A stretch of 34,044 nt of DNA from a virus: positions 1 through 34,044 of IMG/VR virus record IMGVR_UViG_3300030388_001881. One strand, given 5' to 3'. Shown here one piece after another: positions 1 to 34,044 of this stretch (position 1 is the stretch's first letter; each line of letters begins with the position of its first letter). The notes under the pieces are model-generated. The model worked only from the letters and a program-made list of their open reading frames with translations. It did not search any database and was not told the origin of the DNA. The position numbers and the translations under genes were made by a program.

Positions 1-934
1 CAACCATCTGCGCCAAAGGAGAATCATGACTTGATAAAAAGTTTTTATCGAAGCTTGGTTTGCCTGTTTCAGTGTGCTCGTAAGGAATTTGTAATGCATC
101 GAATGCTTTCGCCACACTAGCTGCAGCCCAGATCTCAACAGATGTGCCTGAAAGTTTTTTAATGGATTGTAGAATTTCTTTTTCTTCTTTTTGTAAATCA
201 TTTTTTATTATCTCCGCTTTGTCAAGATCAACTCGAACGCCTTTGCGTTTCATTTCAAATAAAGCAGGAAATAAGTCTGTCTCTAATTGAAATATATTTA
301 TTAAGTTCTGTCCTGAAATTTCTTTTTTTAGATGATGCCACAAGCGTAGTGTTACGGCAGCGTCTTGCTCTGCATATTCTCCAACGTGTGAGGCTGGAAG
401 CTTCCATAAATCCGCTTTTGGATCTAAGCCCCACATTTTTGCCGCCTCTCGTAGCTGGGTTTCCGATTTAGACTCTTTTAAATAATCCTTTGCTAATGAG
501 TTTAGGTCAAATCGAAACCTGTTTTCGTCCACTATAGGAGCAGCAACTAAAGTATCAATTATTTTTCCTTTAATGTCAATATCCATTGTTGTTAACCAGC
601 CAATATCATAGAAAGCATTGTGAAAAATATAGTTGACAGACTCGTACGAACACTGCTTACGAAGCCACCTGGTAACTAACTCTTTGTCCATATTGGGCGG
701 TGTTTCGTGGGCTATGGGATAATATGCTTCCCACCCGTCTACAGCTATAGCAATCCCTACTACTTCACCGTGTTTCTTTATATAGCCTGGACCGCTCTCT
801 TTAAGACCAGGGTCCCTGGTTTCAAGATCAATACAAATTTCAGCATAACCCGATAGATCGGGAAATGTATCCGGCTGTACCCATTCACTAGGCATGCGGT
901 GTACTTTAGGAAACCAGTTAGGTTGAGTTTTCAT
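1..934 (-). CDS. polA: DNA polymerase I (family A), N-terminal part, truncated by window edge
   Basis: My own translation gives about 311 residues running off the left edge without a stop. It replicates phage DNA with 3'-5' proofreading. Exonuclease motifs are visible in order: Exo I in CIDLETRDPGL (about residues 42-52), Exo II in FHNAFYDIGWL, and Exo III in YAEQDAAVTL. They are followed by FQLETDLFPALFEMKRKGVRVD-like sequence, typical of the junction into the polymerase domain. No 5'-3' exonuclease domain precedes it, which is usual for phage polymerases. The ATG (932-934) overlaps the stop of the upstream nuclease gene as ATGA, so the two are probably translationally coupled. The polymerase motifs A, B and C must lie outside the window. 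Family assignment is firm. Confidence 0.93.
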   Translation of the reverse strand, partial: MKTQPNWFPKVHRMPSEWVQPDTFPDLSGYAEICIDLETRDPGLKESGPGYIKKHGEVVGIAIAVDGWEAYYPIAHETPPNMDKELVTRWLRKQCSYESVNYIFHNAFYDIGWLTTMDIDIKGKIIDTLVAAPIVDENRFRFDLNSLAKDYLKESKSETQLREAAKMWGLDPKADLWKLPASHVGEYAEQDAAVTLRLWHHLKKEISGQNLINIFQLETDLFPALFEMKRKGVRVDLDKAEIIKNDLQKEEKEILQSIKKLSGTSVEIWAAASVAKAFDALQIPYEHTETGKPSFDKNFLSSHDSPLAQMV

Positions 935-1455
935 ATTTCTATTACCTCATTTGAGTTGGTTGTGTTTCGTAAACGAACAATTGTTTTAGTTTCGTACTCG
1001 GATACTTTACTTAATGAAAAAATTCCAGTGTGTATTTTTTCGTGCAAAAAAGATCCACGTTTAGGATTTATTTTACTTGTTTTAGCGTCAATAAAATAAT
1101 ATTTTCCTGTCTCTTTATTGAAAATAACAAAGTCTACTGGACCGCATGATGAAATATTTCTAAATACTTCCCATCCTTTTTTCATAAAATAAGAACACAT
1201 GTCAATCTCGGTTATATCACCAAGACGACTACCTGATTTTGTCTTCGCTGCTAAATATTTATTAGAATAGAGATGACCGTTTGCACCTTTAGAAATTCTA
1301 CCCTTTCTTTTCTCTATAGACTTAGCTGTCCTACCTAAAGCGTGTCCTATCTGCTCGTGAGTCATACCATTTTCCACAGAATCAATGAGCGTCTTATCCT
1401 CTTCGGGAGAAAAACTTCTTCCTCTGCGTGTTCTAATGCTATTTATTTTCGCCAT
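931..1455 (-). CDS. Myb/SANT-like plus PD-(D/E)XK putative nuclease
   Basis: This 174-residue protein appears to have two parts. Residues 13-55 (RSFSPEEDKTLI... then IGHALGRTAKSIEKRKGRI) look like a Myb/SANT helix-turn-helix that would bind DNA. Residues 80-130 look like a PD-(D/E)XK nuclease core: Glu83, then PVDFVIF (Asp108), then YYFIDAKTS (Asp123-x-Lys125), the spacing seen in Holliday-junction-resolvase-like and VRR/Mrr-like folds. A role in resolving or trimming replication intermediates fits its place between polA and the helicase operon, but this is inference. It overlaps polA by 4 nt (ATGA) and the upstream DUF6378-like gene by 17 nt. The family is not recognised by name. Confidence 0.75.
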   Translation of the reverse strand: MAKINSIRTRRGRSFSPEEDKTLIDSVENGMTHEQIGHALGRTAKSIEKRKGRISKGANGHLYSNKYLAAKTKSGSRLGDITEIDMCSYFMKKGWEVFRNISSCGPVDFVIFNKETGKYYFIDAKTSKINPKRGSFLHEKIHTGIFSLSKVSEYETKTIVRLRNTTNSNEVIEI

Positions 1456-1798
1456 TAGTTTCCTTTAATCGGTTTGCCGTCTCTCTTCCCCTTCGTTCCC
1501 CTTCGGATTCAAATGATTGGTTTTCTTTATTCGTTCTTGTTTCTATCTCTCCTGCTATAGCAGCGTAAGCTGCCATATCAATATAGCTATCTTTTTTATG
1601 TTGGTTCATGAGCCGTGCTACTTTTACCAGGGCCATACAGATGGCTACATCGTGCGGTGTAACTTTAGTCTTTAAAAATATAGACCAAAAGTCTGCAATG
1701 TTTTCGTGGTTTGTTAATTTATCTCCGTAGTCCGTTTGTCTATCGCCCCCAATAAGTTTATTTGCTTCTTCTAATAACTCCTGGGATATCATGCGCAA
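1439..1798 (-). CDS. DUF6378-like phage protein
   Basis: A 119-residue, mostly helical protein. The pattern GDRQTDYGDKLTNHENIADFW (about 18-38), then ALVKVARLMNQHKKDSYIDMAAYAAI (about 57-82), is characteristic of the phage family I know as DUF6378. It resembles all-alpha MazG-like or DUF1599-type nucleotide-associated proteins. Conserved acidic and His residues in these helices could bind metal and a nucleotide, but no activity can be asserted. The C-terminal 35 residues are charged and probably disordered. Overlaps the helicase gene by 10 nt upstream and the nuclease gene by 17 nt downstream, so it belongs to the leftward replication operon. Confidence 0.78.
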   Translation of the reverse strand: MRMISQELLEEANKLIGGDRQTDYGDKLTNHENIADFWSIFLKTKVTPHDVAICMALVKVARLMNQHKKDSYIDMAAYAAIAGEIETRTNKENQSFESEGERRGRETANRLKETNGENK

Positions 1799-3420
1799 TT
1801 CCTTTCATGAAAAAATATAGGTTCATATTCATACTGACCTTCTGTTCGGTGAACAATATGTAATTCTTTTTTAGCTCTCGTTGCACCTACATAAAATACT
1901 CTTGCCTCATCGTCTTTACCCTGTTGTGTTTCCGTTGATGACTTGTAAGGACCAAAAGATAGATCGGTTATCAACATAACATTATCTCTCTCCCCTCCTT
2001 TACTTGCATGTATGGTTGATACTTCGATACGAGGTTTAGCATCTAACTTATTTCCCGAACGCATAATTGATCGTAGATAGGGAATTCTTTTTTTTAAACC
2101 TTTTCCATTTAACATATCATACCACGTTATTTCTTTCACACTTGCTGTTCTTATACTTGATAATTTTATATCCTCTCTTAGCCCGTATTTATCTATAAGA
2201 GTAGCTAAATCATAGAATCCTTCGGGTTGACCTTTGAATACACCATAGTTTCTTTTTATCCTTGTGCTATCCATGTGATGATAAATTGTATCACAGTCAA
2301 CACCCGATACACTTTCACCATTTTGCAGCTTTGTCCAAGATCTGATAGCCTCTAAAAATCTAAAACTAATCACATCTGAGCCATAACGCTTATATAACCA
2401 TCCGTAAGATTCTAAAGATTCAGATACCTGCTTCACAATTTCATGCGTTCTGCATAAAATAAGCCAGTCACCTTCTTTCAATCCCTGATTTAAAGGTCTG
2501 ATATTTAATACTTTTCTTTTTCCTTCTTCATCTCTTGGCTTATATTCTTTTGGTATTCTTCTTGATATAGACTGTGCTATTTTTGTGGCTAAAGTGTGTA
2601 CACTTACAGGAATACGGTAAGATTGTGTTAAAGGTTTTATTGTATTATTCTCATCATTAGCCATACTAATAAAATGTTCAATGTCTGCACCTGCCCATCT
2701 AAATATAGCTTGATCATCATCACCTGCTATCCATGTCTCCAATGCTCCTGACTCTTGTTGTAACATATCAACAACTTTCCATTGCTGAGCGGATAAATCT
2801 TGAGCTTCATCAATAAATAAATATTTTAACTGCGGTGCGTTTCTTTTTTTAATAAAGTTAACAAAGTAATCAACATACTCATATTTATCTCTGTCTTCTT
2901 TAAACTTACGCAAGTCTAAATCCATTTGCTCGATCATGTTCCGTGCGCCGTAGTTATTGAGCGTCGTTTCTCTAAACACTTTAGGAAGTCTGTCATCATC
3001 ATTAGGATACTTAGCGTATGCTAAATTAATAATGTCTTGATATTCACTCTTCGCTGTTGGCATTGATATATCAACGCCATTACCCTTACGCATTTTATTA
3101 ACATACTGGTGTCCCGTGAGCCGTGATAACTCCTCGTAGTCATGATCATCCATGATCTGCGATTGTCGTAACTGTAATCTCTTATACGCTAAACTATGGA
3201 GTGTAGAGAAATAAGGAAACATAATTTTCATTTGTTCTTTACTTAACTCTTCCTTATCCATGACTCTATCGCGTATCTCTTCTGCAGCTTTGACCGTAAA
3301 ACTAAAATATCCAATTTCACTAGAAGAACATGATCCCGATCTAATTAAATCCTGTACTCTTGTTTTTAAAAATGTTGTCTTCCCAGTTCCTGGAGGACCA
3401 ATGACTATATGTCTATGCAT
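1789..3420 (-). CDS. UvrD/Rep-family superfamily 1 DNA helicase
   Basis: A 543-residue ATP-dependent 3'-5' DNA helicase. SF1A motifs are complete and in order: Walker A GPPGTGKTT (8-16), motif Ia around FTVKAAEE (41-48), Walker B DEAQDLS (204-210), motif III GDDDQAIFRWAGA (233-245), motif IV QSYR (266-269), motif V TIHASKGGE (469-477) and motif VI YVGATRAKKEL (510-520). It is shorter than bacterial UvrD/PcrA (about 700), so the 1B/2B subdomains are reduced, as in many phage helicases. The start ATG lies inside the end of the methyltransferase gene (8-nt overlap). No DnaB-type helicase is in view, so this or the SNF2 protein may be the unwinding enzyme for replication (inference). Confidence 0.93.
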   Translation of the reverse strand: MHRHIVIGPPGTGKTTFLKTRVQDLIRSGSCSSSEIGYFSFTVKAAEEIRDRVMDKEELSKEQMKIMFPYFSTLHSLAYKRLQLRQSQIMDDHDYEELSRLTGHQYVNKMRKGNGVDISMPTAKSEYQDIINLAYAKYPNDDDRLPKVFRETTLNNYGARNMIEQMDLDLRKFKEDRDKYEYVDYFVNFIKKRNAPQLKYLFIDEAQDLSAQQWKVVDMLQQESGALETWIAGDDDQAIFRWAGADIEHFISMANDENNTIKPLTQSYRIPVSVHTLATKIAQSISRRIPKEYKPRDEEGKRKVLNIRPLNQGLKEGDWLILCRTHEIVKQVSESLESYGWLYKRYGSDVISFRFLEAIRSWTKLQNGESVSGVDCDTIYHHMDSTRIKRNYGVFKGQPEGFYDLATLIDKYGLREDIKLSSIRTASVKEITWYDMLNGKGLKKRIPYLRSIMRSGNKLDAKPRIEVSTIHASKGGERDNVMLITDLSFGPYKSSTETQQGKDDEARVFYVGATRAKKELHIVHRTEGQYEYEPIFFHERNCA

Positions 3421-4543
3421 TCATAACCTCCAAGATTGATTGTGCTATGTAATAAGGTATTTGTGGTACGACAGCATTACCTAACGATTTAAGTCGGTGT
3501 GTCCTGTCGGGTACCCCATCAGCCACTCTACCCACGTCGGGTTCAAGGTTCCACCAATTTTGGGCTGACTCTTCAGAGCTATTCTCTCTTCCAGTTTGCC
3601 CCTGTCCGTTCCCCGTGCTTGTATGTTGGATGTCTTCTCCGACATTGCTTTCGATGCTCGAGGCGTTGGCCATAGTCTCGGTTCTTTCACTTGGTCCTGG
3701 AGACGTATCTGTATTTGTTGACCACTCGGTCTTTTCAGATGTCCCTGGTCCAGTGCTTTCTGTATCCCTGGTAAATTGCTCCCTCCAGCTGCGGCGTCTG
3801 GCGTTCTCCACATCACTTGTTGACACAAAGGAGGTTTCTGTCCCCCTCCTGGATGTTTCTTCCGTGGCTTCTGTATGTTGTGGCGATCGAAAGCTGTTGG
3901 AGTGGACCACATCGGCATGTTCGTTACGGGTTTCCCGTATTGCACTTGCTCCGCTAGAGTTCCTGGTGGTACTGTCGTTCTCCCTATGCTCTTTCTGTAA
4001 GCTAATCTCTTCTCCATTGACTCTTTTGATCTGTTGTGAATCATAGTTGCGCTGGGAGTAAGCCACTGTCCAGATTCTTTCCCTTTGGTGGTTCGCCCCG
4101 ATGCTAGAAGCTGAAACACTAAACGTCCTGAGAGAGTAGCCTTGACTTTCCAAGTCCTCTTGTACGGCGTCAAGACCAAGTTTAATGTGTCCACTAACGT
4201 TTTCTCCAATAACCCAAGTCGGTCTGAGTTCTTTGATAATTCTAAAATACTCTGGCCAGAGGTGTCTCGGATCTTCAACGCCTTTTTTAAGTCCAGCGAT
4301 GCTGAAGGGTTGGCATGGGTATCCACCTGTGATGATGTCGATGGAATCAATTCCATCTGCTTTGAGTTTGTCATATGTTAGCTCCTTTATATCTTTGTAT
4401 ACTGGTACTTCTGGCCAGTTCTTGTTTAATACTTTTGTGCAGTACTTATCTATCTCGCAAAAAGCGACTGTCTTAATTTTTTGTGTTGCTTCTAATCCTA
4501 AAGCAAATCCACCTATTCCACTAAATAAATCTAAATGTCTCAT
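3413..4543 (-). CDS. DNA (cytosine-5) methyltransferase
   Basis: A 376-residue m5C methyltransferase transferring methyl from S-adenosylmethionine to cytosine in DNA. Motif I LDLFSGIGGF (4-13), the catalytic PCQPF (76-80, Cys77), ENV (114-116), QRERIW (153-158) and the C-terminal LKSLGNAVVPQ (351-361) are all present. Residues about 165-330, where the target-recognition domain should be, are a Ser/Thr/Glu/Arg-rich stretch without obvious fold. This is explained by a second gene using the same DNA in another frame (3481-4374). GC is locally raised (29/60 at 3661-3720 against 20/60 at 4741-4800). Start joins the primase stop as TAATG. It probably protects phage DNA from host restriction; no cognate restriction gene is seen. 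Confidence 0.93.
   Translation of the reverse strand: MRHLDLFSGIGGFALGLEATQKIKTVAFCEIDKYCTKVLNKNWPEVPVYKDIKELTYDKLKADGIDSIDIITGGYPCQPFSIAGLKKGVEDPRHLWPEYFRIIKELRPTWVIGENVSGHIKLGLDAVQEDLESQGYSLRTFSVSASSIGANHQRERIWTVAYSQRNYDSQQIKRVNGEEISLQKEHRENDSTTRNSSGASAIRETRNEHADVVHSNSFRSPQHTEATEETSRRGTETSFVSTSDVENARRRSWREQFTRDTESTGPGTSEKTEWSTNTDTSPGPSERTETMANASSIESNVGEDIQHTSTGNGQGQTGRENSSEESAQNWWNLEPDVGRVADGVPDRTHRLKSLGNAVVPQIPYYIAQSILEVMNA
3481..4374 (-). CDS. Nested gene inside the methyltransferase gene (WVEWLMGYP / WxTP protein)
   Basis: A 297-residue reading frame lies wholly inside the methyltransferase gene on the same strand, in a different frame. I judge it real for three reasons. First, its ATG (4372-4374) has a canonical Shine-Dalgarno AAAGGAG at 4388-4382, 7 nt upstream. 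Second, it ends in LNPTWVEWLMGYPTGHTDL (277-295), a sequence I recognise from many phage proteins found beside or overlapping Dcm genes. Third, it carries four spaced WxTP motifs at 104-107, 156-159, 189-192 and 235-238, each followed by a small/Asp-type pattern. LTPYKRTWKVKATLSGRLVFQL (68-89) also resembles the same family. Function is unknown; methylation-associated or target-recognition accessory is a guess. Being all or partly a frame-shadow is the alternative, but its length and Shine-Dalgarno argue against that. Confidence 0.75.
   Translation of the reverse strand: MTNSKQMELIPSTSSQVDTHANPSASLDLKKALKIRDTSGQSILELSKNSDRLGLLEKTLVDTLNLVLTPYKRTWKVKATLSGRLVFQLLASGRTTKGKESGQWLTPSATMIHNRSKESMEKRLAYRKSIGRTTVPPGTLAEQVQYGKPVTNMPMWSTPTAFDRHNIQKPRKKHPGGGQKPPLCQQVMWRTPDAAAGGSNLPGIQKALDQGHLKRPSGQQIQIRLQDQVKEPRLWPTPRASKAMSEKTSNIQARGTDRGKLEERIALKSQPKIGGTLNPTWVEWLMGYPTGHTDLNR
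4382..4388 (-). promoter_or_regulatory. Internal Shine-Dalgarno for the nested gene
   Basis: On the minus strand the sequence AAAGGAG sits 7 nt before the ATG at 4374-4372. In the methyltransferase frame these bases encode Lys-Glu within DIKELTYD. Motif and spacing are both ideal, which decides the start of the nested 297-residue gene. Confidence 0.75.
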
Positions 4544-6072
4544 TAATACGCCTCCTCCTCACTAAAGTCTTTCTTACTTAATTTATATTCTGATTCTAAA
4601 ATTCCTATTGGTATTTTCCAACAATGTTCGGAATTACTATTTACTTTAAATTTTGCTGTGCTGCCTTGAAACTCTGCAAACATTTTATATTGTTCAGAGT
4701 CAGATGCTTTAGCAAATCTTTTAGTTTTTAAAAAATCTCTAAATGCTTGCGGTTTAAAAAAGAAATATCCTTTCTCATGCTCAAAAACCATTCCTTGTAA
4801 AACATCTTGTCTGTCTTTTGCTCCCTTATTATTTTCTAAGAATATTTGTAATTGATTTAAGAATTGACCTTTTGCTGTTACCTCTCCTGGAAGTTGTACA
4901 AAATCATCGGCTTGCATATTTTTTAGTAAACTGTCTACCATGTCCGACCAAATAGCAGGAGCCATGGGACGCGGGCTTTCGTTCGCCTGCGCTATACATG
5001 CTTTACGATATTCAGCGTGACTTGATAATTGATCTAACGTTAGAATAATAACTTTACCATTGTGTGTTAATTCATAAATAGGATTATCTGATTCCCATTT
5101 CTTTAGTCCACTAATTTCATTGGTTGCTGAGTTTCCTATGCCAAACTTCTGAGATTGACATTTAATTTTTTCACATACAATTTTAAACATTGGTTCTTCA
5201 CAGCGATAAAAATATTTTTTATCCTCTACTTGTTTAAAGATTGTTAATACTTCTCTACTTGGAAGAGGTGGTGTAAAATATTTAGAGTTATAGTAATCTA
5301 ATTTTTCTTCTAATTTTTCAGGAAATCTTTCACGCAAATAAATTCCTAATTGAAAGAGGGACGTGTTCCGTGATCCTTCTGGAAAACCATCTGATGCTAG
5401 TGTTATTAGGCATGGAGGAGCTCCTTTAAAATCATCATTCTTTTTTTGGGTAATTGTTTTTTCGATAACCACCTTGTTTAATTGCGATACGACTTTTGTT
5501 TCATAGTGTTGTATAAAACTACTTAGTTCAATCAATGCAGTACCTTCGTCATCAAACGCATACCTTGTGGGAAATTCTGGGTGGTTATAAGGAAGATTTA
5601 AAAAGTTTCCTGTACCTTTTGAGTTCAATTCAATTTGCTTTGGAAATATCTCACAGTCACCGTAGCCTAACCATACGGCTATCTCTTTTAATTTTATTTG
5701 CATATCTTTTGCAAGGACTGGTTCGCGTACAAATAAAAATATATGAGCTCCCCCACTTTTTGATTTACACACAACTAGGGGTATTTTCTTTGCGACAATT
5801 TTTTTAATTAATATTTTATAATCAAACCCGTCATACGTATCGACATCGATAGCACCCCATTTACATTGATTGTTATCATCAATAGGAATGATACCAAGAG
5901 AAGGTTCTTTGCCCTCCAGGTGATTGTTCCAATTATTTATAGTAATATGTTCTTTAACAAGCCAGGATCGTCCTTCTAGCTTACCCGCCTCATTCTTTTC
6001 GCGGCTTTGCGTTTGACCGTAAGCTCGATCTAAGCCACTAAATATCTCAATAAACTTCGTCTTGTCGTCCAT
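4543..6072 (-). CDS. Archaeo-eukaryotic-type (AEP/TOTE-like) DNA primase
   Basis: A 509-residue protein whose N-terminal half matches the archaeo-eukaryotic primase fold used by phages. WGAIDVDTYD (72-81) holds the catalytic metal-binding Asp-x-Asp (76, 78). CKSKSGGAHIFLF (102-114) is the Ser/His nucleotide-binding motif. EIFPKQIEL and GNFLNLPYN (141-163) are the typical third motif region. The pattern is like the primase domain of TOTE-type proteins. A helical region (RNTSLFQLGIYLRERFPE, about 235) follows, and then a C-terminal half with no helicase motif. It would make primers for PolA. It is followed by the methyltransferase through a TAATG junction and preceded by a hairpin at 6092-6117. 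Confidence 0.85.
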   Translation of the reverse strand: MDDKTKFIEIFSGLDRAYGQTQSREKNEAGKLEGRSWLVKEHITINNWNNHLEGKEPSLGIIPIDDNNQCKWGAIDVDTYDGFDYKILIKKIVAKKIPLVVCKSKSGGAHIFLFVREPVLAKDMQIKLKEIAVWLGYGDCEIFPKQIELNSKGTGNFLNLPYNHPEFPTRYAFDDEGTALIELSSFIQHYETKVVSQLNKVVIEKTITQKKNDDFKGAPPCLITLASDGFPEGSRNTSLFQLGIYLRERFPEKLEEKLDYYNSKYFTPPLPSREVLTIFKQVEDKKYFYRCEEPMFKIVCEKIKCQSQKFGIGNSATNEISGLKKWESDNPIYELTHNGKVIILTLDQLSSHAEYRKACIAQANESPRPMAPAIWSDMVDSLLKNMQADDFVQLPGEVTAKGQFLNQLQIFLENNKGAKDRQDVLQGMVFEHEKGYFFFKPQAFRDFLKTKRFAKASDSEQYKMFAEFQGSTAKFKVNSNSEHCWKIPIGILESEYKLSKKDFSEEEAY

Positions 6073-6091
6073 AATATTCTCATACCTAAGC

Positions 6092-6117
6092 GAAAGGGCA
6101 ACGGCGGTCGCCCTTTC
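6092..6117 (-). terminator. Intergenic hairpin between ssDNA-binding-like gene and primase gene
   Basis: GAAAGGGC (6092-6099) and GCCCTTTC (6110-6117) form a perfect 8-bp stem around a 10-nt loop, in which A-T and C-G pairs can stack further around GGCG. It lies just downstream, in the direction of transcription, of the putative ssDNA-binding gene, which usually must be expressed more than primase. There is no U-run after it on the minus strand, so it may act as an attenuator or an mRNA 3'-end stabiliser rather than a full rho-independent terminator. Confidence 0.45.
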
Positions 6118-6130
6118 TGATTTAATTTAT

Positions 6131-6919
6131 TTAATAAGGTGCTTTTTCACCCGTGTCAATATCTTCATCTTCGTGCTTAACTTTAACTTCACCTTTAGCT
6201 ACGCTATCAGCAAAAGTTTTAGCAGCATTATAAATGTCAATATCTTCAACAGGTCCAACCCTAGAAATATCCCAACCAAACCAGTTACCTAAGTTGTTAG
6301 ACTCGGCTACTGTTTTTAGATTGTATACATGAGAATATGAAGGAGGCGTAAACTGTCCGTTTGCTCCTTTCATTTTAAGACCCAACATAAGAGAGTTCCA
6401 TCTTTTGGACTTCTTACGTTGGGTGCTTTTCATTGCTACCAAAACTTGGGAGGAAGTTCCGTCAGCACCAATGACCAGGCAGTAATGATTAGCGGTATCT
6501 TCAATATAATTACCGTTAGGTAATCTATCTTTACGCTGATCATCACGAGTTGTTTTAGAAATTATATCACTTTCAGCAGGATAAATATTAACGGGAGCAC
6601 CACTGCCCTCGCCTCTATCTGTCCATTCAATATACTGACGTTGATAAGCACATGGTATAACCTTTGCACCTACCTCACCGTCATAGATTGATTTTGTAAG
6701 CGTGTTGTAGATCATTCCACTTTCCGCTCCCTCTATGTATAGAGGATCTCTTTTTTTAATCTGAGGTGATGTATCACTCAAAATTCGTAAAAAAGGTATT
6801 GCTAAGTCATCCATTCCTAGATTTCCTAGACCTTTATTAGCATCCTTTTCAAAAATGCTAGAGTCAAATTGAACAACGTTTGTTGCTGCTTCTTCGTTTT
6901 TTTTTATAGCGTTTGCCAT
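6131..6919 (-). CDS. Conserved phage protein, putative ssDNA-binding
   Basis: A 262-residue protein of a family common in phages next to DNA polymerase and primase genes. Recognisable conserved blocks are KGLGNLGMDDLAIPFLRIL (29-47), GAESGMIYNTLT (64-75), EWTDRGEGSGAP (96-107), RLPNGNYIEDTA (132-143) and NLGNWFGWDISRVGPV (208-223). The protein ends in an acidic tail (KHEDEDIDTGEKAPY), as single-strand-binding proteins do. A role in coating ssDNA is therefore likely but inferred from context and tail, not from an identifiable OB fold. An AAGGAG Shine-Dalgarno precedes the ATG. Confidence 0.75.
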   Translation of the reverse strand: MANAIKKNEEAATNVVQFDSSIFEKDANKGLGNLGMDDLAIPFLRILSDTSPQIKKRDPLYIEGAESGMIYNTLTKSIYDGEVGAKVIPCAYQRQYIEWTDRGEGSGAPVNIYPAESDIISKTTRDDQRKDRLPNGNYIEDTANHYCLVIGADGTSSQVLVAMKSTQRKKSKRWNSLMLGLKMKGANGQFTPPSYSHVYNLKTVAESNNLGNWFGWDISRVGPVEDIDIYNAAKTFADSVAKGEVKVKHEDEDIDTGEKAPY

Positions 6920-6928
6920 ATTTACTCC

Positions 6929-7495
6929 TTATTTTGTTTTTTGTCGGCTGATTTTTGTTTTTCGACCAAAGTGCAGAAAAAATAAATCTTCTGGCAAACT
7001 TTTGCCTTCTTCATGCCACTTTGTAACAGTGGCTTTCAGTGTACCAGCGTGCACCGAAACTTTTACTTCAGGAATTAAGCCCATCTCTTTAATTGTCTCT
7101 TCGAGTTGTTTTGCTTTTGTGCCTTCTCCCTTACCGAAACGCATAGCTACTTGGTTTTTAATAATATCGCCCAGGCCATTATCTTCTAACCATTCATAAC
7201 AAGCAGCTTGTCTCTTTAAATCTTCTTTTGGTATAGAACAGTGAATGTTCTCTACAATTTCTACTTTTGATCCATCATACATTTCTGTTGATGTCATTCC
7301 CAGTTCTGTCATTTTCTCGGGAATAATTTCCTCGGATAATTTTCGTAATTGATCTTTTAAATTCTTTAGTTGATCTTCGTGTGCATCAATTGAAGCCTCT
7401 AATGCAAGCTGTGTTCGTAGTAATTCAGCCACAGATTCTAGACCTGTTTGTTCAATGTTTGCTACTGCGTCGCCTTCAAAGTTTATCTTGCTCAT
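6929..7495 (-). CDS. Conserved phage protein of unknown function, coiled-coil N-terminus
   Basis: A 188-residue protein. Residues about 20-65 are a heptad-like helix (LLRTQLALEASIDAHEDQLKNLKDQLRKL). The middle (70-130) has YDGSKVEIVENIHCSIPKED. The end, VSVHAGTLKATVTKWHEEGKSLPEDLFFLHFGRKTKI, matches a pattern I know from phage replication-region proteins (VHPxTLKAxVxExxxxGKxxPxDLF-type). Function is unknown; its constant company with the ssDNA-binding-like protein suggests a replication accessory role. It overlaps the upstream gene by 20 nt and lies 9 nt before the next one, so it is operonic. Confidence 0.75.
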   Translation of the reverse strand: MSKINFEGDAVANIEQTGLESVAELLRTQLALEASIDAHEDQLKNLKDQLRKLSEEIIPEKMTELGMTSTEMYDGSKVEIVENIHCSIPKEDLKRQAACYEWLEDNGLGDIIKNQVAMRFGKGEGTKAKQLEETIKEMGLIPEVKVSVHAGTLKATVTKWHEEGKSLPEDLFFLHFGRKTKISRQKTK

Positions 7496-7847
7496 CTATT
7501 TCGCCTTTCTCGTGAATGTTAATACTTACAGAATAATATTTTTTTTGAATCTTATCCCATTTAAGTATTTTGAATCTACCGCGATTCATTTCAGAAGCTA
7601 TACAGCAAGAAATTCCCATTGCCGCTGGATCTCCCATCATTAAAAGATAGTCATTATCGTCAAAATCTTTGAGTTTTCTGCGTAATTTTTTTATTGCAGG
7701 TTGTGGACTAAACATAATTTGTTGCCCACTCTCAAATAATAAAACAATATCCCCGTATTCCTGCGCACTTAACACATTAATATAAGGATTCTCCTGCACT
7801 AAAAATACAGTAGGCTTCTTCTCATTCTTTTCTTTTTTAAATTCCAT
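7476..7847 (-). CDS. Conserved phage hypothetical protein, first gene of the replication operon
   Basis: A 123-residue protein, basic at the N-terminus, with IVLLFESGQQIMF (34-46) and MGDPAAMGISCCIASEMNRGRFKILKWDKIQKKYY (70-104). The block PAAxGxxxxIAxxxNxGRxxxLKWD recurs in marine phage proteins of unknown function. No catalytic motif is seen. It is the promoter-proximal gene of the leftward operon, with an extended -10 promoter candidate about 50 nt upstream (7898-7906), and overlaps the next gene by 20 nt. Confidence 0.7.
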   Translation of the reverse strand: MEFKKEKNEKKPTVFLVQENPYINVLSAQEYGDIVLLFESGQQIMFSPQPAIKKLRRKLKDFDDNDYLLMMGDPAAMGISCCIASEMNRGRFKILKWDKIQKKYYSVSINIHEKGEIDEQDKL

Positions 7848-7876
7848 CTTTTTAATTTCTGATTATCCTTTATCTC

Positions 7877-7904
7877 TTGTATTTTGTTTAAGCAAGTATT
7901 ATAT
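7877..7904 (+). promoter_or_regulatory. Weak rightward promoter candidate with an imperfect palindrome
   Basis: TTGTAT (7877-7882), 16 nt, TTATAT (7899-7904) is a weak sigma70-like pair pointing at the SNF2 gene. Between them TTGTTTAAGCAA (7884-7895) is an imperfect inverted repeat that could be an operator affecting both divergent promoters. This is suggestive only. Confidence 0.28.
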
Positions 7905-7906
7905 CA
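7898..7906 (-). promoter_or_regulatory. Extended -10 promoter candidate for the leftward replication operon
   Basis: On the minus strand this reads TGATATAAT: a perfect TATAAT preceded by TGn, the extended -10 configuration that can work without a good -35. The -35 position is poor. It lies about 50 nt before the ATG of the 7476-7847 gene in the only divergent gap of this region. Confidence 0.5.
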
Positions 7907-7923
7907 ACATTTAGAAAGTTATT

Positions 7924-9363
7924 ATGGATTATAGATTTAAAACAAAACCTTTTCAACATCAATTAGATGCTTTGGAAAAAAGTTGGAATAAAGAAGTTTG
8001 GGCTCTTTTTATGGAGATGGGCACAGGTAAAACTAAAGTATGCATTGACAATATTGCAATACTCTATGACAAGGGTAAAATAAATTCGGCTCTTATCATT
8101 GTACCTAATGGTATTAAAAGAAATTGGCGTAACGAGTTAAAGATACATTTATCCGATCATATTAATTACCGAGTGGCTATCTGGTCTGCTTCCCCTAAAA
8201 AAGAAGAGAAGCAAGAAATTGAGCAGTTGTCCGTGATCGTTGATGACTTAACCATTTTTATTATGAACATTGAATCACTATCCACCAAGCGTGGTTATGA
8301 TTTTGCATATAGTTTTCTATTAAAAAACCAAGCATTGATGTGTATTGATGAATCAACCACCATTAAAAATCACAACGCTCAACGTACAAAAAACATTTTA
8401 AAACTTCGAGACTTAGCAAAGTATAGAAGGATTATGACAGGGTCTCCTATAACTAAATCACCACTTGATATATTTTCTCAAGTTCAATTCTTAGATCCTT
8501 ATTTATTAGATCAACAAAGTTATTATAGTTTTAGAGCTAGATATGCTGTCATTGTTTCCAGGTCCGTGGGCAGTCATTCGTTTCAACACATTGTTAAGTA
8601 TCAACGCCTGGACGAGTTACAAGAAAAAATAACACACTTCTCTACACGAATTTTAAAGAGTGAGTGCTTAGATCTTCCTGAAAAATTATATACAAAAAGA
8701 AATGTTGTTATGACACCCGAACAATTAAAAGCTTACACGGAAATGAAGAAATCAGCGTTAACATTTCTAGAGGATAATAAAATGATGACGGCAGCTACAG
8801 TGCTAACACAGATAATTAGACTACATCAGATTACATGTGGTCATGTGAAGACGGATGATGGTGAGGTAATCTCATTAAAAAATAACCGTTTACAAGAGTT
8901 GTTAAATGTCTTGGATGAGACGGGGGGTAAGGTAATTATATGGGCTGTATATCGTCATGATATACAAGCTATAGAGAAAGCAATAGGAGATTTATATGGT
9001 AAAGAAAGTGTGGCGTCTTATTATGGTGATACCAAAGATTCTGATCGTCAGTCTATTGTTGATCGTTTTCAAGATAATGATGATGCTCTTCGGTTCTTCG
9101 TGGGAAATCCCAAAACAGGAGGTTATGGTCTTACTCTTACTTCTTCTCACACTGTTGTGTATTTTTCAAACGACTATAGTTTAGAAATACGCATGCAATC
9201 GGAAGACAGAGCGCACCGTATAGGGCAAACAAATAAAGTAACTTATGTAGATTTAATGGCAGAGAATACTATTGATGAGAAAATTGTTAAAGCGTTAAAT
9301 GCTAAAATAGATTTAGCGAGTCAGGTAATGGGAGAAGATCCTAGAAAGATTTTATTTAGCTAA
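7924..9363 (+). CDS. SNF2-type superfamily 2 helicase/translocase
   Basis: A 479-residue SNF2-family ATPase. It begins with a Q-like element KTKPFQHQLDAL (6-16) and Walker A FMEMGTGKTK (29-38). Motif Ia is ALIIVPNG and Walker B is the variant CIDESTTIKN (140-149, DEST instead of DEAH). Motif III is MTGSPI (171-176). The second RecA domain contains IIWAVYRHDI, YYGDT and GGYGLTLT, and motif VI is SEDRAHRIGQ (426-435), diagnostic for SNF2 proteins. Phages often carry such proteins in the replication region; it may remodel protein-DNA complexes or unwind DNA. It is the only plus-strand gene in the early half, and its stop overlaps the convergent gene by 12 nt, with no terminator visible. Confidence 0.93.
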   Translation: MDYRFKTKPFQHQLDALEKSWNKEVWALFMEMGTGKTKVCIDNIAILYDKGKINSALIIVPNGIKRNWRNELKIHLSDHINYRVAIWSASPKKEEKQEIEQLSVIVDDLTIFIMNIESLSTKRGYDFAYSFLLKNQALMCIDESTTIKNHNAQRTKNILKLRDLAKYRRIMTGSPITKSPLDIFSQVQFLDPYLLDQQSYYSFRARYAVIVSRSVGSHSFQHIVKYQRLDELQEKITHFSTRILKSECLDLPEKLYTKRNVVMTPEQLKAYTEMKKSALTFLEDNKMMTAATVLTQIIRLHQITCGHVKTDDGEVISLKNNRLQELLNVLDETGGKVIIWAVYRHDIQAIEKAIGDLYGKESVASYYGDTKDSDRQSIVDRFQDNDDALRFFVGNPKTGGYGLTLTSSHTVVYFSNDYSLEIRMQSEDRAHRIGQTNKVTYVDLMAENTIDEKIVKALNAKIDLASQVMGEDPRKILFS

Positions 9364-9561
9364 TGCTCGCTCGAGTAATATTTCCAATCTTATCACCCGT
9401 TCTTTTATTTCTGGTATATCTCGGAGTATTATTGTTTCTAGTTGTGATTGTTTTGTCTCAATGGCTATTACTTTTTGTGACAGCATGCCATACACAACTC
9501 CAGCGCTTATTAGAATCATTGAAAACCAAACTACGTTCCTTAGATTAAAATCTTTATCCAT
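9352..9561 (-). CDS. Small membrane protein with coiled-coil tail
   Basis: A 69-residue protein. Residues 9-27 (NVVWFSMILISAGVVYGML) form one transmembrane helix. Residues 30-66 form an amphipathic helix with a pattern like KVIAIETKQSQLETI...DIPEIKERVIRLEILLERAL. This layout recurs in small phage membrane proteins near internal-virion or lysis genes; a holin- or spanin-like role is possible but unproven. It starts with a TAATG junction after the 520-residue gene's side of the operon and ends overlapping the convergent SNF2 gene by 12 nt. Confidence 0.65.
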   Translation of the reverse strand: MDKDFNLRNVVWFSMILISAGVVYGMLSQKVIAIETKQSQLETIILRDIPEIKERVIRLEILLERALAK

Positions 9562-11123
9562 TAAAAACCACCCATAAAACTATTTGTTTGTTTTAACTGA
9601 TCATAATAAGGATCTGTATTTATTGATGCGATTCCACCTTGATTATAACCTGTTGCATTGCTATTTAATATATCTATGGCTTCTTGATTTAACGGTGGTA
9701 GTTCCAGTCCCGTTGAGTCAAAATTAAATGACAAATTATTAGGGTCTATCGTATTATCTTGAAAATTTATTGCTTCTTCTGGAGAACTAAAATATGGATT
9801 TAGGTTTGGATTTTGATTTTGATTTTGATTTTGATTTTGGTTGTCTGCTTCCCCTAAAAAAGATCTGGCGGATTCAAAATATGGATTAAAGTTTGGATTT
9901 TGATTTGGAGTTTGATTTTGTGTATTGCGCGGAGAAATTCTTTCTGTCATTTCGTTTAGTTTTAAATTATTTAGACGGTCATTGTTTTCTTGATCACGAT
10001 TAACAGTGGCATTGGAATTTTGGTAATTTTCTGGTGAATATAAACTGTCTCCTGGTTGAAAGTCAAATTGTTGTCCAGTAGTATTATTCGATGATTGTCC
10101 AAGTATGTTTTCATCAACCTCACCAAAAACATCGACATCACGGTCTGCAAAAGATTTGTTGTCGTATGTTCCAGAAGTTGGATCTAGTGGATAGCGTTGG
10201 CCCGGTAGTATAGGATTTTGGTAGGGAATATCGTTAGGTTGGAAGATATTTTTTAAATTTAACTCAGGAAAATTAATATTTTTCATTAATGCGTTCTTAA
10301 TACCTCCTGGCATGTTTCGTAAATCTTTTGGTACCATACCTGTTGCAGCACCAACTGCTCGGCCAGGTATAGTTGCAAGATTTTTTCCTGTTTCTATACT
10401 TTCTTTTACAAAAGGAAGACCTGTTGCTTTATCAATTAATTGGCCACCTACAGTTCCAAAATCTTTTGTCATTTTGCCCAAATCAGATTCTTTAACTTTA
10501 TCTATACCTTTATTAAATCCTCCTAATATTTTACCCAATATCGTTCCATTTTGTAGATAATCACCTATTCCTGCTCCCATTGTAGCTAAAATATTAGGAT
10601 ACATTTTCCTATATCTGTCAGGATACATATTCTGCAATCTTCTTGTTGGATCTCCAAAATCTTCTTGTTTTGTTTCATCAAAGATGTCTTTTCCGGATGT
10701 AACCATCATAGGATTACCTGAACTTGTTCTCATAATCGTTCCATCCTTATTCCGTACGACGCCGCCTGCTTGGGCAGCTTTTGCATAACCTAGGTCACTA
10801 GTAAATTTATTTAAACGCGAACGTAAATCTTTAGCTGTAACATCATCTCCTTTGCTAAGAGCCGTATCTATACGACGATTTAAACTTCCAACACTTTGTT
10901 GTAAATCACTAATCTTGCTCCCCTCTATAGAGTACCCAGACTGATTACCAAATTTAGATTCTGTTAAACCTTTTTCACGACCTGTATTACCGCCTGTAAG
11001 TCTTTTAGCTTGATTTCTTTTTGGATCTTTAAAACGCTTTGTTCGGTATGAATCTTTAGCGCTAGCTTTTTGTTTTTTTACTTCTTTTACTCTTCTTTTT
11101 TGTGTGCTTGATCCGTTAGCCAT
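9561..11123 (-). CDS. Low-complexity probable virion/ejection protein, Asn/Gln-rich C-terminus
   Basis: A 520-residue protein with a strongly basic start (about 1-60, many KR/KKQK). A middle region is rich in Gly, Lys and short helices (LQQSVGSLNRRIDTALSKGDD...). The C-terminal third is Asn/Gln/Pro-rich, with a (QN)5 run and two copies of NPNxNPYF (LNPYF, FNPYF). No enzyme motif is seen. Its place at the end of a set of internal-virion-like genes, each joined by TAATG, suggests an ejected or tail-associated protein. The underlying DNA contains a six-base tandem repeat (9809-9840). Confidence 0.65.
   Translation of the reverse strand: MANGSSTQKRRVKEVKKQKASAKDSYRTKRFKDPKRNQAKRLTGGNTGREKGLTESKFGNQSGYSIEGSKISDLQQSVGSLNRRIDTALSKGDDVTAKDLRSRLNKFTSDLGYAKAAQAGGVVRNKDGTIMRTSSGNPMMVTSGKDIFDETKQEDFGDPTRRLQNMYPDRYRKMYPNILATMGAGIGDYLQNGTILGKILGGFNKGIDKVKESDLGKMTKDFGTVGGQLIDKATGLPFVKESIETGKNLATIPGRAVGAATGMVPKDLRNMPGGIKNALMKNINFPELNLKNIFQPNDIPYQNPILPGQRYPLDPTSGTYDNKSFADRDVDVFGEVDENILGQSSNNTTGQQFDFQPGDSLYSPENYQNSNATVNRDQENNDRLNNLKLNEMTERISPRNTQNQTPNQNPNFNPYFESARSFLGEADNQNQNQNQNQNPNLNPYFSSPEEAINFQDNTIDPNNLSFNFDSTGLELPPLNQEAIDILNSNATGYNQGGIASINTDPYYDQLKQTNSFMGGF
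9809..9840. repeat. GATTTT hexanucleotide tandem repeat coding for (Gln-Asn)n
   Basis: About five consecutive GATTTT units on the plus strand, read on the minus strand as AAAATC, encode alternating Asn and Gln. The flanking segment 9789-9816 is repeated imperfectly at 9877-9906 (AATATGGATT..AGTTTGGATTTTG), coding the second NPNxNPYF. A six-base unit lets length vary without frameshift. Confidence 0.8.
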
Positions 11124-14100
11124 TATGTTCTCCTATTTCCAAGAGCAATTGCTTCATCTAAATTACCACCTGCTAATGCTACTCGTTGTTGTGGGTTAAG
11201 AGGTTGTGGTGCGGAAGCGCTTTCCTGAACATCGTCAGAAAAAATAGATTCTTCTCCTCCTCCTCCTTGGCTCATTGGAGGCACAATATTTTCTTCCGGA
11301 GCATTTTCCGTTACTTGTGTTTCATCCACCTCGCTTCCAATATATCCTTCACTCATCATGTTTGCTAATTCGTCTTCTTGTTGTAATTGAGCAGCATCGT
11401 AAAAACTTAATTGGTCATTTAATCCGTAACGTGACTGATTGTAAGATGATCTTGTGCCATCATTCATAGAGTCCATCACAGCACTGTAACCTGATCCGAC
11501 CAACCAATCTAAAAATTTACCTGGGCGCTGCATTACGTTATTAATCTTATGAAACTCTTTAGGAATATCACTTCTCATATCGTCATCTTCCAAAAGGCTT
11601 TTCATACCCTTTACAAAAGCATTACGTTGTGCTCCAACGCTTGCATTTGGTTCTACAATTCTTGTCCACGCCTTTAAAGCTTCAGGATCTGCTAAAAAAG
11701 CGGCTGTTTTTCTCATTAATAGACCTGTCAATACAGTACTATATACAGCTGCATTACCTATTCCTCCTCCCGCAACTATTTGGCTTCCGGATAGTCCCAT
11801 TGTAAACATACTCAGACCACTTTGAAGCCCACCTAGCGATAGACGACGTGCAGCCATTTGAGCAGTAGTTCCACCTAGACCTTGTTCAATTATTCTTGCT
11901 TGTACATCTATTAAAGCTTCCACGTTACTTTTAAATGCTTTACCATCTTTCCCTGCAAGATCCATCATTCTCTCTATGCCAGGATCATCAAAATTTAAAT
12001 TTTTAAGAAACTTATTAGGATTGAATATTTCTTCTGTCATAGATTGCATTACTTTTTCTCCGTTTGGCATAGTTATCTCTCTAACCACAGGAGCTGATGA
12101 GTCTAAAGAGTTTTTAAACGCTTGATTAATCCAAGATTTTACACCTGTAGTGTACGCTTGAGTTCCCACTAAATCATGTAAGTCCGTTACACGTTGGGGT
12201 GAAATGCCTTTACGAAAAACCATTTTACCAATTTCATCGGAGTACATAAATCCTGGTAAATCAGGGCCTGCTTGAAACATATTTTCGTCAACAAGTTTAA
12301 ATTCTTTTGCAACCGGCGATTTATAGATTGGTGCCATTTTTGAAAAAGTATCATTAGCTATTAGTAATGATTTTTTTGCCGCTTCTGCTTTTAATAATTC
12401 CTCAGGGTTTAGTTCTTTTGACCAATTAGCAAAATCATTCATATCAATAGTAAGATTTTTGCGGATTGTTCCTAGTATAGCTGCTCCTCCTTGATCTTTT
12501 TTAAGAGGCCCTGCAATGTCCGACCACAACATGTTAATATCTTTTTGGAGACCACGAACATTAGCTACACTTAGATAGTCAGGAAGATTAGTGATATTTT
12601 TAAGAATCCACTCATCTATGTCTCCTAACATTGGAGCAAATTGCCCACCGTCTCTTAGAGTAAATTTCATTTCTTCTATTTGTGCTCTTAACGTTTCTCC
12701 TGCCATTCTTGTGTTTTTTGTTGGAATAAAATTTTTTGAGATAGATTTTGCTTTGATCTCAAAATCGTCGTAAAGCATATTATTTATATACGCAAATTTT
12801 CTATATCTCTCTTGTGCTTTTTTAGATAATAATTCTCCAATATCTGTCATATGTTCAATAGGTGCTAATTCATTAACACGCGCTTCCGCTTCAAGCATAT
12901 CTACATATCCTTTAAACCCTGCATTTGTAGCTTCTTTATTTAGCTTTGTTCGAATAGTTGTTGGAAATCCTTTAAATTGTTCTCTATAGAATTTTTCAAC
13001 TTCATCTATAGGCATATCATCACCGTAATTACCGATTGTATTTTTTAATGCTTTTGAAAATTGCAAGGACGATAAAGTAAGTTTTTCTTGCATTGCAGTT
13101 CCTCCAAAAAAAGGTAATTTACCTAAAGTTTTTTTATACTTTGTTGCCGCACCTTTAAACATATTTATACCCGCACCTTGAGCACTAGCGCCCGCCGCTA
13201 CATTTATTCCTACAGGAGCTCTATACAACTCAGCTAAATCGCTCATTGCTATTGCAGGTCCATCAAAACCAAATAATACTTTTCCAAGAACAGGCCTTGC
13301 TGCCGCTGCTAGTGGAGCTAAACCAGCAGCTCCTAGTGTCCACTTAAAAGCATTTCTCCCTGCCGTTAAAGCTTCTAAAGCAGGAGTGGGTGCATCTTGA
13401 GGATTAGCGATACCCTTGGTTCTTCTAATTGTGGAGTTTATTAAATCATAAATAAGCGATCCCGACGCGGCACCTGCTGTGGCACCTGCCACTGTTCTTA
13501 CAGTGTCCCCTACATGACCACCCATAATTTCTTGGCCTAAACTTTTTGTAACTTTAGGTGCTCCTGGGACCCTTTTAGTCAAAGCTAGAGCTCCAAAACC
13601 ACCTATGACATCAGCCGCCATAACAAAATCATTTTTATTCCCTGGAATAACATCTCTTAAAAAACTACCAAAAACAGTTTTTTTATTTTTTAAATATTCT
13701 TTTGGTCCGTCTCTGACAAGATCAAACATGGAATCACTATTCTTCATTGCATCTCTTACTTTTGTTTTTCCTTTTTCTGACTTATACTTTCCTTTCCAAT
13801 GATCAACATAATACTTATAAGGATCATTACTTTTCCGATCTTCTTGCATAACTTGTATTTGAGCATCAAGACCTGTAAAAAATTTGTCATTATTATAATC
13901 AAATAATTCTTCAGAGATTGCTTTTTTTCCAATTTTTTCTCTAGCATTATTAATTGCCCCAACAATATTTCTTTTCTCTGCTGGAGTACGTGGGTTATAT
14001 ACATCAGCCCCTCGTTTTCCACGTATTTCTTTATATTTATCCATATATACAGGGAGATTACGAGAAGCAGCTGTTCCTGGATTACCCGAAGTTAACTCCT

Positions 14101-14194
14101 CCATTACATTTACCTGTAACCAAGTGCTACTATTTCCTGGATCTCCAATGCCTGTTCTTGAAGGTTCTAATCTAATTGTTCTAGCGAAGCCCAT
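11123..14194 (-). CDS. Large probable internal virion (DNA ejection) protein
   Basis: At 1023 residues this is the largest protein in the window. Residues about 190-310 hold Ala/Gly-rich hydrophobic helices (ADVIGGFGALAL, TVAGATAGAASGSLIYDL, WTLGAAGLAPLAAAA) that could insert into membrane. The middle is helical and charged, and residues about 790-850 are again hydrophobic (LGGLQSGLSMFTMGLSGSQIVAGGGIGNAAVY). The C-terminus is acidic, then Pro/Gln-rich, and ends AGGNLDEAIALGNRR. Large size, membrane-active segments and the position between helical low-complexity proteins match phage ejection proteins such as the T7 gp16 or P22 gp16/gp20 classes; no lytic transglycosylase motif is evident. Flanked by TAATG junctions on both sides. 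Confidence 0.65.
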   Translation of the reverse strand: MGFARTIRLEPSRTGIGDPGNSSTWLQVNVMEELTSGNPGTAASRNLPVYMDKYKEIRGKRGADVYNPRTPAEKRNIVGAINNAREKIGKKAISEELFDYNNDKFFTGLDAQIQVMQEDRKSNDPYKYYVDHWKGKYKSEKGKTKVRDAMKNSDSMFDLVRDGPKEYLKNKKTVFGSFLRDVIPGNKNDFVMAADVIGGFGALALTKRVPGAPKVTKSLGQEIMGGHVGDTVRTVAGATAGAASGSLIYDLINSTIRRTKGIANPQDAPTPALEALTAGRNAFKWTLGAAGLAPLAAAARPVLGKVLFGFDGPAIAMSDLAELYRAPVGINVAAGASAQGAGINMFKGAATKYKKTLGKLPFFGGTAMQEKLTLSSLQFSKALKNTIGNYGDDMPIDEVEKFYREQFKGFPTTIRTKLNKEATNAGFKGYVDMLEAEARVNELAPIEHMTDIGELLSKKAQERYRKFAYINNMLYDDFEIKAKSISKNFIPTKNTRMAGETLRAQIEEMKFTLRDGGQFAPMLGDIDEWILKNITNLPDYLSVANVRGLQKDINMLWSDIAGPLKKDQGGAAILGTIRKNLTIDMNDFANWSKELNPEELLKAEAAKKSLLIANDTFSKMAPIYKSPVAKEFKLVDENMFQAGPDLPGFMYSDEIGKMVFRKGISPQRVTDLHDLVGTQAYTTGVKSWINQAFKNSLDSSAPVVREITMPNGEKVMQSMTEEIFNPNKFLKNLNFDDPGIERMMDLAGKDGKAFKSNVEALIDVQARIIEQGLGGTTAQMAARRLSLGGLQSGLSMFTMGLSGSQIVAGGGIGNAAVYSTVLTGLLMRKTAAFLADPEALKAWTRIVEPNASVGAQRNAFVKGMKSLLEDDDMRSDIPKEFHKINNVMQRPGKFLDWLVGSGYSAVMDSMNDGTRSSYNQSRYGLNDQLSFYDAAQLQQEDELANMMSEGYIGSEVDETQVTENAPEENIVPPMSQGGGGEESIFSDDVQESASAPQPLNPQQRVALAGGNLDEAIALGNRRT

Positions 14195-15909
14195 TAGTTA
14201 CTCACGCCTGGTATTATTTCTTCAAAGCCTGAAATATCAGTAATATCAGTGCCATCAGTACCGTCTGTTACCTCAGATGTATTATCGTCATAACCACCTA
14301 TTACCGCAGGTTTGTCCTCTGTTATATTATTCCATGAAGCACTTTTTTTGTAGTTAACTAAAAGATTTTCATCGCCTCCAACAACATTAAATGCTTGTTT
14401 CTGTGCTTGGTGGTAATTAGCTAATTCTTGTTCAACAGTATTAAGAGATGCAGCCACTTTACTGATTGGCGTAGTAACATTATATAATTGTAGGGCGTCT
14501 TTAGCATTATTAATATCATCCATATTTAAACGACCTGTTGATTTACGTGATCTTGCTAAAGCGTAATAAATAGAATTAACACGAATCATATTTTGTACAA
14601 TGTCCTCATCAAAGCCTTGTCTAATTAAGTTCTGAGAGTTAAAAAGTTCTTGATACACTGGATCAGCAGTGTAATCTCTTTGTCCTGTATCCTCAAAATA
14701 ATTATAAGCTAAATCATTATTAGTGCTTCCTTGCAGTTTATTAACAGCAGCCGTATACTTTTCTGCATCAATATAATTATTAGCCGCCGCCGCATCAACA
14801 AGATCTAAAGCTGTTCCCTTAATATCTTGAACCATTCCTTTGAAATAACCAGGAGCACCTACTTTAGCTCCTCCTCTTCTCATTGTTTCTCTAATATCTT
14901 TAATAAATTGTATAGCATTTGCCGTACCGTTAATTTTCTCTGCTATTTCTAACTGCATTTTAGAATTTTTATCTAATGTGCCTGCATCGTTAAATGTAAA
15001 TCCTGCTTTAATAGCACTTTTTCCTAATTCGTAATCAGGAACATATGTTTGTATTCCATCTTTTACTTGAGGAATCATATTAACAGGTTCTCCTAAGTCA
15101 TTGTAAGCTACATATCCCGTTTTATATTCAGGGTTTCCACCCATTCCTCCTGGGATTGCAAATACTACAGGGTCTTTTTTAAATTCTTTTAACATTTTAT
15201 AATTATTTTCTATAGCTGATTGGTCATTACTATATTGATATCCATAGAATTGTTTTGCTAAGTCTCGTTGATATCTTGTCGTTGCCGCCTCGTTAGTTGA
15301 ATTAAACTGAAGAGCTTTTTCAAAGATTTTAAATTCTTCGGCGTCACGAACATCTCGTTGGTTATCTAAAGCTTCAAGAACATATTCTCTTTTAGCTCTT
15401 TCACTGGCTTTTTCTTCTTCATACCTGGCCGCTTTTTGTTTTCTTTTTTGCTCATTCATGCCCGCTAAGTCATTAAGAAAAACTTCTCCTGCTTGCGCAA
15501 TTGCTGGTGTCAGTTGTCCACCCTGTGTAGGTTTCATTAAATTTAATCCCAATCTTGCCAAAGCAAGATTCTTTTCAAATTTCATATTATCTTCTGGTGC
15601 TTTTTCTACGGTTTCTGAAGCTTCATATATTCTAGCAAAATCATCAAATGTTTTTGCTTCGCCTGCATATTCTTCGTATTGCTTTCGTATAACTTCGGGA
15701 GTCCAGACTTCTCTGGTTTTAGCGTAGATGTCCTCTAGTCCTAATGGTTGTTGATATTGTGGGTCGTTAAAATTAATACTTGGTACAGAATTATCTGTTA
15801 TAGTTGATGATGGTTTTGTGCTATTTCCCTGTGGAAATTGATTTTGATTTTGTATTGGAGGAACAATTTCTCCCCCAAACATTGATCTAGCTAATACGCT
15901 CTCTACCAT
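14194..15909 (-). CDS. Helical probable internal virion/ejection protein
   Basis: A 571-residue, mostly alpha-helical protein. The N-terminal 60 residues are Asn/Gln/Ser/Pro-rich. Residues about 70-230 are charged helices (EVIRKQYEEYAGEAK, NEQKRKQKAARYEEEKASERAKREYV), probably coiled coil. A central segment around 255-310 (AIPGGMGGNPEYKTGYVAYNDLGEPVN) looks globular, and the C-terminal tail is Asp/Thr/Gly-rich. No known domain is recognised. Context (third of five genes from one promoter, TAATG to the 1023-residue gene) suggests a virion-internal protein. Confidence 0.65.
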   Translation of the reverse strand: MVESVLARSMFGGEIVPPIQNQNQFPQGNSTKPSSTITDNSVPSINFNDPQYQQPLGLEDIYAKTREVWTPEVIRKQYEEYAGEAKTFDDFARIYEASETVEKAPEDNMKFEKNLALARLGLNLMKPTQGGQLTPAIAQAGEVFLNDLAGMNEQKRKQKAARYEEEKASERAKREYVLEALDNQRDVRDAEEFKIFEKALQFNSTNEAATTRYQRDLAKQFYGYQYSNDQSAIENNYKMLKEFKKDPVVFAIPGGMGGNPEYKTGYVAYNDLGEPVNMIPQVKDGIQTYVPDYELGKSAIKAGFTFNDAGTLDKNSKMQLEIAEKINGTANAIQFIKDIRETMRRGGAKVGAPGYFKGMVQDIKGTALDLVDAAAANNYIDAEKYTAAVNKLQGSTNNDLAYNYFEDTGQRDYTADPVYQELFNSQNLIRQGFDEDIVQNMIRVNSIYYALARSRKSTGRLNMDDINNAKDALQLYNVTTPISKVAASLNTVEQELANYHQAQKQAFNVVGGDENLLVNYKKSASWNNITEDKPAVIGGYDDNTSEVTDGTDGTDITDISGFEEIIPGVSN

Positions 15910-15911
15910 TT

Positions 15912-17024
15912 TTAATTGTTTCCATAGAAATTAGATAAAGCAGAAGCTCCTGTAATACCTGCTCCTACGCCCGCCGCTAATGGGTTAGTATAAGGTAGTG
16001 GGTTTTGTGAAATTCTTTGTTGAACAGAAGGAGTACCTGCAAGAATATCAGCACCAAACTGAATTCTTCGGCTAGGTTCTTGCGCGTTTGCTGTAGAATA
16101 TCTAAACATTTCATCCATAGATGCTTGCTCACGAGTTCTACCTACTTGCCCTACACCTAACAATGATTGAATTCCTTGTGATCCAAGTTGAGCTTGTTGT
16201 GCTCCTAAGTTGCCCATTGCTTGAGCTTGTCCTGCTTGTGTTTGACCAATTTGACCAATTCCTTGTCCAAGAGATCCATAGGTTTGAGCAGATTGTAATT
16301 GACGTCCTCTGTTTGCTTCGGTTGTTCCAATAGAGGCTTGTTGTGCTTGTTGAAAGTTTCTTGAAAGATCTTCAAAAACTCTTTTTGATTTTATATCTTG
16401 TAAATTTTTAGAAAGTTCTGCTGACTGCACACCAAAACGAGCTCCACCAAATGCTCCTGCTTGTTGTGCTTGAGAATCTAAATTGTTTTGTGCTTTTGCT
16501 GCTTCAGAATCCATTTGTTTTAATGCTTCTTGGGTAACATTTTGTTGATACTGATTCATGAAATCTTGCGTATTTGATGAAGTAGGGTCATATGCTTGTT
16601 GAGCCATCTGTAATGATGGTATCCCTAGTTGCATAGTTTGACCGCCGAGTGCCGTTGTTGTTCCTGCTGTGCCTAATCCTTGTTTAGCTGAATCTAGATA
16701 AGGTTGATATCCTGCTAATCCTGTTTGTTGTCCTGTCGTAGGATCAACCCCCATTTGAGAAGACGCTAAATTAAAAGCTGCTGATTCTTGTGGAGCAAAC
16801 CCTGCAATACCTCTTTGAAAGCTTTGCATAGGCTTATCCAAAATTCCTGGATCTTTTTTGTCACCTACTTTAGTACCAGAAGGACCTTTAAAGTCTGGAG
16901 CATCTATCTCAGCTTGTGTATAAAGTTCCGTTCCACCGTAAAGACCATCTAAAAGACGTCTCCTGTAGTCCTCCATGAAAGGAGCTTCTCTTCCTATCTG
17001 AGTTTGGGTCTGATTAGTTGCCAT
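15912..17024 (-). CDS. Gln/Ala-rich phage virion protein, probable ejection protein
   Basis: A 370-residue protein dominated by Gln, Ala and Gly. The segment around 155-220 (FMNQYQQNVTQEALKQMDSEAAKAQNNL... then GAFGGARFGVQSAELSKNL) matches a family I recognise in podovirus-like genomes, with NPYQQxVxxxAL and QAxxAGAFGGxRxGVQxAE patterns. It is thought to be a virion-internal or tail-associated helical protein. C-terminal SRRIQFGADILAGTPSVQQ also recurs. It starts with a TAATG junction after the 300-residue gene and lies 2 nt before the next. Confidence 0.7.
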   Translation of the reverse strand: MATNQTQTQIGREAPFMEDYRRRLLDGLYGGTELYTQAEIDAPDFKGPSGTKVGDKKDPGILDKPMQSFQRGIAGFAPQESAAFNLASSQMGVDPTTGQQTGLAGYQPYLDSAKQGLGTAGTTTALGGQTMQLGIPSLQMAQQAYDPTSSNTQDFMNQYQQNVTQEALKQMDSEAAKAQNNLDSQAQQAGAFGGARFGVQSAELSKNLQDIKSKRVFEDLSRNFQQAQQASIGTTEANRGRQLQSAQTYGSLGQGIGQIGQTQAGQAQAMGNLGAQQAQLGSQGIQSLLGVGQVGRTREQASMDEMFRYSTANAQEPSRRIQFGADILAGTPSVQQRISQNPLPYTNPLAAGVGAGITGASALSNFYGNN

Positions 17025-17926
17025 TATACGTTTTTACCCATTTTTGATAATTTATCTTGTAGAGCATACATAAATTGTGCTCCTTTTTGTCTAGCTTCCT
17101 CTGCATTTTTTGCACCCATCATAATTCCTGCTCCATTTACAGAATCAGTTCGTTGAACAAACTCACCGTCACTTAACATAGCAGGGATTGAATCACTAGT
17201 CTTTGTTCCAGGACCATTTATAGATCCTGTTTTACGAGGATAACCACCTTGAGCAAATCGTTGAAGAGGATAACTTATCCTGTCATTTATTCCAGCGTTC
17301 ATAATACCACCTTGAGCTCTATAAGTTGGTCTGCCTGTTTTCTCATCTATAGTAACATTTAAACCTTGTATTCTTTTTCCTTCGCCAGGTCTTGCTGTCT
17401 GACCTCCGTATTCCTTATCAATAGCACTCATGTATTCAGAAGCGTCGTCTACTTTTGAATTTTCTGCGTCTTGTTTCGCCGCTAAGTAACTTAATATTCC
17501 TGGACCAATAGTTGATAATGCTGACATACCAAAACTTGGTTGTCTATTGTCTTTTGTTCCTCTTGGAGCAAATGCTCCACCAAAGTTGTTTTTAAAAAAA
17601 TCTACTATGGTCGGACGTTTTCCACTTCCACCACCTGTTAGCATATTTGGGTTTTGATTCTGCCCACTAAACTGAGGAAACTGATTCATTACTTGGCTCG
17701 CGTAACCCTGTCCTGCTGGCAGATTTTTATTTGGCAATATACCCATTTTGCTGCCAAAACCACTCACAGCCGCTGACATTAAAGCATCTTTTGGCTTGTT
17801 ACCTGCAAGTAAAGACATAATACCGGAAGCCATCGCTGATCCCCCTGCGCCTCCAATCATACCACCAAACATAGGCGCGGCTATTTGTAAGCCTTTTTCT
17901 AGTATTCCTTTTAATCCTTTGAGCAT
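17024..17926 (-). CDS. Phage virion protein with SDSIPAMLSDGEFV motif, first gene of ejection operon
   Basis: A 300-residue protein. The N-terminus has Gly/Ala/Met-rich hydrophobic stretches (IAAPMFGGMIGGAGGSAMASGIMSLLAG, 15-43) that may interact with membrane. The conserved block NGPGTKTSDSIPAMLSDGEFVQRTDSVNGAG (about 236-266), followed by a helix ending MYALQDKLSKM, is a widespread phage motif in tail/internal virion proteins. The ATG follows an AGGAGA Shine-Dalgarno and a strong promoter candidate at 18002-18030, so this is the leading gene of the 9352-17926 operon. Confidence 0.7.
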   Translation of the reverse strand: MLKGLKGILEKGLQIAAPMFGGMIGGAGGSAMASGIMSLLAGNKPKDALMSAAVSGFGSKMGILPNKNLPAGQGYASQVMNQFPQFSGQNQNPNMLTGGGSGKRPTIVDFFKNNFGGAFAPRGTKDNRQPSFGMSALSTIGPGILSYLAAKQDAENSKVDDASEYMSAIDKEYGGQTARPGEGKRIQGLNVTIDEKTGRPTYRAQGGIMNAGINDRISYPLQRFAQGGYPRKTGSINGPGTKTSDSIPAMLSDGEFVQRTDSVNGAGIMMGAKNAEEARQKGAQFMYALQDKLSKMGKNV

Positions 17927-18001
17927 AATCTCCTGTGCAATTTATGAATTGAAAATAGGCAAGAAGGCTAGACTTGAAAATTAAGCCAAATTTATTCTAT
18001 A

Positions 18002-18030
18002 TTTATATTGAAAATATTGCTATATGACAA
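18002..18030 (-). promoter_or_regulatory. Sigma70-like promoter for the leftward virion operon
   Basis: Minus strand: -35 TTGTCA (18030-18025), 17-nt spacer, -10 TATAAA (18007-18002). Each box has 5 of 6 consensus bases and the spacing is ideal. It lies about 75 nt before the ATG of the 17024-17926 gene. This is the best promoter match I found in the window. Confidence 0.65.
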
Positions 18031-18036
18031 TAGATA
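18008..18036 (+). promoter_or_regulatory. Rightward promoter candidate overlapping the leftward one
   Basis: TTGAAA (18008-18013), 17 nt, TAGATA (18031-18036). The -10 is poor, but it is in the right place for the 18062 gene and lies on top of the leftward promoter, so polymerase binding at the two would be mutually exclusive. Confidence 0.33.
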
Positions 18037-18061
18037 TTTATTAAAATAAGAAAGGATATAT

Positions 18062-18226
18062 ATGTCAGAAAAGAAATCAGACGATAAAAACATAATAATA
18101 CAACCTTCATACCCATCAGCAGGTAGACCTTTAACCCCTGAGGAACAAAAATTTGTACAAGAGAACATGAGAAAACACCGAGAACTTAGAAATAAAGTAA
18201 AGGAAGAACATAGTGAAAAAAAATAA
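18062..18226 (+). CDS. Small hypothetical phage protein (54 residues)
   Basis: ATG at 18062 follows AAAGGA with good spacing. The 54-residue product is highly charged: a Lys/Asp start, IIIQPSYPSAGRPLTPEEQKF in the centre, and a basic helical end. I do not recognise a function. It overlaps the downstream oxygenase by 14 nt, supplying an AAGGAAG Shine-Dalgarno for that gene's GTG start, so the two are translationally linked. Confidence 0.65.
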   Translation: MSEKKSDDKNIIIQPSYPSAGRPLTPEEQKFVQENMRKHRELRNKVKEEHSEKK

Positions 18227-18896
18227 AGAGACTGTATTAAAGTTTAAAGCTATTAGACCCTTTGGTCCTACAATAATTAAAGGTAAACTTCCAGAAAATT
18301 TAGTAAAACTCGTTGATGATAAAGCAACATCGATGTTAAAAGATAAAAAATTAGTAAAGGAGTTTGATCATTCAGGTCAACTTGCGGGAAATGTTAAACA
18401 GGAAATACGTTTTCCTAGTGAATGGATGAATACACCAGAGTTTCTTCCCATGGTTCATGTAATAAGCGAGATGGTTAAACAGTATATTTCTATTCCCCCT
18501 GCTAGCGAAACTATAACACCCGACTATGTAGGTAAAATGGTAATTGAATCTATGTGGTTCGTGAGCCAATGGTCGGGCGACTTTAATCCTTTTCATATAC
18601 ACGAAGGTCAATTGTCAGGAGTTTTTTATTTACGTGTACCTCCAAGTTTACCCGAAGAGTATGCACAAGAAGATCATTACCCTACGGTTGGAGATATCGT
18701 TTGGTTTGATGGCAGAGCTTCTACTTTTAGTGGTCATAAATTTCAACAGTCCCCAGAAGTAGGAGATATATTTTTATTTCCTAATTGGTTGGCTCACGGA
18801 GTCTATCCTTTTAGAACAAAAAATGAAGAACGAAGATCGGTTTCTTTTAATCTTCATTTAATTAAAAAAAATCAAGAACCGCCTTTGTCAAAATGA
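18213..18896 (+). CDS. 2-oxoglutarate/Fe(II) oxygenase (2OG-FeII_Oxy_5-like), copy 1
   Basis: A 227-residue enzyme of the double-stranded beta-helix 2OG dioxygenase fold. It would use Fe(II), O2 and 2-oxoglutarate to hydroxylate an unknown substrate. Candidate ligands: FHIHEGQLSGVFYLRVP (127-143; His128/His130), Asp166 in WFDGR, FPNWLAHGVYPF (189-200; His195), and the 2OG-binding Arg in NEERRSVSFNL (204-213). The blocks LSGVFYLxVP, FPxWLxHxV and EERxxxSFNxxLI are shared with the gene at 22910-23509, so the two are paralogues. The start is GTG at 18213, after AAGGAAG. Family call is firm; substrate is unknown. Confidence 0.85.
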   Translation: MKKNKETVLKFKAIRPFGPTIIKGKLPENLVKLVDDKATSMLKDKKLVKEFDHSGQLAGNVKQEIRFPSEWMNTPEFLPMVHVISEMVKQYISIPPASETITPDYVGKMVIESMWFVSQWSGDFNPFHIHEGQLSGVFYLRVPPSLPEEYAQEDHYPTVGDIVWFDGRASTFSGHKFQQSPEVGDIFLFPNWLAHGVYPFRTKNEERRSVSFNLHLIKKNQEPPLSK

Positions 18897-19168
18897 TTGA
18901 CATTAAAAAAACTCCTATGGTCCGTGTGACGTGGCTCGATGCCCGTGATACAGAAACAGGATGGATGCCTATAAAAGATATTGTAGAAGCACCATTAGCC
19001 TTGTGCCAAGAAGTTGGTTGGTTGGTTGTGAACAATGAGCAAAAAGTTGTGATTATGCGATCCTGGTGTTTAGATAAGGAGGACAATAGTGGCGGAGGTG
19101 TTATTGCTATTCCCAAAGGATGGATAAAAAAAATAGAATATTTAAAAGTAGACTATGCAACACAATAA
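18893..19168 (+). CDS. Conserved phage hypothetical protein (WLDARDTETGW type)
   Basis: A 91-residue beta-rich protein: VRVTWLDARDTETGWMPIKDI (10-30), LALCQEVGWLVVNNEQKVVIMRSWC (36-60), GGGVIAIPKGWIKKIEYL (68-85). These blocks are conserved in small proteins of many phages, function unknown. ATGA overlap with the upstream oxygenase and a 14-nt overlap with the next gene show it is in the rightward operon. Confidence 0.75.
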   Translation: MIDIKKTPMVRVTWLDARDTETGWMPIKDIVEAPLALCQEVGWLVVNNEQKVVIMRSWCLDKEDNSGGGVIAIPKGWIKKIEYLKVDYATQ

Positions 19169-19685
19169 AGAAACAGCGTACGTTCAGTATGTGGATAATT
19201 TTTTTAATGCTGAGACATTAGAATCATTACAAGAAACATTTCTTAATTTAAAATATACTGATGTACAGAATGAAGATGGAAGCTATGGTAAAAGACATAC
19301 TTTTTCTCTTCCTCATTTTAAGAATGATCCTATTCTTGCACGTATAAAAGAATTTTTTTTTCCTTATACAGATTTAGATCCCATATCTATTCATGCACAT
19401 TTACGCCATACTCAAGGGAAGCCTAAAGTTCACATTGATAATGATAAAGGAAACATAGCAAATTTTCTTCTTTTTATTAAAGGAGAACCTTTATTAAATA
19501 ATGGCACAGGATTTTTTATTGATGGAAAACTTTCTTCCCACATAGGCTTTGTAGAAAATAGAGCTTTGTTTTTTAACGGAAGTAAAATATGGCATAGCGA
19601 TTTACAAACATTCGGGGATAGTTCTCCTAGATACACACTTAATATTTTTTATAAGACAAAAGTAGCTAAAGACGCAGGATTTTAA
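19155..19685 (+). CDS. 2-oxoglutarate/Fe(II) oxygenase, second family
   Basis: A 176-residue oxygenase with a complete facial triad: His-x-Asp in KVHIDNDKGN (His93, Asp95), distal His147 in SKIWHSDL, and the 2OG-binding Arg159 in SSPRYTLNIFYK. A beta-core (NFLLFIKGEPLLNNGTGFFI) lies between. It is not closely similar to the neighbour at 18213, so it was probably acquired separately. The TAATG junction couples it to the glycosyltransferase, which suggests both act on the same pathway (inference). Confidence 0.82.
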   Translation: MQHNKETAYVQYVDNFFNAETLESLQETFLNLKYTDVQNEDGSYGKRHTFSLPHFKNDPILARIKEFFFPYTDLDPISIHAHLRHTQGKPKVHIDNDKGNIANFLLFIKGEPLLNNGTGFFIDGKLSSHIGFVENRALFFNGSKIWHSDLQTFGDSSPRYTLNIFYKTKVAKDAGF

Positions 19686-20470
19686 TGAATAATATTTTTA
19701 TAGGAACTCCTTGTTACGGAGGAATGTTAACCGTTAATTATTTTGAAAGTTGTCTTCGATTGATAGAAGAAGCTTCTAAAAAAAAGATAGGATTACAGTT
19801 TGGCACAATTGGAAATGAATCTTTAATAACACGAGCTCGTAACACACTAGTTCAGTTATTTATGGATAATTCTCAATATACTCATTTACTTTTTATCGAT
19901 GCTGATATTGGTTTTAATGAAAAAACTGTTATGCGAATGTTGGAATTTGATAAAGATGTTGTGACAGGAGTATACCCAAGAAAGACTATTGATTGGACAA
20001 AAGTTATACGGAAAGTAAAAGAAAATCCTGATATTAATGAAAATGAATTATTAGCCTCATCGCTACAATATAATCTTAACGTGAAAAATTCACAGCATGT
20101 GGAAGTAAAAAAAGGATTTATTGAAGTATTGGATGGTGCTACAGGTTTTATGTTGATTAAAAGACAAGTCTTTGAAAAGATGGCTAAAGCTTACCCTGAA
20201 TTACAATTTAAGTCAGATCAACATTTAAATGATTCTCATGATAAAACATTTGATTATCACGATGATTCCAATTGGAATTATACTTTTTTTGATACGATGA
20301 TTGAACCTAAAACTAAAAGATACTTGTCAGAGGACTATGCTTTCTGTAGACTGTGGCAAAAAATCGGTGGTATTGTTTACGCTGACATTACAAGTGGCCT
20401 AACACATTATGGAACATATGCCTTTAAAGGTAATGTAGGTACTCAATTCTTGCCACCGAAGAAGAAATAA
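19685..20470 (+). CDS. Glycosyltransferase, GT-A type
   Basis: A 261-residue GT-A fold glycosyltransferase. It starts with IFIGTPCYGG (4-13), a typical first strand. NESLITRARNTLVQLF (44-59) precedes the DxD-type metal/nucleotide-sugar site HLLFIDADIGFNE (68-79; Asp72-x-Asp74). VVTGVYPRKTIDW and EVLDGATGFMLIKRQVFE follow, and a late SEDYAFCRLWQKIGG block matches the ED-type catalytic region of inverting GTs. It would transfer a sugar to a protein, DNA or cell-surface glycan; the acceptor is unknown. It is coupled by TAATG to the oxygenase before it. Confidence 0.85.
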   Translation: MNNIFIGTPCYGGMLTVNYFESCLRLIEEASKKKIGLQFGTIGNESLITRARNTLVQLFMDNSQYTHLLFIDADIGFNEKTVMRMLEFDKDVVTGVYPRKTIDWTKVIRKVKENPDINENELLASSLQYNLNVKNSQHVEVKKGFIEVLDGATGFMLIKRQVFEKMAKAYPELQFKSDQHLNDSHDKTFDYHDDSNWNYTFFDTMIEPKTKRYLSEDYAFCRLWQKIGGIVYADITSGLTHYGTYAFKGNVGTQFLPPKKK

Positions 20471-20486
20471 TTTAGTATGTGGCTTT

Positions 20487-22367
20487 ATGCAATTAACCGA
20501 TTTAAAATTTCAACCAGGCGTAGATAAACAAGATTCTCCTTATGCAGCAGGAGATGACAGACGTTATGTTGACTCTCAATTAGTAAGATTTCATTACGGA
20601 AAACCCGAACGTTGGAAAGGATGGTCATATCTTCCAAATCCTGATCAAACGGTTATTGGCGTAGTCCGAGACACGCATTCCTGGGTTAGTTTAGATAGTA
20701 CCCGATATCTTGCTTTAGGAACCGATAGAAAACTATATATATTAAAGGGAAACGCTTTATATGATATTACACCTATTAGAGCCACAGAGAGTTTAACAAA
20801 CCCTTTTACGACAGTAAGTGGTAGTCCTATTGTAACTGTGACTGATTCTAGTCACGGGGCAAGTGTAGGAGACTTTGTTACTTTCACAGATGGTAGTGCT
20901 AATAATGTTTTAGACGGAATAGAGTTTAATAATGAATTTGAAATTACAACAATTGTTGACGCCAATAATTATAAAATAACATACTCTTCTAACGCTACGG
21001 GAGCTACGGCTGGTGGCGGAGGATCGGTAACGGCTAGTTATCAAATTACAACAGGACCTTCTACCTCTACCTATGGTTACGGGTGGGGTGTTTTAACATG
21101 GGGACTCAGCACCTGGGGAACAGCGCGTTCTTCGTCTAGTATCACTGTTGATGCTAGAAATTGGTCTTTAGATAATTTTGGAGAAGATCTTATAGCAACG
21201 GTTTTAAACGGTAGTTCTTTCAAATGGGATTTATCAGGTGGCGTTGCAACTAGAGCCGTGAGCCTTGGTGCAACAGCCCCATTAGCTTCTCGTTTTTCTT
21301 TAGTATCATCTGACACAAGACATTTATTTTTATTTGGTACTTGTACCACGGTCACAGATGTTTCTACCCAGGATGATTTATTTTTTAGGTTTTCTGATCG
21401 AGAAAGCTTAACGCAGTGGGCGCCAACAGCAGAGAATGAAGCAGGATCACTGCGTATTGCTGATGGTTCGCGTATTATAGGAGCGGTAACATCAACAGGT
21501 CAAATACTTGTTTGGACGGATCGTTCATTGCATGGTGTTCAATTTATAGGAACACCTTTTACATTTGGTCAACGACAGCTAGGAGCAAGTTGTGGACTAA
21601 TAGCACAGCATGCAGCGGTTGATGTCAACGGCAAAGCTTTTTGGATGGGTGATGATGCATTTTATATGTATGATGGTGTTGTTAAAAAAATGCCATGCTC
21701 TGTACAAGATTATGTATACGATGATTTAAGTTTCACAAATAAAAAAGATATAGCTTGTGGTACCAACCCTGAGTTTAATGAAATTATGTGGTATTATCCT
21801 TCAAGCAACGCAACGCAAATTGATAGAGTTGTTGTTTTTAATTATTTAGAAAATACATGGTATACTTCAACATTAGGACGTACTACTTATTTAGCTAACT
21901 ATACTTTTGAAAATCCTATAGCTACCCAATATAATGCTTCTTTAGTGGCTAATGCAACTACAAGTACGGGAGTAACAAGTACTCCGTTTGGAGTAACGGC
22001 AGGGGCTTCCTATGTATATAATCAAGAGGTAGGTAATAACCAAGCAGACGGAACAGCTATAGTTGCTTCTTTAACAACAGGTTCTATAGAAATTGCCGAT
22101 GGTGATCAATTTATGTCGGTAAGTAGGTTTGTTCCCGACTTTACTAGTTTAGCAAATGAAGTAGCTGTTACTTTAACATTAGAAGATTACCCTCAATCCA
22201 CAACAAGCCAGATAACATCAGGAAATGTTAGTAGTACTACAACTAAAATTGATGTAAGAGGTCGAGGAAGATCTGTAAAATTAAATTTTGCAACAAGCAC
22301 GGTCGATGATACAAATTGGAGATTAGGCTCAATGAAATTACAACTTAGACCAGACGGAAGAAGATAA
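20487..22367 (+). CDS. P22 gp10-like tail hub / DNA-stabilisation protein
   Basis: A 626-residue structural protein. The opening FQPGVDKQDSPYAAGDDRRYVDSQLVRFHYGKPERWKGW (8-46) and NWSLDNFGEDLIATVLNG (225-242) are hallmarks of the packaged-DNA-stabilisation (P22 gp10-like) family, a beta-rich protein between neck and tail needle. Later blocks such as SREITEWTDRSLHGVQFIG-type sequence and MPCSVQDYVYDDL fit too. Residues 199-211 carry a GWGxxTWGxxTWG motif also found in the 29160-30287 protein. No strong Shine-Dalgarno precedes the ATG. The C-terminus is a beta domain ending LQLRPDGRR. Confidence 0.75.
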   Translation: MQLTDLKFQPGVDKQDSPYAAGDDRRYVDSQLVRFHYGKPERWKGWSYLPNPDQTVIGVVRDTHSWVSLDSTRYLALGTDRKLYILKGNALYDITPIRATESLTNPFTTVSGSPIVTVTDSSHGASVGDFVTFTDGSANNVLDGIEFNNEFEITTIVDANNYKITYSSNATGATAGGGGSVTASYQITTGPSTSTYGYGWGVLTWGLSTWGTARSSSSITVDARNWSLDNFGEDLIATVLNGSSFKWDLSGGVATRAVSLGATAPLASRFSLVSSDTRHLFLFGTCTTVTDVSTQDDLFFRFSDRESLTQWAPTAENEAGSLRIADGSRIIGAVTSTGQILVWTDRSLHGVQFIGTPFTFGQRQLGASCGLIAQHAAVDVNGKAFWMGDDAFYMYDGVVKKMPCSVQDYVYDDLSFTNKKDIACGTNPEFNEIMWYYPSSNATQIDRVVVFNYLENTWYTSTLGRTTYLANYTFENPIATQYNASLVANATTSTGVTSTPFGVTAGASYVYNQEVGNNQADGTAIVASLTTGSIEIADGDQFMSVSRFVPDFTSLANEVAVTLTLEDYPQSTTSQITSGNVSSTTTKIDVRGRGRSVKLNFATSTVDDTNWRLGSMKLQLRPDGRR

Positions 22368-22534
22368 TGTCTAAAATAACCATTACTCGTTTACCTAACG
22401 CAACTCCTGAATATGAACCAAGTCAATTTGACCAAATGGTACGATTACTAGAACAACTTATTTTAAATTTAAACACTTCTTATTCTCAAGATATTGAAGA
22501 TAAGTCTGGTGGAAGGAGCTGGTACCTTGGCTGA
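22367..22534 (+). CDS. Small conserved phage virion-region protein (55 residues)
   Basis: My translation gives 55 residues, starting at a TAATG junction with the hub gene. It reads SKITITRLPNATPEYEP, then FDQMVRLLEQLILNLNTSY, and ends RSWYLG. This arrangement (LPNxxxEYxxxQFxxMxRxLEQ...W(F/Y)LG) recurs directly after hub-protein genes in other marine phages. Function is unknown. Its last codons hold the GGAAGGAG Shine-Dalgarno of the next gene. Confidence 0.75.
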   Translation: MSKITITRLPNATPEYEPSQFDQMVRLLEQLILNLNTSYSQDIEDKSGGRSWYLG

Positions 22535-22910
22535 TACATTTAAAAATGCTAGCTTATTATTAAATAGTACAGGAATAGTAACTATTTATACTGTACCTAC
22601 TGCATCCCCAGGAGTTACGGGGACACCTCCTGTTTTTCCAACAACAACTGTTATTAAATCTATTTTAGTTTGTAACTTCCACGCGTCAGCTGCCACTCTA
22701 GTTGATGTCGGTTTTGTAGATTATTCAGTAAGTACTACGACTGTCATGGACTTAGTAAAAGAAAAAAGCGTAGCTGCCGAAACAACGGTTGAATTACTTA
22801 CGCAACCTCTAGTACTAGAAGAAAGTGATATTTTAAAAGTAAAGGCAAATGCCGCTAATCAAGTGACCATTACAGTTAGTTTTTTAGAGATAACCAAAGG
22901 AGATTTGTAA
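22527..22910 (+). CDS. Conserved small phage structural protein (TTG start)
   Basis: 127 residues from TTG at 22527, giving ADTFKNASLLLNSTG after the initiator. I chose this start because AAGGAG lies 8 nt upstream and because related proteins begin (M)AD-F-NA. Longer in-frame starts exist (22494), but they only re-read the neighbouring gene. The protein is beta-rich: IKSILVCNFHASAATLVDVGFVD in the middle, TTVELLTQPLVLEESDILKVKA near the end. Probably a virion decoration or tail-associated beta-sandwich. Overlaps the previous gene by 8 nt; its TAA forms TAATC with the next gene. Confidence 0.72.
   Translation: MADTFKNASLLLNSTGIVTIYTVPTASPGVTGTPPVFPTTTVIKSILVCNFHASAATLVDVGFVDYSVSTTTVMDLVKEKSVAAETTVELLTQPLVLEESDILKVKANAANQVTITVSFLEITKGDL
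22896..22902 (+). promoter_or_regulatory. Shine-Dalgarno before the non-ATG start at 22910
   Basis: AAAGGAG lies 7 nt upstream of ATC at 22910-22912, the spacing used by normal starts in this window. There is no ATG or GTG in this frame until 23126. Confidence 0.6.
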
Positions 22911-23509
22911 TCGACCTTACTTCTTTATTTATTACTCCTATATTTTCTCTTAATTTAGCAGGGTACGAAGGGCTTGTAAAAGACATTAAGTCTCTTCAAG
23001 AAAAGGAACCTGAAACTTTAGAAGGAAAAAGCACAAAAGGTGGATGGCATAGTAATGATTATCTCCATGAAGAAGAAAAATTCATTGCCTTAAAAAAAGA
23101 AATAATTGATTTATCTAAAAAAGCTATGGAACATTTAGATATTTTAAACGAAATGTCGCCCAGTATAACAGGTATGTGGGCCGTGGTTAACGGACCTGGA
23201 AGTAGTAATCGTCTTCATAATCACCCCTTTAATTACCTCTCAGGCGTGTTTTATCTACAGGTACCTAAAGACAGTGGATCTCTTATCTTTCATGATCCTA
23301 GACCTCAATCTGAAGTATTATCGCCTCCTAAAAACCCAGAAGAGAGTATCCACACAGCGCACCGTGTGACGTGGACACCGAAACAAAATGATATATTATT
23401 TTTTCCATCCTGGCTTTCTCATGAGGTACGTGAAAATAATTCACAAGAAGAAAGAATTGTGATAAGTTTCAATATTGAATTAATAAGGAGATCTAACAGA
23501 CATGGCTAA
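22910..23509 (+). CDS. 2-oxoglutarate/Fe(II) oxygenase (2OG-FeII_Oxy_5-like), copy 2, apparent ATC start
   Basis: Reading upstream of the first ATG (23126) the frame stays open to 22910 and gives a normal oxygenase N-terminus, LTSLFITPIFSLNL, for 199 residues in total. The putative start ATC overlaps the upstream stop as TAATC, where other junctions in this window read TAATG; AAAGGAG lies 7 nt ahead. Motifs: GPGSSNRLHNHPFNYLSG (His103/His105), HDPRP (Asp129), FPSWLSHEV (His171), EERIVISFN (Arg182). Starting at 23126 would delete 72 residues including the first conserved block. Either a rare start codon, a mutation weakening expression, or a sequence error. Paralogue of 18213-18896. Confidence 0.75.
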   Translation: MDLTSLFITPIFSLNLAGYEGLVKDIKSLQEKEPETLEGKSTKGGWHSNDYLHEEEKFIALKKEIIDLSKKAMEHLDILNEMSPSITGMWAVVNGPGSSNRLHNHPFNYLSGVFYLQVPKDSGSLIFHDPRPQSEVLSPPKNPEESIHTAHRVTWTPKQNDILFFPSWLSHEVRENNSQEERIVISFNIELIRRSNRHG

Positions 23510-23759
23510 AATTATAGAAGAAGCAAAAGTCTTAGGAGAAATTGATGCTGGTGACGGTCGTATGGTACCTCATTTAAGATGTCGTTCTGAGACTACCATT
23601 ACTAATACAGTAACAAATCAAGAATATGATTCAGAGGATCAAGTTACTAGTGACGTAGTTGATATTAACACAACAACGAAAGAAGAACATATTAGACGTG
23701 ATATTAAAATATTTGCTCCAACTTTAGCCGATATGATTGGTGCAAACGATAACGATTAA
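23502..23759 (+). CDS. Conserved phage hypothetical protein (85 residues)
   Basis: VPHLRCRSETTITNTVTNQEYDSEDQ (22-47) is conserved in small phage proteins; the rest is acidic, ending FAPTLADMIGANDND. No function is known. It begins inside the oxygenase stop (8-nt overlap) and its own stop overlaps the convergent 23756-23971 gene by 4 nt. Confidence 0.7.
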   Translation: MAKIIEEAKVLGEIDAGDGRMVPHLRCRSETTITNTVTNQEYDSEDQVTSDVVDINTTTKEEHIRRDIKIFAPTLADMIGANDND

Positions 23760-23971
23760 GCCCCACAAGCTTCACATTCTTCTATTTCTTCCGTTCCATT
23801 TAACATTACTTTTTCATGAGAAGTATCATGACACCCACATCCTTTAAGGTGTTCTTTCATAGTTTTTTCTAATCTTAGATTTTCACGCTCTAAGGCTAAT
23901 AAACGTTCGTGGTAGCGGCTCACCTTGTCAGCGAGGACAGCTATAGCTTTCAATACTTCTTGATTTTCCAT
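23756..23971 (-). CDS. Small coiled-coil protein with Cys/His cluster
   Basis: 71 residues from the ATG at 23971-23969, preceded by AGGAAAT; the longer in-frame extension upstream (to 24178) is hydrophobic and lies across the next gene's start, so it is rejected. Residues 5-45 are a coiled coil (VLADKVSRYHERLLALERENLRLEKTMKEHL). The C-terminus has CGCH...CEAC with about 20 residues between, a possible zinc-binding pair of clusters. Function is unknown. It is a single minus-strand gene wedged between plus-strand genes. Confidence 0.6.
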   Translation of the reverse strand: MENQEVLKAIAVLADKVSRYHERLLALERENLRLEKTMKEHLKGCGCHDTSHEKVMLNGTEEIEECEACGA

Positions 23972-24055
23972 AATATTTCCTGTGATTTTAAATTTTTGGG
24001 TGAGAACCAATTTAACCATATTTTCTATCAAAGCAACAGAACTTTTAAAAATTGT

Positions 24056-24070
24056 TTTCTTGACAAGAAA
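24056..24070. promoter_or_regulatory. Perfect 15-nt palindrome overlapping a TTGACA box
   Basis: TTTCTTG-A-CAAGAAA is a perfect 7-1-7 inverted repeat, about 37 nt before the 24107 start. It includes TTGACA (24060-24065), a consensus -35, though the matching -10 is poor. It is a plausible operator for the downstream oxygenase genes or the divergent 23756-23971 gene. Confidence 0.4.
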
Positions 24071-24106
24071 TAAGTGATATGAAAGTAACAGAATTAGAAA
24101 AAAGAA

Positions 24107-24610
24107 ATGAACATAAAAATTTATGATGATAGTGTACCTTTTTATATACGACAAAGAGTATATGATTTTATAGTCCATTCAACTTTTGTAATAAAAGGTT
24201 GGGGTGATAGTGATGATTTAGAAATTTCAAAATCAGATCTTCATTCAAGATGGAGCCTTGAAGATTTAAAAAATTGCAAACTTTACCCTTATATTAATAA
24301 AATACATTCATTTGACAACTTTGATAAATGTGTTGTTAACTTAACTAAACCAGGTGATTACCATTATACCCATACACATGGTGAAGAGACAACGGTTGTG
24401 TTGTACTATGCTAATTTAGAATGGAGAGACAGTTGGGCAGGCGAAACTATTTTTTATGACAAATATAAAAAAAATATAGCTGCCTATGAGTATACTCCAG
24501 GAAGATTAATGAAATTTAATGGAATAGCACCACATGCAATAAGACCTCAATCGTTTAACGGTCCTCAGTATAGATTTACAATTTCAATATTTTTTAATGA
24601 ATTATCTTAA
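24107..24610 (+). CDS. 2-oxoglutarate/Fe(II) oxygenase, third family
   Basis: A 167-residue oxygenase similar to phage 2OG enzymes with LYYANLEWxxxWAGETIFYD (99-118) and YTPGRLMKFNGIAPHAIRP (129-147) blocks. The first metal site reads HTHGEE (89-94) rather than the usual His-x-Asp, so His91-x-Glu93 or a double His may bind iron. The distal His is His143 and the 2OG-binding Arg is Arg156 (QYRFTISIFF). The altered motif may mean changed activity. Initiator ATG follows an AAAAAAGAA purine run only. Fourteen-nt overlap with the following gene. Confidence 0.8.
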   Translation: MNIKIYDDSVPFYIRQRVYDFIVHSTFVIKGWGDSDDLEISKSDLHSRWSLEDLKNCKLYPYINKIHSFDNFDKCVVNLTKPGDYHYTHTHGEETTVVLYYANLEWRDSWAGETIFYDKYKKNIAAYEYTPGRLMKFNGIAPHAIRPQSFNGPQYRFTISIFFNELS

Positions 24611-24938
24611 AAAAATGATGCATCTTAAAAAACTTTCTTATAAAAAATCTAATTTACCTAATGTTTCTGTTTTTTACGGAGAAGATGAAAAAGCTATTTG
24701 TGTTAAAAAGAAATCATCCGCTTATATTTCTAAAGGAAAGATTGAAGTCTTCTGTGTGCAACCAGAAGAAAATCTTCATTATGAAATAAACGTTAAAGAA
24801 GATGCTGAAATAAAAAATGAAACTAATTCATTAATTTTTGTACAATTAGGTAATAACATGCTACTGCCTTCGAAGACAGGAGATTTAATTTTTACTATTA
24901 GAAATGGAATAGAAGAAAGGATAAAAAATGAAACTTGA
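24597..24938 (+). CDS. Hypothetical beta-rich protein between oxygenases
   Basis: 113 residues with a Lys-rich start (LKKMMHLKKLSYKKSN). Alternating strands follow, such as AYISKGKIEVFCVQPEENLHYEINV and SLIFVQLGNNMLL. This could be a small cupin-like sandwich, but no metal-binding set is visible. Overlaps 14 nt with the gene before and 11 nt with the gene after, so it is part of the same transcription unit. I do not recognise the family. Confidence 0.6.
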   Translation: MNYLKKMMHLKKLSYKKSNLPNVSVFYGEDEKAICVKKKSSAYISKGKIEVFCVQPEENLHYEINVKEDAEIKNETNSLIFVQLGNNMLLPSKTGDLIFTIRNGIEERIKNET

Positions 24939-25518
24939 TAATATTTATTATTTCTTTGATGATATACACACAAAAAAGTTTTGCGATGATGTTGTTAAAA
25001 CTTGTTTAAAAAAAGCTGATGCTCAAGCAACTGTTTTTGGTGCAGATAATGGCAAAGAATTATTAAAATCTCGTAACTCTAACGTTGTTTGGATAGGTGA
25101 AGCATGGGTTATGAAACAAATAAACAAAGCTGTATACGCAGCTAATGAAAAAGCTAATTGGAATTTTAATATAGATTATTTAGAAACTCCTCAATTTACT
25201 AAGTACGGTAAAAAACAATATTATCATTGGCACATGGATGCAGGAAATATAAATACTGACTTAAATCCTTTTACCAATGGCAAAATAAGAAAACTTTCTT
25301 CTGTTACATTATTGAATGATTCCAATGAGTACGAAGGTGGGGATTTTGAATTAGGTATTCAGTTGGCAGATAGAGTAAATATTATAAAAATAAAACAATT
25401 AAACAAAAAAGGATCTTGTGTTGTTTTTCCTTCTCATTTGTGGCACAGAGTTACCCCAGTTAAAAAAGGAATAAGACATTCACTAGTTTCTTGGCATTTA
25501 GGCAAACCATTTATATAA
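24928..25518 (+). CDS. 2-oxoglutarate/Fe(II) oxygenase, prolyl-hydroxylase (PKHD)-like
   Basis: A 196-residue enzyme with the clearest triad of the set: YYHWHMDAG (98-106; His102-x-Asp104), EGGDFELG (136-143) as in PKHD/PiuC-type hydroxylases, FPSHLWHRVTPV (167-178; His173) and the 2OG-binding Arg183 in KGIRHSLVSWHLG. It would hydroxylate a protein or small molecule; substrate is unknown. It ends with a normal HLG tail, so it is intact, and is followed within 9 nt by another oxygenase with a GGAGA Shine-Dalgarno. Confidence 0.85.
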   Translation: MKLDNIYYFFDDIHTKKFCDDVVKTCLKKADAQATVFGADNGKELLKSRNSNVVWIGEAWVMKQINKAVYAANEKANWNFNIDYLETPQFTKYGKKQYYHWHMDAGNINTDLNPFTNGKIRKLSSVTLLNDSNEYEGGDFELGIQLADRVNIIKIKQLNKKGSCVVFPSHLWHRVTPVKKGIRHSLVSWHLGKPFI

Positions 25519-25527
25519 GGAGATATT

Positions 25528-26208
25528 ATGAACGACGACATACAAATAACTAAAAATGTTAAAGATAAAGACTTTAAAGAAGTTATAAAAGAAACTAAAG
25601 ATTTTTTTAAAAAGCATAAATACTTTGTAGTAAAAGATGCACTTCCACAGGAAATTGCATATCTAGCTTATGATTATCTTCAAGGAAGAAGAGCCGTTAC
25701 AGACTTTCTTTTTAATACAAAGCATATACCTAGTCATGAAACTTGGTTCGGAGTATACACCGATGAACAAATACCAGGAAGCTTTGCTATTTACGGAGAT
25801 CTTCTTATGGAAACTTTAATGAAAAAGTTTATTGTTTACTTTCAAAGGTTATTGGATTTAAATGTAGTTCCAACGTATTCTTATGCGCGAATATATAAAC
25901 GCGATGATGTTCTTTTACCACATAAAGACAGACCAGCTTGTGAACTTTCAATGACTTTAAATCTTGGTGGAGACGAATGGCCTATTTTTTTAAAATCAGG
26001 AAAAAAAATTGTTAGAACTGATTTAAAACCAGGGGATTGTTTAATCTATAAAGGAGAGGAACTAGAACATTGGAGAGACCCTTTTAAAGGCTTTGAGTGC
26101 GGTCAAGTATTTATGCATTATAATGATGTAGAAGGTCCTCATGGAACAACATGGAAATTAGATAAAAGACCTATGTTAGGTTTGTCAAGTGAGTTTTGTA
26201 GTAAATAA
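25528..26208 (+). CDS. 2-oxoglutarate/Fe(II) oxygenase, fifth distinct family member
   Basis: 226 residues. The first metal site is LLPHKDRPACELSMTLNLGG (129-148; His132-x-Asp134), the distal one LEHWRDPFKG (179-188; His181), with DLKPGDCLIYKG between as in other phage/cyanophage 2OG enzymes. N-terminal 60 residues form helices. AAGGAGA precedes the ATG. It is the last gene of the rightward group and ends 8 nt before a convergent gene without any terminator visible. Confidence 0.82.
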   Translation: MNDDIQITKNVKDKDFKEVIKETKDFFKKHKYFVVKDALPQEIAYLAYDYLQGRRAVTDFLFNTKHIPSHETWFGVYTDEQIPGSFAIYGDLLMETLMKKFIVYFQRLLDLNVVPTYSYARIYKRDDVLLPHKDRPACELSMTLNLGGDEWPIFLKSGKKIVRTDLKPGDCLIYKGEELEHWRDPFKGFECGQVFMHYNDVEGPHGTTWKLDKRPMLGLSSEFCSK

Positions 26209-26216
26209 TCTTTTAA

Positions 26217-26762
26217 CTAATCCCAGGTACCATTAGGTTCCCAAGATTCTGTTGCATTATTCCATTCTAATTTAATATTGGTTATTTCTTTATTTAAGTG
26301 TTCAGCTAGAAATCCTTTTGTGTTGTCTGCTTGATATGAATTTTCATCCCAAATAAAAGATATTCCTAATGGTTCAGCCACATTTCCTGTACCAAAATCA
26401 TAACGATCAACGCTAGGTCTGGTTATACCAAAAGGAGACTTCCATAAAGCATCATTTGTATCTAAAGTCCAACTACCTACACCACCAATATTATTTATAG
26501 TTGGGGCAGGAAACCAAAAAAAATCATTAATAGAATCATACAACATATTAATTCCTGCTGGATGTTTTCTAAAAAGATTAGGGCTACTTGGTAAGGGTGA
26601 TGTTAATTTATAGTTATTAGCAACCCCGCCATGAACAGAATGTAAAAAATTTTGTCCGACAGACTCTACAATATTTCCATTTTCATCTGATGTGTCAGCA
26701 TCAGCTACTACTTCTACTTGAATGACAATGTTGTTTTCGTCTATTGTTGCAAAATACTCCAT
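26217..26762 (-). CDS. Tail-fibre accessory protein (MxxFATIDENN type)
   Basis: 181 residues. EYFATIDENNIVIQVEVVADADTSDENGNIVESVGQNFL (2-40) is a signature repeated in marine phage proteins located beside tail-fibre genes. These are thought to be fibre-associated or tip proteins; the C-terminal half is aromatic and Asn-rich (WNNATESWEPNGTWD). Position immediately after the glycine-rich fibre supports an adhesin accessory role. AAAAGG precedes the ATG. Confidence 0.7.
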   Translation of the reverse strand: MEYFATIDENNIVIQVEVVADADTSDENGNIVESVGQNFLHSVHGGVANNYKLTSPLPSSPNLFRKHPAGINMLYDSINDFFWFPAPTINNIGGVGSWTLDTNDALWKSPFGITRPSVDRYDFGTGNVAEPLGISFIWDENSYQADNTKGFLAEHLNKEITNIKLEWNNATESWEPNGTWD

Positions 26763-26770
26763 ATTACCTT

Positions 26771-27814
26771 TTATTGAAACTTATATCTAATGATTACAAC
26801 GCCACTTCCAGAAGCCGCTGGGTGATAGGTACTTGGACTTGGTAGACCAGCTCCGCCACCGCCACCTAGACCGTTAGTACCAGCAGTAGCTGCTGCAGCA
26901 CCTGGACCAGAACTTTTAGCTCCACTTCCACCACCGCCAGCTCCGCCAGCTCCAGCAGGTCCACCTGGACCACCTTGTAAACTACCGCCACCGCCACCAG
27001 CATAAGTAACCGCACTTCCTGTAATACTGTTTGGAGAACCAGCTCCGCCAGCTCCTGCTGTGTGAGGAGATTGACTTCCGTTTCCACCAGCCGCACTAGC
27101 TCCTCCGCCACCGCCACCAGCATCAACAGACCCAGGATTAGAATTTCCACCAGCGTTTCCTTGTGGAGGACTTGTAGGAGGAGTATTTCCTGCTCCGCCA
27201 CCGCCATTTTTAGATCCACCGCCACCCGATGCTCCTGCACTTCCAGTTCGGGGCGATTCGAATGTTCCTCCGCCACCGCCACCAGCAGATGTAATACTTG
27301 AAACTGTTGAAACTCCTCCGTTTGCTCCCGCACCGAAACCACTTGGATTACCAGGAGCTCCCGCAGCACCTACCGAAATAGGATAACCTTGAGCACTAAC
27401 TGATAAACCTCCAGTTGCAGGGCTTGGAAAATTTGTTCTATATCCTCCAGCTCCACCACCACCACCTTGAGCAGAACCGCCCGCACCAGCTACCGTTAGA
27501 AACTCTATGCTATTAGAACCCGCAGAATTTCCTGCGTCATTAACAGTGAAAGTTGCAGCTGAAGTAAATGTATGAACTTTGTAGTCACCACTTGTTGCTA
27601 TTGAACCACCACTTGCTGATATGAATGATGCATTAACAGCGCCATAATAATCAGAAAAAGTAACTGTTCCTGATGTTGGAATACTTGAATTAGTAGGTAC
27701 GTTAGGAACAAGAGGACCTGATCTGTAATATTCACTTATAGAATGGGGAGTTGAACCTCCAAATTCGTCTACAAGATCTTGTATTGATACTGCTCCACTG
27801 GAAGGGACTGCCAT
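26771..27814 (-). CDS. Glycine-rich tail fibre / receptor-binding protein
   Basis: 347 residues. The N-terminal 65 residues (SGAVSIQDLVDEFGG...SGTVTFSDYYGA) are the attachment domain seen in many marine phage fibres. Residues about 85-320 are a glycine-rich domain with repeated runs of five or six Gly (SAQGGGGGAGGY, AGGGGGGTF, AGGGGGGAS). The end VVIIRYKF closes it. Such domains form receptor-binding polyglycine-II bundles in other phage adhesins. The DNA has four exact copies of one GC-rich 14-mer. It lies between S74 fibre and accessory genes. Confidence 0.8.
   Translation of the reverse strand: MAVPSSGAVSIQDLVDEFGGSTPHSISEYYRSGPLVPNVPTNSSIPTSGTVTFSDYYGAVNASFISASGGSIATSGDYKVHTFTSAATFTVNDAGNSAGSNSIEFLTVAGAGGSAQGGGGGAGGYRTNFPSPATGGLSVSAQGYPISVGAAGAPGNPSGFGAGANGGVSTVSSITSAGGGGGGTFESPRTGSAGASGGGGSKNGGGGAGNTPPTSPPQGNAGGNSNPGSVDAGGGGGGASAAGGNGSQSPHTAGAGGAGSPNSITGSAVTYAGGGGGSLQGGPGGPAGAGGAGGGGSGAKSSGPGAAAATAGTNGLGGGGGAGLPSPSTYHPAASGSGVVIIRYKFQ
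26853..27283. repeat. Dispersed exact 14-mers coding for poly-Gly
   Basis: CCGCCACCGCCACC occurs exactly at 26853-26866, 26985-26998, 27105-27118 and 27270-27283; a near copy lies around 27193-27206. On the coding strand it reads GGTGGCGGTGGCGG. Codon choice is identical in every copy, although glycine has four codons, which suggests homogenisation by recombination. Confidence 0.8.
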
Positions 27815-27815
27815 T

Positions 27816-29108
27816 TTATTTTCCTTTTAATTTATCTATTTGCCCTTGTAAATCTTTTACAGCTTCAATTAAAACACCTACCATATTTCCGTAAGCTACT
27901 GATAAATACTCTTGTTTATCGTGAACAACTTGAGGAAGAATTTTTTGTATTTCCTGGGCAATTACTCCTGTACCATTAACTCCGTCTCTTTTAAAAGTAA
28001 CTCCTCTCATTTGTAAAACTTTTTCTAAACCATTTTCAATAGTTTTAATTTCTGTTTTTAATCTTTCATCGGAAAAAGCTGTTACATCATTGTTAAATGT
28101 TGCTGCACCCGCAGCTGACATATCTAAAGTTAATGCTGTGATAGCAGATCCGCCATCATTACCTTGAAATATCATATCTTTATCAGATACAATAGATTTA
28201 AATGTTAAATTACTTGAAGTAAGATTTATATTACCTTCATGTGTACCAGCAGAACTTAATTTAATATCATCACCTGCAGCATCAAGAATAATATCTCCTG
28301 CAACATCAAGTGTTAAATCACCTGAAGATAAATCTATTTCTGTTCCATCGATTGTAATGTTATCTGCTTTTAAACCTGCATTTGCCGTTACAACTCCATT
28401 AAATGAAGCAGCTCCTGCGTCCGACATATCTAAAGTTAAAGCCGTAATAGCTGATCCACCGTCATTACCTTTTAATACAAAATCTTTATCTGATACTGCT
28501 GTTGTTATTACTAAGTCACCTGAGTTTGCTGTTGTTAAATTTGCTACATCAATATTAGCCATTTTAATGTCTATTTTATCGTCTGTATCGGATGTTATAC
28601 TTGTATCACCATCTAGATCTAAAACTAACTCACCACCATTTAAATCTACTCCTGATGTTACAATTGAACCCATAGAAGTAAATACATCAAACCAGTTGGT
28701 TCCATCTGTAGAAACTAAACGATTTGCTCCGTTAGCTATTGAAATAGTATTTCCCGTTGCACCTAGACGACATGTCATTGCATAAGGACCACTTGATCCT
28801 GAATCTGTTGTAACATTACTTATTAAGTAAACTTTTTGAGTTGCTGGAAATTGAGCTATACGTATTGCACTGTGAGCCCCTGTTAGTCGAATATGTGAGT
28901 TTCTTGCTTGATTGGCTGATTGCGATTGAGGACCGTCAGCATTAGTAAGTGTAGTTACAGCGTTATTCCCGCAGGCAACGCTTACAATCCCTGCTATAGC
29001 AAACTCTATAGATTGTGAAAAATTATTGTTTGTAATAGTTCCCCAAGTACCAGAGTTTTCCCCATTTACTTGTAGTTCTATTCTTAAACTTGTTGAATAT
29101 GTAGACAT
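27816..29108 (-). CDS. Tail fibre with C-terminal S74 intramolecular chaperone
   Basis: 430 residues. The N-terminus STSLRIELQVNGENSGTWGTITNNNFSQSIE (5-35) is the usual virion-attachment segment. The middle is beta-repeat with two copies of GNDGGSAITALTLDMSxAGAAxFN. From residue 344, AFSDERLKTEIKTIENGLEKV... through GVIAQEIQKILPQVV is the S74 peptidase/chaperone domain: Ser346 with Lys350 forms the Ser-Lys dyad that releases the domain after the fibre trimer has folded. The C-terminal helix (LIEAVKDLQGQIDKLKGK) is the trimerising coil. Preceded by AGGAG and a promoter candidate at 29127-29153. Confidence 0.88.
   Translation of the reverse strand: MSTYSTSLRIELQVNGENSGTWGTITNNNFSQSIEFAIAGIVSVACGNNAVTTLTNADGPQSQSANQARNSHIRLTGAHSAIRIAQFPATQKVYLISNVTTDSGSSGPYAMTCRLGATGNTISIANGANRLVSTDGTNWFDVFTSMGSIVTSGVDLNGGELVLDLDGDTSITSDTDDKIDIKMANIDVANLTTANSGDLVITTAVSDKDFVLKGNDGGSAITALTLDMSDAGAASFNGVVTANAGLKADNITIDGTEIDLSSGDLTLDVAGDIILDAAGDDIKLSSAGTHEGNINLTSSNLTFKSIVSDKDMIFQGNDGGSAITALTLDMSAAGAATFNNDVTAFSDERLKTEIKTIENGLEKVLQMRGVTFKRDGVNGTGVIAQEIQKILPQVVHDKQEYLSVAYGNMVGVLIEAVKDLQGQIDKLKGK
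28084..28496. repeat. Two-copy internal repeat of the S74 fibre gene
   Basis: Segments 28084-28190 and 28389-28496 are imperfect direct copies (about 107 nt). Both code for SDKDxxxxGNDGGSAITALTLDMSxAGAAxFN, a beta-repeat unit of the fibre shaft. Confidence 0.7.
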
Positions 29109-29126
29109 TTAATCTCCTAAGTAAGT

Positions 29127-29153
29127 ATTATCTATTATTATAAAGTTTGTCAA
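29127..29153 (-). promoter_or_regulatory. Promoter candidate for tail fibre genes
   Basis: Minus strand: a perfect -35 TTGACA (29153-29148), 15-nt spacer, GATAAT (29132-29127). The spacer is 2 nt short of ideal. The -35 sits in an AAAGTTT-TGAC-AAACTTT hairpin. It lies in the only gap (about 50 nt) in this stretch, just before the S74 fibre gene. Confidence 0.4.
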
Positions 29154-29159
29154 AACTTT

Positions 29160-30287
29160 TTATGCAGCTTTAGTCACTTCTACCCAACTGATAGCGCTGT
29201 TTGAATCATCAACAGTATTCCAACTTGTAATGTCAATACTTCCAGTAGAGATTGTAGCTTGTACTCCTGTTAAAGTCAAGGTGGAGCTTGCTGTAATAAT
29301 TGGATTACCAAGGGAGCTTGTAGCTTGTACTCCTGTGAAAGCATAAGAAGATTCTTGTGTCGCTTGCCCTATAGCCGATGTTGCGGCTTGTCCTGTTGGT
29401 GTAATACTTACAGATCCAATGAAAGTTATATCACCTTCAGAAGCTGTTAGCGCATTTCCTGTTGCTGTTACATTTCCTGCCCCTGATATTGTTGCAGCAC
29501 CTATAGCCGATGTGGTACCTACCCCTGTTGCCGTAACAACACATGATCCTGATACTGTTTCTGTTCCAAGACTTGCTGTCATTGGATTACCCGCAGGTAA
29601 AACACTTGGACTAATCGCAATTATTGGAGTTCCTAAACTAACATCTAGTTCTGGTTCACTTGATGCTACAACCGTTATTGTTGCATCAGCCGTTATAGAA
29701 TAAGTTCCAATTGAAACTGCGGAACTTACGCCTGTTAAAAATATAGATGTACCTACTGTTCCCACAGCAGAAGACATTCCTGCACTTGTTATTGTTGGAG
29801 CAACGCTACCAACAAAACCTATATCTCCAGTAGTAGTCGTTGCACCTACGCCTGTTAGAGCATATGAAGTTTGAAGTGTACCCCATAAATTATCTCCCCA
29901 ACCAATAACTTCGCCAGTAGATCCATTAAAGGCTCTTCCCCAACCACTTTGAAAACCAGTTGTTACAAGAGACGTACCATCGCCAAGAGCGGATGTTAAT
30001 CCGATGCCTGTTGCTGTAACAACGCATGATCCTGTGACAGATGTTGGTGTATTAGTATTTGATTGTAGTTGTTCGCCTACAGCAGTTAAAGTTTGACCTC
30101 CCGTTCCTACAGCCGTACCTGTAGCGGACGTAGTACCAAGACCCGTAAGTGTTACATTACACGTACCCGTAATAGTTGGGGTAGTGGTTGCTGAAGTGAG
30201 GCTGACACCCGTTGCTTCGACAGGAGCTTGTTGTCCCCATGTACCACTGCCCCAAGTTTGTCGGCCCCATCCTTGGACGGTGGCCAT
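29160..30287 (-). CDS. Repetitive beta-rich tail-associated protein with WG motifs
   Basis: 375 residues composed of about nine short repeats of the type TGVxxTSAxGxxTITGxxxVTxTG. The start VQGWGRQTWGSGTWGQQAPVEATG (4-27) and a central GWGDNLWG have the tryptophan-glycine motif also seen in the 20487-22367 hub protein. Many marine phages have this architecture beside fibre genes; a stacked beta-solenoid or fibre shaft is likely, but no chemistry is implied. Preceded by 11 nt from the 30299 gene; it is in the leftward structural operon. Confidence 0.7.
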   Translation of the reverse strand: MATVQGWGRQTWGSGTWGQQAPVEATGVSLTSATTTPTITGTCNVTLTGLGTTSATGTAVGTGGQTLTAVGEQLQSNTNTPTSVTGSCVVTATGIGLTSALGDGTSLVTTGFQSGWGRAFNGSTGEVIGWGDNLWGTLQTSYALTGVGATTTTGDIGFVGSVAPTITSAGMSSAVGTVGTSIFLTGVSSAVSIGTYSITADATITVVASSEPELDVSLGTPIIAISPSVLPAGNPMTASLGTETVSGSCVVTATGVGTTSAIGAATISGAGNVTATGNALTASEGDITFIGSVSITPTGQAATSAIGQATQESSYAFTGVQATSSLGNPIITASSTLTLTGVQATISTGSIDITSWNTVDDSNSAISWVEVTKAA

Positions 30288-30298
30288 AAATTATTTCC

Positions 30299-30748
30299 TT
30301 ATGCTATTCTTAGAATTGCAGCGGTAGCTTCAGCAGCAGGGAATGTAATTGTAAACGTTCCTGATGTTGAAGTTTTAACTCCACCAAAATCTAAAACACA
30401 AACAGCGGCATTAGTAGTTAAACCTGTAACGGTTGAACTATTATAAATTACAGCAGCTTGCGCTGAAATAGTTGCACTTGTAAACGATAAGTCTGGTGAG
30501 AAATCACAAACAGCCGTATCACTTGATAATACAGGTGTTACTGATGTTAGAGCTCCTCCGCCTTCTGCGTAAGTTCCTGAAGCCGCTACCTCATCGGTTT
30601 GTTGAAATACAGTTGTTGATTTCGATAATGTTGCTTCTGCGTCGTATAATGCTAGTTTAAAAGCGTTCCCTGTCGTAGCCGTAAAATTGTGTAGGCCTTT
30701 CAGGATCTCCACTTTAAAACTGTTAGATACAGCTTGAGTAATTGCCAT
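30299..30748 (-). CDS. Conserved phage structural protein of unknown role (149 residues)
   Basis: Begins ITQAVSNSFKVEILKGLHNFTATTGNAFKLALYDAEATL (3-41), a pattern I recognise from small structural proteins of marine podovirus-like phages. The remainder is Thr/Ser/Ala beta-rich and ends FPAAEATAAILRI. Probably a tail or decoration beta-sandwich. It is flanked by neck-type genes upstream and the WG-repeat protein downstream. Confidence 0.68.
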   Translation of the reverse strand: MAITQAVSNSFKVEILKGLHNFTATTGNAFKLALYDAEATLSKSTTVFQQTDEVAASGTYAEGGGALTSVTPVLSSDTAVCDFSPDLSFTSATISAQAAVIYNSSTVTGLTTNAAVCVLDFGGVKTSTSGTFTITFPAAEATAAILRIA

Positions 30749-30759
30749 AATAATATCTC

Positions 30760-31425
30760 CTATGGGTTCCTTGATTCGAGAGGGATACGAATAACGCCGT
30801 CCCGAAATTCGTCTCTACGGTCACGCCCCATCTCATATGTAGCGAGAGCCTGTATAGACTGATTAAACATTTTATCATAGTATTGTATCATATCCGCTGG
30901 ACCTTTCAAGTATCCAAGTGCTTGTAAAATACAACCATATAAAAGCACGTTCGGAGCATTTTGACTTAACCAAGTAGATGTTTGTGTACTGGATAAACCA
31001 TCTGGCTTATACGTGTATGCGAGTTCACATGTTAATGCAGCACTCGGGGTTGGCGCAATATAGTGCGTGTTGTCGTCCCACATAGCATAATACTTAGGGG
31101 TACCTGTCGATGTTCTATCAGGCCAATACTCATTCATAAAGGAAATATCTTTCTGTAGCAAGAACGTTCTCTCTGGAGTTGCTGAAGTAGCATCGAAAGT
31201 TTGAATAAATCGTGTGTTTTGCCAGTCTGATGGCAAAGGTAAAAAAGCATTACCTATAGTTAATGTAGCAGTATCATATTTACGGTAATAGGTAAGATCA
31301 ACAGTTCTTAAAATTTGATCCTCTATAGACTCTATAAAAGGTGTAATAACAGTATCAGGTAAAACGGAAGTTGTTGTTTCTGTATAATTTCTTACATTGT
31401 CATTTAAAACAGAATATTCGGTCAT
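30760..31425 (-). CDS. Neck adaptor-like structural protein
   Basis: 221 residues with a helical ring-adaptor profile: FIESIEDQILRTVDLTYYRKYDT (30-52), then LPLPSDWQNTRFIQTF (62-77), ending QSIQALATYEMGRDRRDEFRDGVIRIPL. The order (ribose-like helical start, LPxDW, then YxMWDD...IxPTP) matches phage adaptor proteins of the SU10/P22 gp4 class that join portal to tail hub. Overlaps the upstream gene by 4 nt (ATGA type). Confidence 0.68.
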   Translation of the reverse strand: MTEYSVLNDNVRNYTETTTSVLPDTVITPFIESIEDQILRTVDLTYYRKYDTATLTIGNAFLPLPSDWQNTRFIQTFDATSATPERTFLLQKDISFMNEYWPDRTSTGTPKYYAMWDDNTHYIAPTPSAALTCELAYTYKPDGLSSTQTSTWLSQNAPNVLLYGCILQALGYLKGPADMIQYYDKMFNQSIQALATYEMGRDRRDEFRDGVIRIPLESRNP

Positions 31426-31886
31426 GATATGCTCACTGTAACATTTCCAGTTCTACTTATCAATGCTGTTGGTTGCATCGGTTGTTGTAAACTTAAAGGC
31501 ATCATACTTTTTCGAGTTCCTACATAAGTTGCTCCATTAGCATGATACGCAGTAAATGATTCATCTAGTGTTTGAAAACTATTCACAGCTAATCCGTCAC
31601 CACCACTATTATACACACCTAATCCTATTTCATCAGCATTAACTATAGCAGGACCTTGTGGTCCACCTAAAAAAACTCGAGCTGAAACAATTTGAGGTTT
31701 GGCGTGCTGTAAAGCTTGAAAATCTGTAGGATGATTTTTAGGGTTTAACTGAGGTTGTTTTTTTTCAAATTCAGAAACATGTACCCAAGACCCAGTCCAT
31801 TCTTGAACCATCTCATTATAAGGATAAGCCATTCCTGACCTATCTGATATTCTTAAAGCAAACTTACCGGAAGCGTATTTACCCAT
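31422..31886 (-). CDS. Conserved marine phage structural-region protein (154 residues)
   Basis: GKYASGKFALRISDRSGMAYPYNEMVQEWTGSWVHVSEFEKKQPQLNPKNH is a highly characteristic N-terminal block that I recognise from many marine phages beside neck genes. It contains paired basic and aromatic positions but no enzyme motif. Possibly a neck or tail-interface protein. The C-terminal 50 residues are Gly/Gln-rich beta. Overlaps the downstream gene by 4 nt. Confidence 0.72.
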   Translation of the reverse strand: MGKYASGKFALRISDRSGMAYPYNEMVQEWTGSWVHVSEFEKKQPQLNPKNHPTDFQALQHAKPQIVSARVFLGGPQGPAIVNADEIGLGVYNSGGDGLAVNSFQTLDESFTAYHANGATYVGTRKSMMPLSLQQPMQPTALISRTGNVTVSIS

Positions 31887-31895
31887 TTATAACTC

Positions 31896-32630
31896 CTATA
31901 GAATATAATTTTGTCGCGGTACCATACTATAACTAGCTTTTTCTACATCTTCGCTAGCCGCTCTAGAAAACTCTTCCTCATAAATTGATTTTAAAAGTTG
32001 AACACGATCAGGAGCATATTTCATAGCTACATAATAAGCTAGTCCTGCTACTAAGCAGGGCATAAAACGAAAAGGTATTTGTGCATTTTTTGTATATTGA
32101 TTTATATCTGTCATACGTAAAGATGCATAATAAGTCATAGTGTATGTCGAATCAGCTTGAGGAAACATATAAAGTGTAGGAAGAATTGTTCTTTCAAAAT
32201 AAAATTGAGAAGGTCTACCTTGAGTAGTTTTAACTGTGTAGTCTAAATAAGTAGATCTACCAATTCTTGTCATGGAGAAATCTCCATTGGTATTACTCAT
32301 AACAGCCGTATCAATATCAATTATTTGAGAACTATCATTATCATCAGTAGTTGCAGTCCCTGCGGAATCAACCGAATATAAAGTAGCCCCTGAAATAGAT
32401 TGTGTCCCTGCAACTATTGTTGCAGAACGACGTTGAATAGTCCATAGATTTAAACCTCTATTAGCCCATTCTGCTATTAATAAATTAATAGAACGTCTTG
32501 CGGTCTTTAATTCGTACCCAGTACGATCTTGCAAACCGCAGCGTTCATAAGCTTCTTCAATCAACGAATCAAGATCTAATATAAATCCTGCTGTCGTGGA
32601 ATAAGAAGGTGTGCCTGTATTTATAGCCAT
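31896..32630 (-). CDS. P22 gp4-like tail accessory / neck protein
   Basis: 244 residues. LDLDSLIEEAYERCGLQDRTGYELKTARRSINLLIAEWANRGLNLW (18-63) is the signature helical part of neck proteins that attach to the portal ring. The middle is beta (SRTxxYLDYTVKTTQGRPSQFYFERTI), and the end is helical (LLKSIYEEEFSRAASEDV). Together with the 30760 and 20487 proteins it would build the portal-to-tail connector. It is 4 nt upstream of the basic protein's stop. Confidence 0.75.
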   Translation of the reverse strand: MAINTGTPSYSTTAGFILDLDSLIEEAYERCGLQDRTGYELKTARRSINLLIAEWANRGLNLWTIQRRSATIVAGTQSISGATLYSVDSAGTATTDDNDSSQIIDIDTAVMSNTNGDFSMTRIGRSTYLDYTVKTTQGRPSQFYFERTILPTLYMFPQADSTYTMTYYASLRMTDINQYTKNAQIPFRFMPCLVAGLAYYVAMKYAPDRVQLLKSIYEEEFSRAASEDVEKASYSMVPRQNYIL

Positions 32631-32634
32631 TCAA

Positions 32635-33342
32635 TTATTTTACTCTTCCACCCTTAGAAGCTCTCAGTGATGGTACAGGTTTTCCGTCTTTTCCTATAAC
32701 AGTTCCAGAAGGTAACCCTCTTCTTCCAGGTCTTCTTCCTGGCACTGGCATTCCTCTTGGAATTGGGGCGAGGCGTGGTCTTTGTGGAGGTCTTGTTCGT
32801 CCAGGTCTTCTTCCTGGGCTAGGGTTTTGTGGAGGTCTTCCGCCATCAGGCTCGAATGGCTGAGCTTGTTGTCCTGGTCTTGTTTGAGGCATTTTTCGTC
32901 CAGGAGCCGGGCCTTCTTCCTTCCTACCCGCAATGTCAGACATGTTTGGACGGCTTTTACGTGATCGCAATGCTGCAACTCCAGCCCCTCCTAGTCCAAG
33001 GAAATCTCTCCTGGCTTTAAATTTACTACTTGGCTTCATATTTTCTATTTGTTCTTTTAACTTTTCTATGGTTTTCTTAGCGACTGCTAATGATCTTGAC
33101 GGACCAGTTTTCTTCACACGCCCACCTTTTTTAAAAGCAGTTGGTGTATTAATAACAGAACCTTCTCTAGATCCAGATGCCATTCCGCCACCTCTCATCT
33201 TAGCGGTTTTCTTTTTAGCCATTCCGCCACGTTTCATAGCAGTTTTCTTTTTAGGGCCCATCATTCCGCCCATATTTTTCTTAGCAGTTTTCTTTTTAGC
33301 CATTCCGCCACGTTTCATAGCAGTTTTCTTTTTACCCATCAT
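32635..33342 (-). CDS. Very basic Lys/Arg/Pro-rich protein with tandem KKKTAMKRGGMA repeats
   Basis: 235 residues. The first 60 are repeats of KKKTAMKRGGMAKKKTAK, resembling histone H1 tails and the Lys/Gly/Met-rich proteins seen in other marine phages. A short coiled coil (KKTIEKLKEQIENMK, 89-103) follows. The remainder is Pro/Gly/Arg-rich (PGRRPGRTRPPQRPR). No enzyme motif. It is strongly cationic, so DNA or RNA binding is likely: condensing packaged DNA, or passing into the host with the ejected DNA (inference). The repeats are encoded by two 52-nt direct repeats. Confidence 0.72.
   Translation of the reverse strand: MMGKKKTAMKRGGMAKKKTAKKNMGGMMGPKKKTAMKRGGMAKKKTAKMRGGGMASGSREGSVINTPTAFKKGGRVKKTGPSRSLAVAKKTIEKLKEQIENMKPSSKFKARRDFLGLGGAGVAALRSRKSRPNMSDIAGRKEEGPAPGRKMPQTRPGQQAQPFEPDGGRPPQNPSPGRRPGRTRPPQRPRLAPIPRGMPVPGRRPGRRGLPSGTVIGKDGKPVPSLRASKGGRVK
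33202..33334. repeat. Two 52-nt direct repeats encoding the basic tandem unit
   Basis: 33202-33253 and 33283-33334 are identical except for one base (AGCGG against AGCAG). They lie 29 nt apart and code the KKKTAMKRGGMAKKKTA unit. The near-perfect identity including third positions indicates recent duplication. Confidence 0.85.
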
Positions 33343-33935
33343 GATAGACCTCCATTGATCTTCTTATAATTTTGTTCTCTAGATATAACGACGTCTCGAT
33401 AATATCTTTTTGGCCATTGTTTATAATAGCCTTGTTTTTTTAATTTATCAGAAGCTTGTTGTAATTGCGAGAACTTTTGTACTAGCATCATTGAATATTT
33501 TAAATCGCTTTCTACCGCTGGTATAGTTCCTTGGGGAGCTACAAGAAATTTCTGATCTTCTTCCGTGGCAGGGTTAGACGGGTGAAAGCTCATAAAATAC
33601 ATGTCTTTTTTATTATATAATTGGTTAAACTCTTCGGTAATTTCATGTAGTTTTTGAGAGGAATAGCTATAATAAGGATCACAGAATATTAATATTTCTG
33701 ATACATCAAAAAGTAAATTTTTAAGATAGTCGCTTAATTCATGTTTATAGACGCTTCCTTTACTTTTCACGGACACCCAAACTTTTTTATCATGCCATGC
33801 TTTTTTAGCAAAAGGGCAAGCAGGTACTCCTCCTAAATGAAGATTAGGCACTTCAAGGTAATGTTTAGACCATAGTCTAACATCATCTATTATCTCTGTT
33901 CTACCTGTTTTCAAGATGTGTGCCGTCCATTTCAA
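33339..33935 (-). CDS. Conserved marine phage protein of unknown function (TTG start)
   Basis: 198 residues from TTG at 33935; the frame has a stop 21 nt upstream and no ATG or GTG nearer, so TTG is the only choice. Conserved pieces: LWSKHYLEVPNLHLGGVPACPFAKKAWHDKKVWV (21-54), DVSEILIFCDPYYSY (77-91), and FMSFHPSNPATEEDQKFLV (114-132). The PACPFAKKAW and FHPSNPA motifs look like an active or binding site, but I cannot assign a reaction. It overlaps the upstream gene by 35 nt and the basic gene by 4. Confidence 0.68.
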   Translation of the reverse strand: MKWTAHILKTGRTEIIDDVRLWSKHYLEVPNLHLGGVPACPFAKKAWHDKKVWVSVKSKGSVYKHELSDYLKNLLFDVSEILIFCDPYYSYSSQKLHEITEEFNQLYNKKDMYFMSFHPSNPATEEDQKFLVAPQGTIPAVESDLKYSMMLVQKFSQLQQASDKLKKQGYYKQWPKRYYRDVVISREQNYKKINGGLS

Positions 33936-34044
33936 AACGGATTGACTTTATTTTGTAATTCATTTCCAATAGCTCCTGTTTTAGCTCTAAGATATTTTGA
34001 TTCGCTTTAATATCAGCTATTTCATTTTTAAACAATTCAAAATC
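33901..34044 (-). CDS. C-terminal end of a coiled-coil protein, truncated by window edge
   Basis: My translation gives 47 in-frame residues from the right edge down to TAG at 33901-33903. They form an amphipathic helix (FELFKNEIADIKANQNILELKQELLEM) ending HLENR. The overlap with the next gene by 35 nt suggests the two are coupled. Identity cannot be determined from this fragment. Confidence 0.5.
   Translation of the reverse strand, partial: DFELFKNEIADIKANQNILELKQELLEMNYKIKSIRFEMDGTHLENR

Follow-up and report, generated by a model that had tools for sequence, protein, structure and literature searches.

The virus record analysed here, a stretch of 34,044 bases referred to as the window, carries a C5-cytosine DNA methyltransferase gene (alpha) flanked by a helicase gene and a primase gene. 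A second ORF (beta) lies entirely within the alpha ORF, on the same strand and in the +1 frame. On the basis of sequence comparisons, we consider it highly probable (roughly 0.88) that alpha and beta constitute one phage m5C methyltransferase made of two polypeptides, in which beta would supply WxTP recognition modules and motif IX. A preliminary description of this DNA had reported the nested frame of 297 codons with its coordinates, as well as an AAAGGAG sequence 7 nt before its ATG, and we recovered all of these as described. It had also placed the WxTP motifs opposite VAYS, VVHSN, VENA and MANA in the alpha frame, and LNPTWVEWLMGYP opposite VGRVADGVP; these coincidences were likewise right. 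The features of both genes are listed in Table 1.

Table 1. Positions of the alpha and beta genes and their parts in the window
Feature	Position	Strand	Remarks
alpha: C5-cytosine DNA methyltransferase, 376 aa	3413..4543	-	motifs I-VIII and X, without motif IX; matches PF00145, TIGR00675 and the M.HhaI large domain
alpha linker, residues 166-330	3554..4048	-	low-complexity S/T/E/R/N sequence evolving near neutrality; disorder predicted
alpha motif X, GNAVVPQ, residues 355-361	3461..3481	-	G355, N356 and P360 invariant in the alpha alignment
Shine-Dalgarno (SD) of beta, AAAGGAG	4382..4388	-	7 nt ahead of the beta ATG; codon choice conserved there
beta: 297 aa, proposed subunit for target recognition and motif IX	3481..4374	-	+1 frame, nested gene
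beta N-terminal block, residues 1-103	4066..4374	-	overlaps alpha IV-VIII; conserved in the beta alignment; omega_beta 0.32-0.53
beta module 1, WLTP at 104, residues 104-155	3910..4065	-	
beta module 2, WSTP at 156, residues 156-188, 33 aa	3811..3909	-	missing as one clean unit in L089 and L010
beta module 3, WRTP at 189, residues 189-234	3673..3810	-	
beta module 4, WPTP at 235, residues 235-276	3547..3672	-	
beta motif IX, LNPTWVEWLMGYP, residues 277-289	3508..3546	-	nearly invariant; one-chain and AquI-like relatives have it in the same position with respect to motif X

The alpha protein matched PF00145 (1.4e-46), TIGR00675 and phrog_363. Motifs I, IV (PCQ), VI (ENV), VIII (QRER) and X (GNxVxP) were all located and are nearly invariant in the alpha alignment. 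In a profile comparison with the PDB, M.HhaI was matched over its large domain only, together with a weak match at motif X, and AlphaFold predicted a fold for residues 1-165 and near the C-terminus. By the M.HhaI profile match and AlphaFold, motif IX and a folded target-recognition domain (TRD) are absent from the alpha chain. The linker at residues 166-330 consists to 78% of S/T/N/E/Q/R/G/D/K. The preliminary description had pointed out that the methyltransferase frame lacks a folded TRD in the nested stretch, which agrees with the AlphaFold pLDDT of less than 50 over most of residues 182-345. It had explained the missing fold as the price of overprinting; we read the fold instead as being located in the beta chain.

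Beta combines an N-terminal block, four WxTP modules and motif IX. Among 91 different betas, we distinguished 70 module architectures (orders) and 84 module clusters, with zero to six modules (median module, 41 aa) ahead of motif IX; shared clusters occur at differing positions in this set. The window and L089 differ by exactly one 33-aa module. Judging from these comparisons, each module is a unit of gain, loss and exchange. An array of several interchangeable modules between motifs VIII and IX, the feature by which a multispecific phage m5C methyltransferase is recognised, is present here. The sequence WVEWLMGYP, which had been regarded as a mere phage motif, is best read as motif IX of an m5C methyltransferase. 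AlphaFold prediction of beta alone (50 sequences) gave a pLDDT of 59 and a pTM of 0.28, and Foldseek with this low-confidence model returned no useful fold match in the PDB. In nine of the 91 betas, WPTP modules resume after motif IX, several of them past the alpha stop; two to five extra WPTP modules follow motif IX in L016, L017, L020, L044, L072, L099, L021 and L101, and those of L016, L017, L020, L044, L072 and L101 extend beyond the stop codon of alpha. Modules located past the alpha stop cannot be caused by the methyltransferase frame.

Relatives with other arrangements of the same parts were also found. In L167, L202, L225 and L240, alpha stops after motif VIII and a +1 ORF carries the modules, motif IX and motif X; the betas of L167 and L202 have WPTP modules. 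L127 (1371-2806) has three ORFs, corresponding to motifs I-VIII, to modules plus motif IX, and to motif X. In mycobacteriophage Geralt (L221) and its kin, motifs I-VIII, several LPTP modules, FPEWMMGWPAGW and motif X are read in one frame. The same nearly identical modules are found in the catalytic frame of mycobacteriophage L236 and in the +1 second ORF of its sibling L240; the one-chain L236 and the two-ORF L240 are 98% identical in their catalytic DNA and 97% identical in their IX-X DNA. The +1 frame of L133 reads CPTLTTPKGGGH...ITPKLAEKIMGFPAGW, which is canonical-looking (CPTLTT...ITPKLAEKIMGFPAGW). This ORF matched a C5-methyltransferase family (1.7e-4) in the stretch ahead of motif X, and tblastn of it against phages yielded one weak match. 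A module HMM built from +1-frame betas only matched 33 ORFs of these relatives and 0 shuffled versions. From the placement of the modules and motif IX in the four kinds of relative, beta is most likely the VIII-X insert of a C5-methyltransferase, comprising the recognition region together with motif IX. An earlier guess that the nested product assists target recognition fits these data.

The loci were also scanned with motif patterns. Most of them, 145 of these with modules in +1, read motif IX in +1 and motif X in frame 0; roughly 25 have both motifs in frame 0, and roughly 7 have both in +1. The counts rest on the motif patterns, and the small ones are approximate. In the one-chain mycobacteriophage-type methyltransferases of L231-L235, L237, L242, L248, L252 and L257, the in-frame LPTP modules are preceded by a +1 ORF with two or three LPTP modules. 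In a tree of 91 catalytic domains, the nested state occurs in phages and in bacteria of many phyla, and lineages have switched state repeatedly (no fewer than 10 changes among the four states). The one-chain mycobacteriophage enzymes branch inside the nested ones with modest support in this tree, which is poorly rootable.

Beta matched phrog_1008 (4.9e-21), and profile searches of Pfam, NCBIfam and the PDB with beta found no family. In the PHROG library, phrog_1008 and the alpha family phrog_363 are both named just 'DNA methyltransferase', with the relation between them unstated. A beta relative is encoded in 586 candidate stretches of viral contigs. The preliminary description had proposed checking whether nested homologues always overlap methyltransferase genes. 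They did so in the +1 frame in 130 of the 131 viral cases examined, the single exception, probably L124, having a shifted frame, and all 80 cellular matches fetched, which come from many phyla, overlap a C5-methyltransferase gene (one-per-species bacterial genomes, found by WVEWLMG). Searching from the methyltransferase side, we observed a +1 ORF in nearly every relative whose variable region is complete. No free-standing beta was seen among the viral and cellular homologues examined. Beta is annotated as 'g49 internal gene' in Paenibacillus phage Diva and is present without annotation in Lacticaseibacillus phage R9.1. Near the cellular copies, none of the 18 neighbouring ORFs tried was a partner restriction nuclease, a weak result given that many were without a match; the matches obtained were to an adenine methyltransferase, phage replication proteins, a resolvase and a sulfate-assimilation gene.

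A further beta subfamily was observed in L227-L229, with LNPAHSRWLMGYP or similar instead of WVEWLMGYP; these betas are nested in the +1 frame in enterobacterial and Burkholderia phages and accompany SPPCQ/SCPCQ-type methyltransferases. In the methyltransferase frame of a Synergistaceae locus (L152:1143-2643), an HNH-type endonuclease-like stretch (CEICG...HHHDY...CxxCH), perhaps a mobile insert, lies between motif I and the beta region.

An SD sequence of at least 5 nt precedes 62 of 91 unique viral beta homologues. The alpha Lys-Glu pair upstream of the beta start is encoded by AAG in 50/50 and GAG in 42/50 sequences, against 29% AAG and 34% GAG elsewhere in alpha; these counts come from related sequences and carry no formal P value. 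By this codon choice, the beta start signals are under selection, and the Lys-Glu bias upstream of the ATG argues for independent initiation as opposed to frameshifting. Other overlapping frames were seen in the window. Two open frames antisense to the methyltransferase (143 and 126 aa; 3615-4046 and 4185-4565, plus strand) are likely due to chance, and another nested ORF of 167 aa with a GTG start (26866-27369, minus strand) lies in a different frame of a 347-aa ORF (26771-27814).

To analyze selection in the two frames, the changes in 33 independent pairs were classified according to their consequences in each frame, and the test was repeated on three alignments (beta-based, nucleotide and alpha-protein-based). 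Over alpha motifs IV-VIII, omega_alpha was 0.17-0.27 and omega_beta 0.32-0.53; by this test, both proteins are under purifying selection here, alpha more strongly. Over the modules and motif IX, the beta-based alignment gave omega_beta of 0.17-0.39 and omega_alpha of 0.61-1.44. The corresponding omega_beta was 0.07-0.20 in the nucleotide alignment and 0.25-0.52 in the alpha-based one, with omega_alpha of 0.48-1.36. As estimated in this way, beta is constrained over this region and the alpha frame is nearly free. Alignment bias was rejected as the cause, because the nucleotide and alpha-protein alignments led to the same conclusion. For alpha over the modules and motif IX, dNN/dSN was 1.1-1.4 and dNS/dSS was about 0.5-0.6; the latter value suggests that the linker may have some constraint left and may not be a pure tether. 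Thus the comparison of synonymous and nonsynonymous change that had been called for revealed protein-level constraint in both frames. The proposal that one protein arose by overprinting the other holds as far as overprinting is concerned and fails as to its one-way direction: the beta N-terminal block lies on alpha IV-VIII, and the alpha linker is passive over the modules and motif IX.

These observations can be arranged in a model for the enzyme. Alpha would fold as the catalytic domain, with motifs I-VIII followed by X; in C5-methyltransferases, the catalytic chain binds AdoMet and the flipped cytosine. Translation of beta would start in the +1 frame at a separate SD and ATG within the alpha gene, and beta would provide the target-recognition region, a row of interchangeable WxTP modules of about 41 residues. 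Motif IX of beta would dock this region onto the alpha catalytic domain, with the WxTP modules presented to DNA. The alpha frame between motifs VIII and X would be a disordered tether, its sequence dictated by beta, that leads to motif X. Gain, loss or swapping of modules would probably alter or broaden the methylated sites, in the manner of the one-chain multispecific Bacillus phage methylases, so that phage DNA could be hidden from shifting host restriction. We infer that both chains are expressed and form a complex, that one module equals one recognition domain and that the enzyme has an anti-restriction role. The anti-restriction partner suggested in the preliminary description is unsupported other than as a part of the methyltransferase.

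We considered whether the open nested frame could be a by-product of the methyltransferase sequence and composition, as alternate frames are often open in GC-rich genomes and conserved methyltransferase motifs would by force conserve part of the +1 frame. The window, however, has a GC content of 37%, and the longest +1 open run in the alpha gene, 298 codons, was reached by none of 10,000 synonymous recodings. When the gene's own synonymous codons were shuffled 5000 times, the longest run averaged 112 codons and peaked at 264; when codons were drawn 5000 times from the usage of the phage, it peaked at 212. The +1 runs in eight other window genes were 23-111. Moreover, beta rather than alpha is the constrained frame over the modules, and WPTP modules extend past the alpha stop. 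A chance open frame is ruled out by the recoding null and the selection tests, and the probability left to this explanation is negligible. Together with the overlap of the homologues and the conservation of the SD, the recoding null supports the view that the nested frame is a real, conserved gene with its own start in +1. A different route to the same protein would be +1 ribosomal frameshifting from alpha into the beta region. In relatives of the L167/L202 type, a +1 shift after motif VIII would yield the full order I-VIII-TRD-IX-X, and in L137 and L152 motif I is in the beta frame. Against this route, constraint on the beta frame is already seen upstream, over IV-VIII (omega_beta 0.32-0.53), the SD codons are kept beyond amino-acid need, and in the window type a frameshift would lose motif X; we regard it as very unlikely.

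A role of beta as a separate accessory or anti-restriction protein merely sharing the locus might be suggested by the phage setting and by its N-terminal block, which is conserved and without a recognised fold. This is highly improbable, as beta never occurred apart from a C5-methyltransferase in the 80 cellular matches and in enzymes of the L236 type the catalytic domain shares a single polypeptide with the modules, IX and X. It is also conceivable that beta is needed with alpha for its motif IX but that the WxTP modules are spacers or sites for other partners, with specificity residing elsewhere. AlphaFold and Foldseek recognised no TRD fold in the modules, their number ahead of motif IX varies from 0-1 to 6, and the M.EcoHK31I literature assigns the TRD to the large subunit. 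On the other hand, modules fill the VIII-IX interval in one-chain relatives, purifying selection acts inside shared modules while swapping takes place between them, and alpha keeps no conserved folded region over the module stretch, so that we hold a spacer role to be unlikely. A methyltransferase of two polypeptides with its recognition modules in beta remains our preferred reading.

Natural two-chain m5C methyltransferases include M.AquI (CYCGRG) and M.EcoHK31I (YGGCCR); in M.EcoHK31I, the small subunit contributes only motif IX, the large one has motifs I-VIII together with X, and the predicted TRD was assigned to the large subunit rather than to the small one (PMC3404938). Compared by motif layout, the window resembles M.EcoHK31I in having motifs I-VIII and X in the large chain and IX in the small chain. 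Unlike in M.EcoHK31I, the recognition modules are assigned to the small chain, they form an array of four, and the system is phage-borne and without a recognised partner restriction enzyme. In 1995, Lee reportedly described the M.EcoHK31I small subunit as encoded inside the large gene in a different frame; such nesting of the small chain, which we observed in the window, is presumably shared by the two systems. M.EaeI is also a two-polypeptide m5C methyltransferase. M.AquI is similar in layout to L167, L202, L225 and L240 (I-VIII / variable region, IX, X), but its small chain contains IX as well as X, whereas in the window motif X is back in the alpha frame and beta is fully nested.

One-chain m5C methylases with several target-recognising domains are the subject of titles cited in PMC8936443, for Bacillus phages SPR, phi3T, rho11 and H2 and for M.phiBssHII. 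Compared by architecture, the window system is like the multispecific Bacillus methylases in being phage-borne and having several orderable modules, and unlike these single-chain enzymes in having its array in a second reading frame. The recognition domains of multispecific Bacillus phage methylases are short. That an m5C methyltransferase can consist of two chains is known. In the open-licence papers searched, however, we found no description of module arrays in a nested beta subunit of a phage; the second-frame module array, the assignment of recognition to the nested chain and the breadth of the arrangement appear to be undescribed in these papers.

Split m5C methyltransferases, including M.EcoHK31I, have already been used for targeted methylation (PMC3439449). 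The module arrays found here are material for a code relating WxTP modules to methylated motifs, via methylome sequencing. The two-chain reading accounts for phage 'DNA methyltransferase' or 'hypothetical' proteins that apparently have no recognition domain, and it suggests that annotation discarding nested ORFs strips the targeting half from many m5C methyltransferases. The overlap is also a clean natural case of overlapping genes whose constrained frame switches along the overlap. With somewhat better than even confidence, we propose that widespread heterodimeric DNA methyltransferases store their specificity as a shuffled module array in an alternate frame of their own catalytic gene, with two-way overprinting. 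If so, the beta N-terminal block would have been born on catalytic motifs and the alpha tether on recognition modules, and a module swap would rewrite specificity and inert linker together, with catalysis unharmed.
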